NCBI GenBank assembly: GCA_002917775.1
Contig: KZ627161.1
Location: 106,357 to 170,356 of the forward strand
Reading direction: 5' to 3'
Origin: Glaciozyma antarctica PI12
Taxonomy: Eukaryota; Basidiomycota; Microbotryomycetes; Kriegeriales; Camptobasidiaceae
Length of the DNA stretch: 64,000 nucleotides
Made by a program: the position numbers and the translations under genes
Part shown: piece after piece, positions 1 through 64,000 of the stretch
How positions within the stretch are numbered: the stretch's first letter is position 1
How the letters are laid out: each line of letters begins with the position of its first letter
The notes under the pieces: generated by a model
Database searches by the model: none
The model's input: the letters and a program-made list of their open reading frames with translations, nothing else
Told to the model about the DNA's origin: nothing

Positions 1-316
1 TCCCCGTTCAAGTCCAACCTCACCGAGATCAACTCGAAGATGTTTGCAGGATTGTCGCAGGGGATTTCGAGCACGATTTGGAAGAGGCACGATTGCGTGC
101 AGGAGCTCATGGGGATTTACGGTGGGAAGCGACCTGGACCTCAGTTGGCGTTCTACGAGCTTGAGCCGGTGCTTTACAAGAGGCCCAGTACGTCTTCTCG
201 CTTTTGCTTAACGAGGATTGGAGCTGACGGAACTCGTTCTGTGCGCAGTTAAGAAGAACCTCGAGGTCGGATGGTGCTCGGATAAGCACGGGTCGAGAAT
301 TTGCAGGCAGCCGTGA
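1..316 (+). CDS. Glycosyltransferase family 64 (exostosin-like), 3' end only
   Basis: Only the C-terminus of this gene lies in the window. The frame is open from base 1. A GTACGT...GCGCAG intron sits at about 190-248 and the last exon ends at the TGA at 314-316, giving a tail that ends in RICRQP. The translation aligns residue for residue with the C-terminus of the GT8-GT64 protein encoded at 7078-10044 on the other strand: shared blocks include KSxLTE, FAGLxQG, the GG+RPG motif, FYEL+PV, GWCSD and CRQP. It is therefore a paralogue, probably also of the GT8-GT64 type, although the upstream part is not visible. The paralogue at 7078 lacks the last intron, so one intron was gained or lost. The family transfers sugars to glycans, normally in the Golgi lumen. 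Confidence 0.8.
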
Positions 317-1166
317 GAGAGGAGAGAGGGGGACACCACGCATTGTACTATACCATCGCATTGATAGAGGGAACACGGAACATTCATCAGTTACATTTTG
401 CGCGACTCGCAAGGGAAGTTGTAGCAGGAGATGTGGCGCAGAGAAATCTTGGAATGCAGCGAGGATGTGAGAGCGAGGTCGCCGAGGGAGATTTCAGGAC
501 CGGGGCCTCGTCCCGGCGGAGGCAGTTACACAAAAGCTCCCAGATACAACACTCGTGTCCTCGGCCAACGAGAGACTACACCAAGCGAAGAGAAGACGGT
601 GTCGCAACTCTGTGGAGGAATGCCAGACTGTTCGGGCTGGACCTTCCTGGGGAAGGAATCACGCTCGTTCTCGGCAAGTTTCTAAGGCGTAAGTCAGCCA
701 AGCTCGGTGACTCCTCCCCACCTTCACACCTAGCGGCGTAGCGCGCAGAGAGATCCGAGACCGGAAACGCACTTCGCGCGTTCGCGTTCGTCTCCCTCTC
801 GCTTTCACCACTCACCAGGACCTTCGCCTCCAGCGCCGCAAGCTGCTGAGAGCACCTTCGACAGCTCTCGCAAGCAAGCGGGACGACTTGCCCGCGTCCC
901 TCGTCCGAAAACTCATCTCACGCCAGCTGGGACCTCCTCCTGCGCCTCGACCCGCCTCACGCCCCTCGAGACCTTCCGCCGCCAGTCGCTCGTTCCTCTG
1001 AGCATTTCGGCCGGCGGCTCATCTCTCAGGAGCACCCCGAAGCGCGGTAACCAAGGTGTGTGCGACTGCCTTTAGCGCGAGACCCTTCATTCAACTGACC
1101 GCCTTCCTCCAGCTCGACCTTCTCTTCCGCGGCCGCTCTTCGCCAGCAGCACTGGAAAAGACAACG
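317..1166. other. Intergenic region, no gene recognised
   Basis: This 850-base stretch lies between the GT64 gene end and the first plausible start of the Byr4-like gene. Short open frames occur on both strands, but none has recognisable motifs or a consistent exon structure. It should contain the terminator of the left gene and the promoter and 5' leader of the Byr4-like gene. I see no clear TATA element. Confidence 0.4.
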
Positions 1167-4100
1167 ATGGCAGAGACGATTACCTCACGGTCGCGGGCGG
1201 CGGGGTCGGGGGAGGGCGAAGGACGGTCGAAGCTCAGAGCGAGGAGTGCGGCGGGAGCAGCAGGAGGAACGGCGAAGCAGATGGGCAAGGGAGGACTGCG
1301 AGCCGGTGAGTGGGGCTCGCGTGAGGGTTTCTTGTGGCTGGAGGAGTTGGCTAGGAGCTGCTGAGGCTACAGGACGTGAGGGGGTGGTATCGGCTTGTCC
1401 TCAGGGACGCTAGGGGAGGCGGTTGGGCTGGAGCGCGTACGGCAGCGACGAGCTCTGAGACCACTGGTGGCTTTGGAGGTGGCTTTCGAGCTGCCTCGGA
1501 TCCCCAGTGTCTCGAGAGAGGGTTGCTGTCGAGGATTGTTGACAGCTCCTAAGCTTGTTATTGTCGCCCGCGCGTAGCTGAACCATCCCAGTTGGTTCGG
1601 CTATTCGGAATCACCCATCCTCTTGCTGCCGAAACGTTTGACGGGCGCGGCTCTCGACGCTGGCCTTCTTGAGCAGCAGCAGCGCCAGCACCGCTTCTGC
1701 CGAGCTCACCTCCTTCCCTTCCGTCGCATCACCTTCACCGCCTCCCAACTCAGCAGCTGACGTGAATCCCCTCGACACAGTGGCCAGCGAGTCTTGGGAT
1801 GACGACTTTCTCTTCCAGCACTCGTCATCCTCGTCTCTCGCTCTACCCTTCCCCTCCTCCCCACCTCGCCTCTCTCGCTCCGTCACTCCCTCGGCCCTCT
1901 CCTACTCTTCCTCTCGACAAAACTCCTCGTCTTTATCCCACTCGACCCCTTGTACCTCAGCCGCCTTCTCCACTCTCACCCACTCGACTTCGCGCCCTTC
2001 CTCCCAAACCTCTCGAACCCCTCCGAAGCCCTCCACATCCTTACTGTCTCACACACCCTGGGTTCGATCCCAGTCTATCACCTCCCTCGATTCCCTCTCC
2101 TCGACCTGGTCCGACCACGACCCCACCCTTACCCTCCCTCCCTCCCTCCACCCAACTCCTCGCTCCCGTCCTTCCCCCATCTCTCCCGCTCCCAGTGACT
2201 TCCGCTCTGCTACGCCTAGCTTGAGCGAGGCGGAGAGTCAACGAACGGAGGAGACGGAGGCGGAGAGCTTGATGGAGCAGGAGGAGGAAGGCCGGACTCC
2301 GGGGTCGTCGCTCGAGATTCGGGAACACGAGGAGCGGTACCGCTTCCGAAGCTCCTCGGACGGGCTGCCTTTACCTCCGGAGGTGACGAAGCGGAAGAAG
2401 TGGAAGATCGCGTTGGGGATGGGCGATGGGCGACTGTTTGGGAGTGGGAGGAGGACGGGGGCGAGAGAGGTGATTAGTGCGCCAGCGGGACGGTTTGTTG
2501 TGCTCGGGAGGAGGTCGAGAGGGGAGGAGTTTCGGAGGGATTCCGAGGACGGAGGAGGGTACAGGAACGCAAGGGCGCCTCATTCGTCAAACGAGTCGAC
2601 AGCGACGGCATCGACGGCGGAGAGCGAAGGGGGAGGAAGGAATGCACCACCTCTCACGTCGCCAACAATCTCTCGACCTTCTCTCCAGCTCACTCGCCCC
2701 TCACCTCAATCCTACTCGACCTCGACTTCGTACAACCCCTCCCTCTCCCGCTCTACCACTTCTCCCGGACGCCCCGAGTGGCGAGAGTACGACTCGACGA
2801 CTTCTGCCGAAGAGACGGGGACGGAGGGAGAGCTATCAGAGTACAGCGATGACGAACATCGGCGCGAAGCGACGCCTGGCACGAGCTTTGCCGGTACCGT
2901 CACTTCTAAGCGAACTGCCAGCGGGCCTCAAGGACGATGGAGGGAGAGTCAAGTCTCGTTTGCGTCTTCGGCATCGGCGTTCGGTCTCGCGGCGAACGAG
3001 GAGGGAGAGGTGGCGAGGAGGAAGCGGAAGCTCAAGAAGCGTCGACCTGGTTCCGAAGCCGCTTCGGGGATCGAGGACGACCTTCCGCCGAGTTCGATGG
3101 ACCAACCTCTGCTCTCTAGTCGCACGTCGTTTGCGAGCGAGAACAGCAGGAGCAGCGTCACTGCGGCGAGCGTCTACACGTACCGTGCGCGCTTCCCGGG
3201 TTCCGTGGCGAAGGACAAGGAGAAAGAGGGGATGGCGTTCGCGCAGGACTCGGGCGACGAGGGCAGGAGGAGGAGGAGGAGCTCCACGGCACCGGCGATG
3301 CCGGAGACGACGTTTGGCGAGGTCGAAGCAGACTGGCTCGGAGTCGTACCCTTCTCAACGCCTCCTCCCCCTGTACCTCCGACACTGTCGAAGCAGTCGG
3401 CGACCTCTCGACTCCTTCGACGCAACTCGACCAAAACTCCCGCGACGAAATCCCACCCTCCGGTCACGGCTCGCACCCAAGCTGCTGCTCAATCGACGAA
3501 ACGCCCCCTCTCCCTTTCCAGTATGCTCTCCCGATCCGCCTCCTCCCTCCCTCTCGGCCCTCGAAGAGCTCCCAGCCCAGCCCCCTCATTCACCTCGGCA
3601 CGCGATCCCCCTCCTCGACCTCCCTCCGCCTCCTCCGTCCGACGACCCGCCACTCCCCCTCTCGCCGGCAATAAACTCCACCGCCATTCGAGCAGCGCGA
3701 CGGACCTCGTTCTCAAGCCCAAGAACGACTCCTTCCTCGCGCGCGCTAGGGCTTTCTCCAAATCGTCCAAGCAGCCCTTCACTCCCCCTCCACCCGCCGC
3801 CAGTTCTCCCACTCCACTCGTTCCGCGTCGAGTTATCCGCGAGCAGCTGAACCTCGCGCCGCCAAAACGGAGCGGAGGGCTCAACGAGGGCTGGAAGATG
3901 CCGAGGCCGAACAGCACGGCGAGCAACCTGTCCTCCGGCTCAACGACGTCAACGTTACGCCCTCTCGGAAGCGCGAACGCTCCTCCGACAGCAGGGTGGA
4001 ACCCCTCTACTTCGCGAGGAGTCTTACCAGCCGTGACGACGAACCAGACCGCCTCTCGAGCGCCGACAACGAGGCAGCAGCAAGGACACCGTCCTTCGCT

Positions 4101-5522
4101 CTCGCTCTCCTCGGCACCTGATCGAGGGAGCCCGGGGACGAGGGCTGGGAGTCCCCCGAGGTCGCGGACGGCGATGGCGGAGAACCGGCCGACGTCGTTT
4201 GTGGAGGGAGGGCAGGAGGTCATGAGGAGGAATAGCTTGAGCGATTTGAGGATCCCGAGTAGGATTACGAGCTCGCAGGGGAGGATTGAGGAGGATTTGG
4301 AGCGGGTCAAGGAGTTTGCGAAGGGGATTGATGGTGCGTTTTTTCGTTCTTTTGCGGTGATACGGGCGTCGACTGAAGATGGGAGGCGTTTGCAGACCTC
4401 AAGGCTCTTCGACGACAATACCAACAACTCATCCGCGTCCACGTCTCCCCTCCCTCCTCCCCCGAATCCGACAACAGCCCGTTCGTCGGCCCTACTCCCG
4501 AAGCCGTCCAGAAGAGGGCTCTAGCGATCAAGCGCCTCGAGATCGACTACAGCTCGTGGTGGGAGCAAGCCGAAGCGCTCGTCGATCTCGGCGACGGCAA
4601 GACGCGTGCAGAACCTCGCGAGAGCCCTGGAGTCATCGCTAGCAAGCGAGATCGCTGCGTCTCGCTCGCGACGCAGAGTCCTACGAAGGGCCGCGCGCCG
4701 GATTCAGAAACGGAAACGGAGGATGTTGCGAGGGCTGGGAGCGTGAGGGTCAAGCTCAAGCGGAGCCCAAGCGCTTCGTTGATCGAAACGGGACTCAGCG
4801 TCGAGGAGCGGCAGAAGGAGATGCTGCGCGGCGTGCTCGCTCCTTCGCTGAAAGGCGCCTCTCTCCCTTCCCGTAAACCCCCCTCCCCTCGACCCTCTCT
4901 CGCCATCCTCGCCGACCTTCGCACTCGCTCCGACCCCATTCCCTCTCCCGCCTCCGCAACCCTCGCTAAACCCGCTGTCCTCCTCTCGCACGCCCAACCT
5001 CCTCGACCCAACAGCGCCGTCCGACGCGTCAGTCGCGCTGGTGTCTCCGGCATTAAGGACTTTCTCCTCCGACTCAAAGTCAAGGCGTCGGAAGAGCAAG
5101 CGCGTCGCCAGAACTTCGATCTCGCACGGCACGACGCTGGACTGCCCGATGACCCTCTCTCGCGCCGGTCTGTCTCGGACCCTCCGCGCGCCATTACGCC
5201 TACGACGCGGCGGTCTCCCGTGGTGGTGAAGATGGCGAGGAACTCGCGTAGTTCGAGCGAGGAGGACGAGGATTGGGACCGCTCTTCGTCCCCAGAGACG
5301 TCTCCTCGTCGAGCTGGGGAAGTCAAGCCGCCTACGACGCCCATCAGGCCCAGCATGGCCGTGAGCAGGAACCGGACGCATAGTACGAAGTTGTCTGGGG
5401 AGGTTGGAGGGGAGCGGATGGCGTTGACGACCGAGGCGATGCCGTCGTTGTTGCTCAAGGTGCGCGAGGTGCATGAGCGGTGCGAGGAATGTATTGCGAG
5501 GTTGAGAGGGGTGACGGTGTAG
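1167..5522 (+). CDS. byr4: Byr4/Bfa1-like septation (SIN/MEN) regulator
   Basis: A long, Ser/Pro-rich protein. Close to the N-terminus it has a conserved acidic patch, SWDDDF. Near the C-terminus it has the block SDLRIPSRI, then REF-like KEFAKGID, DLKALRRQY, and WWEQAEALVDLGDG, followed by a basic tail with EMLRGVLAPS. I recall this order and these motifs from fungal Byr4/Bfa1 proteins, the scaffold half of the two-component GAP that keeps the GTPase Spg1/Tem1 inactive at the spindle pole body. The last intron (4334-4395, GTGCGT to TGCAG) is supported because it joins GID to DLKAL in frame. The main exon is open from about 1677 to 4333. The 5' end is uncertain: the ATG at 1167 gives a 139-base exon ending at GTGAGT, but its phase does not fit the CAG acceptors near 1676, so another small exon or start is needed. 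The gene is convergent with TAF11, 80 bases away. Confidence 0.65.
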
Positions 5523-5602
5523 CGGGGAGTAGCGCAGGAGCATTTTCGTTTAGCATTGGACGTCGTTCGTTGGGAAGCAAGTTGCAGCATCGCAAGACTC
5601 AA

Positions 5603-6453
5603 TCATTTCGCAAACATCTTCTTGCGCGCGGTGCCTCCTCCTGCTGCCGTATCGTGCTCTGCCTGGTAGACTCGGTACGCTTCTCGGAGATCTGCTGGCG
5701 TGAGAGGTCCTGGGTGTTTCGCAGCAGCTCGAGCTGCGAGAGAGTCAGCGAGAGCCGCAGGAGCGTAGCTGCGAACGCACCCTTCTCCACAATCTCTCCG
5801 ACAAACACCTTGGAGAATCCTCGTACAACCGTCAAGATGGATGGTGAGACGGATTGCTGAAGGATCTGGTTCACAAGCTGCGCAGAGAGGAGTTGGGAGC
5901 GAGCAAGTGCAGCAGGATGAGGAGCTCACCTTCCTCACGCTGGCCTTCGCCAGCCCGCTCCTTCGATAAGCCTCGTACCTATCCATCTGCCCCGCATCAA
6001 AGTGCTCCAGCAACACCCGGAGATCCTCCTTCTGCCTCGCGTTCTCCCTCTGGTTCAACCCAAACTGTCCTCGCCTCCGTCAGCTCCGTCCACCACACCC
6101 GCAAGCCAGTAACGCACCTCGTCATCCGAGTAATCCAGCTCCTCGTCCTCCCCATCCACGTCCTCCCCGCCCTCCTCTCCTCCCTCCCCAGCAGGCGGCA
6201 CGACGCTCCCCTCCCTCTCCTTCCCCTTATGCCCCCCTCCCTGCCCCGGTACGACGCTCAAGCTGCGACTCCTACTACGACTCCGACTCCTTCCGCGCGG
6301 GGAGTCGGCGGCGTAGTAAGGCGGTGAGGAGGCGAGGGGAGTGTTGGCGTGAGAGCCGCTGGCGCGAGGTTTCTTGGCTTTGCCGGCGGGGGCGGACTGG
6401 AAGATGTTGGAGGGGGGAGGAGAGCCTTGCGCTTGGGAGTAGGCGCGCTTCAT
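5603..6453 (-). CDS. TAF11: TAF11, TFIID subunit with histone fold
   Basis: Four exons, all in phase: 6118-6453, 5930-6064, 5781-5877 and 5603-5733, giving 232 residues. Introns carry GTGCGT/GTGAGC donors and CAG acceptors. The N-terminal third is a low-complexity, Arg/Ser and acidic region (SRSRSRSRS, then an Asp/Glu stretch). The C-terminal part is the TAF11 histone fold: RYEAYRRSGLAKASVRK, then NQILQQSVSPS, then SKVFVGEIVEKA, and the typical ending PGPLTPADLREAYRVY. These match the TAF11 consensus, including the FVGE(I/V)VE motif. TAF11 pairs with TAF13 in TFIID and supports promoter binding by RNA polymerase II. Only the spliced reading gives the LTPADLREAYR ending, which supports the third intron. 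Confidence 0.95.
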
Positions 6454-7077
6454 TGCTGAGGAGAGGGTTGGAGGGCGTGGGGAGAGGCCAACAGGCGAAG
6501 CTGCTCTTGCGCTCCTTGTCCTCTCTCCACACCTCGCCAGAACCCTGCTCTACTATTCTGCTTCCTGCGCTCCAGGGTGTACATTCCCCACTAGAAGATA
6601 TTGAGCGAGCGAAGAGTCTGCGTGCTGACCCTCCGCCAACACCACCACCGCCGCTGCTCGAGTGCGTCCACATTCTCTTCCAGCGATGCAGACCTCTAGC
6701 CACGATCCTGCGAGTGCGCCAATTAAACAGCGTGTGCTGCTTACCCCTCTGCTCAAGTCGGCTCCCTCCTAGTCCGCAACCAATTCGCCAACGCTGCTTC
6801 GCTATTCCCGCGCCCGTCTTCTTCGCTCGAAGCGAGCTAAACTCAGTAGGCCCCCCCTTTGAGCCTCCCCGGCGTCTGAGGGCGAAGAAGAGGGGGGAAA
6901 GCTCAGAAGCGAGCGCGGAATAAGAGCGCGACAACCCCAAGCCTCTCCCACGAAACGACTTTCGCCACACCTCTCGCTCGACCTGCTCCGCATCTCTTAA
7001 GCTTAAGCCTATGGTTTATCATTGCGAGGATGCTTGTATAACTGATTTACGCAGACATGAACTGCAAGGGGAAAGCG
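6454..7077. other. Intergenic region upstream of TAF11
   Basis: This 624-base region lies between the TAF11 start and the end of the GT8-GT64 gene, both on the minus strand. It must hold the TAF11 promoter and the terminator of the glycosyltransferase. Overlapping open frames of 200 residues on both strands are compositionally biased and show no motifs or splice logic, so I do not call a gene. Confidence 0.4.
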
Positions 7078-10044
7078 CTACGGCTGTCGACATTCCCTCG
7101 ACTCCGCGGTATCGGAACACCACCCCGTCGACAAGTGGTCCCTCACCGCCAGCTTGTACACCCTCCTCCTCACCGGATCGAGCTCGTAAAAGCTTCTCTG
7201 CACGCCCGGTCTCCTTCCCCCGAAGATATCGACCAGCTTCTGCACGCACTCATCCCGCTTCTCCCTCCAGACGATGCTCGAAAGGCCTTGCGGAAGGCCG
7301 GCGAAGTGCGTCGAATGGAGCTCGGTGAGGTCGCTCTTGAAGAAGAGCGGCGGGCGAGGAGCTGATGCCGGAGAGGGAGAGGGGGAGGGGGAGGGGGCGT
7401 GCGCGACGAGGAAGGACATGGCGATATCTTCGCAGGGAGCGTCGGTGGAGAGGGCGACGAGGGCGGGGTTGTCGAAGTAGGCCTGCATGTAGGTTCGAGA
7501 GACCAAAAATAGCTTTCCGATCTGCGCTCCTGGGTCAACAACCTTCGCATCTCGAGCGAGAGAGTGAAAGACCGCACGACGACGTCGAAATGTCCTTTTG
7601 GGAGCTTGAAGCGGTACTTGCAGCCCGTCGGACGCTCCGCCAGCTTCTCGACCACCACGAAACCGTCGAGAGTAGGCACCCCACTCATTGCTGGGTCCTC
7701 GTCGTCCTCTTCATCTCCATCGCAGACGATCAGGCGAGGTTCGAAGCCAAGAACTTGATCGCGGTGCTGGCGCCAAATGCTGAACGCTGCTTCGAGGTCT
7801 TCGAGAGGAGCGAGGAGCTGCGTTTGATTCTTTCAGCAAACTCTTTGCGAGGTAGAAGAGCGAACGCACGTCGTCGTCGTAGTAAAGAACTGCCTCGGTC
7901 GTTACTTCAGGCCAGATGAGGAACCTGCGAACGTGCGCGTTGATTTAGCCACAACGCAGACGCTGTATTTGCGAAAGAAAGCCTACCGATTATGAACGAG
8001 GCTCGCAGCTTGAGGTAGACACTGCACCCATGGCAGCTCAACGATCTCCGCCGGACATGGTTCCTGCCACGCTGGAATCAGCAAAGGCGACTGCGCAAGG
8101 CGACGACTCACGTCAAGGTTGTTCCAGGCGACAAGGATCTCCTTGATGTAGGCCGAGCGCTGAAGGTGATCCGCGATCTTGAGGAGGGTGTCGGCGCAGC
8201 CGAACGAGACGATAACGACGGTGAACTGCGAGATAGAGTGTGAGATCGGAAGGACAGATGAAGCGAAGCTGACGAAGTGTGACGCACCTGTTCGACCGAC
8301 GGCGGGGCTGGAGGACGCGTGATGACAAGATTCGAGCACGCCTGCGAGTTTGTTGCCTCGGCACCGAGGAAGTTCCTGAAATCGGGAAAGTACTCCGCCC
8401 TGTGTCGTCGTCAGCTTCCTCACCTTCCCGAATCGCAAAAGACTCACCACAGCTCCGAGTAGTAGCCTTCGCCGTCGCACATCCACGGCTTGATGACTCC
8501 ACTGTTCTTTGCATCAGCTCGGGCCTGCGGAGCGAGCGAAAAGACGCACTTCCAATGAAGGATGCCCGCGCTGAGGACCTCGTCGCGGCTCCTCGTCCAG
8601 GGAAGCCCGTTCTTCCATTCCGTCTCCTCTTGCAAGCCAGCAATGTCCATGAGCTGCAGGATCGTTAGCTGAGCCCGTCAAGCGCGGCGCGAAGGTATCT
8701 CACATTCCAGCCGTCGTCGAGAACCTTATAATTGCGGCTGCGAAGAGGGGGATCAGCATCACAAGCCTAGGTATCCACAACAAGGCGTACTAGAACTGCG
8801 TCGGGTCAGCGAGTGTGGAGGAAGGCGTGATGGGAAGAACGAACGACAAGGTTGAACGGAGGCTGCGAGCCCAGCTCGTACAGCTTGTCTTCGCCGTTCA
8901 GGCGAGTCCATTCAAATAGCTGGTCGGTATAGGAAGGCGAGGATTTGCGCCAAGCGTTGAGATCGTAGACAAGGACGCCTGCGTGGGGTCGTTAGGCCAG
9001 TCTTGCGAAGTTCGGGAGCGAGCGAACCGTTGTTGAGAGTGCAGGTCGAATGATCGAAGCCCTTCAGCGCCAATTGAGGCTTCCCCATGATGGATTGCTT
9101 GCGCCACTGTAGATTTGTTAACTCTCCTCACACGCTGTAGCAAGGAAGCCGGTGGTGAGGACGCACGAGAGCAGAAGATCGACACAGTCCTGTTCGCACG
9201 CGGTCAGCTCAGCGTCCTAAGGGAAGAGGCGAGAAGCACTTGCGAGCAGCAGCTATAGGGTGACCCTCGAGGTCGACATCCCAAAGCTCCTCGAGGTCCT
9301 TCTGCACCAGCACGTCTTGATCGAGGTATATGACTCGCTCGACGCTCTCCGGGAGCAGCGACGGCATGAGGTACCTCGCGAACACGATCGGCTGCGATAG
9401 GTGTCAGCTCACTCCCATCCCATCCTCCCAATCTGGACTCACCTGACTCAGCGACTTTGCGCGATACCCGGCCCACACCTTGACCTCTCGAAGGCGCTCC
9501 TCTTGCACTTCGAGCAACCCATACGGACGGATTCTGCCCTCCATTCCCTCCCCGAAGCACTCTTCCACGGTGTTGACAATCCTTTCCGCTTCCTCCAAGC
9601 TCGAGGAGACGATGTGGAACTGCAGGCGAGGGAGAGTCGACGGGGACGCGTTGGAGACGGTCGAGTTGAAGAGGGCCAGGAGGCCAACAGTGTAGGACAG
9701 GCTCGAGGTGAAGACGAGATGGATCAGAGGATCTCCTTTCTCCTGCGCTGTCCGTTAGCCTGCGTTGAGAGGAACATTCAAGAGAGGAGCCTCACCTCGC
9801 GGAAGGCTGGCGGGTCGCGGCTGGTGGCGAAAGAGTTCACAGAGCTCGTGAGAAGAGAGGTCCAGCGGCTCTCCTGAGTTAGACGAAAGATAAGGCTGAG
9901 CTGTACGAGGGCGATGAGAAGGAGGAGCTCGCTCCAGCGTGGACGACGGAGCTTCCTGTGAGAACAAGCGCGTCAGCCACTGCAGCTTGTGCAACTCGTA
10001 CTGCTCCCTGAGAGCTGCTGGCAGAGCTGAAACACTCACAGCAT
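7078..10044 (-). CDS. Bifunctional GT8-GT64 glycosyltransferase, type II membrane protein
   Basis: The spliced translation runs without a break through two catalytic domains. The ATG (10042-10044) is followed after five bases by an intron. Then come the basic cytoplasmic LRRPRWSE, a hydrophobic anchor (LLLLIALVQLSLIF), and a GT8 domain: HLVFTSS, VERVIYLDQDVLVQKDLEEL with the DxD metal site, CTLNNGVLVYDLNAWR, LDDGWN, GILHWN and IKPW. Directly after it, a GT64 domain follows: FTVVIVSFG, NRFLIWPEV, AVLYYDDD (DxD), FSIWRQHRDQVLGFEPR, and DAPCEDIAMSFLVAH. It ends in CRQP. GT8 and GT64 are separate CAZy families, and I know them mostly as separate proteins. The anchor suggests a Golgi enzyme making a glycan with two alternating or successive sugars; the sugars cannot be read from sequence. 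About 14 introns include one GC-AG intron and a 5-base exon. A poly Pro-Ser stretch lies near the end. Confidence 0.88.
8791..8795 (-). other. Five-base microexon of the GT8-GT64 gene
   Basis: On the minus strand the sequence reads ...GACGCAG, TTCTA, GTACGCC..., so an acceptor and a donor enclose five bases. Including them joins FNLV to YRNYKVLDDGWN in phase (the exon supplies Phe and two bases of Tyr) and restores the GT8 fold sequence. Leaving them out shifts the frame. The exon is inferred from protein continuity only; no transcript data are available. Confidence 0.7.
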
Positions 10045-10547
10045 GTTTGCGCTACCAGAAAAGGCGTACGGAGGAGGGAGAAGGACGCGATCCCGTCGTG
10101 GCTCTGACAGAGGAGCGCAGAGGGTCTGTGAGCCAGGTTTGAATTCGCTTCTCTCCCGCAGAGCTGAGGAGGCATGAAAGCTGTGCACCAGCTTCACCGT
10201 GGAGAGCTTCTGGGAGAACGAGCACGCGAGCCACGTTGGAGCTTGGAGCCCCATCGCCTCGCTAGCGAGCTCGACTCTGACCTGCGTCGAATCCGTACCT
10301 TCGCACAAAGTATTGCGATACCCCCCCCAGCTGCGAAGCGATCAGATACTCCCCTCCACTCGGTGTGCGAAGGAACGCACCTCCTTCTCGCCATCCAGCT
10401 CCACCTCCCCCAGCATCTTCCTCAGCCGCTCCCCGCCCTCCTCCCCGTAACCACCCGCAGCTGCGCCCACCACCACGCTTCACTCTGAAACACAAGCTCG
10501 GGACAACAGCAGCAATCCTCGATAATCTGTACTCGATTAGATGACCT
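10045..10547. other. Promoter region of GT8-GT64 and 3' end of YPP1
   Basis: This 503-base stretch lies between two genes on the minus strand. Small open frames are present but have no motifs. It should hold the YPP1 terminator and the promoter of the glycosyltransferase gene. I see no distinctive element. Confidence 0.35.
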
Positions 10548-13500
10548 CTACAAAAGCCTCGGGACCGCACTCCTCAGCGTCCTCACGCTCCTCGTCTCCT
10601 CCAACTGCAGCGCCCACACCAAACACTCCTTCTCCTTCGCCCCCCTTCCCGTCCCCTTATAGCACCTGCTCAACTCGAACCACGCCTCGGGTACATCCCA
10701 CCCCTGCGTCGTCGTGAGCGATTCCAAGAGGCCTTCTGCGAAGGGGATTTTGGCGGGGGTGGCGAGGTACAGCCGTGCGAGGAGGATGGTCGAGGGAGTG
10801 TGGGAGAGGGAGAATGAGAGGGCTTTGATGAGAGATGTGCGGGCTTGCTCGACGTTGGAGGTGGCGAGAGAGTAGAGTGCGAACTGCGATGAAGAGTGAG
10901 CGGTGGCGATGAAATAGGAATGGAGAGAGGTACCTGGGCCCAGACGTCCGGATCATCCGCGTTAAGCGCTTCGGCCTCCTGAATCGCACCGCGAGACTCC
11001 TCGAGCTTCCCAGCCCGACGGAACGACGCAGCCGACATGAGCCACAAGTCGACGAGGAGCTTCGTCGCGCGAGGATTGTTTTCTAGCGAGAATGTTGTCG
11101 AAGGGGAAGGCGGTGACTCGTCGAGAGAAAGAGCGCTGAAGGACTCGTTGGCGGGTGGGGCGAAGGTGGTCGAGTTGCGGGAGCGAAGGGAGAATGCTCG
11201 AGATGGGGGTTGCGCGACACTCACTGCGCGAGATTCAGGACAGTCAGCGTTGTCACCGAGAAGCGCGAGCGTGTACGCACGAGTAGAACCGGCTGCATCT
11301 CCGCTGGCCGTCCGATTCGTGCTTCGCTTGCCACCGCGGACCGAAGTCCGTCGCGCCGTCGCCGCCGTCGAGATAGTCACCGGAATCGGCTTTGCGATCT
11401 CTGCACCAAACAACACCATCAGCTACCATCCCCACACAGAAAGCAAACAACGCACCAGGAACATTCTTAATGTTCTTGACCGCCTGCGAGAAGAACGCCA
11501 ACAACGCCTGCTGATCCAACAACGCCGCCGCCGGTCCCTCCATCGCCTCAATCACAAAATTCTTCGTCATGCGAATCTGCACCTCGGTCGTCAACCGCTC
11601 CGTGTCGTCCCTCGGGAAGTCGAACCCATTTGTCGTCGCGAGGTCCTCCGGACCCGATTCCTCCTCATCCAACGCCGTCTCAAGCACCTGCAACGCCGCT
11701 CCCAAATCCTTCTGCGCCGCCACCAGGAGCCCAAGAAGGTGCCAGGCGTCCCTGCTCCCGCCGTTGAGTCCCACTGCTCTTCGGGCGCGTTCGAGCGCCG
11801 GGCCGATTTGCCGCAGTTCGAAGAGCTGGTACGAGAGGTGGTAGAGGGTTTCCCAAGAGGTGGGGTCGAGAGAGGAAGCGGCTTGGAGGTGTTGAAGTGC
11901 GAGGGCGTGCTGGTCTGGTCGGGTTTCGAGGTCGGCCTCTGCGAGCGGAAGGGCGTTAGCTTCGCGCGGTTTGCTCGAGGGAATGGGACGAACCTTTCGC
12001 CGTCAGTGCTCCCCAAGCGATTCCCAACGCACGTTCGATCCGACTCTCCTCGACCTTGTCCCCCACCAACCCCTCGTCCTTCTTCTCATCAAACACCTCC
12101 CTCGCCCTCCTCGCCAGCTCGAGCCCCCGCGCCGGGTCATCAAGGTACTTGCAACAAAGCCTCGTCCCAAACGCCAACGTCCTCACAAACTCTCGATCCG
12201 AATCGATATCGAAGTCCTCCTCCTCGGGCATCGGTTCGACCTTCCCCTCGGTCCTCGAGCGGAATTTGCGCACGTCTCGAGCGACTTGCGCAGCGTCGGT
12301 TTCGCGCGCTGTGTTGAAGAGGTCGACGTAGAGGTCGAGAGCTTTGCCAGCTTCGACGTGCGCTCCGCGCGCTGCGAGGACGCGAACGAGGTGCCGAAGA
12401 AGTCGCTGAGATTGAAAAGTGTGCGTGAGGGCGTTGTAAAGGATCTGCCAAACTTCGTCAGAGCCCTGCCAGAGCCCCGAGAAGAAAGAACGCACCTCGA
12501 CCACCTCGATGGCGCCTCCACTCCCTGCGCCGCCTATCCGCCATCCCTCCGCCACGTCGTCCAAGAACTCGAGATACGGCTTATTGATCTCTCCAGCCAG
12601 CGGTAAGGACGTCAAAGTCCTCAGCAGCGCCTCCTGCGCCTTGTTATTCGCTGCGACTTCGGCGAACCATTCGCTCTCGGCGCCGCGAGGGGAACCAGAG
12701 GCGTGAAGGAGGGTGCGGAAGGAGCGGTGAATGACGAGGGCTTTTTTGGGGCGGGAGGTGGTCCAGTGCGAGGAATGCTTGAGGTAGAGGCGGTGAGGGA
12801 TGAAGGCGGAGTTGCTGGTGAGATTGCGTTAGTAAAATCCAGGAGGACGAAACGGGGGACGCACGGCGTGGAGCGAGATAGTAAGCATAGGCGGAAGAGC
12901 ACGTCCTCGCCGTGCTTGTGCAGCTCGACATCGTTCTTCGTCCCGCCGCTGCGAGCGAGGATATCGCACGCGTCGTTGTAGACCCTCCCTGCCCGCCTAT
13001 GCGCCTCCAACGCTTCCGCCGTCCTCCCCAATCGCTCATTCGCATACCCTGCACAATTAATCAGCTCCCACCTCGCAGGAATTAGCCAAAACACGCACCC
13101 TCGACCGCATTCGCCAACACCCTCAGCGTGAGGTCATACCCCTCCACCTCGCCTTTCGGACACCCCTTCTCCACTCCCTCCATTTCCACCAACGCTTTCC
13201 CAAACTCTCCAACGCAATAGAGCCCCCCACGCCCTGACCACCCTAGCAGAATCCCGATCGACCGCACTGCCGCTACCATTATTGATAGCGCCCGCGAGCG
13301 TCTCTAGAGCTGTTAGAGCGGTCGGACGGTCGGAGCTTGCGATGAGAGGAGTTGAGAGAGGGGGAAGGGAGAGGGTTGGAGAGGCGTTGGAGCGGTCGGG
13401 GTGGTAGGAGGTTATGAGAGCTGCGCGGGAGAGGAGTTGATGGAGAGTGTGTTCGGCGAGAGCGGCTTGAGCGGTCACTGCGTGCGTGCGGTGTCAGGAG

Positions 13501-13916
13501 CGTCTTGAGGCCTCCGTGAGCTGGTGAAGCACCCAGCGCGACGACAGCTCCGAGTTGCCTCGTGTCGAAGCACAAGAGCAGCCGGTGCTTCCCAGCTCAG
13601 CAGGTCGCTCTCCCCCAGCTCCACCAGCTCAGCATCTCCCAGCACACGCAGCCTAGCTCCCCCACCGCAGCTCCCCAAGCCACGATCCTCCCACGGCATA
13701 AGAACGAAGCAGCCACTCACCTTCTCTCCCCACGACGTGCTTCCCAAACTTCCTCACGAGCTCCTTCCAGTCCATCCCACCATCCGCACCATCTCCGCCC
13801 GCCGCTCCACCGACGTTGGAGACACGGCCTTGCGCGTCGACGGGGTGTACAGCCGGGAAGAGGGCGAGCCGGCGTGCGAGGTCGAGTGAGTTGGCGTAGA
13901 GAGTCGCTTTCGACAT
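10548..13916 (-). CDS. YPP1: YPP1/TTC7-like TPR protein
   Basis: A large multi-exon protein starting MSKATLYANSLDLARR and ending in TLRSAVPRLL. The C-terminal half is made of TPR helices: SWETLYHLSYQLFEL, ALERARRAVGLNGGSRDAWH with LLGLLVAAQKDLGAA, later DLWLMSAASFRRAGKLEES, ALNADDPDVWAQ, and the family-typical end with AEGLLESLTTTQGWDVPEAW and ECLVWALQLEE. This order matches yeast Ypp1 and animal TTC7, which with Efr3 bring the phosphatidylinositol 4-kinase Stt4 to the plasma membrane and so feed PI4P production. Introns are numerous and short. The gene is divergent from the Rab gene, with 497 bases between the starts. Assignment rests on the tail and TPR pattern; other large TPR adaptors are less likely. 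Confidence 0.8.
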
Positions 13917-14413
13917 TGCTGGGGGCCTGGCGGTTTGGCTTAAGAAGGAGCTGGAGAGCTGAGGAGGGTAGCGGGGGCGGGTGGGAGCAAGGTCGCCGGG
14001 ATTGGATCGCCGCTGTCGGGTTCTTCCTGGCCTTGTTTGCCTGCGTTAGGGCTGACCTAGAGTCGTAATGAACGGCGAATTTTGAGTAGAAAGGCGAGTT
14101 GGAAAGGAGAAAAGTTGGAGGAGGAAGAGCAACTCCGCGAACGAGCTCGAGGAGGCTCTGCTTCGGCTCGTTCTCTGCACCTCACCTTCACCTCCTTCTC
14201 GCGCCTTACACGCCGTACTTGACTCTACTCGATACCAAGTCAGCACCAAGCCCCACAGCCAGCTCAACTCTCGCCCCCATCAGCCGAAGCCTCCTCCCCC
14301 TCGTCTTGGACGTCATCTCCGCCCAAACAACTTCTTCCCCCTCGAGGACGACCACTCGAGAGCCCCACTCGGATCAGAATCACCTCAGCGACTGCGACCG
14401 ATCTGAACAAAGG
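13917..14413. promoter_or_regulatory. Shared upstream region of YPP1 and Rab gene
   Basis: The two genes diverge from this 497-base region, so it must carry both promoters and leaders. It is rich in pyrimidine tracts on the Rab side (CCTC/TCC runs just before the ATG at 14414), a common feature of leaders in this genome. No TATA box or other factor site stands out. Confidence 0.4.
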
Positions 14414-15581
14414 ATGCCACCGCCTCCCGTCAAACCACAAGGAGCCCATTCCGCCGCCTCCTCAGAGAGCACGCCGACCCTTCTCGACCCACCCACGACT
14501 CTCAAGCTACTCGTTATCGGTGCGTTCTTTTCTATACTCCTGCACCTGGGGAGGACAATCGCGGAAGAGAGGGCGGGAGCTGATACAGGACCCTCTTGGA
14601 CGCAGGCGCCTCGAGCGTAGGCAAGTCCTCCCTTCTCCTCAGGTTCACCGACGAGCTCTTCCTAGGACCCGACGAGACTTCAGGTACGTCCAGCTTCCTT
14701 TCCCTCCATCCCACTTTGTACCCTGCTCTCCCCGCCGCCCTCTCGCACCACCGTCACCCCACCTCCTATCCTCCCGTCCCGAACGACGCCACTGATGCCT
14801 CCCTCGCTCGTCCAGCAACGATCGGCGTAGACTTCAAGGTCAAGGTGATTGAGCGGCGGAACCGTCGTTGGAAGCTCAGCATCTGGGTGCGCCTCTCTCC
14901 ACCTCCCCGCGAGAAGGCATGCTGATAAGCTGCTGGTGATACAGGACACGGCGGGACAGGAACGGTTCAGGACTTTGACCTCGAGCTACTACCGTGGTGC
15001 ACAGGGTGTGATCCTCGGTACGTCCTTCCTTGTGCGGACAAGGAGGAGGGGGCTGAGCGGCGGAGCGCAGTGTACGATATCACGGCGCGGGATACGTTCG
15101 AGAGCCTCGCGAGCTGGATTGCGGAGCTTGATACGTTCGCTGGATCTGGAGCGGGAGGAAAGGATGTCGTACGGATGATCGTGGGGAACAAAGTCGACAA
15201 GGTGCGTTCCTCTACATTCCTTTGTCCACCCCAGCTGACCTTGCGCGAGCAGGAGTTCTCTCGTACGGTTTCGACGGCGGAAGGAGCGGCGTTTGCAGAG
15301 TCGAGGAGCCCGCCGTGGATGTTCATGGAATGCAGCGCGAAGAAGGGTGGTCTTGAGGTGATTGGGGAGGAGGGACTGTTCGGGCAAGTGGTGGACAAGG
15401 TGCGTCGCCGCTCGTTCTGGGAGGAAGTGCGTACTGACTGAACGCACAGATTCTCGATAAGCCGTCGTTGTACACGAAGCCGGCGATTGGGTTCGGGAGG
15501 CACGGAGGACCGCCGGGGACTTACCCTGGGACCGTCTCGCTCGACGAAGGGACCGGCATCGGAGGATGGTGCAGCTGTTGA
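14414..15581 (+). CDS. Rab18-like small GTPase
   Basis: A complete Ras-superfamily GTPase split by several short introns. Motifs in order: [20 protein letters not shown] (P-loop; the intron falls inside the first Gly codon), [12 protein letters not shown] (switch I, Rab F1 type), [20 protein letters not shown] (switch II, RabF3/F4), GNKVDK, ECSAKKG, and a C-terminal GGWCSC that fits double geranylgeranylation. The extended Asp-Thr-Phe-Glu-Ser-Leu segment after the intron at 15016 and the IGVDFKVK signature point to the Rab18 group, which acts in ER-Golgi and lipid-droplet trafficking; a Rab1 or Rab8 assignment is less likely because of the hypervariable tail. The residues before the P-loop (about 35, Pro and Ser rich) are longer than usual. 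Confidence 0.85.
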
Positions 15582-16172
15582 GGAGCTTTCCGTACGTCTT
15601 TCTCGCCTCCTCTCCGGAAGTCTGAGCTGACGCGATTCGCTCAAAGGTGTATTTCGTTCCCCCTCGCCCTTCTCGCCACACTTTGTTTCGCTTTCTTTCC
15701 CTTACCTCTTTCGCCGCACAGCGAACCTTGTTATTCCGCACTCGCAACCGACTCCCCTTCCTGCTATTTGATAGGCCCTCTGCAAACACACTTGCTCATT
15801 CCGACGGGGTTGCTCCTGTCTCTCTCGCTCAGAATCTTTCGCGAGTTCGCTTCCTCCGCTAAGCAGACGCGCCTATCCGAGTTTGTTTTGCGCTTCTAGT
15901 ACGGTCTCGAATCAGGAGCTGAAGGGCGTGAGGGTGAAGGAGGGCCCTTGAGCGGCAGCAGCGGATGCGACTTGGGGGAAGGTCGCAAGACGAGCGAGCG
16001 CAGTGGTCTGCGATAGCGCGCAGCTCAAGCAGAGGATCCAGGAACGCAGAGCAGTAGGGAGCAGTGTCCCCTTCGCAGGCGTTGCGGAGGTGTGAGAGAA
16101 AGCCAGCGCGCCGTCGTCCTCAGCTCTTGCCCCCGACCAACCACCTCCCCTCCACCCTCCACACGACCCGCC
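15582..16172. other. Intergenic region between Rab gene and RGG gene
   Basis: This 591-base stretch lies between two genes on the plus strand. Just after the Rab stop there is an intron-like GTACGT...CTGACG...CAAAG pattern at about 15593-15647, which may be a 3' UTR intron. The rest should contain the RGG gene promoter. No other feature is evident. Confidence 0.35.
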
Positions 16173-16646
16173 ATGGATCTATCTGCTATGGGCCTCCCCT
16201 CCAACTTCGGCGCCACCCCTCGTGCCCCCGCGCCCCAAACCAGCGCCCTCGACCTCAGCCCTCCCTCCTCGCCCTGCTCCCGATGCTCCTCAGCAGCAGC
16301 AGCACCAACCACAGCACCAGCAACAAGGGGACTTGCAAGGAGGTGGTAGGGGAGGACGGGGTCGGGGAGGAGGGGATAATGGGTGGGGAGGAACGCGAGG
16401 AGGGGGAGGAGGGAGGGGAGGGCGGGGCGGGTTTGTCCAGCGCGGAGGACGGGGTCGGGGAGGCCCTGTGGTCGGAGGAGGACCTATGGGATTTCGGTGG
16501 ACCGAACAAGGTGCGTTTATCTGGGCTTGCTGGTGGAGATGCGCTGATTGTGGGAGCAGAGACCGCGCTTTGATGGGCCGCGAGATGCGTCGGAGGGGTA
16601 TTTCAAGGCTAGCTTCTTTGCGGATCCGTGGGCGCATTTAGAGTAG
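16173..16646 (+). CDS. Small RGG-rich protein with MPLKIP/TTDN1-like C-terminus
   Basis: The predicted start is MDLSAMGLPSNFGATPR. A Gln/His-rich stretch (QQQQHQPQHQQQ) and a long Gly/Arg region with many RGG repeats follow. A GTGCGT...GCAG intron then leads to the last exon, which reads PRFDGPRDASEGYFKASFFADPWAHLE before the stop; its key part GYFKASFFADPW resembles the YFKPSMLEDPW motif at the C-terminus of human MPLKIP/TTDN1. RGG regions usually bind RNA. The N-terminal and Gln-rich parts lie in different frames: a 37-base GTGCCC...CTCAG segment at about 16220-16256 would be an unusually short intron that fixes this, or one base is miscalled. The function is unknown; the link to MPLKIP is an inference from a short motif. 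Confidence 0.55.
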
Positions 16647-17091
16647 GAGCGGAGGGCGAGTTGAGGAGCGGATCAAATGGAGGGAGATGGGAGGTGGACG
16701 ACGTCGCGGTGGAGCACCTTCGCCTTGGTCCCATCTCGCGCGATGCGGAGTTTGGAGCAAGGAGGGGAGGGTAGAAGGGGGTGGGTGTATTTGAGCAGGG
16801 CTGCAACGTGTTGTATGGATCGGAGCAGCTCCTGGGGGTTGCGAAGTGGGTCTCGCAGATAGCGACCCAGCCTCTTCTTCGTTGCTAATCCGCCTGAGCG
16901 GAGAGCGATGGAGAAGTGAGGCCATCTCGCTCCAGTGAGGAGAACGCTGGAGAAGGTCTCGAAGCTGGCCGGCCTCCGCTGAGCGACTTCGCTCTCAAAC
17001 GAGCGAGCAGATTCCGCCAACCTGGACGAGAGATACAGCAAAAAGGGTACCATTACACGAGTCCATCGCCGTACCGCTACACTCCTTCCCA
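16647..17091. other. Convergent intergenic region
   Basis: This 445-base region lies between the 3' ends of the RGG gene (plus) and the aminopeptidase gene (minus). Overlapping open frames up to about 150 residues are present on the minus strand without recognisable motifs. It should hold two terminators. Confidence 0.35.
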
Positions 17092-18780
17092 CTACGCCTT
17101 CCCTCCCGCCATCTCCCAAGCGAACGCAATCCCAACCCTCGCAAACTGAGCCATATGCTCGAACGAGAACCCAGGAAGGTCGATCGTATCCCTGCTAGAA
17201 TGCATGCTGTCCCAACCATCAGTCTCGCTTCACGGACGAAGTGGGAAGAACGGACTTGGGGTTCGAGTCCTCGAACTTGCCCTCGGCGATGCAGCTCGAC
17301 GGCGCTCCAACTTTGGTCCACGATGAATGGTCTGAGCAGCCGTAGCCGCAGCGAGTATCGGCGTAAGGAATCTCAGCTATGCACCTGGCGTCAGTACGTT
17401 GAGCTGCGAAGGGATCGGAGAGCGACGCACCGTATTCCGTGATGAGCTTGCGCATGAAAACGACGAGCTGCTGGTCCACTCCATCGTTGATCAGGCCAAT
17501 GACTGGCGTCGTCCCCTCCTTGACGTACGCCGTCACGTCCCTGTCTCGCCAGCGTCAGCTCGTTCTCAACTCTAGGAATTGCCAAAGCTCACATGTGCAT
17601 CATTCCGCGCACGATCTTGCCCTCGCTCACGTACGCCCTCGAGATATCGCCACTCCCAAGGCAACCACCCTCCTCGGCTGAGTAGAAGTGGAATTCGAGA
17701 GCGTGGACTGAAGGAACCGAACGACTCGCGAAGGAGCGTAGGTCGAGGATCCGTGAATGAGGGTCGTCGTTCCCGAGCCGTCCGTCGTCTGCAATTGTCG
17801 TCAGAAAGTGCGAGGAGCGAGAGTAGTGCGAAGGAGGACGTACCAGCTCCGGGCGCGGGAAGGAAGGGGAGCTGGTTGACCGAATCTTGGTGAGCTCCTG
17901 CATCGACCTTGTCAGCAAGTAATGCGAGAAATGAGAAGTGAGGAGGGACGGACCGAGGATGACAACCTTGGAAGGGTCGGCCGTCTTGCTCTCGGGTAGC
18001 TCGAATCGCAGGATGATGCTCTTTTGAATCCAAGAGTGGGTGAATTCGGTGAAGGTGATGTTGGCCTTGGAGTTGTAAGTCTTGACGAGCTGTTTCGAGA
18101 AATGTCAGCTCAATACGTTTCTCTTTCTGAGCCTGACGAGTGCGTGAGAGCGAGCCGGTGGCGCCACGAGTGCGAGGCCGGCGTATCTGCCTCGTGCGGG
18201 GGGGGGAGTAGAAAATGGGTTTGAAAAGTTAAGCGAAGTGAGGACGCACAGTCTTGAGATGGTCAAGTAGGAACAGCTGACTCTCTCGCCCAGTCTCAGA
18301 GCGGAAGTAGCGCGTCTTGAAGGAGCTGAACTTGGTGAGGAAGGTCCGCATGGCGCCGACGTCGATGTGGGCGAACGAGGTATTCAAGGTGGAGGTGTCG
18401 TACGCCAGATGCTTCGGGTAGCGTTCTTGTACACACCCGCGTGTCAGCTCTCGTCGCATTCAACCTGCCTCCGCACGCACCTTGCTCCTGCATCACCACG
18501 TCCAACCCCTCTGTGACGTCCAGGAAGGTGCGTCCCTCCATCACGAGCAGAGCCTTCTCCCCCTCCGTCACCATAACGGGCTCCTCATCCTCTGCAAACT
18601 GTACGAGGCGCTGCTCGGGGTAGTCGGCGAAGTGAGAGAGGAGGGAGAGGTGGTTCGATGGCGAGAGGTTGAACGAGTGCAGGGCGGGGAGGCCGGGGGA
18701 TACAGGGTGGAATGGGAACTGCTGAGGTGCCGTTAGACCTTGAGTGAGGAGGGCGCTGACCGCAAGTAGGCGGAGCAGCA
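17092..18780 (-). CDS. Secreted M28 leucine aminopeptidase-like metalloprotease
   Basis: It begins with a signal peptide (MLLRLLAVSALLTQGLTA). The translation then follows the fungal Lap1/Aap1 layout: a pro-region, SKANITFTEFTHSWIQ with Gln-Lys-Ser-Ile-Ile, VVILGAHQDSVN (first zinc ligands), an acidic metal site after PAPGAD, LEFHFYSAEEGG (catalytic Glu), MMHMDVTAYV, YGCSDHSSW (zinc His) and the end DTIDLPGFSFEHMAQFARV. These enzymes remove N-terminal residues from peptides outside the cell. Many short introns are required. One oddity is that the metal motif DDDGSGTTT is only readable if one base of a CC pair at 17782-17783 is dropped, and the frame must return near 17730-17750; see findings. 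The upstream region is shared with the divergent MFS gene. Confidence 0.85.
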
Positions 18781-19384
18781 TCGTCGGCGAGTGGTCGAAG
18801 GGCGAGAGGGGCGAGCGAACCACGCGCGTGTTCCTTCGTTTGTCTTCTGCCTCTCTCCCTTCAGCCAGTACTGCTTGAGTTCCATCTGCTTTACAGGACG
18901 CCGAGTTTGAGTCTGCTTTGCCGGTGCTGCCCTCCTCTACCCGCACTTCCTTGAGCTCTTGAGGCTCCTGCCCCTGCTTCCTCCAACTGCTCTCCACCCC
19001 GCGACTTCTCCCTCTCAGGTCCCCGGCAGCTTCGTCACCAAGCTCAGGCGTAGGCAGCAGCGAGGCGTGGACGACAGGCGACTGGATCTCTGGCCGCCGC
19101 TGCTCCCCGCCCTCTCGCGCCCGGGGAGTCCTCGCGTGTGGGGGGGCAGCATCGATACTCCTCCGTGTGGAGGTAAGTTCGTGGAGGCCCAACGCTTGTG
19201 GATGGGGCAGCAGCTGGGGAACGGCGGAGACGGCCCGCCGCAACATCGATCCCCTCGGTCCCTTTCTCTCCCCATGCGGGCTAGCGTTGTTTTTCGAGTG
19301 GGGAGTCACGCTCCGCGAGAAGCTTTTAACAGTTCTTCCATTCCTGCCCTTCAGCTCTCTCTCTCTACGCCACAGACGACCGCG
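18781..19384. promoter_or_regulatory. Divergent promoter region, M28 protease and MFS permease
   Basis: A 604-base region from which a secreted peptidase and a Dal5-type permease diverge. The arrangement would allow shared nitrogen regulation, which is an inference. I did not find a dense cluster of GATA sites by eye. A pyrimidine-rich run (CTCTCTCTCT) just precedes the MFS start. Confidence 0.4.
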
Positions 19385-21800
19385 ATGAACGTAACGGAGA
19401 AGCACCAAGACCTCAAGCGCACGGAGACCGACCCCGAAGTTGTCACCATTGATGGCGAACGCGCGCTCGCTGAGAAGCGACTCGTGCGCCGGATTGACCT
19501 GAGGTACGTTCCTCCTTCGTGCTGTTGTTGAACGCGCGAGCTGACCTGTGCGGCGGTAACAGGATGAGCCCTCTCGTGTGCGTCCTGCATCGGTCTTTTC
19601 GTCTCGCGACCTGCTTTACTGAGTCCTCTCCTCTCTCTCAGCATCATCTACATTCTCAACTACCTCGAGTGAGTCTATCTCTGCGTATCTTCACAGTTCA
19701 GAGCTGACGCCCGCCGCTTTCTAGTCGCAACAACGCTTCGGCCGCCAGGCTTCGCGGAATGCAGACGGACCTAGCCGTGGACGACACTCAATGGGCGACC
19801 GTCCTGTCTATTCTCTACGTCGGCTGTACGCTACTTTACCTTCCTCGCTGTATCCCCGCTGACGAGCTCCATGCAGACATCATTATGCAGGTTGTGAGTC
19901 GTCTTCACCCCTCGCACGACCCTCGCTCGCGCAGAAGCTAACCACGTCCTCCGAAGCCCTCAAACATGATGCTCAACTACATCGGTCGACCTTCAATCTA
20001 CCTACCCTGCTCTATGATCGTTTGGGGCGTTCTCTCCTGCCTCACCGGTGTCACTACGAATTTCGTTGGCGTAGTTCTCTGTCGCTTTTTCCTCGGGTTC
20101 ATCGAGGCCGCCTTCTTCCCTGGAGCCCTTCTGCTGCTTTCAAAATGGTACACGCGCAAGGAACTCGCTCTCAGGACGTCGATTTTGTTCAGTAAGTTCA
20201 ATTTCAGTTTTTCAGTTTTATTTCCCATTTCGCTGCCCTACTCGAAGCCAAGTCGAAGCCACGCTCTCGTCGAGCGCTCACAGCTGTTTTCGACTGGCGT
20301 GAAGAGGAACGAGCTGATTTGACCTCTTCGCAGTCGGAAATCTCTCTTCAAACGCTTTCAACGGCCTGATTGCTGCTGGCATCCTCAACAACATGCAAGG
20401 CGTACTCGGTCACGCTGCCTGGCGCTGGCTGTTTTATCTGGAGGGGGGCCGCCACCGTCGCGTTCGCTTTCGTATCAATGTTGATTCTCCCCCGACTTTT
20501 CCGGAGACGACGTAAGTCCTTACGTTCCTCGCGTCCGATCTACTTCGCTGACGGACTCCGCAGGCGATGGCTCACTGAGGACGATAAGATCCTGGCTCAG
20601 AAGCGCATGACCGAGGACGCTGGAGAAGCCGACATCAGTAACGGCGAAGGAACGGGACAGATGGCAGGCCTCAAGCTCGCTGTCACCGACTACAAAGTCT
20701 GGTGGTTGTTCTTCATTCTGACGAGCTACGTCGTTGGGCTTTCGTACAATGCGTGTGAGTGGTCGCGCGCCTTTCGCATTCCGGAGGAGCGTCGCTGACG
20801 AGATCCTACAGTCTTCCCTACTCTCACCGAGACGCTGGGCTACAGCCGCACCATCTCCCTCCTGTACGTACCTTTTTACCTACTTGGGCGAGGATAGCGC
20901 TGACTTCGTGCGTATCCAGCCTCTGCGCGCCGCCGTGGGCTTTCGCCTGCATCGTCGCCTTCGGAAACTCATGGCACGCCGACCGAGTACGTTCTTCATC
21001 CAATTCTTCTCCCTCCGAACTTCGCCCTACCTACTCTTTACTGACTCCTGACACGCGTGCAGACCGGCGACAAATTCTGGCACATCGCAATCTCGCAGTC
21101 GTTCGGAATTCTCGGATTCATCATCGCTTCCAGTACGTTCCTCCTCCTTTCTCCCCGCGACTCCCGCAGTGAACAAAACTAATCTCTTCATCGTTCAGCG
21201 ACCCTCAACACCGGTGCTCGCTACGTCTCCCTCTTCCTAATGGCTCAGAGCTACGCCGGTTTCTGCATTGTCTTCACCTGTCCGCTCCCTCCCCCTCCTT
21301 CCCATGGTCTCACTCACTCTCCAACGACACAGGGATCTCCTCCACCATCGCTCGTCCAACTTCCAAGCGCGCCGTCGCTCTCGGTCTCATCAACGGTCTC
21401 TCCCAGCTCGGCAGTAGGTCCCCTCTCTCTTCCCTCCTAGCGCGCGACGCTGATCGTTCTTTCAGATATTGCTGGTAGCTACGTCTGGCCGTCCAAATGG
21501 GGCAAGCAGTACGTCAACTCCAACGTAATCTGCATCTCCTGCTTCACCGCGTACGTCCTTCCCCCTCCCTCTCCCCCTCTCACACCCGCTCCCCCCTCTC
21601 GACGCCGCTGACGACCGCGCAGCTCAATCACCATGTCGTACCTCTTCAAGCTGCACCTCGAGCACCTGAACAGGAAGTTAGACGCGGGGGAGGAGACGGT
21701 GGAGTATGATACGGCGGTGGTGGAGGAGGCGGCGAGGGCGGAGGGGTTGACGGTTGAGGATGCGTTGGCGGCGAGGAAGGGGTGGAGGTACCTTGTTTGA
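19385..21800 (+). CDS. MFS transporter, Dal5/allantoate permease (ACS) family
   Basis: About a dozen exons encode a 12-helix transporter starting MNVTEKHQDLKRTETDPE. Typical motifs follow: LNYLDRNNASAARL, YIIMQVPSNMM, the block WGVLSCLTGVTTNFVG, RFFLGFIEAAFFPGALLLL with SKWYTRKELALRTS, WRWLFYLEG, FGILGFIIAS, and TLNTGARYVSLFLM. The IMQVPSNM and FLGFIEAAFFPG signatures place it in the anion:cation symporter family (allantoate, nicotinate, carboxylate and similar substrates); the substrate cannot be read. Within the exon at 20342-20514 the expected helix after FYLEG appears only in the +1 frame (GAATVAFAFVSMLILP), while the annotated frame stays open and returns at FPETT. Three single-base excesses at a G6 (20443-20448), C5 (20489-20493) and T4 (20497-20500) run would explain this. 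Confidence 0.88.
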
Positions 21801-23086
21801 GCGTGGTGGTTGGGAATGCAAGGTCATAGCGACTTGAGCCAGGGTTTCTGAGAGTGCGAAGGCGGGGGCACGAGCGAGCGAGATGAGGGCGGAGCTTCTT
21901 GATGATCGCGAGAATGGAGTGGAAGAACTTGTTTGGGGTTTGGGAATACGAGCTTCATCACGATCGTTATGAACTTCGAGCGGGTTTCGAGCAGGTGGAT
22001 TACAGTTGCAGGACGCGCAGAAGACCGAGCAATGAATAGCAGCGAGCGGAGGGCGTCGAGAAATGGGTTGGAAGAAAAATTGCAAAGGTCGAAGACGCGC
22101 ACGCCTTGGCGACGAAGGCTGCGAACGCGGAGCTGCAGAAAGGGTGGGTGCTGTGCTTTTAGAGGTACAGCACACCCGCCTTAGCTCACCGCAGCGTTCT
22201 CCCTCCCTCCTCCGGCGTCTCCCTCGACCGATACCCATCCTCCTCCACTATCCGTCCAGTAGCGCGTTGTAACGAGGTAAAACTATTCACAAAGAAGCAA
22301 AAGCAATCAGTACGAGTTCTCTTCACAAGCTCGAGGTGGTTGAGGGTAGGTGTCAGGAAGCTGGTCGCTGTATAAAGGCAGTTGCTTCTATTGTTTGTTT
22401 CCACATAGCAGACCCCGAAGGATCCGTTAAGACTGGTGCCAACGATATTCTTCATGTAAACGCAGGGAGCGATGGGAGAGGAGGGATGAGACTCACCAGT
22501 CGGAGTGGAGCGCGCGAGGGCTGAGGGCGGTTGAGGAGAAGCCGCGCCCTGTTAGTCGGTCGTCGTGGTCGAGCTTTTGAGGTTCGTCGTCGGTCGTCGT
22601 CGTCGTCGTCGCGATGTGGAGTAAGCCAAGATAGGACGACGAACGAAATCTCAGAGGGCAGAGTTACTTCGCGAAAGACTCGCGATGAGGACCCGGCGCG
22701 CGTGAACCGATCGATCGATCAGTCCGCGGCGAAATCGGCGCATCTGCTCCTCCTCCTCCGAGTCTACTCTCAGCTCACCTGGGGGCCAACTGGTGCTCCA
22801 GGCGAGTGTTGCTCCGTTCGATAAGAGTCATTTGGAGCCAGGAGAATTGACAGCCAGCGGTGGACGCGGAAAGACGTTGGCGACGTCGCGCGCCTCCTCC
22901 TTCGCAATCCTCTCCTCCCGACGTCGAGGGACGCGAGGAGGGACAGGCGAGCAGTCGACTGGAAGCAGAAGCCTTGTCATCGTCGCAGGAATCTTGAGAG
23001 AAGACGAGCAGGAACGAGCGACAGGTGAGCGCCTCCGTAGCCCAGCGAGCGAGCGAGCGAGCTTTCCGCCAATCCCAGATTCCTCA
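21801..23086. other. 1.3 kb convergent region without a recognised gene
   Basis: This lies between the 3' ends of the MFS gene and the EEP gene. It contains a TATAAA at 22371-22376 (plus strand), a run of GTC repeats near 22584-22612, and a patch of lower GC around 22250-22460. On the minus strand, 22186-22455 starts with an ATG and encodes a possible 89-residue peptide (MKNIVGTSLNGSFGVC...), with no motif. No splice-supported gene was found. The TATA and the base-composition change make a short or non-coding transcript possible. Confidence 0.35.
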
Positions 23087-24307
23087 CTACTCCATCTCCT
23101 CCCCCACCTCCACCCGCACCAAAACTCCAACATGATCACTAGGCCACGCCCACCCGTCCTTCCCCGTCCAATCCCTCACTCTCCCTCCTCCACTCCTTAC
23201 CACCTCCCTCCCCACTTCCCCATACTCGACGCACCTCACCGCACCCCCTAGTAACACCCTGTCAATCCTCCTCACTTTCCTCACCTTCTTCGCCCCCGGT
23301 ATCAGAGGATACAATTCCCCGAAAGTCGGTGCGGCGCGAAAGAGGTCTGAGGAGGGGTGGGGGAAACAGTCGGTTAGGGAGTCGGAGGGGGGCTAGTTCT
23401 GCGTGAGAGGAATTGTTGAAATCGGCGAGAAGGAGGGAGGGGAGGGAGGAGGAGAGGTGGGAGAGGGCGAGTTGGTACTGCGTCGTGCGGAGAGAGGCGT
23501 TGTGAGGGAGGGAGGAGAAATGGGATGAGACGATTAAGCGAAGTNNNGANNNNNNNNNNNNNNNNNNNNNNNNNNNGGTANTGCGTCGTGCGGAGAGAGG
23601 CGTTGTGAGGGAGGGAGGAGAAATGGGATGAGACGATTCGGAGCTGTACCGACCTCATTAGCATCCTCCTGCAAACTAGAGGGATTACGCACCTGCTCAA
23701 CCCCACCAGAGAACAACCTCAGAACGACCAACGCCTTCCCTCCCTCCCCCCTCCCCGTCGGCAGCCGCACGAACCCCACCCTACTCCCCGCTCCCACCAA
23801 CCCTCTCCTCACCAACAGCACTACCGCCTCCTCCCCTCCCTCCTTCCCCCATCCTCCCCCACCCCTCCCCGCCGCCTGCAGGAACTCCCGCGCGCCGCTA
23901 AGGACGTACTCCCTCGCCCAACCAGCCTTCTGTAACGCGCCGAAGAACGCTGGTGTCACTTCCTGTAACGCTGCTATATCGAGTCGAGCTTCGTGGAGGA
24001 CGCGTAGGAGCGCTGTAGTCTGGTGAGGCGAGTGAGTGGGAGAGGAGGAGAAGGTGTTGTAGGTGAGGCAACGGAGGGAGGAATGGGGCGTTGGAGTGCT
24101 GGGGAAGACGATGCTGGGGATCCAGCTGGGAGAGAGGAAGGTGTAGAGCTCTGAGGGGAGGAGAGCGGGCCCTTGAGGATGGTGGTGGGGAGGTGCGGCG
24201 GCGGCGGGTTGCGGCGCCTTGGGCTTGCGAAGGCGCTTTCTCTTCGTGGCTGGCGGTGCAGTTGGAGACGCTCTTGATGCCCTGTGAGTTGGAGGTGCGC
24301 GCGGCAT
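23087..24307 (-). CDS. Endonuclease/exonuclease/phosphatase-fold protein, interrupted by assembly gap
   Basis: It starts MPRAPPTHRAS with a basic, Pro/Ala-rich lead. The fold motifs follow in order: LRCLTYNTFS, DIAALQEVTPAF (metal-binding Glu), REYVLSG, VVLLVRRG, VRLPTG, then after the gap SLLLADFNN (Asp/Asn pair), PTFGELYPLIPG, RRIDRVLL and WPSDHVGVLV (catalytic Asp-His) before the stop. This is the signature set of Mg-dependent EEP phosphodiesterases (Ccr4, tyrosyl-DNA phosphodiesterase, sphingomyelinase types); the subgroup is not clear. The gap of undetermined bases at 23545-23576 cuts the middle. A further frame change lies between the ADFNN and PTFGEL blocks at a G6 run (23387-23392 on the plus strand), which looks like one base too many. 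Coding was probably intact in the organism. Confidence 0.75.
23474..23638. repeat. 62-bp duplication flanking an assembly gap
   Basis: The 62 bases at 23474-23535 are repeated at 23577-23638, apart from one undetermined base. Between the copies lie a few bases and a run of undetermined bases (23545-23576). Two contig ends that overlap but were not merged would produce exactly this picture; a true tandem duplication inside the coding region is the alternative. In the EEP gene the duplicated part encodes the LSPHDA-like segment twice. Confidence 0.85.
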
Positions 24308-24962
24308 GGTTGTAGGAGGAAGAGGTGGACGGGAGCTGCGAAGCTCAAAGTGGAGCCTGTTCGTTCTCTCTGCGCCGTGAGATATGTTGTTCTCAACCTG
24401 GTCCTCCTAGGAATTGCTGCTGCTGAGGCCTGAGGAGCGGTCGAGCTTCACGGCCGATTCTCAGCGTCTCTGGTCCTCCATCTCGCCAGAACAGCTCGTT
24501 CACCCGACCCCAGCGACCTGCGCTCTTGATCTCGACCAGCAGATGGGGTCCAGTATCGAGCAGAAGGAGGTAGAGCAGGGCAGAAAACGACGCAAGAGCG
24601 AGCTGGACGCAAGCCAGAACGGAGCCCATCGTCGTCCTCGCCAGCGAAGTTGGCGTACAACTCTCATCCCCTCCGTCCTTCGAGCAGCAGTTCCCCGTCC
24701 ATGCGCCCATCCCATCCTCGAGTCCCATCCCAGCGCCACGGCTCCACACTCCCGTTCCTCGCGCCACAGGTTCAAAAAAGCCAAACGTTCGCATTGTACA
24801 CTCCCTCCCTCGTCCCCCCGTACGTACCCCATCTATGCCGCTTCCATACACCTCCAACCTCGTCGATGCGGATGCTGTGAGTACTACTGGGTTCGGTATA
24901 GCGGCGGAAAGGGGTGCTGGAGGAAGAGGTGGCGAGGGGAGGGGAGGGGAGGGGAGGGGCGA
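24308..24962. other. Region between EEP gene start and SUI1 end
   Basis: This 655-base region should contain the EEP promoter and the SUI1 3' UTR. Overlapping open frames on both strands (up to 225 residues) lack motifs and their codon choice looks unselected. It includes the GGGGA repeat at 24935-24959. Confidence 0.35.
24935..24959 (+). repeat. GGGGA tandem run, potential G-quadruplex
   Basis: Five runs of four G separated by single A (GAGGGGAGGGGAGGGG and onward) lie four bases past the SUI1 stop codon, on the strand opposite to the SUI1 transcript. The RNA of SUI1 would carry the C-rich complement, so any quadruplex would form in the DNA template or in an antisense transcript. Confidence 0.7.
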
Positions 24963-25717
24963 TCAGAATCCGTGGCTGTGGAGGAGAGGTCAGATGGTGC
25001 GCTGCGAGGACGGGGGGGAAGGAGGAGGGGGACGTACAGCTTGATCGTCTCCTTGTCTGCGAGGAGGAAGGGGAGGAAGGGCGCGCGTTAGCCACCGTTC
25101 GAGTCGACGCTCACTGCGTCAAAGTGGAAACGGGAAGAAGATGACTCACTGATACCCTCCTCGACGAGCATGCCCAAGATCTTGGTCCTCTGGTCTCCCT
25201 GCAGCTGGATGACCTGTCCCATCTCCTCGTCCTCTACCAAACTGCCGTTGCAAGCAAACTCCTCTGCGCGTGTGCAAACAAAGTCAGCTCTACTCTCCTT
25301 CCTTGCGTGCAGCGTAGTGGCGTAGGGCGGGGTCGGAAAGAGGAGGAGAGGTCGAACGCAAACTCACTCTTGAACGCCTTGAGCAGCTTCTTGGGGTCGT
25401 ACTCGGTGGGGACTCCCTGGAGCGTAGTGATCGTCTTCCTTCCATTACGCTGCTGAATTCGGATATGGATGTACTCGGCTGTTGGTGGCGCACAAGAAGA
25501 GAACGGGGGTCAGCACAGCTCGCGTGGCCCGGTTGACGGCACGAGGAAGAAGGAACGTACTGGCAGTGGCCTTCTTGGCTACAACGTCGGTAGCGGCAGT
25601 GTCCTCTCCTTCGTCGGCGAAGGCGTCGTAAGGCTTGTTGAGGATGGTTGACACTGCGCGCGGTCGGGCTGTCAGTTCTTGTTCGAGGGGAGCTGGACCG
25701 ATGGGAGTTGAACGTAC
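24963..25717 (-). CDS. SUI1: Translation initiation factor eIF1 (SUI1)
   Basis: Six exons give a protein of normal eIF1 size: STILNKPYDAFADEGED, then YIHIRIQQRNGRKTITTLQG, PTEYDPKKLLKAFK, FACNGSLVEDEEMG, VIQLQGDQRTKILGMLVEEG, and finally NKETIKLHGF. This is nearly identical in layout to human and yeast eIF1, which guards start-codon selection in the 43S complex. The start codon is split: A (25717) lies before a GTACGT donor and TG (25652-25653) follows the CGCAG acceptor, so the intron 25654-25716 sits after the first base of AUG. The last coding exon holds only C-CAC-GGA-TTC-TGA (LHGF stop), which is supported because it restores the universal HGF ending. A CCAAT motif lies upstream at 25897-25901. 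Confidence 0.96.
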
Positions 25718-26053
25718 TGCGAGGCGGGAGGGTCTGGGGGGGGGTAGGAGGGGAGGAAGAGGAAGGGGAGAAGGGAGAAGGTTGAGTCTGAGTGGTGAGT
25801 TGTGGCAAGAGGAGAAAGGCTGGAGCTGGGCCCAAGAGGAGGAGTCACTCTGGATTTAACGATTTTGTGGCAGCTTAAGCCAAGCGCAGCAGGAGGATTG
25901 GCTGTAGTTTCGCAGTGTCCTATATTGACCCTGTCCATCAGGCTTGTAGATCTGGAGAGAAACGACTGAGCGAAGCACCAGGGCCAACCATGCAACCGCG
26001 TCCGGCGGGCGGCGGTCTCGCTCTCACCTTCCACCACTTGCTCAACTCTGACG
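25718..26053. promoter_or_regulatory. Divergent promoter, SUI1 and flavin monooxygenase
   Basis: A 336-base region with starts of two genes pointing outward. A CCAAT box in SUI1 orientation is at 25897-25901 (ATTGG on the plus strand), about 180 bases upstream of the SUI1 start. No TATA box is obvious for either gene. Confidence 0.45.
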
Positions 26054-28741
26054 ATGACAGCGACGAGGCGAGTCGTCGTAATTGGAGCAGGGCCAGCAGG
26101 GCTCACCACCCTCAAGACGCTCCTCCACTTCCCTCGATCCCTCTCTCCCAGCGAGCCAGCCTTCGACCCGATCCTCCTCGAGGGAGCGTCGTCTATTGGA
26201 GGCACGTTCGACCAGCGCTCTTACGAGAATGGCTGCTTGGTATCCTCCAAGCAGCTCACCTCCTTCTCCGACTGTAAGTCCTTCCAGCGATTCATCGTGG
26301 AGCGGCACCCCCTGACCATCGACCTCGATAGATCGCTTCCCCAGCACGGCCGGAGACCACCCAACGATGGGAGACTACGTTGATTACCTTGGGCGATACG
26401 TTGGCCGCTTTGGACTGGATTCAGAGGCTGGAGAAGGGTGGAAGGGAACGCCGATGGAGGGCCAGTCGAGGATCCGGCTTGGGTGCAGGGTGGAGAAGGT
26501 GGAGCGGGCTGAGGATGGAGGACACGATGTTACGTACTCGTCTTCGAGTGGTACGTTCGTTCCTGCTGGAGTGGCGGGAGGTGGAGCTGACGAGCGACGC
26601 GCAGGCACTTACACGATCCATGCCGACGCTCTCTCCGTCTGTACCGGACTTCACGTCACCCCAGCCGTCCCTATGATCCCCGGTCTCCCCTTCCTACTCT
26701 CTCCTCAGTCTTCGCCAATCCTCACTGCGCCTGGTCTCCCGAACCGACCCCCTGGAGGAGGCGAATGGGAGGAGAAGGACGGCGTGAGGGTGATCCACTC
26801 GAGCCAGTACAAGAAGCGTGAGGAGTTTGCTGGGAGGAAGGTCATGATTCTGGGTGTGCGTGCTGTCTTTCGGATTCTCTGGAGGCTCGCTGACGAAAAG
26901 CACAGATCGGAGAGACTTCGATGGACCTCTCCTACGAAGCGATCAAAGCCGGTGCGAAGGAGGTCGTAGTGTGCCATCGAGGAGGGTACGTTTCGGTTCC
27001 GTATCGGCTTTGTGAGAGCACCACTAACGCACGAACGATTCCAGATTCCTCAGCTTCCCTAAGGTGCTGAACGACTTTCAGATCTTTGGTGTCAAGGTGC
27101 GCGTGTCCTTGCTTCGAACGCGCGACTGGACTAATGCGATCTTTGTAGTTTGACGGAGAGCTCCCTATTGATGGCCTCGTGCGTTCCCTCCTCTCCTCTC
27201 CTACTCCTTGCTGACCGCCTTTCGTAGATCACCAACTGTGCGTTCTCTCCTTCGCTCCTTTGCAAGCTCACTAACCTCGGCTCCTCGTTCCAGTATTCGA
27301 GGTTCGTTCACGCGTCCTTCCACTTCCGAGCCACCTTGACTCACGTCCCTCGCAGACCGCCTACGTCCACCCCTGGGTCGCAGGCGCGCACGTCCGGTGG
27401 TTCGTCTCCGATTTCGTCATCAAGCGCGTCCTCTGGTTCCTCACCGGTTAGTTCCTTCTGGCGCTCCTCGAAACTACCACTAACGCCCTCCCAGGCACCC
27501 AAGCAGGCTGCAACCAATGGGTCGGCTCCCTCCCTCCCGAACGCCTCGGACGAGCCTACGTCTTCCTCAAGTCCGTTTCTCCCTCCCTCGCAGCCGAAAC
27601 GTGCTGATGAAGGACGCAGCAAATCCTCGAAAGCGATGCCGTACATCAACCGTCCTTACAAGCCCTCGTTCCGCATCCTCTCCACCCTCCTCGGCACGTC
27701 GTACATCGACCCACCCATCGACGCCGCGTCCGCCAAATCTATCGACCTGGCTCTCTGGCCTTCTCACGTCGATGCGAGCGGGCGAGTGCACTTTATGAAG
27801 AGTTCTCAGCTGCCGCAAGGGAGGCGGGATGATTGAAGGATTGGAGGAGTGAGAGGATGAGGGGGAGGGAGGTGAGGCCGGATTTGGTCGTGTTTGCGAC
27901 GGGGTACAAGCAGGAGTGGGGGTGGCTTGGGGAGGGTGAGTAGAGCGGTTTTCGACGTATGCAGGGAAAAAGGGCTGACCGTTCTTTTGGGCGTGCAGGA
28001 TACCCGCGCGGACCCAGCGAGGTTGACGTGCGCGAGCTGTGCGACAGCAGCGATGTCAGCGTCGGCTTTATCGGCTTCGTTCGTCCTGGAGTCGGTACGT
28101 CCTCCCTCCCACCGCTCTTCGCAGTCCTGACACTCGCCCAGGTGCCATCCCCCCGATCGCAGAACAACAAGCGATGCTCTGGGCTCTCCTCCTCCTCGAC
28201 AAGGTTCCTATTCCGACGAGCGAGCCTCATTACCGTCTTCTCGCGAGCAAGACGGCTAGGATCCAGTACGGCGTCGATCATTCGAGCTACATGTCGACGC
28301 TCGCGAAGGATATGGGAGCTGCGCCGGGGCTGTGGGAGCTTTACTCGGAGCATGGGCTGCATGTCCTGGCGTCGTACTGGTGCGTCCTTCATTCTCGCTT
28401 AGGCGTTCGAGGTCGCTGATGCCGGCATCGCAGCCTCGGAGCTGCTTTCGTCTCATTCTATCGCCTCTCTGGGCCGTACGCGAGCAAGGAGATGGACGAG
28501 ATTGTTACGACGGAGATCTGGGAGACCATCACGCGTCGTGGAGTCATCGGGAACCTGTTCATGGGTATCGTGCGTTCCTCTCTCACCCTTGGAACGCGGA
28601 CGAAGCTGACGAGGAACGCAGATTCCGATGTTGTTCTATGGAATGCTGAATGCGATGGCGTGGGTGGCGGAGATGCTGTGGATCGGGGTGGGGATGCCGG
28701 GCATGAGCGTTGGCGAGACGAAGATGGGGAAGATGGAGTAG
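26054..28741 (+). CDS. Flavin-containing monooxygenase (FMO) family protein
   Basis: It starts MTATRRVVVIGAGPAGLTTL with a Rossmann FAD-binding GxGxxG motif directly after the start. Further motifs: SIGGTF, SKQLTSFSD, DYVDYLGRYVGRF, the FMO-type segment VIHSSQYKKREEFAGRKV followed by the second nucleotide-binding loop MILGIGETSMDLSYEA (NADPH), VVCHRGGFLSFP, then VVFATGYKQEW (the conserved ATGY) and a hydrophobic C-terminus (PMLFYGMLNAMAWVAEMLW). Enzymes of this family add oxygen to soft nucleophiles (N or S). The C-terminal hydrophobic stretch suggests membrane association. Many short exons are needed; two are very small around 27220-27300. The substrate is unknown. Confidence 0.85.
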
Positions 28742-29204
28742 AGAGGGTTCGTATCGGTCTTGGGTGTTTGTTTGTGTCATTGCGAACCGTTTTCTTGCCA
28801 TTCACTGCGTGCGCGCGCGCGAGAAAGAGGGGTGGCTGGTGTGGCGTGAATCGACCGGAGCGCGCGCCGCACGCTTGAAGTCGACACCTGGTTGTGCACC
28901 GCGCTCGCGCAATGAAGAAAGAGCCCGCACCACCACAACCGCTCGTTGGCGTCTCCTCAAAGCTGGCGAACCGCCTTCGCGGGATCAAAAGAGCCGAAAC
29001 TCGCAAGAAAGGAAGTGAACGAGCGAGCGAGGCTTCCGTGCCTCTCTTTCCACCCCGATTGCCTAGCGAATACGTGCTATTGCATCTTATAGCGTCTTAC
29101 AGAGTCTTCTACTCTATTGAGGGGGGGAACGGCGAACGGGAGCGAAGGAATATATAGACAAGAAAGCGCCAAATGCGGAATGCAGCCTTGGAAAGGCTTG
29201 CTAA
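28742..29204. other. Convergent intergenic region
   Basis: These 463 bases lie between the ends of the monooxygenase gene and the first cysteine-rich gene. The second half is relatively AT-rich (29050-29160). It should hold two terminators. No gene is visible. Confidence 0.35.
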
Positions 29205-30473
29205 CTAGGAGCTGCAGAAGGGAGGAGAGCTCATGGTTGCAACCTGACCTGCAGGACAGTCTGGGAGACCGACGAGAGTCAGCAGGCGCGGAACGTACAG
29301 CGAGAGAGCGACGCACTGAGGTTGCAGCGTCCGGCCTTGCAGTAGGCAGATCCCCGGCCAGTGTAGTCCTCGTCGCAGGTGTTTCCAAGCTGTAGAAGTG
29401 AAGAAGTTAAGGAAGGAATGAAGAACGAGGCGAAGAAGACGCACGGCACCGCAGTTGGCGAGATCGAAGGCGAGGTTGAGGCAAGTCGGCTTGCCCGCGA
29501 CCGAGGCGTAAGTGAATCCTGCTCGGCAGGCTAAAGAAGAGTCAGCGAAAAGTCAAGAAAGTAGAAGAATCCGAGGACGTACCGTAGAAGCAAGCACCAC
29601 CAGAGCAAGTCGTAACCCCGTTCGCCACTCCCACGCAGGTGTTCGCACCGCACGTCGGGTTCTTGAGGACACACGCTCCACCTTCGGGCTTGTATCCCGC
29701 GAAGCAAACAAAGCTGCAGACGTTGTTGGGGCAGGTGGCGTACTTGGCGAAGGCGGGGGTCGGGCAGCGGTCGGAATCGCAGAGGGCGGCGAGGACGCAG
29801 GCGCCGTCTGGTGGTGGAGGAAAGCGTCAGAGATGGAATGGGCGGAGTTGAGAAGATGTGAACGCACTGGAGAGCTTGTATTTTGGCTTGCACTTGAAGG
29901 AGCACGCTGAAGTTGAGAGAAAGTTAGATTGACGCCACCGTGCGAAGGAGGTGCAGACGAACCATTCTCAACGCACGCAGCGATGGAGTGAGCGATGAAG
30001 CTCCGAGGGCAGGTAGTGGAGATGCAAGTGTTCTTAACGCAGGTGTTGGCTGAGGGAGGAATGCGAGAACGTCAGTCAGAAAGCTCGGGGAGATGGAGCG
30101 AGGAGGACGAACCGACTCGGACAAAGGTAGGCTTGCAGGCTGTGGAGGGAAGGCGTTAAAAAAGGCGAGTGGAAGATGAAGAAAGGCAGCTCACTGAAGC
30201 CGCAGGTGTTGTCGACGCAAGATCGAACCGAGTTCGCAGGAACGGCAGACGAGCACTGGTTCGCACGGGTGCAGATCGCCACCTGTCGCTTGTCAAAGCT
30301 CAGCGTCGAGACTGTGGAGGTAAGAAGCAGTCAGCGACGGTACGAAGGCTCAGAAGATCGAACTACTGACGAGCTGGGCTGATGGTGTCGGTGGGGAGAG
30401 CGGCGGCCGACGAGGAGAGGGCGAGGGAGAAGAGAGTGCTGACGATGGCAAGTGATGAGGTCGAGAAGAGCAT
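29205..30473 (-). CDS. Secreted cysteine-rich protein, copy A
   Basis: A signal peptide (MLFSTSSLAIVSTLFSLALS, then Ala-rich) is followed by a short pro-segment ending in FDKR, a Kex2 site, directly before QVAICTRANQC. The mature part is a string of Cys-rich modules, each roughly one exon: SVRSCVDNTCGF, CISTTCPRSFIAHS with AACVEN, ACSFKCKPKYKLS, then CPTPAFAKYATCPNNVC with SFVCFAGYKPEGGACV, TCGANTCVGV, PTCLNLAFDLANCGA, and NTCDEDYTGRG; the end is MSSPPFCSS. Cys spacing vaguely recalls basidiomycete PriA-like proteins, but I cannot name a family. It is the direct-repeat paralogue of the gene at 32607-33867. A role at the cell surface or outside the cell is likely; the specific function is unknown. 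Confidence 0.8.
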
Positions 30474-30559
30474 GCTGGCGTCGGTGGCTTGAGGTTGGAA
30501 CGAGATTGGTGGAGAGAGTGGTGTTGTGGAAAGAAAGCATCGATTGAGGAACGAGCGAC

Positions 30560-30567
30560 ATAAATAC
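30560..30567 (-). promoter_or_regulatory. TATA-like element of cysteine-rich gene A
   Basis: The minus strand reads TATTTATG about 90 bases upstream of the ATG at 30473. The paralogue has GGGGTATTT at about the same distance (33958-33966), so the element may be part of a shared promoter design. It is a weak TATA match. Confidence 0.35.
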
Positions 30568-31030
30568 CGTCTACGCCTCGCACGCACCTTCGGTTCACCT
30601 ATGCGTCGGTAGAGCTCAATCGGCCCTCATATCTATCACAGGTTAATGAGCCTTCGATTCAATAGCTCATCGCATCCAGGGGAATCGAGGCTAACCATTG
30701 ATGGCTAGCAGGAGCCCCGATAGGCCATGCGAAAGTGGCACCGAAGCCGTATGCCTGTATCGTCTCGTGGGAGAGGTACGTCAAAGGCTCAGCGGTGCCC
30801 GTCGTTCGATGTTCTGAAGGATCGAGCAGAGTATAGGCAAAGACAGTCGAGACAAAGCAAAGCGGCGGGAGCGAAGTCAGCGAAGTCGGACGGTCTCCCT
30901 GCGAGATCGTGACTCGTGAGCCTCACTCGGCGCCTTGGTCCTTGCAAGATAAGAACCCGATTGTAACGAGCAACTGCGCGAGACCAGCCCCTCCGCATAG
31001 AATGAACAAAGAGAGGCCTTCGCTGCTCAA

Positions 31031-31070
31031 GTTCACTCCAGCACTTTAAAGTTCACTCTAGCACTTTAAA
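31031..31070 (+). repeat. Two-copy 20-bp direct repeat
   Basis: GTTCACTCCAGCACTTTAAA (31031-31050) is followed at once by a copy with one C-to-T change (31051-31070). It sits in the spacer between the two cysteine-rich genes. A regulatory role is possible but not shown. Confidence 0.85.
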
Positions 31071-32606
31071 GCCATCCAAATCGCTGGCTGGTCCCACGCA
31101 GTCCCAGGCCTTTGCGTTCGCAGCGTCAGGCAGCGCTCACAACCTCTCCCGTCGGCCCTCGTCTGAATGCTCGAGCATCGGCGCGGCGATGCATGCAATC
31201 CTCGCGCTTTAAGGTTGACTTAGAGCAGGGGAGTGAGTGTAATCCCATGAGCGAGCGAATAGCGTGGGATCAATGGGAACAATGGAGCACCGGGAGGACC
31301 GTGGAGGAGGAACGAAGAGAGCTGACGACAACGCCGACGAGACAACGCCGACGAGCGAGCAGGTCCCTCTCGCTCGCGCCTTTCACCGCTCTCACGACCT
31401 CACGCCAAGCAGGAACTCGACCCAGGGAGAGTCCAGCACCAGGCCGCCGACAGGAACCGACTCCCCTTTCGAAACCAGCTCTGCACCTCCCATCTCCCGA
31501 TCGTCTGCCGTTTCCGAGGGGAGCAGGGGGAGGAACGCTGGCTGCAGGAGCAGAAGCCACAGGCGGCGTAGGAGGCGTGTGGGCTGTGCAGAAGCGAAAT
31601 GTGAGAGTTGCGCGAGTGAGATCGTCGAGGGACTCGGAGAAGGCAGCTGATCGCCGCAGGAGAGGACCGCGAGTGAGGGGGTCTGAACGCGGGAGCTGTG
31701 CGCGAGCGGGGGTGGTTGGCTCTGCTGGGACCCAGCAGAGCCAGAGGACTCCTACGATGCGTGGAGCTTGGGTGCCGGAGCTGCTCGTCGTGGGGGTTTG
31801 CGAAGGACGAGCTGCTCTGCCCTTTCGCTTGCGCTGGCTGGATGGGAAGCGGTGGTTCCTTCTCTCTCAAGTCCTATACTACAAGTCTGCTGGTCTCTTG
31901 GAGCGAACGAAACGACGAACTGTTCTGGGAGGGGACTGTCACCCTTGCGGCGCGACCGCCCACCTGGTATCCTGCTCGCTCGCTCGCTCTAGCAGGCTCG
32001 AATCCCCTTCGTGGATTGTGGATTACCCTTCTGGTTGGTGCTCTTATAAACCTCGTGCCTGAAAGAGCGACGCGCAACTCGAATCTGGAGACAACTTCCC
32101 AGCCTGCCGCCGTCTCCTCGAACTCGCTCTCTCCTGCGTCGAACGACTGCGTAATCGTTCCTTTGTCCACCGTATATATCCCCGTTCATCCATAAACTCT
32201 TTCGACACTACCGCTGCGTCTTTGTCCTCTTGAGCTTCGACAGCAACGGCGGTGACGGAGCAAGGCTCCGGCAGCGACTGCGAGGGCTTCGTCGTCGACG
32301 CCAATTCTTCCCGAATCGGAGCCACCCACCACGAGCTGTTGAGCTTCCCTTGCGCTGCAAACCGAAAAAGCGAACTGAGGAAGAGCGAGGACGTGGAGGT
32401 GCCAGTTGTTGTGATGTTGCCCAGTAGTTATTATACATTGCGCGACTGCGTATGCGCTGCACTAAAATAAGCCCAACTCCTCCCAGTCAACAGAAGAGAA
32501 GGGAGGGAGCCATGAAAAAGGAGAGGTTACTAAAAGGAGTGTCGAGGAACGAAATCGAATGAGGGAGGGACTACAAGATGCGATCTAGGTGGGGATGCGG
32601 AGGGAT

Positions 32607-33867
32607 TTAGGCGCTGCAGAACGGAGGAGAGCTCATCGTCGGTGTTTGGCCGGTAGGGCAGTCTGCGAGGAGGGAGAGTGTCAGGGAAGCGTGGGAGGAA
32701 AGAGGAGAGGTACGTACTGAGGTCGCAGGATCCTCCCTTGCAGTAGGCGGTACCGCTGCCGGTGTAGTCGCTGTCGCAAGTGTTTCCGACCTGAGGAGGA
32801 GAGGTTAGTGAATAACTAAGAGCGAAGTGAGAGGAGAACGTACGGCTCCGCAGTTGGCAACATCGCCTTCAAGGTCGAGGCAAGTCGGCTGGCCCGCGAC
32901 GGCGGCGTAGGTGAATCCAGTTCGGCAAGCTGAAAGACACTGTTAGCAAGGGATACAGCGACAGGAGATGAAATAGCGTACTGTAAGTGCAAGCTCCCGC
33001 TGAGCAGCTGGTAACACCGTTCGTGACTCCCACGCAGGTGTTTGGACCGCACGTCGGCGCCTTGAGAACGCAAGCTCCATTCTCGGGCCTGTATCCCGCG
33101 AAGCAGACGAAGCCGCAGACGTCGTTGGGGCAGGTGGCGTACTTGGCGAAGGCGGGAGTGGGGCAGCTGCTCGTAGTGCAAAGAGCGTTGGGGACGCAGG
33201 CGCCGTCTGATGAGGAATGTGGAGTTAGAAAAAGAGTAGCGAGACGCGTGGTGAGAGGTGCTTACTTGAGAGCTTGTTTCCAGCCTTGCACCTGAAAGAG
33301 CACTCTACGGACAGGGGAAGAGTTAGTCGCGCACCTCGCGAAGGAAGTGTGAACGCACCATTCTCCACGCAGGCAGCGACCGAGCGAGGGATGGTGCTCC
33401 GAGGGCAGGTGCTGACGTCGCAGGTGTTCGGTACGCAAGCTCCACCTGGTAGAAGAAGTAAAGGTCAGACGGTGTGGTGGAAGCGGAAGCGAGCGAGCGA
33501 GGACGGACCGATGAGGACGAAAGTAGGCCTGCACCCTGATGAAGATGAACGTCAGCTTCAATCGAGACGGAGTTGAAGAGCGACGCACTGAATCCGCAAG
33601 TGTTGTTGACGCAAGACCGAACCGAGTTGGCAGGAACAGCCGACGGGCACTGGTTCGCACGAGTGCAGACCGCCACCTGTCGCTTGTCGAACTGCAGCGA
33701 CGAAACTGCGGTGTTGAGAACTAGTCAGCGACAATAGAAAGCCTCAGCAGAGTGAACTACTGACGAGCGGGGCTGGTGGTGTCGGTGGGGAGAGCGGCGG
33801 CCGACGTGGAGAGGACGAGGGAGAAGAGAGTGCCGACGAGGGCGAGGGATGAGGTTGAGAAGAGCAT
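32607..33867 (-). CDS. Secreted cysteine-rich protein, copy B
   Basis: Same architecture, exon pattern and orientation as the gene at 29205-30473. It starts MLFSTSSLALVGTLFSLVLS, carries the Kex2 site FDKR before QVAVCTRANQC, then SVRSCVNNTCGF, CRPTFVLI, CDVSTCPRSTIPRS, ECSFRCKAGNKLS, CPTPAFAKYATCPNDVC with GFVCFAGYRPENGACV, TCGPNTCVGVTNGV, CLDLEGDVANCGA, NTCDSDYTGSGTAYC, and ends MSSPPFCSA. The two proteins share all cysteines I can place, so the duplication is recent enough that the fold is kept, while loop residues differ. Secretion and disulfide-rich folding are clear. A surface, adhesion or defence role is only a guess. Confidence 0.8.
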
Positions 33868-36469
33868 TCTGTGACGTTTGGGAGCTCGAAACAGGAAGGA
33901 GTAGACGCTGGAGAGTGGTAGTGGAGCAAGAGCGAGGAAGAAAGAGAGGAGGAGCCCAAATACCCCGACCGTTGAGTACTGCGCTTCGCTCCTCCGACGA
34001 AGGACAATCAGTTGCGATCCCGTATCGACGCTTGAGCAGGCTTGAGTGTAAACACAGTTTGATTCATGTCTCCCGTCTATGAATCTAGCCGGAGGAGGAG
34101 ATAGCTGGGGAGCTCTAGCTCGAGGGAAAGAAAAGGAACAAGCCGACGATGATGCAGCCCCAGGACGCGGGGAGACTTAAAATGGAGTAGGCGAGATTTC
34201 GATAGCGAAGTCTGAAGCGAGCTGCGATAGCCCTTGTGCGTGGCAAAAGGAACTGGTAAGCAGATCAGAGCTGGTAAGCAGTGGCCTGCAGTGGCGTTGC
34301 GAGGATCGGCTCTGGAGAAGGGCGAAAGGGCGAGGGCGACCGAGTGGCGAGGAAGCAGGACGAACCGCAGGCGATAGCTCGTCGCGATGAAGCTGGAGAG
34401 CAGTATGAGAGCAGAGGGACAACGAAGTTTGCGAAGAGGGAGAGGAGAAAGCAGCCTGCTGTGCGCCTTGGGGATTCAGCGCCACTACTGCCTCGAGCTA
34501 GGTTCAAAACCTCCAGCGAGTAGCGCCTTCCCTTCGTTCCTCGCTGATTAGTTGGTCATTGTCTGCTGTAACTCGGGTCAACCGCGCTGTTGAGAGCTCT
34601 CCTCTGCCCTGGCGACTCCCGTCTCCTTCCCTGAGTCCTCTTCCCTCCCGTGCGCGAGAGACGAGCGAAGGTGATCTGGCGGGACTTCCCTGCGGATCTC
34701 CCGTCCACGTTCCTCGGTTGCATGGTAAAAGAGCGCCGTCTTCGTCGTCGTCAGCGGCGGTCAGCGGAGAGCGGATCGAGCCTTCTCGAGCCTCGGGAGC
34801 GAGATTCGGCGATCTGGGCCGGGAATATAGCGTTTTGGGTTTCGGTAGGCCGCACGGCGCAGATGGGAACAAAGACAACCAGTACAACTGCGTCAACACT
34901 CGAGCAGAGCCAGGAACGCTGGTGTAGAGCAGTGGGAGCACGAGCTGAGGTGTGCAAGGCAGGGGAGGATGAAGAAAGAGACGACAATGGCGACGACGTT
35001 GCCGACCTTCTCCTCCCCCCACCCCCGGCTCCTCGTCCTCGCAACACCTAGTACTGATAGCTGCTAATCGGTTGCGCTGTCTCAGCTCACGTCGAGCAGT
35101 CCAGTTTCAACGGGACCGCCGCAACGCCTCAAGACGAAGCTAGCTGCTTGCGCGATCGGACCACGTCCCCTCTCCTCCCCGCTCGCCGCCCAGTAGTAGT
35201 CCTCCACGACCTTGCGGAATTCCACTCGCCCACCTCCGACGATCGGACTACCGCCGAGCGTTGGAGCTGCTCGACCAACTTCGGCGGATTGGGCGGGAGC
35301 AGGAGCTGAGGGAGGCTTGGGGTTGCGCAGGAGCGGTTAGAACTGGCGTACAAGGGGGTGTGGGGAGAAGGAGGGGCGCTCGAGAGGGGACTGCGAGGAG
35401 GAAGGAGAGCTCAACGAGTCGATGGGGAGGCTGGTGGTGCTGGGAGGATCTGGGTGTGCTGAGGGGATCTCTGCTGCTGCTAGGTGAGCTGCTTGAGGAC
35501 GATCTCGTACTGGATGAGGTGCTGTGCGAGCGTTGGAGCGGGCTGGGATGAGACTATCGCTGTAATGACTGTACGCGGACCCGTCGTGCGAGGTTCTCTG
35601 CTTGCAGATGGGAGCAGAGCTCTCGCCGATATCTTTACTGCTCCTGTGCTTCCATCTTTCACTTCGCGAGGAGCGTCCTCCGTGCGAACCGAACGTCGTG
35701 AACGCCATCTCGACCGCGCTGCGATCTCCTGCCGGTCGTTTCCGCCTCGATTCCTCCTGAGAGGGAGAAGCTGATGCGTGCGATGATGAAGACAGGCGAG
35801 CGTCCCTCCAAAAACGGCAAGGATCACTCGCTCACCACGCCAGGAATCCTCGAAGAGTGCGGAGGAATGCTCGCGCCGGAGCTTCGCAGCTCAGGCCAAA
35901 TTGAGCTAATCAGCTCATGCTGCTCAATATTGCGATCGCTGCAATCCCTGGTGAACTTGCAAAGCAACGCTACTGATGGTAGCAGGCCCGACAGAAGGAG
36001 GATTGTGTTCGGCTCGGACTCCGGAGAGAACCTGGCAGCCTTCCGCCGGTCCCCGCTTCGAAGCTCAGGGGTTGTAGCAGGAGCAAGGGAGATGATGTGG
36101 AGGGATGATTGTCAAGAGCGTCGGCAGCAAGCTAAGGGGAGAAAGAGGCAGGCGCCGCGACTCGCCACTCGCCTGCGACGACTTCTCTCCTCGCTCTCCT
36201 CTCCTCTCCTCTCCTCGTTCGCTCGGCGTTCGTCCCCGATACAGAAAGTCTCGCAGAAAGAGCCTGGCCAAAGTAATTCGTGGTAATTGTGACAGCGCGA
36301 AGGGGTTCGTTAAAGGGGAGATGTATGCGTGGTGGTACATCTGGAAGCGAGCGTACAAGGTATGACAAGAGCTGGTAAAGATGACGATGATGGCGGGGTA
36401 CGTTTGCGTGTGCGTGTGATACCCTCGGTAGAAAGAGAAAAAAACAACCCCCGACCCCTCCTCCTACTC
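33868..36469. other. 2.6 kb gene-poor region
   Basis: It lies between cysteine-rich gene B and the 3' end of the septation kinase. Several fragments look partly coding on the minus strand: after a CAG acceptor near 35541, PAPTLAQHLIQYEIVLKQLT then stop, with codon choice like real genes here; and about 35085-35260, VEFRKVVEDYYWAASGEERG. I could not connect them by splice sites or find a start. A plus-strand ATG frame (35774-36286, 170 residues) has no motif. A worn gene or one with unusual introns is possible; otherwise nothing is recognised. A related 12-base block, GCTGGTAAGCAG, occurs near 34270 with a close copy just before it. Confidence 0.35.
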
Positions 36470-39400
36470 CTACTGGATCGTGCAGTCGCTCTCCGACTTC
36501 TTGATCGGCGCCGATTCCGACCTCGAGTGCGACTTGGAGCGATGAAGCTTGGTTCCCGCCGACGTCTCGACGACGCTGAACTTCCTGCCGAGGAGCGAGT
36601 CGTCGTTGAGCTTTTTGTGGCCGGCGAGGTTGACCGGATTCCGATGGTCGTTCGCGGCGGGAATCACTGTCGAAACTGCGACCGACGCGCGATGGGCGTG
36701 GCGTCCGCTCTTCGAAGATCCCATGCTGCTGAGCTTGTCCTCCGACGACGACGCCGGCGCGTTCGCACTGGCGTAGCTCGCGACCGATCCCCCGCGTCGT
36801 CCCGAGACGGATGCAGGCGGCGTGCTCCCTGGGGAGCGAGTGCGCGTACGGAGGAGGTCGGAGAAGTTGCGACGTCGTGCGGCGGGCGTTGAAGGGAGTG
36901 AAGGGGGATCCAGCGGAGGCGGGGGCGACGTCTTCGAGCGACGTGCTTTGCCGAAGGGGAGGATGACGGCGGACATGAACCCGTTTGCGCTGGCGAGTGG
37001 GGAGGCGGGAGTAGGGAGCGAGGTCGAAAGCGGCGTCCGGCTGCCGTGCGGAAGGAAGTCGCGGCTGAAGGAGAGGAGTTGGGAACGAAGGTCGCAAGGG
37101 AGGGGGGCGAATTCGCTGCATCGCTGATGGCAGATGAGGCCGCAGTCCTTGCAGAGGACGGCGTGGCGTTTAGTGTGCTCGCCGCAGAGCTTGCACTCGA
37201 TAGCTGCGTACCAGGAAGTCAGCGCGAGGATATGCAGGAGAACGCAAGGCGACGACGACAAACCTTTGCTGAACGTGGTCTTGACGAACGCGTGCGATCG
37301 TTGGATTTCCTCGCCGTTGTTGAAGAAAGCAGGAGAACTTCTTGCCTGGAGCGATCGCTGCGAGAGCCCCCATCAGCGACTCGTACGGCACGCAAAGGAT
37401 TCGAGAAGAACGCACCTGCGGCTCCGGCGTCGAGGGATATTCGGTACTGAGTCGGTACCCCGAATCCGAGGACCCCCGCTTCGCCAAATCGGAGAACAGG
37501 GGCGACCTCGCCGAGAGAGGGGAGCTCGAGTAGAAAGCGAGGTCGGCAGGAGACGGCGACATGCGTTCCTGGATGGGCGAGCCATAGATGTCGATCTCAG
37601 GCCTTCGCATCTCGGAGCTGATGCGCCGAAGGAAAGGGATCGAGTCTTGAGGGCGAAGATCCTGGCGAGCGAATCGCATCAGCTACCCTCTTCTCCGCGC
37701 GAGACGACGTCGACGAACCTTCTGAGGATCCCAATTCTTCTGCAGCCACACATGACTGAAGAGCTCTTCCGCCGTCGGCCGCTTCCTCGGATCCTTGTTG
37801 AAGCACGAACAGAGAAAGTCGGAGAGCTCAGGCGAGCAGCGTTCCGGAATCGGTGGGCGTTCGTCCTCGACGATCCGAAACATGGCCGACATGGCGAGCA
37901 TCTCAGAGTACGGAGGCTTGCCGGTGATGAGCTCGATGATGGTGCAGGCGAGGGACCAGATGTCGGACGCGGTCGACGCGCCTTTAAGCTCGATGATCTC
38001 AGGTGCCACTGCGAGGGCGACAGGTCAGCCGAGGTTGCGAGAAGGAGAACGGCGAGGACGCACTCCAGTTGGGCGTGCCGTTAACCTCGTTGACGTCCTT
38101 CGTAATGTTCTGGACGGCGTTCAAGTTCAACGAGACTCCAAAGTCGGAGAGCTTGACGTTCCCATTCTTTGTGCTGAGGATGTTGGCCGCTGCGTTTTCG
38201 ACCAGTCAGTGGTCACTCTTCGCGCGACGAGCGAGCGAACTCACCCTTGAGATCGCAATGAACGACCTGCTTGCTGTGGAGGAAGTCGAGTCCCTCGAGA
38301 ATCTTGACAACGTAGCTCGCGACGAGGCTCTCGGGCAGTTCGCCAAAGTGCTTGAGCGTCTTCTGCAGCGATCCATTCTCGACATACCTGCGCGCCTCAT
38401 CAGCCTCATCACGCACGCACGCAGAGAGATAACGTACTCGAGGATGATATTGACGAAATGCTCGGTTCGAACGAGTCCTTCGTACTTGACGACGCCGGGG
38501 TGGACGAGGCTCTTGAGAATCGAAACCTCGTTCGAAAGCTGCTCGATCTCCTCCTCGCTCTTGCCGGCCAGCTGAATTCGCTTGACGGCGACGACGCGAC
38601 CAGAGTTGAGGTTGAGCGCGCGGTAGACGGACCCAAACTGTCCTCGTCCGATGCACTCGCCCAGTTGCTGCGTCGTTCGCACCCATCAGCCGCCGCCCAC
38701 CAACGCGAAAGTGCGAAAGAAAGAAACGCACATAAGTCAACGTCGGTCTCCCATCCTCCCTCAGCACCAACTTGGTCCTCGCCACTCTCGAGCTCTTCGA
38801 ATCCTCCCTCCTCACCGCGACCTTCTCCAACAAACTCTCATGCCTCGTCCTCGCCCTCTCTCCCCCTTCCTCCCTCTCCACCGGTCGCTCGACATACAGC
38901 TCCGAATTCCATCGTTCGTGCTGCCTCGGCCTAGGCGGGGGCGTCGATTCCTCCGTCTCGATACGCGGGACGCTTCGTCTGGAAGGAGGGCTGGAGGAGA
39001 GAGGGAAGGGTACGGAGGACGGGGTGGCGGGCGAGTTGGCGGTGCGAGTGGTAGGGGAGAGGTCTTCGCTAATGCGAATCGCGCCGTGCTCCTCCCTTTC
39101 CGACGAACTCGGTTCCGTCGCAGAGTTGCTGAACGACCGCTGAAGAATGAGCTTCTTCGGTCGAGCCATTTCGCTCAAATGCCTCGCGCGCGCTTTCGGG
39201 ACCGGCAAAGCCCCGTTCCCGTCCATCCAGAGCGAGGCGCCAATCTCCGAGTTGTACCTCTTGACCCTGACCGGCGTCGGCGAGGGAGCGGGGGAGAACG
39301 CAGGTTGGGAATGACGAGCGTGGGAGCGACTCTTCCGACTTCCTTCGTCCTCCTCGACGACGGAAAGGACGTCGATAGCGCTCTCCGCCATCCTGCGATC

Positions 39401-41189
39401 CCCGTACACCTTATGCTTCCCTCCGTTCCACTCGCGACTATCACGCTCCTTGACCCGCTCGAGGAACGTAACGCTCGGTCCAGAGGACGAAGGGACTTCT
39501 AGGCTCCGCCTGCCTCCTCCGAACGAGTAGTCGGTGAAGCGCGAGCTATCGGGCGAGCTTGAGGTATGTCTATCTCCCGTCGACTCCGACCCATCTCCCC
39601 AGCCATGTCCGCTCGAGCTCCCGGTGTTGGTGCTCCTCGTGCGAACCGCTCGGCCTTTCGAGTTGATTTCGAGCGATAGGCGAGGGAGGGGCGGAGGAGT
39701 GAGGAACCGGTCTTCGAGGAGGGAGAGAGTGATGAGGACGCGTTGGAAGCCGGCGCGTTTGCGGGAGAGGAGGTCGGAGGGGTGGAAGGTCGAGCTGGCG
39801 GGGAGGGGGTACGAGGTGGCGAGGGCGGAGAGGAAGACCGTGAGGTTTGAGAGGATCGAGGAGGGGAGGCCGCGGTGGTCGATCTGGGCGCTGGGAATGA
39901 GGGGAGGGCATTGAGGAGCGAGGTGGTTGAGGAGTCTAATCACGTCAAGTCGTCAGCTACGTCTTTTCCCTCCAGCCCTGCGAGAACTCACCGACACAAT
40001 ACGACCCCATCTCTCAACGCAGCCCACAGCGCCTCATCCTCGACATTCTCCCTCTCCTCATACCCACCCCCTCCCTCCCGCCTCTCCAACTCTTTCTCCC
40101 CCAACTCCCTCTCCAAAAACGACCTAACCTTACACACCACTCCCTCCCCCTCCCTCCTCTTCGCACTAACCCTCCTCGACCTCCCCGGTGAACTCCCTCG
40201 CAAGACCTCCCTCCCCTCGCTCTCAGCACTCGAGCTCCTCGTCCTTACGCGATCGAATTCGAATGGCGGAGGCGGGGGTGGTCGAGCCGGTCGCGGAGGC
40301 GAGCGCGTAAACGGGACGGAGGAGGCCTCGGTGAGTTTGGCGAGAGCTTGTGCGTGCGCTTGGGCTCGGCGAGAGGGGTCGAGCGGGGATGTGGAGCGAG
40401 GGGGAGGGGAGGGAGAGGGCGGAGGGGAGAAGGAAGGGAGTGGGGGAGGGGCGTAAGTCGATAGTGCTGAGCGGGGGGAGATGGGTTCTTCGTCCGAGTC
40501 CGAATCGTGCTGGATTAGTCGAGGTGGGTAGATGGTCGGATGCGGGATTGGTGGAGGGACGAGGGAGTGGGCGAATGGACGAGGGAGGAGAAGGATCGTG
40601 CGGCGCGCGAGGCGTACTTGGCGACTGGGGAATGGTGGCCGTGAGTCTGCTCTAGGCCGATCCTGTACTCCTTCGCTTCGTCGCCGCGCTCCTCGGTCGT
40701 TCCCAGTGCGGACCAGGGCTGGAAGGGCAACGAGGCGGGTCCGGAGAGCTCGGGGGAGGAGAGGGAGAAGGTCGCAGCTCGACGTTGATAACTCGCCATG
40801 CTCGGCTCGCCCTTCCTCTTCGACGTGGAGCGCGTTGAAGCGAGTGGTGGAGGGGCGGTAGGGGTCGAAAAGTGGCGTCCGAAGAGCGGCATCTTGGTCT
40901 TTGACGAAAGAGAGCGAAGGTCGTTCGAAGCCCGCTCCTTGCCCTTGCCGCTCAAGCGCCGCTTCCTCTCCCCTCCCTCTCCACCCGTTCCCTCCTTCCC
41001 GCCCCAGCCTCCAAAGGAAAGTCGTCCGGAGAAGTGGGGGAGGCTGGCCCCCATGGACGAGAGGAGCGAAGTTGTCCGAGATCGCGGAAAGGCCGAGGAG
41101 TTTGAGGCGGGGAAGGAAGGGGAGGAATATACCATCGAACTGGGTAGCTGAGGGTGTCGTGTTGCGGCGAGAGTGATGGCCGTTGCCAT
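36470..41189 (-). CDS. cdc7: Septation-network protein kinase (Cdc7/Cdc15/SepH type) with CH-like and C1 domains
   Basis: The kinase core reads LGECIGRGQFGSVYRA (Gly loop), VVAVKRI, NEVSILKSLVHPGVVKY, VVHCDLKAANIL (catalytic loop with Cys in place of Arg), LSDFGVSLNL, GTPNWMAPEI, SDIWSLACTIIELITGKPPY, and WLQKNWDPQ. The GTPxWMAPE and LYD-like features fit the MEN/SIN kinase group (S. pombe Cdc7, A. nidulans SepH), which binds active Spg1/Tem1 at the spindle pole. Before it lies ALRDGVVLCRLLNHLAPQCP, typical of a CH domain. After it a C1 finger is complete: H-x12-C-x2-C-x10-C-x2-C-x4-H-x2-C-x7-C (HAFVKTTF to PLPC). The Ser/Pro-rich N-terminus is in two overlapping frames (40515-41189 and 39988-41529) and I could not settle the splice or the start; the ATG at 41189 is only the outermost candidate. 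The stop is at 36470-36472. Confidence 0.75.
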
Positions 41190-42687
41190 TGGCCGTTCTA
41201 GAGAGTGCCGTGGGGAGTGAGGAGACGAGGTTAGGCGGGGAAGGGAGGGGGGTCCTCGAACGACTTGGCGATGGCTTGCTGAGCTGACCGCGTACTACGA
41301 CGGCACAGCAGATCGGTAGGATCGAATCACTGGGCCAAGTAGGATTGGGGGCAGGAGCGAAAAAGGAGGTCGTAGATCGTCGACGGTCGAGCTTCGTGAC
41401 GTCTCCCAAGCTCCCGGTCGAGGTGCTGTTTCGAGTGAACTGGGTGAGGGGAGAAGGCGGAGCAGGTGTTAGCTCACGTCCCCTTGTCCAGCTGAGCGTT
41501 CCTTGGCCCGCGAGCGGAGGGCCACTCACCTCTGGCTCGTGCGTCCTCGATTCTCACTCACGCGTTCCTCCGCCGTACGAGTCGCCGTACGAAGCCTGAG
41601 TCGCCGCCGCCGCCCGAGGAGAAGCTGGGATGGGGAAGAGTTGGTGGTGGAGTAGGCGTAGAGTAGGTGGAAAGTCGGCTGCGAGGGGGGAAGGAGCCTA
41701 GAGAAGTGTCCCGGCGCGCAAAGGGCTCAAGTCGATGCTCCCTTCTCCCTTAGTCGCGGTCGTTGCTGAGGCGGAGGCGTCCACTAGGCCTAGAGTTGGT
41801 TTAGCCCAGCTGGTGGCTCTGGTTGAGGCTGAAGGAGTGGCGAAGGCTGAACTCCTGTTGCGCTCTCCGCGCCCGCACTGGTCTCGGGACTCGGGAGGGG
41901 GTCCGCACTCTCGCAGGAGTCTCGTATCCGCTGATCCTGTTTCGTTCCTTCCTTTTCGTTAACGCCGTTCGTAGCGTTCTTGCTTCTTGTTGTCCTAGTC
42001 GTTGGGCGCTCCTGTGTTGAATCACAGCCTGAGCCGGCGCGCGTGCTCGTCGCGTCCCTTTTTTCGTTCCTGTCGTCGCCGTACCGTCGCGCTCGAGCGA
42101 CTGGTTCCCTCTTGCTGCGTTGGCGCTTTAGAGAGCTTTAGATCGTTGGTAGCGCAAGATGCTTGACGCTTGACGTCGGCTTGGGTCAAGAAGAAGGCTA
42201 GCCGCTAAAAACATCAGTGACGGCCTCGCTTTCAATTTACTTTGAGACGATCTCTATCACCTGGCGAACGTCCGAGGAGCGAGTACTCGTAGCAGCTCGT
42301 AGCTCAGGAATCATAACAAGGCCTCAAGCTCGCGGATCCAAAAAAAAAAAAATCACAAGGCATGACCTTCGCGTCGCGTCGTCCCCCCTCCTCCTTGTCT
42401 TCTCCTCCTTCCAGCCGTTCACCGTCATCAGCATTTAACACCCACCCTCTTCACCGACACACTCTCCTCGCGCAGATTCATTCCAAGAATCGAGCAAAAA
42501 CCGCGCAAGAACCTTCTGCGTGCCCACGAAATCGCGCGCCAGGGGCGAGCGGCGAGAGGAGGTTGCCGCACTCAGGGGAATGCGAGGAGATCAGTCCGAG
42601 GGTAAAGCACGCGCCCTGCGGATTCCAAAGGTACTGAATTACGAAAACGAATGCAAACTGCGAGCGAGGGTTCAAGCAAGGACGACT
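41190..42687. other. Region upstream of septation kinase and downstream of PLD
   Basis: The first part (to about 41600) may still be kinase 5' coding or leader: a GTGAGT donor at about 41524-41529 and a CCAG acceptor at about 41440 (minus strand) form a plausible intron. The remainder, to the PLD stop at 42688, has no recognised gene. It includes a 13-base poly-A run at 42340-42352 and somewhat lower GC around 42130-42360. Confidence 0.4.
42340..42352 (+). repeat. A13 homopolymer
   Basis: Thirteen consecutive A in an otherwise GC-rich window. It might mark an old retroposition or simply be a slippage tract. No flanking direct repeats or coding remnant was seen. Confidence 0.8.
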
Positions 42688-45600
42688 TCAGAGGTAGCTG
42701 CGACGACACTGTCAGTAGATCGCTGCGAGAGACGAGCTGGGAGAGAGCTCACATGGAGAGGGTGACGGAGTTGACCGAAGCGTCGAGAGTCATGAGGTCC
42801 TCTGCGAAACGATCAGCTTCGTCGAGCGAGCCAGATGGAGACGACGAACCTTTGCAGAGAAAGTTGAGCGGCATAGCGACGAGGTGACCGTGAACTTGGT
42901 CGAGACTCTCCTGCAACGTTGGTTCGTGAGCGAGTGCGCAAGAAATGGAGAAGAAGGAACGGACCTTGATGAAGCGGACGTCCATGTCGGGACGCGCGAC
43001 GTGTCCGGGCTTCATTGGCGCCTGCGGGACGAACGCTGCGATGGAGAGGAATGATGAACGAGGAGGAATTGAGGAGATCTGAAACGCGGACGAACCCTTG
43101 TACTGCTCCCAGTTCTCGACGTCCTTCGACGGGACCTGCGAACGGTCAAGTCTCAGCGATAGCAGCGAGGAGAACGGAGCGAAAAGGACTTACGCAGTGG
43201 AAGACCTCGTTGAACAGGTCAGCATTCTTCTCCGCCGTGCCCTTCCAGAGCTTCTCCGTCTCCTCAGAGAGCGGGTCCTGCAGTCCATCATCAGCACCGA
43301 ATTCTCCTCGAAGCCCGCACGACAGCTCACCATGACGAGCTGGTCTGCTTCGGACTGCGTAACGTCCGCGTCGCGGTTGCCGACCATCTTCATGAACGAG
43401 CTGACTGGTTCGTCGCCGTGAGGAGGGCAGAACTGAGGCTCGACGAGTCTACAAAAGTGAGAATCAGCTACCATAACCCTAGGAATGTGACGAGGCTGAC
43501 GAACCCGAGATGCTCCTTCCAGAGCTGGCGACGGAGAGTGGCAGCAAAGCGAGCGGCCATGTACTTCGTCAAACCAAAAAATCAGCTCGTGCGAAGGAGC
43601 GTGTAGAAAAGGACGCACGGGCTCTCCGTTCATGCGCGAAGGAATCATGTCCGTGTCCTCGACGACAAGAGCGATTTCCGAATCGTGATCACCAACCTGT
43701 GAACGATCATTGAGGTTCGCAGAGCCCATGATGACTCGGCGGTCGTCGACGATCATAAGCTACAGCGACGAAGGTCAAGTTAACGAAACTCGAGAGCAGC
43801 GAGGGAGGAACCTAGCGAGGAACGTACCTTGGTGTGAATGTAGAGCTCTGTCGACACGGCTACGATCAGCTTCGCTTCACGAACGACGAAGGCAGAATCT
43901 ACGCACCCTCAGTCACATACGCCTGCCTCTCGCTCTCCTCCGACCCGTGCCAGGGCTCATCCAGCAGCGACCCAGTCCCCTTGGACGCATGATGCGTAAC
44001 CGAGTCCGCAACGACCTCGTCCGGTTCCGCCCCCTTCTCAAACCGATGGATGATGTCCCGGGCTTCGTCGAACGTCTTGGGGAGGTCGACAGTGACCGTC
44101 TTGGCCTCGCGGTTCTCCTTCATCTTGGGATCGTTCTTCACTTTGCCGAGGTTGGCACTTTCTCCTCCCTCTGCGATGGACGTGTCAGCGAGAGCTCGCG
44201 GCGACGAAGAGGGCGGGACGAACCGATTCCGAGAGCGAAGACGACAGACTTGTTCTTCTCAAGCTCCTCCTCGAGTGCGTCCGAGCCGAGGAAGACGCTG
44301 TGCGAATTAACGTCAGCTTGCGATGCCCCATTCCGAGAGCAAACGACGCACCGAGCGAGCGCAGCCTGAGCGTGGTCAAAGTCGATCCCGCTCTTCTCCT
44401 CCATGCGCTTGAGACGCTCAGGGTCGTAGTTGATGCGATCGTACGAGCGAAGGTTGTAGAACGAGATGTAGTCGTGTGGGTTGAATCCCTCCCTCTCGAT
44501 GACTTCCATGATCGAGTTGCCGCCGCGACAGATACTGTTGTAAGTCGCACCCATGATGGCGAGCTGTAAGATGAAGTAATCAGTATCCCGTACTACGAGC
44601 TGCCCCGCCACTTACAGTCCCCGAGCTTCCCTTGAGATCTCCAGCGAATCCAGGAACGGCCGGAATGCTGCGACGACAGCCTTGTCAGTACCTCCGCATG
44701 CACCCCGGCGACCAACACTCACACGATGACGACCTTGAACTTCTTCCCAGCGCGAGCTGCAGTGAGGATACGCTCGGCGATGGCTTTGCCGATGAGGTTC
44801 TCGACAGGTCCCTTGCCTGCGAAGGAGCAGTCAGCGACGAAATCGAACGTCAACGCTGGGCCAAACGTACCGGCTTTCGTGTTTGTGATGAAGAACTGAT
44901 TTTCAATCATGATGCAGTGCGAAGCTTCCATGATGAGCTGGCAGTAGGCGTTCATGATCGAGTGCTCCTTCAAGATTCCCTGCGCACAACTTCTCAGCCT
45001 CTCCCTCCCCGCTGCCGAAGAAGGTACTCACCGAACTCCAATCCGCCGAGCTCCTGCAGACCTGTACTTAAGTATCAGCGCGAGCGAGGGACGAGTCGAA
45101 GACGCGAAGACGAACCTGAACCCTCATCCCTCCCTTCGGCCCCAATCCTCCAAACGGTGCATGTCCACCTTCCACCTCAGGTACAGCGTGATGCGTGAAC
45201 TTGTGACCGATCTCAGCAAAGTATGCGAGGTGAGGATGCCTAGCGATCGCCTGCGCGGGCTGGTCTTCCTCTGAGATGATGTGCGGGAACGCGAGAGGGA
45301 GGAAGCGGTCGTCGTGGTCGTACTTCTTCGCGCGAATAAAGTTCCAGCCTAAAGGCGTCACGTTAGCTGCAGCTCAACGTGAAGTGTGAAGGGACGCACG
45401 CTCGATGAAGTGCTGCGCGATGTCCATCACTCTGCGAAGGGGTCAGCGAGATCCTGGCGACGGTGATTGTGATTGAAAGTACGCGGGGCCAGCGAGCATC
45501 ATGTGCGTGTCGTGCCACGGCATGCGAGGAGCTGTCGAGGCGGCTCTGCTGGTTCGAGACCCTGCGATGTTGGCGTAAGTGGCGTCGGAGGCGCAGCGAG

Positions 45601-47224
45601 GACTCGAGCTCACCAGTGGTCGACGGCTTGGAAGTCGGCGACTCGAGCGTTGTTGTAGTCCTGTCCAGCGAAGAGCCTGCAGTAGCAGTCGTCAGAAACA
45701 GCTCGCGAGCCGAGGTCGGAGTGCGCACGTTCGAGCGAAGTCGGTCGGGTGAACGTCTGCGGCCACGAATCAGAGTCGGTTCGGCGTGATCATTATATTA
45801 TACGTACCAGAGAGAGGGAAAGTGTGCGTGTCCCATCGTCCGAAGCAGCTGCATCCGGACATCAGTTCGGCTCGGCGAAGAGAATCAACCTCGCTCGATA
45901 CGCACAGGTCGAGGCCACCGACCGTCGCAATCGTGTTGTCGACAATAACTACTTTCTCGTGGTGGCTCCAATAGAGAGTGATCTCGCCTCCGAGCTGAGA
46001 ACGGACCAGATCAGCGAATTCTGCCGAGAAAAGGATCCGCGAGACGTACGTGGTCTGGGTGGCGCATAACGGCAATGTTCTCGTGCATGTCCTCGAGATG
46101 ATGCTTCGTGTGAGACGACGACATACTCATAGTCCAGAGGAGAGCGAGAGGGGTGAGACTTGTCGTCTTGGTCTCCGCAACGGTGAGATTGGACGCACCT
46201 GGGTAACCTCCTTGTAGACGATGATCATGATCTTGACACCCTCCTGCGCCTTCTTCAAGAGGATTCGGTCGAGACGGAACTGCGAGAGCCAGGCGTCAGC
46301 TATCTGCCCTCGCCGTCGTTCCTCCCTCGGCTCTGCATCCACCTGCTTCGAACGCCAAAGAATCCACTCACCTCCTCGTGCTTGGTAGGCGGGCGACGCA
46401 AGAAGAGTTCCGGGCTGAGCCACCAGTCCTGCAAAGGCCCGAGTTAGCGGAGGCGAAGGGAGAACGCAGCTAGCAATGAATGCACCAAGATGAAGATGGT
46501 CTCCTTCGCACTGTCGAGGATCTCCGCGAGCGCGTAGAAGAAATCGTGACCATCGATGTACCTGCGAGGATAGTGGAGAGTGGGAGGAACGTCAGCTTCG
46601 TTCCTGCAAGGCGCGTCGATGAGAGGAGGGGAGAGGAGAGGAGAGGGGCCGGCAACAGCTCCGACGCTCCCTCCTCCGCTGTTCGAGCCACCAAGCTCGT
46701 CGCCTGCCTCGCGCCCTCCACTAGATTCTACCAGCGAGGCATCCCTTCCCCAGGAGGCTGCTCTCTAGCCGTCCCGCACGCAGCACCACCCCTCCACCAG
46801 CTCCCCACCGCTCCACCTCCTCCTCCCTCGACACAGCGAAACAGCTCTCACCACTTGACCTCATTCCCCTCCCTCTCGCTCCCAAAGCTCTCGAACCTGT
46901 CCCGAGCATCAACGCCTCTCTCCTGTCCCACCACGAGCCGACCCACCTGTGCCCTTTCGCAATCTCCGTCCTGATCGCATCAATCTCTTTTTCGTGAGCC
47001 TCGTCGTGCCGGTGGTTCGGGTTGAGCGTGTCTACCGCACCAAGCTCGTCAGCCGGCGCCCGCCCTAGAGCGCAGCGATACGCACAGCGTACGGATTCCT
47101 TGAGCCTCGCGACGTCACCTGGCAGATCCTTGAGCTCCTTCTTGAACTTGGAAACGCGCTCTGAGCCTGGTAGCTCCTTGAGCTCCTTCTTGAGCGATTT
47201 AGCAAAGTTGGTGAAGGCCGACAT
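42688..47224 (-). CDS. Phospholipase D
   Basis: The start [20 protein letters not shown] is followed by an amphipathic Lys-rich repeat ([16 protein letters not shown]), then [31 protein letters not shown], and the first HKD motif HHEKVVIVD in the block TLYWSHHEK, with [11 protein letters not shown] after it. Later blocks are [25 protein letters not shown], and the second HKD motif IHTKLMIVDD followed by [15 protein letters not shown], ending NSVTLSIYL. Both catalytic HxKxxxxD motifs are intact. The enzyme hydrolyses phosphatidylcholine to phosphatidic acid and choline and in yeast (Spo14) is needed for sporulation and membrane traffic. I see no PX or PH domain before the first half, so this is a short, PX/PH-free form. 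Introns are many and short; the last splits Ile before YL. Confidence 0.9.
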
Positions 47225-47515
47225 GGTGGGTGGAGGGAGAAGAGGGTCGAGGCGCTCCGCTCGACGGTCGAGCTCAGGTCGTCTTTCGTCCTGTTTATGA
47301 AGCAGAGCTTCTCCTGCTTTATAATGTCTTTCAGGTCGTATTCTAACAGAGCTACAGCACGGGCAAGGCACATCATTCCACGCCGGCGACGAACCACCCA
47401 CGAATCGGCGCCTTCCTCTGCGATCCCATGCTGGACGCGCTCGAATCGGCGCTCTACCGCTCCAGGATCTCTGCCGACCAGCCCTCGAATTGCATCTACA
47501 TCTCCCCAACCCCCT

Positions 47516-50500
47516 CTAAGCCGACGACCCTCCCTTCCTGAGGTTCCCAAAGTCCTCGTGAACATCCAGCAGCACTGCGAACCTCGCTCCATCAGCCCCT
47601 CGAATCCACGCAAGACGAATCGAAAACGCACCTTTGAGAGCATTGCGCGCGCGTATCCGAGAGAGATCCTCCTGCTGAGGAAGCAGGGAGATCGATCCAG
47701 CGGGGTCGGGGAAGGGGAGAGCCTTTTTGAGGTTCTCGTACGCCACGAGCGTCTGCGCAAAGAAACGGATCAGCACGTTCTCGGAAAGGGTAGGTAGAGG
47801 AAAAGAGACTAACGACTACCGAACTGGGGACTGCTTCGGAGCACACGCGCGAGTCCACCCTTGTACAATGCTCGCGGTCCCTCCTCAGCCACTGCGAAAC
47901 GACGTCCTCGTCAGCCGTCGTCTCGCCGATCGAGGAAGGAGAGCGGGGACTCACGAATCTTGCGCAACCCATCCATAACACCCTTGTAGTGCGTCTCTCC
48001 CGTCTTGGCCTCCGTCTGAAGACGCGTCTTGACCACATCCGCAGGCGTCGTACTGCGCGCGTTCAATCGTCAGTCCCTTCTCCTCGAAACGAGAACGATC
48101 AAACGCACAGGAAAGCAGCAGGCATTCCGGCAATCGCGGCCGCAGCGAGCGCTTCGCCAAGACCGAGGACTTTGCCGTCTCTCCCCTCATGGAACACGTC
48201 CTTCTTGAGATGCCAATAACTGCGTTTGCCCAACCCTCTTCAGCTCCTCTCCCCATCGACGAAAGCAGGACTTCGCACCTTGGGAAATAAATAGCCGAGA
48301 AAGGAACGTCTCGAGCCAAACACGCTGCCGTCCCTCGGTAGAGACCCAGCAGACCGAGCTGCTTGATGATGTCGAGCGCGCTCTTGGGCTTTCCAGCCGT
48401 CGCCTTCGCCGCCTCTCCCTGCATCTGCAACCGAATCTTGACAATCTCGAGCGGGTTCGTGAAGACCTATTTTCGAGCCGCACAAACGTCAGCCCGCGCG
48501 AGGAGAGGACGACGAAAGGAGAGGACGAACGACTTGGCATCCTCCAGCAGCTCCTCCTGCGACGAGCTCCCAAGGAACCGAGATGCGGCCCGTCTCCCTG
48601 TTCGTCGCGTAGCCACGCACGAGGTCGTTGACGGTGAGCTTGATCGCCTTTTCTGGTGCGACTCCCTGCGTGCGAGGCGTCAGGTATGGCCCAGCAAACG
48701 AGCGGGAGAGGACGAACGATGAGCTGCGGGGGAAGACCGCGGTAGAATCCGAGGAAGCCCTCGTTCCTGTAGACCTTCTTGACACAATCTGAGCAAGAGC
48801 GTCGTCAGTCCTTAGCCCTCAGCGCAGCGCCAAACGACGTGGTGATGAGAGCGTGCGTACCTATCGAGTTCTTGTACAGCAGCTCTCCGACGACTTTCGA
48901 TCTCTGGTTTTGCATGCGAGTCTATCGTGCGAAAACGATCAGCACCGCTCCACCTCCTCGTCGCACGCCAAACTCACCTTCACAACATCAATCGGGTAAA
49001 CCGTCGTTGCTCCCAACGCCCCCGCAATTCCTCCCAGCCCGAAATAATACGACGACTGCACTCGCTCATCAGCCCCTTCTCACCCACAGCCTCGCAACCC
49101 TGCTCACCTTCCCAAACTCATGCAGAAAGCTCCCCTTCTTCTCCTTCTTCTCCTCCACGACCTTCGGCGGGCCCCACTTGGGATCCAGCAGCTGCCCAAA
49201 GTCCCTCAACCCGAGACGCGTTCGACTCCCCTGCCCGGCGTAGTGGAAGATGATGGCGACCTCCATAGGTGAGAACGTTCCGTACCGCATCGAGCGCGAC
49301 GCGTGGTTCGTAAAGTCGAGTTTGGAGATCTTCCCGTCCGAAGATTGTGTGCAGGCTTCGCGGACCATTCGCTCCACCATGTCCATTTCTCGGATGACCT
49401 GCGCGCGCGCGAGTTAGCTGGACTCAGAGGTCGCGAAGGAAGGAAAGGAACGCACGTTGTGGAAGGCGATGCACTCGGGGTAGCTGATCTTGCCGCCGGG
49501 GGTGAGCATGGAGAGGGTCGGGAGGCTCTCGAGCACCGTGTCGGAGAGCTTGTGGCGCGCGAGCTCGTAAATGATCTTCTGGAACGCCTCAGGAGTGATG
49601 TAGCCAGTCTCGGCCTTGTCGAAGAAGCGGAACGCCTGTCGCAGACGCTCGCCCTGGAGGCCCTTCATCAACTGCGTGAATTCGCTAAGGTCGCATGCGT
49701 AAGTCGCGGAGCAGCTGTGGAGCGCGTGGGAGGACGCACTTGTAGCCCAGGACGTGCGAGCCAGAGACTTTGCCGAGGTAGAGCTTGACCCAGTCCGAAT
49801 CGAAGTTGAACGGAATCGCGTCGGGCCCAAGGCTCTCGGAGAAGACGCGCTTGAACTCGTCGAAGCTGACCTCTCCGTTACCGTCGAGGTCAAAGTACTT
49901 GAAGGCGATCTAAAAATCGCTTCGCATCAGCTCCCCCGTCCTCGGCACGCCGCTCTGGAATGGGACGTACGTCGAACTCGGCGTCCGGTTGCTTGAGCAA
50001 GCCCTCGAACGCGACGAAATCCTCCCATGAGACCTTGCCCTGCTTCTTCTGGTCGGCGATGCGGAAAAGGATGCCGTACTGTTGGCGGCTGATCTTGTTA
50101 AAGTCGGAGGTGGGAGCGATTGCGGAGACAAAGTCGGCCTCAGTCAAGTACCTGCGCCAGCGACGTGTTAGCTCTCGTTCCTCCTTCCAGCTGCTTCCCC
50201 GATCACATCAGACAAGGAAACAAGCTCACTTGACACCGCCAATCGAGTCGGGCGTCGCGAACTGGTCGAACGTCTTCTTCCATTTGCTGAGCTCGCTGGG
50301 GTTGGAGAAGGCGACAATGGGACTGGGTGCCACATCTGAAGGACCTTTTAAGGGAACCTCAGCTTCGCAAAGGAGGGGAGAACCTGGCCAAGAGGATCGA
50401 TGTCAGCGATCTGTCGAGAAGAGTGCGGGGACCCTGTGAGCTTCGCGGCCAGCTCTGGCAGCTCAGACGTCCGCCTTGCCAGCTGCCCACCTATTGTGCA

Positions 50501-50781
50501 CCTCGCCGAGCGCAGTCCCTCCCAGGGTCCTAGCTGTAGGTCCTCACATCGCGCGGACGATGAGCCAAGATTCTCCGGGCGGACGTGAGCCTGCCCCCGC
50601 ACCTCCTCCCAGCAGTGCCCGGCTGCAGCCGCCCCTCCTCAGCACTCCAATGCACCGGAGTAAACACCCGAAGCCATCAAGAAAGCTTCCTAGTCCTCGA
50701 CCCGGTCGAGCCAGGCTGCCTCCACCCACTCGAGCACGCGACAGAAAAGCGGAGCGAGGAGAGCAGCTCACGGTTCGGCAT
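47516..50781 (-). CDS. AGC1: Mitochondrial aspartate/glutamate carrier with EF-hands
   Basis: The N-terminal half has EF-hand repeats: [26 protein letters not shown], the canonical loop [12 protein letters not shown], and [17 protein letters not shown] with [13 protein letters not shown]. The C-terminal half is a six-helix carrier with three signature motifs, [22 protein letters not shown] and [11 protein letters not shown], plus [12 protein letters not shown] and [11 protein letters not shown]. This layout equals aralar/citrin and differs from the short yeast Agc1. It exchanges aspartate and glutamate across the inner membrane in the malate-aspartate shuttle, with calcium control through the EF-hands. 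The first coding exon is only ATGCCGAACC (50772-50781), followed by a 436-base intron, long for this genome; the join gives MPNHVAPSPIV. The C-terminus [16 protein letters not shown] needs the last intron, which is in phase. Confidence 0.9.
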
Positions 50782-51662
50782 CTTGAAGCCAGCCTGAGAC
50801 GGATGAGCTGGAGTATATGGAGAGGTCGAACGAGCTGAGGGCGGGAGAGGGAGTGCGGGGGTCGGCGCGGGCGGATTGGAGGAGGGGAAAGAGGGACAGG
50901 GCGGCCGGACCCGAGTTCTCAGCCAATCTCAGCTGAACCGCTGTTGACTGCTCCCCTCTCACTCGAGTCCCTCTCTCTGGGCACGCTCTGGCTGTGAGCA
51001 GCTCAGGAATCTGCAGGCTCGCGAGGTGGAGTTCTCTCCTGCTCTCGTTACGCTCGCTCGACGCCTCCTCGCCATCCCTAATCGATCTGTCCCGCGGTAC
51101 CTCGAACAAACCCCGTTTAGTTACTGCTCTTGCCACCGAGGAAGCGAGCGTGATGGTGAAGCCAGGGGGAGGTACATCTACGATGGAGGGATCGAGGCGT
51201 AGAGGGAGGGAGAGCCTGAGTCCCGCTTGGATTGCCGACGACGCGGCACTGCCGTGATGAGGACTGCTTCATTCTGCCCAAGTGCAGAGCGGTGGAGTGG
51301 GTTGGCCTGCTAGAGATGCTGTGTGTACGAGCTATCTTCTTTCTCTGCGCTCTTTGCTCCCTCAATCGTTTCTCTGCAACTCTGCGGACCCTCACAACTA
51401 GAATCGCAGAATCTTCACTCCGCTCGGCGTTCGCTGCTCCTCGTTCTGAACTCCGTCAAGGCTCTCTACGTGCACCATAGTGACAACCATGCAGCCCGAG
51501 CTGACACACGGGGAGCGAAGGCGACGGCGCGAATCGACCCACTCTCTCCCCCGCTTCGACCGCCTGCTCTCGCCATCGCACTGCTTCTCTCCATCAACGC
51601 TACTAGAAAGGTACGTATAACAGGAGCTATCACGACTAAACAAACACCATATCTTCCTCCTC
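50782..51662. other. Intergenic region upstream of AGC1 and downstream of GAF gene
   Basis: This 881-base region contains the AGC1 promoter and the GAF gene terminator. Frames over 100 residues exist on both strands but have no motif or splice support. No further feature is recognised. Confidence 0.35.
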
Positions 51663-53607
51663 CTATCCCAAACACCCCGTCTGACGAGCGAGATCGACCG
51701 CAAAGCTATTCACAAACCCCAATTCCGGCCTCCCCAACACCCTCTTCCTGTCCTCGCTAAACGCGCCCAACACGAACAACACTTCCTCCTTCCTCCTCCT
51801 ATCCAGCCCCACCTTCACCAGCACTCCCGTCGCGTACTCCCCCTCGTCGCCCTCCCACTTCGGATCCGAATACAGGATCGCGCCGCTGTTCCGGACTTGC
51901 TGATGAAGCTCGATGTCGAAGATGGGTGGAGGGTTAGGGAGGTTATGCGCTGAGATGATTCGGAGGGAGGAAGGGGGGGAGATGGCGAGGAGGTAGACGA
52001 GGTCGAGATCGAGGGATTCGGCGAGGAGTTTTGTCGCGAGGTCGAAGAAAGATTCGAGCTGCGGCGGTACTTCGAGCGAGGTGGAGAGGATCCCAGGTAC
52101 GGCTTCTCCCGAGCCGCGTTGGCGGAAGATAGGCGGTCGCAAGGTGGCGGTGTAGGAGATGAGGAGTGGATGCCAGGGCGGTTCCGAGATCGTAGGAGAT
52201 GGTGCTGAGGGCGTTGAGGATTCGATTAGCAACTCTTTCGCAGGTTCAACGACCGCCGCCTCTGGAGTGACCGGTGGCGTGAGGGGAGGTTCGCTGACGG
52301 TCGATCCCGCCTTCGCATCGATAAGCTCCGACGTTCCGCGCCACGCCCGACGTTCCTCCTCTAAAGCGTTCTTCAAAACCGTCTGCTGCTCGTTCTTCCA
52401 GCGCGCAATCTCCACGCCTGCTTGACGAGCCAAGTCGCGGAGCTGTGCACGATCCGTGGCAGAGAACTCGGCGCGAGGGACTTGGTCGACGATGCAGAAG
52501 ACGCCCTGCTTGACGCGTCAGCTGATTCAGAAGCTCGAATGGATTGAGACTGACTGCGAGGTAGGAATCCGCTGGATCGGCGCCAAAGGGAGGTGGAGCC
52601 GAGATTGGGAACGCAGCGTAGAAGCCATGAGCGTACGAGGCGTAATTGTTTTCGGTGAACCTGCGAAGATACAGTGATTAAAGTCAGCAGCTCTTCAAAG
52701 GAAGGACGAAGCCCGGGGAGGAGAGCTCGCTCACCTCCAGTCCGCGGAGATGTCAGGAATCACCAATCCTTCGTCTTGCCCCGTCGTACCCTGCAGCAAC
52801 GCGTGGCTGCACATTGACGCTGTGATACCGCACCATGATCAGCGCCTCCTCGCTTCTCCTCTATGGAAAAATGAACCCACTTTCGCGAACCACCCTAGTT
52901 CCCGGCTTGATTCCCAGCCCAGCTTCGCCCAAGAAGACGTACGCATCCTTGTCCATCATCGACAGCCCCGCGAACCCCGCACGAAAGATCCTACACGCAT
53001 CGGCAGCGAGTTTCTGAAACACCGCGTTCCCAACAAGGTCGTTGCTGTCGACGGGCGCGATCGGAGGAGCGGGCGTATACTTCGATTCGTCGAGGACGGT
53101 CGAGACGTCGGAGATGTACTCCTCCTGCTCCACCCCAAGGAGCTCTCGCCTCATCTGGCTGCGCCCGCGAGCGGTGTTGAGGCTGTCGACGGCGCGCTGT
53201 CGGCGTTCCTCGTCGAGCGGCTTAGGAGCACGGAACTGGCCGGCAAAAGTTCGCGAATTCGAGCTCGAGAGAGCGGAAGGAGGAGGTGGAGGATCGTTGA
53301 AGTCGATCAGGCCCTGCACGAGCTCGTCAGCTCCCACCCCCGTCCTCCCGAAACTGTGACTCACGGTGGCGTACGCCTTCTCCCACTCTGGCCAGGTGCT
53401 AGGGATCTCGCTCGCTGGACTGGAGGATTTGATTGAGGCGATTTGGTCGTGTGGAGCGGCCGTGGGGCTGTCGGGCGAAGGAAGCGAAGCGGGTTCGTCT
53501 GGTGGCGAATCGAGCAAGTCCGACTTCCTCCTTTTGAACAGGTTGCGGAGCGAGAAGCTGCTGTGACTTGTCAGTAGTGCGGGTCTTGGGCTGTCGAGGG
53601 AGCGCAT
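51663..53607 (-). CDS. GAF-domain protein
   Basis: The start MRSLDSPRPALLTSHSSFSL with a basic NLFKRRKSD is the best ATG; an upstream in-frame ATG at 53859 exists but the added residues look unselected. A long Ser/Pro-rich segment and an acidic WPEWEKAYATVSHSFGRTG block are followed by a GAF-like module: FRAGFAGLSMMDKDAYVFLG, GLGIKPGTRVV, then CSHALLQGTTG, VIPDISADWRF, FYAAFPISAPP, and LAVSLNPF with GVFCIVDQVPR. The pattern of first strands, short-term memory-like DxxxD...RF and the end CIVD is that of GAF sensors in fungi (relatives of fungal two-component or phosphodiesterase sensors) without a visible kinase. A second, weaker domain spans the C-terminus (DLVYLLAISPPSSLRI to VLGAFSEDRKR). 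The ligand is unknown. Confidence 0.65.
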
Positions 53608-54146
53608 TGATGTTGGCGACCGTGTTGGCGAAGAGAAAGGGAGAGCAGACTCGATCGACTCCGCGGAGAGTTCTCCTGCTGAATCTCCTTCGTCGGTTTT
53701 TTTCCCTCCCGATCTGAAAGCAACTTTGCACCAGAAGGAATCGTATTGCAAGAAAGGGGAACCAGCCAGCGTGGTATTCCCACGAAGGCCCGCCACCTCG
53801 AGCTTCCGCCGCCTCCCTCTTCCTGCACCAGAATCCCAGCGACCTCCTTGCGTCCTCATCTTCCACCGAGCTAGGAGAAAAAAGATGAGAAGAACGACGA
53901 AAAAGACGAGGACGAGGGGGAGGACGAGGAGGAGGACGAGGAGGAGGAGGGAGAGCGGAGCAGTGGAGAGAGCGGGTTGGATGCGGGTGATGGCTACCTC
54001 GAGGTGTGGACGCGCCGAGCTACTTTCCCGGTGTAATTTATCTGGCAGCCGTTGCTAGCGAGCCTTCTGTGAGGCCACAGCTTAAACGTCCTCGTATTAA
54101 CAGCAAACCAACCCCTCGCTGCAGCGAGACCTCAATCTCTTCCTCC
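53608..54146. other. Intergenic region
   Basis: These 539 bases lie between the GAF gene start and the end of the small coiled-coil gene. The part nearest the GAF start is open in frame up to 53859 and may be leader or extra N-terminus. A purine-rich tract (GAGGAGG repeats) runs at 53900-53950. Confidence 0.35.
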
Positions 54147-54647
54147 TTAATGCCTCGACAGCTTGTCTCCCTCTTTCCTAATCTCGCTCGCCTGCGCAAA
54201 TTTTCAGCTCCTGCTCGATCCAGAAAGCCAGCTGCGAAGCGTACCATCGACATCTTGATCTTCGCCAGCTTCGATTCCTCCTTCGCTTCCGCCTCGAGCT
54301 TGCCAATCTCTGCCTTTGCGGCTTTTGTCGCCGACCTTGACTTTAGAAGGGCCTACACGTACATCAGCTCTTGCCTCCCCGACTTGGGAACAAGCACGCG
54401 CCTCGTCAGCAGCCTTCTCCGCTGCGATGGCGACCTTGAGCTTCCCCTGCGCGGCGGAGAGTTGGTCGTGCCTGTACTTCCAGTCAGCTAATCCATCACC
54501 GCATGTCGGGCGAACGAACCACCTTGAGAACAGGTGCGTTCCGCTGCTCGAACTGCCGCTGTGCGTCTTGCGCGCGAGGAAGGGCTGGTGCGGGTTGGTG
54601 GTGTCGACTGCGGGAGAAGTGGTGGACTTGCGGCGGAAGATGGACAT
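54147..54647 (-). CDS. Small coiled-coil protein, unknown function
   Basis: The start is MSIFRRKSTTSPAVDTT. After a Ser-rich lead, an intron using CAG at about 54477 (minus strand) leads to RHDQLSAAQGKLKVAIAAEK and then ADEA, followed by ATKAAKAEIGKLEAEAKEES, KLAKIKMSM, and, through a last GTACGC...GCGCAG intron, ASEIRKEGDKLSRH before the stop. The heptad-like pattern of Ala/Leu/Lys/Glu predicts a coiled coil of about 70 residues. One intermediate intron near 54350-54390 is required but its borders are uncertain. No family is recognised; short eisosome- or cytoskeleton-associated proteins are possible. Confidence 0.55.
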
Positions 54648-54967
54648 CGAGCTAGCGAGAGATTTGGAGAAGGAGAGGAGCGACGGGAGCAGCACGCGGC
54701 CTGGACTTCAGGAGAGTCGGGTCCTCTCCTCCTCTTCGCCGCGACATCATCCACCAGTCCCGCACAGCTGGCGCCAATCTGGAGAGGGAGACAGGGAGAG
54801 GTGAGTACACGCAGGCGAAGAAGCGACAAGAATCGGAAGTAAGGAAGAGGAGAGAGAGAGAGAGTGCGAAAGCAGAGGCGAGGCTGACCCAGGTGCGTCC
54901 TCCTTCGCTCGCTACCGAGATTCCGTTTTCTAGTAATTCCCTCAATCTATGTCCCATCTACACCCTT
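54648..54967. other. Intergenic region
   Basis: These 320 bases between the UNC93-like gene end and the coiled-coil gene start hold a terminator and promoter. An (AG)n purine run occurs at about 54845-54867. Confidence 0.3.
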
Positions 54968-56944
54968 TTAAGCCTTAACGCCCTCAGAAACGGCCTTCTC
55001 TGCCGGCGTCGCTTGCCCCGAACTCAACTCCCCACTCTCATTCCCCTCCAACCCCAGCTCCTCGCTCCCAATCTTGCTCAGCGAAATAAACGCCGGCGGT
55101 AGGGAGATGCTCCAGAAAACGACGTTGATGACGACGGTGTAGAGTGGGTTAAATTTATTGCGCGAAGGGAGTCAGCAAGTACCGCGAATGGAGGAGGGAG
55201 GGACGGACGAGGAGTTGATTCCGAACGCGCAGCATTGTCCAAAGGACTCAACTCCTCGCAAGAGTCCAGCATAGCGAGTAAGCTCCGAAGTCCCGTCACC
55301 CAAGGATCCAACGGCCCAGTACTGCATCGAACCGGTGTGAGCAGGACGAACTCGCTGACGAAGAGAGGAATAACGCACGAGGTAGTTCTGCACGAGGTTC
55401 CCCGCCGTGTTGAGCATCACATCTGCGAAGCCACGTCAGCATCTTTTAGAAAAGTAAGCGAGACAGAACGCACAAAGACCGAACGCCTTTCCGAACCTCG
55501 GGCTAACCCAATCGAGCCTCCCAGGTGGGTTGTGCAAGAAGTCATGCTGGACAACGAGCGCCCAAATGAGCATCCCCGAGAAGATAGTGAACGTAATCCC
55601 AGCTCCCCAGCGCGCACGAGTCTGCTCATCTTCCGTAAGTACGGTGCGAGAGCGCAGGAGGGAGGACGCACGCGGATGGACATGCGCTGGTCGTCGAGGA
55701 AGAAACCGAGAGCGGTGGTGGCGATGACTCCTGAGATGGCAGAGAGAAAGGATGCGAGTGCGCGAGCGCGAATCTGCGTAGGCAAGGTTAGTTGGTGAGG
55801 CGCTGTGAAGGAGAGAGTGACTTGCGGTGTGGTAGAGCGTTAAGAAAGTTGAGGCGTAGCCCCAGTAGAACCACGAAGCTGCGTGAAAGGCACGCGGGTC
55901 AGTTCCTGACCTCGCAACGTGGAGTTATCGAAGACTCACAGAAGAAAATCGGCAGCAGCACTCCAATCTTCCTGCTCAGAACCGTCCTCCCCAAGATCCT
56001 CAGCTGCTCCTTCGTGCTCGTCTGCTCCTCCACTTTAACCTTCGTTCCATCCTCCCTCTGCACCTTCTCGGGGTTGGAGATAAGGAAAGCGAGCGGCAGG
56101 CCGAGGCACTGAAGGACGAGGAACACGATGAGTGTTATGTAGGAGACCTTTCCGGCGGTGGAACGGTGGACGTTAAGGCCGAGGTTGATGGCTCTGTGCT
56201 ACGTTCAGTATTGTGAGAGGAGATCTGAGGGAGAAGGACGTAACCCGCCGACGATTTGACCAGAATTCTTAAACGCGAGCCAGATGGCGAGGTACCGACC
56301 GCGTTTCTTGTGCTCGCTGGTCTCCCGGCTCGTCAGTTCCAATCTTTGGGTTGAACGAGGAGAAACCTACGGGTAGGCAAGGACGATCGCACCCTCGCTC
56401 GCCCAGTACAAGCCAGCCGACAATCCGCAGATGACCGCGCAGAATAGAACGGGCCACTCGGTACCATACCTGTTGTTCTGATCTAACTCAGATCTTTATT
56501 AGAGCTTGATCTCGCACGCTGATGCGAGAACTTACAAAGCGCAGCGCTGTACGGCGCCCACCCCAGCGTCCCGAGGATCAAAGTCCGCTTGACGCCAATC
56601 TTGTTGACGATGATAGGAGCGAGAACGCAGACGAGTCCCATGAGGCCGAAAACGATCGAGTTGGCGCCACTGGAAAAGGTCTCGTCAGGTTCGAAGCGGG
56701 AGCGAGGGGAGAAGGGACGTACTTGACGAGGTAGGGGAGGAGAGCGCCTCCTGCTCCTAGCGCGTTGGTAGCGTTCCTGTGAGGGGAAAAGTAAGTTTCT
56801 GGAAGCAAAATGGTGGGCGGGGACATACCAGAGGCCTGGAGCGAGGAAGGAGATGGCTCCTACTATGAGAACTTGGAACAGGGTTCCGCGGAACCAAGAT
56901 TGGCGGACCGTGCCCTCTTCGGCGTATTCGACTGAAGCTCCCAT
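54968..56944 (-). CDS. UNC93-like multi-pass membrane protein
   Basis: It begins MGASVEYAEEGTVRQSWFRG and has repeated hydrophobic helices: LFQVLIVGAISFLAPGLW, GANSIVFGLMGLVCVLAPII, RTLILGTLGWAPYSAALY, CAVICGLSAGLYWASEGAIV, and later ALASFLSAISGVIATTALGF with FDDQRMSIR-like LDDQRMSIR, ITFTIFSGMLIWALVV, LYTVVINVVFWSISLPPA. The motifs LGWAPYSAALY and GLYWASEGAI are typical of fungal UNC93 / DUF895 proteins, distant MFS relatives with about 11-12 helices. The function in fungi is not settled. The C-terminus (GLEGNESGELSSGQATPAEK) is cytosolic-looking. More than ten short introns are present. Confidence 0.82.
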
Positions 56945-57428
56945 GCTACTGCGTTCAAAGGATGAAAGCGCAAAGAGCAGAGAGGAGCAGGGAGCAGGAA
57001 AACTTAGACCGACGAGAGCACGCCATGCGACGAACGCAAACGCGTGCGAAGCTTGCGGAACCCGGAACTGCCCGGATGAAGATTGCTGCGCAACGCTGAG
57101 CTGGAGCAGAAGGGAACACGGCAGAGGGTACAAGGAGAAGGAGAGCAGAGGGAGCGGAAGCAGAAGAAATCGCTGGGGCTGAGGTTGCGGAGCGAAGTTC
57201 GCGCCGATCGACGTCGCCGACCTTGGCTGACCCATCTTTTGCGTCGGCCTCTCGAGCACGACTTCCTCGAGTCCTACTCTCCGGCGAAAGGATTCGCTTC
57301 TGAATCTAGAGGTCGAGGAGTCCTGCGCGCGAAGGGACACGTTAGCGAGCGAGAGCGAGAGCAGCGCCAGCCTAGCTCCTTTCCCTCCGAGCAAGCCTCC
57401 AAGATGATGTACATTGCCCCAACCCCGC
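56945..57428. other. Intergenic region
   Basis: These 484 bases include the UNC93-like promoter and the aldehyde dehydrogenase terminator. The frames that run through here have no motifs. Confidence 0.3.
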
Positions 57429-59448
57429 CTAGATCGCACGAATGTGGACGCTCTTCGCGCGCGTTACGGCATCAAAGCCATACCGGCTGAGACTGATTCC
57501 CCTCCCAGAGTCCTTGACGCCAGTCCAAGCGAGTGCGGGGTCGAGGTAATCGCACCTGCATCAGAGCAAGGCGTCAGTTCCTGTTGCCATAAAATGAGGA
57601 GGAGACGAACCGGTTCATGAAGACTGTCCCCGTCTCGATGTCATCGACTAGCTTCTCAAACGCCGCCTCGTCCTTCGTCCAGACGCTCGCAGTGAGCCCG
57701 TACGGCGAATCGTTGATGAGCTTGAGCGCCTCGGCATCATCCTTGACCTGCTCCAAAGATCAGCACGTCTTCTAAAGCTAGCCACCGAACGAGGGCCGGC
57801 GAGGTGGCGAAAGAACCTAGGCCGGAAGCGAACGCACTTTCATGATCCCGACAACAGGTCCGAACGACTCTTCCATCATGACGCGCATCGAGTGGTCGAC
57901 GTTGACGAGCACCTGGGGCGCGAGGTAGGTTGTCCCCTCCTTTGCGAGCGGGAAGTCGGATTCGTTGATGAGGGCCTTCGCGCCTTGGGCGACTGTTTCG
58001 CACACAATATTAGCCTTCTCGAAGTTCAGTGAGGAGAAGGCAACGTACGAGCTTCAGCAATGTGTGCTCGGATGTTGGCGGCTGAACGAAGAGAGACGAT
58101 GGGTCCTAGAGTCGTCTCCTGCTCCCTGGGGTCTCCAAGCGTGTATTCCTACGCCACGTCAGCTCAGCTTCTCGCTGAAAGAGAAGGAGGTGACACACGT
58201 TGACGAACTTGACGAATGAGGCGACGAACTCATCGTAAATCCTGTAGAGCCGCCTTAGCGAGAAGAGAAGAGAGGAGTAGGCGACGCACGACTCGGCCAC
58301 ATAAACACGCTCGATGGCACAGCAGCTCTGCCCCGAGTTGAAGAATGCTCCATCTACTATGTTCTCCGCAGCATATGCCGGATCAGAATCTGCTCGAGCA
58401 ATCAGCTCCCCTCTTCCAACGCCACCCGCACGAGGACTCACCAGCTCGAACGTACGCCGCGTCCTTCCCTCCCAACTCCAAACCAACGCTCTTGAATCCG
58501 GGTCCAGCGTACGCAGCGGCCGTTTGCTCGACGTGGCGGCCGTTCGAGACGGAGCCGGTGAAGGAAACGAATGAGACGAGAGGGTGTGCGACGAGGTGGT
58601 CCATTTGAGGCGGAGTGAGGTGAAGGACCTGCGGGCAATCGGTCAGCTGATTTGACCTGGCGCGGGGGTATAGAGCGCACCTGGCAGACGCCGGCGGGAA
58701 GTCCAGCTTGCAGGAGAGACGCGAGGATGCGCTCCGCACACAATGGCGTCTGCGGCGAGGGCTTGAGGAAGACCGAGTTGCCCGCCAACAGCGAAGGGAT
58801 GAGCGCGTTCACCTGGATCAGATCTGCTCGTCGTCAGCACCTCTCGCCTCCACGATACTCGAAGAACGCACAAGGGAACTGCGGGGGGGTTGGTCAATAA
58901 GCGAGGTCGCGTGGAGGGGGGAAGAGGACGAACGTTCCACGCTCCTACAAGCAACGATACCCCTACCGGTGCACGCCTGATAACCCTCTTGAGCCCTGCA
59001 GGTCTGCCCTCGTCCACGCTCTCGTCCGCCAACGCCCTCTCGGCTGCGCCAACGAGCCACCGCGCGCGCTCCTCGAACCCATCGATTTCACCCTTGCCGT
59101 ACCTGATTGGTCTGCACGCGCACGCCTATTAGCTCGAGAGTAGGAGGCCGAGGAGAACAGGACTGACCGGCCCATCTGCAGCGTAATCTCCTCAGCGAGT
59201 TCAGGGGCGAGCGATACGAGGTGGTCGATCGCCTTGACGACGATAGCCTTGCGTTCGGCAAGGGGAACGGCACGCCAGGAGAGGTAGGCAGCGTGGGAGG
59301 AGGCGACGGCGGCGTCCAACTCGGACAGAGAGGGGAGGAGAGGACGGGAGATGATGGGCGCCCCAGTGATGGGTGAGATGGTCGTTTGAATCGTGCTGGA
59401 CGAGGTCGGATCCTGGGCTGAGGGCTGGTAGACGTGCTGGGCGGCCAT
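57429..59448 (-). CDS. Aldehyde dehydrogenase
   Basis: It starts MAAQHVYQPSAQDPT and follows the ALDH superfamily fold: TTISPITGAPI, LPSLSELDAAVASSHAAYLS, RAPVGVSLLVGAWNFPW, NALIPSLLAGNSVFLKPSPQ (NAD-binding), VSFVSFTGSVSNGRHV, GLELGGKDAAYV (general base Glu), FFNSGQSCCAIERVYV (nucleophile Cys within GQSC), then EEYTLGDPREQ-like segments, MEESFGPVVGIMKV, and FMNRCDYLDPALAWTGVKDSGRG before HIRAI. All catalytic residues are present. It oxidises an aldehyde to the acid with NAD(P); the substrate subgroup (for example succinate semialdehyde or a fungal-specific group) is not certain. The upstream region is only 120 bases to the divergent J-protein. Confidence 0.92.
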
Positions 59449-59568
59449 TTGGAGGAGTAGCTGGAGTTTCGCCGAGGAGTGGTGGTGGTGGAAGAGAACA
59501 AGCAACGCAGCTGAAAGACGAGCCGACGACGACGGCGCTCCTTGTCCTTCGCCACAACCTCCCAGCTC
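59449..59568. promoter_or_regulatory. Short bidirectional promoter, ALDH and J-protein
   Basis: Only 120 bases separate the start codons of two outward-facing genes, so a bidirectional promoter is likely. Expression of the two genes, an aldehyde-clearing enzyme and a chaperone cofactor, could be linked, for example under stress; this is inference. Confidence 0.5.
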
Positions 59569-61404
59569 AGGATGTCGTCGACGCCGACTGTTACAGTCTC
59601 CTCGCGACTGAAGGAGCCCTACGTACAAGCCACCTGCGTCCACTGCCGAGCCTCAGTCGAATACCTGCCTCCAACCGCCTCTCCCTCCGACGAACCCTTC
59701 AACGTCCGCTGCGTCTCGTGCGGCGACACCTGGATGATCCGACCACCGAAAGCAAAGGCGACTGGGAAGCGGAGGATTGGAACCGGTGCGTCTGTGCTGG
59801 AGAGGAGAGGAGGTGTGCTCGAGCTGACGCGCGCGGTTGGATGATGCAGATGAACGACCGCTGGATTTGGGCTACTACGAGGTGCGTTCCTGTTGAGCGT
59901 ACGCAGTGGAAGGAGCTGACCCTGCTTGCGTAGCTCCTGGGACTGCCTGTGACTTGCACGACGGACGAGGTCAAAAAGGCCTACAGACGACTCGCAATCA
60001 AGTACCACCCTGACAAGAATCCCGATGACCCGACAGCTGGTGCGCTCCCTTCTGCACTTCTAGAACGCCCTCGCTAAACTCTGCGCGCAGGCGAACGCTT
60101 CAAGGAGATCGCCATCGCGTACACTACTCTTGCCGACGAAGGTCTTCGACACGCCTACAACGAGTTTGGCAAAGGGAAGGGCGATGGCCGGAGCGACGAC
60201 AGCATGGTTGACCCCGAGGCAATCTTCTCTCAGCTCTTTGGTGGCGAGCGGTTCCAGGTGCGTTCTGCGAGGCCTCGAGGAAAGCGGGACTGACCCTCGC
60301 GCGCAGGATATCATTGGGACCATCTCGCTGGGGACGGAGATGAAGAGTGCGATGCAGGGAGATGAGGAGGACGAGGAGGAGCCTGCAGCGTCAACTTCTA
60401 CGACGGTTGTGACGGCGAACGGCAAGACCAAGACGGTCGTCACGAAGCCCGTTCTCACGCCCGAGCAGGAGGAAGCTGCGGCACGGAAGAAGGCTGCGAA
60501 GGAGGCGCTGGAGAAGAAGATTTCGGAGGAAAAGGCACGTGTGCGGGAAGTGCGAGTGCTGGGACTGGTGGAGCGGTTGAGCAGCAAGTTGGCGTTCTTT
60601 ACGGAGCAGGCGCGAGGGGAAGAGGACGAGCAGATTGCGAATGGGGTGAGAACGATGTGGTCGATCGAGGCGGAGGAGCTCAAGCAGGAGAGCTACGGGG
60701 TCGAGCTGCTGCAGACGGTCGGCTTCGTGTACTCGTCCAAGTCGAAGTGCGTCGCTTTTCGTCCTTGTTTTGGGGAAGGAGTCACTAACGGCACATATCA
60801 GGCACTACTTGGCATCGACTGGCCCTATCCCGTTTGGTCTGGGAGGATGGTTCCACTCTGCCAAATCGACGGCGCACATTCTCTCGGAGACCGTCTCCAC
60901 AGTTCGATCCGGTGCGTCCTCCTCTTCCTCACCCCGTCGCACTCTACTGACGTCAGATCCGGCACAGCCTACGCTCTCAAGGACGTCTTCGAAGCTCTTT
61001 CCGCAGCCGAGAAGAGCGGTCTTTCGGACGAGGAGAAGAAGAAGCTCGAGGACAAGGCCGCGCAGATGGGTCTCAACGCGCTCTTCAAGGTCCATCCTTT
61101 CTCTCCACCCCCAGCGCTCACTAACGCATGTCAACAGGGCGCCAAACTCGAAGTCGAGTCCGTCATTCGCGAAGTCTGCGACCGCATCCTCTCGGAAGAC
61201 GTCCCCGTCCCCGAGCTTCGCAAGCGCGCCGTCGCGATCGGGATTCTCGGAAGCGTGTTCGAGGCGGTCAAGAAGGACGCATCGAGCAACCCTCCGATCT
61301 CGCCTCCTCCTGGACCGGTACCGGCGCAGCCCAAGGCGGGAGCGTACAAGGCTGGGCCGAGGGGGACGGGAGCGGTGCCGCCGAAGGCTGCTGGCGGACG
61401 ATAG
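59569..61404 (+). CDS. X-domain J-protein (Caj1/Djp1-like) with N-terminal double CxxC
   Basis: The start [19 protein letters not shown] is followed by a short zinc-ribbon-like piece, CVHC...x~24...CVSC ([13 protein letters not shown] and [12 protein letters not shown]). After an intron a J domain follows: [30 protein letters not shown] (HPD intact), [20 protein letters not shown]. Then comes [25 protein letters not shown] and the DnaJ-X region ([96 protein letters not shown]). The X domain groups it with yeast Caj1/Djp1, class III J-proteins for membrane-linked Hsp70 work (peroxisome import, plasma membrane). The tail is Pro/Gly-rich. The N-terminal double CxxC is not usual in this family. 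Confidence 0.9.
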
Positions 61405-61509
61405 GAGGGATTCGTCGGGGGGAGCGTTGGGATGTCCGTTTTGGGAGCAGGAGGGTAATCGTTGCGCATCGTTCGTAGAGCTAGGTTTGTTATTGATACC
61501 GCGTTTCGA

Positions 61510-62634
61510 CTACACAACCACCGTTCCTGCTCCCGCTCGTCTTGCGCGCCTGAGCTTCTCACCCCCCTCGTCGGACGACCAGTCCGTCGGCTCTCCCCGA
61601 CGACTCATCACCGTCCCATCAAACCTCCTCGCCTCCATTCCGTAAGGTCCCAGCAGCCTCAACAACCCCCTCCTCTCCCACTCGATCGCATCGTGCATCT
61701 CGCAAGCTTTCGCATTCTTATGCGGCGCAGGCTTCTTCGCGGCCCCAGGAATCGGTAAAGGGAGGAGCACCCAGTCCTCCGCATAATCGATCGCCGCATT
61801 GAGCGCGAACGCGGGCTTCCCACCCTTTTTGAGGAAGAAGACGTAGTCGGCCATCTCGCAGCCGGCCACTATGTGCGTTTGCTTCCCCGTACGGATGAGG
61901 TCGAGAGATTCGGTGAGGGCGTCGAGAGTTGCGAGGGTCGAGGAGGCGAGGAGGGGGATGAGGACGCTGAAGACGAAGGCGTAGCCGCGGACGAACTTGC
62001 TGAGCTCGTGCAAGAAGACTTGAGAGACTAGGTATCGGGGAATGTACTGGGCTAATAAGAAGTGCTGGCGGGACTTGGAGGGTTTGGCGTTGTCGGCGGT
62101 CGAATCTCGGGTGAGGTGTTCGTGTGCGTCGCTAGCGAATCTTGCGCGAAATGACGGGACATTAGGGAGAGCGAGGGAAGAGAAAAATGGAAGGAACTCA
62201 CGTTGGAGGATGAGCGACGTTTGCAGAGAGAGCCAGCCATCTTGACACCCGCAACCTCCTGCACTCGCCTTCGCACTCGCGACGGCCTCCAGCTCCCGCC
62301 TAACGCTCCGCCACTCAGACCTCTTCGCCTTCGCTCCCTTCACCAACAGCTCCTCGGTCATCCGCTTCCAACCGCCATCATGCTTCGAGCACTTTTCAAT
62401 CTCGTCCAGCTCCCAAGCGTACAGCACGTCGAAGGTCCCTTCCTCCTCCTCCGTCTCGGCTTGTTTGACGAGGGCTGCAAGCGCCATCTCCACCGTGCCT
62501 CCAGCAGAAATATAGGCGTTATAGTGCGAGAGCTTGCTCCCGGTCGCTGTGCGGAGGCGAGGTGCGGTTCGCATCCGCTTGGAGAGACCACCTTTGCAGT
62601 CGCCGGTACAGCGGGGAGGCGCCGTTCGTGCCAT
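61510..62634 (-). CDS. Unrecognised tandem-family protein, member 1 (374 aa)
   Basis: A single open exon starting MARTAPPRCTGDCKGGLSKR. The protein has two related halves. Half 1: SHYNAYISAGGTVEMALAAL with VKQAETEEEEGTFD, a CSKHDGGWKRM block, then GCGCQDGWLSLQ. Half 2: HELSKFVRGYAFVFSV, ADYVFFLKKGGKPAFALNAA with IDYAEDW, and CEMHDAIEWERRG. The matching signatures are (Y)xxF/YxxxGGxxxxAL, then about 40-60 residues later CxxHDxxxW. The gene at 62817-64000 shares both. I do not recognise the family; no enzyme motif, signal peptide or clear transmembrane segment is evident. A GTGAGT...GCAAG segment at about 62138-62198 could look like an intron, but it breaks the frame, so I prefer no intron. Confidence 0.7.
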   Translation of the reverse strand: MARTAPPRCTGDCKGGLSKRMRTAPRLRTATGSKLSHYNAYISAGGTVEMALAALVKQAETEEEEGTFDVLYAWELDEIEKCSKHDGGWKRMTEELLVKGAKAKRSEWRSVRRELEAVASAKASAGGCGCQDGWLSLQTSLILQREFLPFFSSLALPNVPSFRARFASDAHEHLTRDSTADNAKPSKSRQHFLLAQYIPRYLVSQVFLHELSKFVRGYAFVFSVLIPLLASSTLATLDALTESLDLIRTGKQTHIVAGCEMADYVFFLKKGGKPAFALNAAIDYAEDWVLLPLPIPGAAKKPAPHKNAKACEMHDAIEWERRGLLRLLGPYGMEARRFDGTVMSRRGEPTDWSSDEGGEKLRRARRAGAGTVVV

Positions 62635-62816
62635 CTTAGAAGGTGAAGTGTGAGAGGAGGGGTGCGGAAGAAGGGGAAGGATCGACGAGACTTTGCGCGC
62701 GTCGACGAACGAACGTCGCGACCCAAGTCGTCGACTTTCAGGCTCAAGGCCGCCTCGAGGCGGCTGCTGGTGACAGGCTGGATGATTGATTGCACTGATA
62801 AAGTACACCGACGCCT

Positions 62817-64000
62817 CTACACCTCGAAGAAACCATCGCCCGCGTCCAAATCGCTCTCCGCGTCCTCGACCGGCTCGCTCGCCTCCAAGAACTCATGCCG
62901 CATCCTGTCCCAATCGTCATCGTGCAGCGAGCAAGGTAGCAGGGCGTCCAGCGTTTCCCCGTAATACTCGTCGAATCCCCTTTCCTCCTCCTCCGTATCC
63001 GCCTGCTTGATCAACGCCACGAGCGCCATCCTCGCCGTCCCTCCCGCCGCGACGAACGCTCGGTAGTCGGAGATGTAGGCGCCTGTATCAGGTAATAAAG
63101 GGGGAGTGTCGTCGTTGAGGAGCTCGTTGGGAAGGTTTCGAGGTTGCGAAGAGTTGGGAGGCGGTTGGTGGAGATGTGGATTTCGTTGATGGCGCTAAAG
63201 GCGAAGGACCACCCTTTGACGAAAATCGAGAGTTCAGATGGAGTGGCGGGGACGATGAAGATGGGAACACCGCCGGCGGGGTAGAAGAGGAACTCGTCGC
63301 GCCTCATCGAGGGCTGCCAGAGATCGCCTGAGCCGGCGGTCATGTCGGCGGTCTCTTGCGCGGCAGCTGGTGAGAGTACTGTCAGCCACGTTACCCGGAG
63401 AAGCAAGGGGAGAGCTCACTGTTGAGATAGAACAGCATTGACGGGCTGAGCCAGTCGCCATGGCAGGTGCCTGAGCAGTTCTCCCTCCGAGCTGGTGGAG
63501 CTCTCGGGAGCGGATTCTCGCCCAGCATCTTGGCCTCCACCATACTCCACGCCCAATCGTGCACCAGACACGGTTCCATCGCAGACCGTATCCTCCTCCT
63601 CCTCTCCTGCTCTTCGAGCCCACAGTCCTCAACCTTTGCCTCCCCCAAGATGGCCTCCAACGCCATCCTTGCTGTGCCTCCAGCGAGTACGAATACGGTG
63701 AGGTACTTGCGCTCCCCTCGCAGAGCTAGCACCGGCATCGTCGCGTCGTCCGGGCGATTGCAGAAGTCCTTCAGAGCCGACTCGGAGAGAGCCGATACGC
63801 CGTACTCCTGAACAAGCCAGTGGATTGCGATGAGCATGTACGCGTACCCGCGGGCAAATTCACGCAGTTTGGAGAGGGAGGAGGCGGGAACGATGTCGCT
63901 ACGGACGTAGACGGAGAGGGGGAAGGAGGAGAAGGGGGACGTGGAGGACGGGAGCTGGCAATGGTCGGCAGTGGTTGATACGGCTATGCGCGCGTCGAAT
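62817..64000 (-). CDS. Unrecognised tandem-family protein, member 2 (5' end beyond window)
   Basis: Partial at the right edge. The visible translation reads SLSKLREFARGYAYMLIAIH, YLTVFVLAGGTARMALEAIL, a charged stretch, CLVHDWAWSMVEAKML, CSGTCHGDWLSPSMLFYL, then after a 53-base intron (63367-63419) ELSIFVKGWSFAFSAINEI, YRAFVAAGGTARMALVAL with IKQADTEEEERGFD, CSLHDDDWDRMRHEFL, and AGDGFFEV before the stop. It is thus two copies of the same repeat as in member 1. The reading frame slips once near 63130-63145, between RNLE and LPNELLND; one extra A in the GAAACC stretch would mend the frame, so either a base was missed or the gene is decaying. The order GYA - GGTARMAL - CxxHDxxW - GDWLSP is the diagnostic one. 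Confidence 0.65.

Follow-up and report, generated by a model that had tools for sequence, protein, structure and literature searches.

The DNA analyzed here, referred to below as the window, is a stretch of 64,000 nucleotides from Glaciozyma antarctica PI12, corresponding to C16:106357–170356 in an assembly of 18 contigs and 20.0 Mb. Its minus strand carries a gene whose spliced product contains a GT8 glycosyltransferase domain followed by a GT64 domain, two domains that usually occur apart. The ATG and the stop codon lie where an earlier note on this DNA had placed the ends of the gene. The features of the gene are listed below in window coordinates; L006 and C13 denote two paralogous copies described in a later section.

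7078..10044, minus: GT8-GT64 fusion gene of 17 exons and 695 aa, ATG at 10044, stop at 7078 (gene model, Pfam, intron map common to the two paralogues)
9956..10044, minus: first coding exon (5 bases, 10044-10040) and intron 1 (84 bases); the 5-base exon occurs in 3/3 readable copies
9796..9955, minus: exon 2, encoding the stem and, at about residues 9-28, a hydrophobic anchor (hydropathy); predicted type II topology
8448..9742, minus: exons 3-11, GT8 domain, residues 63-338 (Pfam PF01501)
9190..9243, minus: intron 4, GC-AG type, donor GCAAGT; GT donors at the equivalent place in both paralogues
8791..8795, minus: exon 8, a 5-base microexon encoding part of NLV-FY-RNYK, in 3/3 readable copies
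8288..8399, minus: exon 12, most of the interdomain linker, residues 349-386, with no stop and no Met (gene model)
7078..8225, minus: exons 13-17, GT64 domain, residues 387-650, and C-terminal tail (Pfam PF09258; EXTL2 structure 1omx, E=1.7e-24)

The 16 introns of the gene model are 48–84 bases long, and 15 of them are GT-AG; the exception is intron 4. A GT donor for this intron was tried and rejected because it shifts the frame, and the GC donor became apparent when the intron was aligned with L006. Use of GCAAGT, where L006 has GTACGT and C13 has GTGCGT, leaves the frame of the window gene open. All exon junctions are in frame over the 17 exons, as the earlier note had reported for those that it followed, and every motif it quoted was found in the spliced translation. 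The output of a simple automatic gene prediction was rejected as it stood, since it ran the fusion gene together with an upstream TPR gene and overlooked a number of boundaries. This TPR-repeat gene lies directly upstream on the same, minus strand (10381-13916, limits approximate), and the TPR matches in its piece 11253-12002 were below the Pfam cut-offs.

The strongest 19-residue hydropathy segments start at residues 9 and 10 (score 1.81), after a basic N-terminus. A second, weaker peak covers residues 61–80, where the GT8 domain begins (segments starting at 61-62, score 1.66). Since the second score is near that of the first, a single anchor is something we infer rather than read directly. 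From what is known of the two families, the product would be a type II, Golgi-type membrane protein.

Both domains lie on one polypeptide

In a Pfam scan of the window protein, PF01501 (GT8) matched residues 63-338 with E=1.3e-41 (143.3 bits, cut-off 24.3; profile positions 1-250 of 253) and PF09258 (GT64) matched residues 387-650 with E=1.3e-29 (103.6 bits, cut-off 21.3; profile positions 1-230 of 245). The third family matched was GT24, at residues 163-210 inside the GT8 domain (E=8.7e-8), and neither a GT47/exostosin nor a GT49 family was among the three. The linker between the domains is about 48 residues long and contains neither a stop nor a Met; the nearest in-frame Met residues on either side are 338, where the GT8 match ends, and 512, which already lies deep in GT64. 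A model of two separate genes was rejected because there is no stop or start between the domains and the introns at the junction are common to the three copies.

The earlier note had claimed that GT8 and GT64 are fused in a single polypeptide, had proposed comparing both with Pfam profiles, and had named a stop and start between them as one observation that would speak against fusion. Both domains scored above the curated cut-offs, the joint frame proved open in the genomic sequence with no such stop and start, the intron map was common to three copies and purifying selection extended across the junction (see below). The claim was therefore sustained.

Copies of the fusion gene in the genome

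A six-frame search of the genome with the window protein returned 34 matching pieces, which group into the window gene and the following three copies.

C16:69.2–72.1 kb, minus: fused copy, L006
C13:1015.9–1018.4 kb, plus: fused copy, C13 (in L024)
Window 1..316, plus: window-edge copy, C-terminal part of GT64, two exons with the intron at 188-248 (search piece C16:106363–106536)

The window-edge piece ends with GWCSD...CRQP-stop and represents a fourth copy, seen here from its GT64 C-terminus alone. Its 3′ end faces that of the window gene across ~6.8 kb that hold other predicted genes. This arrangement bears out the inverted duplication described in the earlier note, and the duplication turned out to be broader than claimed there, with two further readable fused copies besides the edge fragment.

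Genome searches with the domain profiles work exon by exon, so that their counts are lower bounds. With PF09258, 12 candidates were scored and at least 4 matched, two of these matches forming a stand-alone GT64 on C17; the C13 copy and the window-edge copy were both missed. PF01501 gave at least 6 matches from 7 candidates. The stand-alone GT64 protein (L007 2780-4091) is predicted to have 385 residues and matches Pfam with E=3.8e-43. In sequence collections of viruses and prokaryotes, which are silent on fungi, no relative outside this genome was confirmed, either with a single-protein query of viral_contigs (5 pattern matches) or with alignments used against viral_contigs (32 pattern matches) and genome_contigs (20 pattern matches).

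Genes for small, probably secreted proteins rich in cysteine are predicted near both fusion copies on C16 (window 32607-33867, minus; L006 6772-7993, minus), and by eye these proteins resemble one another. This end of C16 is perhaps collecting copies of gene families. Short runs of N occur at window 23545-23581.

Conservation and selection among the readable copies

All 16 intron positions are common to the window gene, L006 and C13, and 12 of the 17 exons have the same length in all three. Exon 5, only 23 bases long, reads RLCRSSAL in each copy. The window gene served as the guide for modelling L006 and C13, so that these two models are not independent predictions; both are supported by the pattern of sequence change. 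Pairwise dN/dS values, computed with exon 7 left out, are given below in the order window–L006, window–C13, L006–C13.

N-terminal stem: 0.35, 0.54, 0.63
GT8 before exon 7: 0.14, 0.12, 0.14
GT8 behind exon 7: 0.03 (rough, as dS of 2.4 is near-saturated), not computable (dS saturated), 0.06
Linker: 0.17, 0.13, 0.32
GT64: 0.24, 0.30, 0.26
Tail behind GT64: 0.27, 0.32, 0.54

As judged from these substitution ratios, both domains are under purifying selection, and the N-terminal stem is looser. A Pro-Ser stretch (PSPSPSPSPASAP) in the window GT64 domain, at about 7395-7355, is shorter in L006 and absent in C13.

Exon 7 of L006 and of C13 (L024 2143-2280 in the latter) is one base longer than that of the window gene, and the extra bases align at one site; exon 7 of C13 also has a three-base difference from the window gene. 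The GT8 sequence behind this exon is nevertheless strongly constrained between L006 and C13, with the dN/dS of 0.06 listed above. The one-base difference could reflect assembly errors at one site in both copies, a shared old change that the cell tolerates, or changed splicing. Splice paths were enumerated for both copies, 923 for L006 and 2466 for C13; 277 and 721 of them, respectively, were in frame and free of stops. The best four listed for each copy all lose FNLV, which the window gene keeps. The best C13 path drops only these four residues and is otherwise clean, and no comparably clean path was found for L006 among its best four listed of 277. Changed splicing is therefore possible for C13 but unconvincing as an explanation for both copies.

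Between the window gene and L006, intron 12 was identical at 61/62 columns and intron 14 at 59/62, compared with 24/55 up to 42/49 in the other 14 introns. In 60-column segments within introns 12 and 14 (8297–8212 and 8010–7921), identity was 0.92–1.00 for window–L006 and 0.45–0.55 for the other pairs. Two recent gene-conversion tracts between the window gene and L006 probably best explain these near-identical introns.

About 8326–8201, minus: probable gene-conversion tract shared with L006 (intron 12 identity)
About 8001–7885, minus: second probable gene-conversion tract (intron 14 identity; 77-base identical run at 7961-7885)

State of the two active sites

The window GT8 domain contains DQD at residues 179-181, NNG at 237-239, HWNG at 329-332 and KPW at 335-337, so that both the DxD and the C-terminal H.xG..KPW motifs are present. 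The three copies agree in all of these motifs except for the middle residue of DQD, which gives DLD in C13. We take the roles of DxD and HWNG..KPW to be those of the corresponding motifs in LgtC. The nearest solved structures were a bacterial GT8 (5gvv, 1.2e-8) and LgtC (1.6e-6), and LARGE1 reached only 0.24. A single weak NCBIfam match, to a lipopolysaccharide galactosyltransferase model, reached 26 bits where the cut-off is 461, which is too far below to name a function.

The closest solved structure to the GT64 domain was EXTL2 (1.7e-24), followed by EXT2 (1.5e-14), EXTL3 (4e-14) and EXT1 (1e-7). The window GT64 has DDD at residues 466-468 and CEDIAM, of the form C(E/D)DIAM, at 578-583. DDD is present in all three readable copies; CEDIAM is shared by the window gene and L006 and is replaced by CESLSI in C13. 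The residues of EXTL3 that contact UDP were taken from the consulted part of its structure paper (PMC9178029) and mapped onto the copies through alignments, with a numbering offset of 29 worked out by hand. Asn697, Asp745 and Asp746 of EXTL3 correspond to N421, D467 and D468, all of which are present in the window copy, and the counterpart of Tyr670 is F394 in each of the three copies. At the positions of Arg672 and Asn723, the window copy has Cys396 and Ser445. Arg and Asn are retained at these two sites in L006, C13, the stand-alone GT64, EXTL2, EXTL3 and EXT2, and L006 retains all GT64 residues compared. The window GT64 thus departs from an EXTL2/EXTL3-like donor site at these two positions, a departure that bears on its activity and not on its family.

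We also counted residues unique to one copy at positions where the other two agree. Between residues 387 and 468, 8 residues are unique to the window copy and none to L006, although the count is small and the region overlaps the stretches exchanged between these two copies. In the region 469–650, each has 7. In GT8, the counts were 10 for the window copy and 5 for L006 before exon 7, and 3 for each behind it. These comparisons suggest that, relative to L006, the window copy changed most in the donor-binding half of GT64, and somewhat faster in part of GT8 too. Because the window copy also has an excess in GT8, part of the GT64 excess may reflect a generally faster-changing copy.

The earlier note had proposed a bifunctional Golgi enzyme that adds two different sugars. 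The GT8 motifs, DDD and CEDIAM are consistent with that proposal, but the GT64 donor site of the window copy lacks the Arg and the Asn; its second activity may therefore be weak, changed or lost, and the proposal stands in part.

Discussion

GT8 and GT64 enzymes are metal-dependent, have the GT-A fold and keep the alpha configuration of their donor. With the topology, the use of metal, the retaining chemistry and the sequence of the additions taken from the families, we propose that a single gene produces a type II, Golgi-type protein with two retaining GT-A domains in tandem. GT8 would be the constant engine: it would use a UDP-sugar and Mn2+ through DQD and HWNG..KPW and place an alpha-linked sugar on an acceptor. 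An EXTL2-like GT64 domain would have been recruited behind the linker, so that the acceptor just modified could immediately receive the next alpha-linked sugar. In the window copy GT8 appears fully equipped, and the GT64 donor site has diverged at Cys396 and Ser445, so that its activity is probably reduced or changed. We judge somewhat better than even the reading in which GT8 adds one alpha-linked sugar, GT64 adds or once added the next, and the GT64 of the window copy is weakened or changed. Its dN/dS of 0.24-0.30 and its intact DDD and CEDIAM speak against a dead GT64.

The same observations lend weight to a fully bifunctional protein, in which both domains are active and either add two sugars in turn to one acceptor or build an alternating polymer, as proposed for exostosins and LARGE. 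Both domains are nearly complete and under purifying selection, the window copy retains DDD and CEDIAM, and known two-domain Golgi fusions are thought, according to the part of PMC9178029 consulted, to build alternating polymers. However, the window GT64 has lost two UDP-contact residues, C13 has lost CEDIAM, and none of the three readable copies combines an unbroken frame with all of the GT64 residues compared. We regard full bifunctionality as a serious possibility, albeit on the unlikely side.

Alternatively, GT64 could be a non-catalytic partner that serves in folding, dimer formation or acceptor binding, with GT8 as the only working domain. The GT47 domain of EXTL3 would be a precedent, since the EXTL3 paper, in the part consulted, argues that this domain lost its activity (PMC9178029). 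C396 and S445 in the window copy and CESLSI in C13 fit such a role, as do the dN and dN/dS of GT64, which are higher than those of GT8 in the computable comparisons. The presence of DDD in 3/3 copies and of every compared GT64 residue in L006 argues against it, and we consider a non-catalytic GT64 unlikely.

That the gene family is decaying near the end of a contig, with the window copy as a relic or as the last working member, is improbable. The one-base length difference in exon 7 of L006 and C13 and the losses of GT64 motifs would be expected of such a family, and a part of contig C16 of ~47 kb, inside its first 117 kb, contains two readable copies plus a fragment. Yet the frame of the window gene stays open across its 17 exons, and for GT8 behind exon 7 the two pairs out of three that could be computed gave dN/dS values of 0.03 and 0.06. 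That two adjacent genes have been wrongly joined is very improbable: the fusion is known from genomic sequence alone, and the merger of the gene with the upstream TPR gene by the simple predictor means that its ends are not self-evident, but the frame runs without a stop and has no Met between residues 338 and 512, the linker exons and introns have an identical layout across three copies, and the linker is itself constrained (dN/dS 0.17, 0.13 and 0.32).

To return to the favored reading, with a GT8 step followed by a present or past GT64 step, the nearest parallel in the order of addition comes from plants. In the glycosyl inositol phosphorylceramide (GIPC) pathway, as described in the part of PMC7980081 consulted, IPUT1 (GT8) adds the first sugar and GMT1 (GT64) the next on one glycolipid. 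A more specific and quite doubtful extension is that the fungal fusion of GT8 with an EXTL2-like GT64 adds two alpha-linked sugars in sequence, placing the plant order of GT8 then GT64 on one protein and producing a new glycan or glycolipid that is acidic or contains an amino sugar; two of the copies might also have a +1 shift in exon 7, either tolerated or programmed.

Comparison with known systems

Among known proteins, the exostosins EXT1, EXT2 and EXTL3 (GT47-GT64) likewise carry two glycosyltransferase domains on one Golgi protein, and their GT64 domains match that of the window protein in sequence. The partner domain differs: it is GT47, of the GT-B fold, in the exostosins, whereas in the window protein it is GT8, GT-A and retaining by family knowledge. 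LARGE1/2 (GT8-GT49; architecture from the consulted part of PMC9178029) are also two-domain Golgi proteins with a GT8 domain, but their second domain is GT49 rather than GT64, and the window GT8 is hardly like that of LARGE1 (E=0.24). EXTL2, an alpha-1,4-N-acetylhexosaminyltransferase, consists of GT64 alone and shares DDD and C(E/D)DIAM with the window GT64; unlike the window protein, it has a single catalytic domain and keeps the Arg and Asn that are missing at 396 and 445. LgtC and 5gvv are the best but distant solved relatives of GT8 and match only that part of the protein. Plant IPUT1 and GMT1 are separate proteins, and we liken them to the fusion by step order and not by sequence.

The fusion links two families that, in the portion of PMC7980081 consulted, act consecutively on one plant glycolipid. 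In the literature searched, limited to open-licence full text, no GT8–GT64 fusion was found, and a query on glycolipids of basidiomycetes returned no paper; fungal protein databases may well contain uncharacterised entries of this architecture. The natural variants, with different GT64 residues changed, provide a ready test of why the domains are joined. In the part of PMC9178029 consulted, three two-domain Golgi glycosyltransferase fusions are named: GT47–GT64, GT31–GT7 and GT8–GT49. With both domains in one open frame, as read from genomic sequence alone, GT8–GT64 is a new domain pairing within this known class and would extend the list beyond those three.
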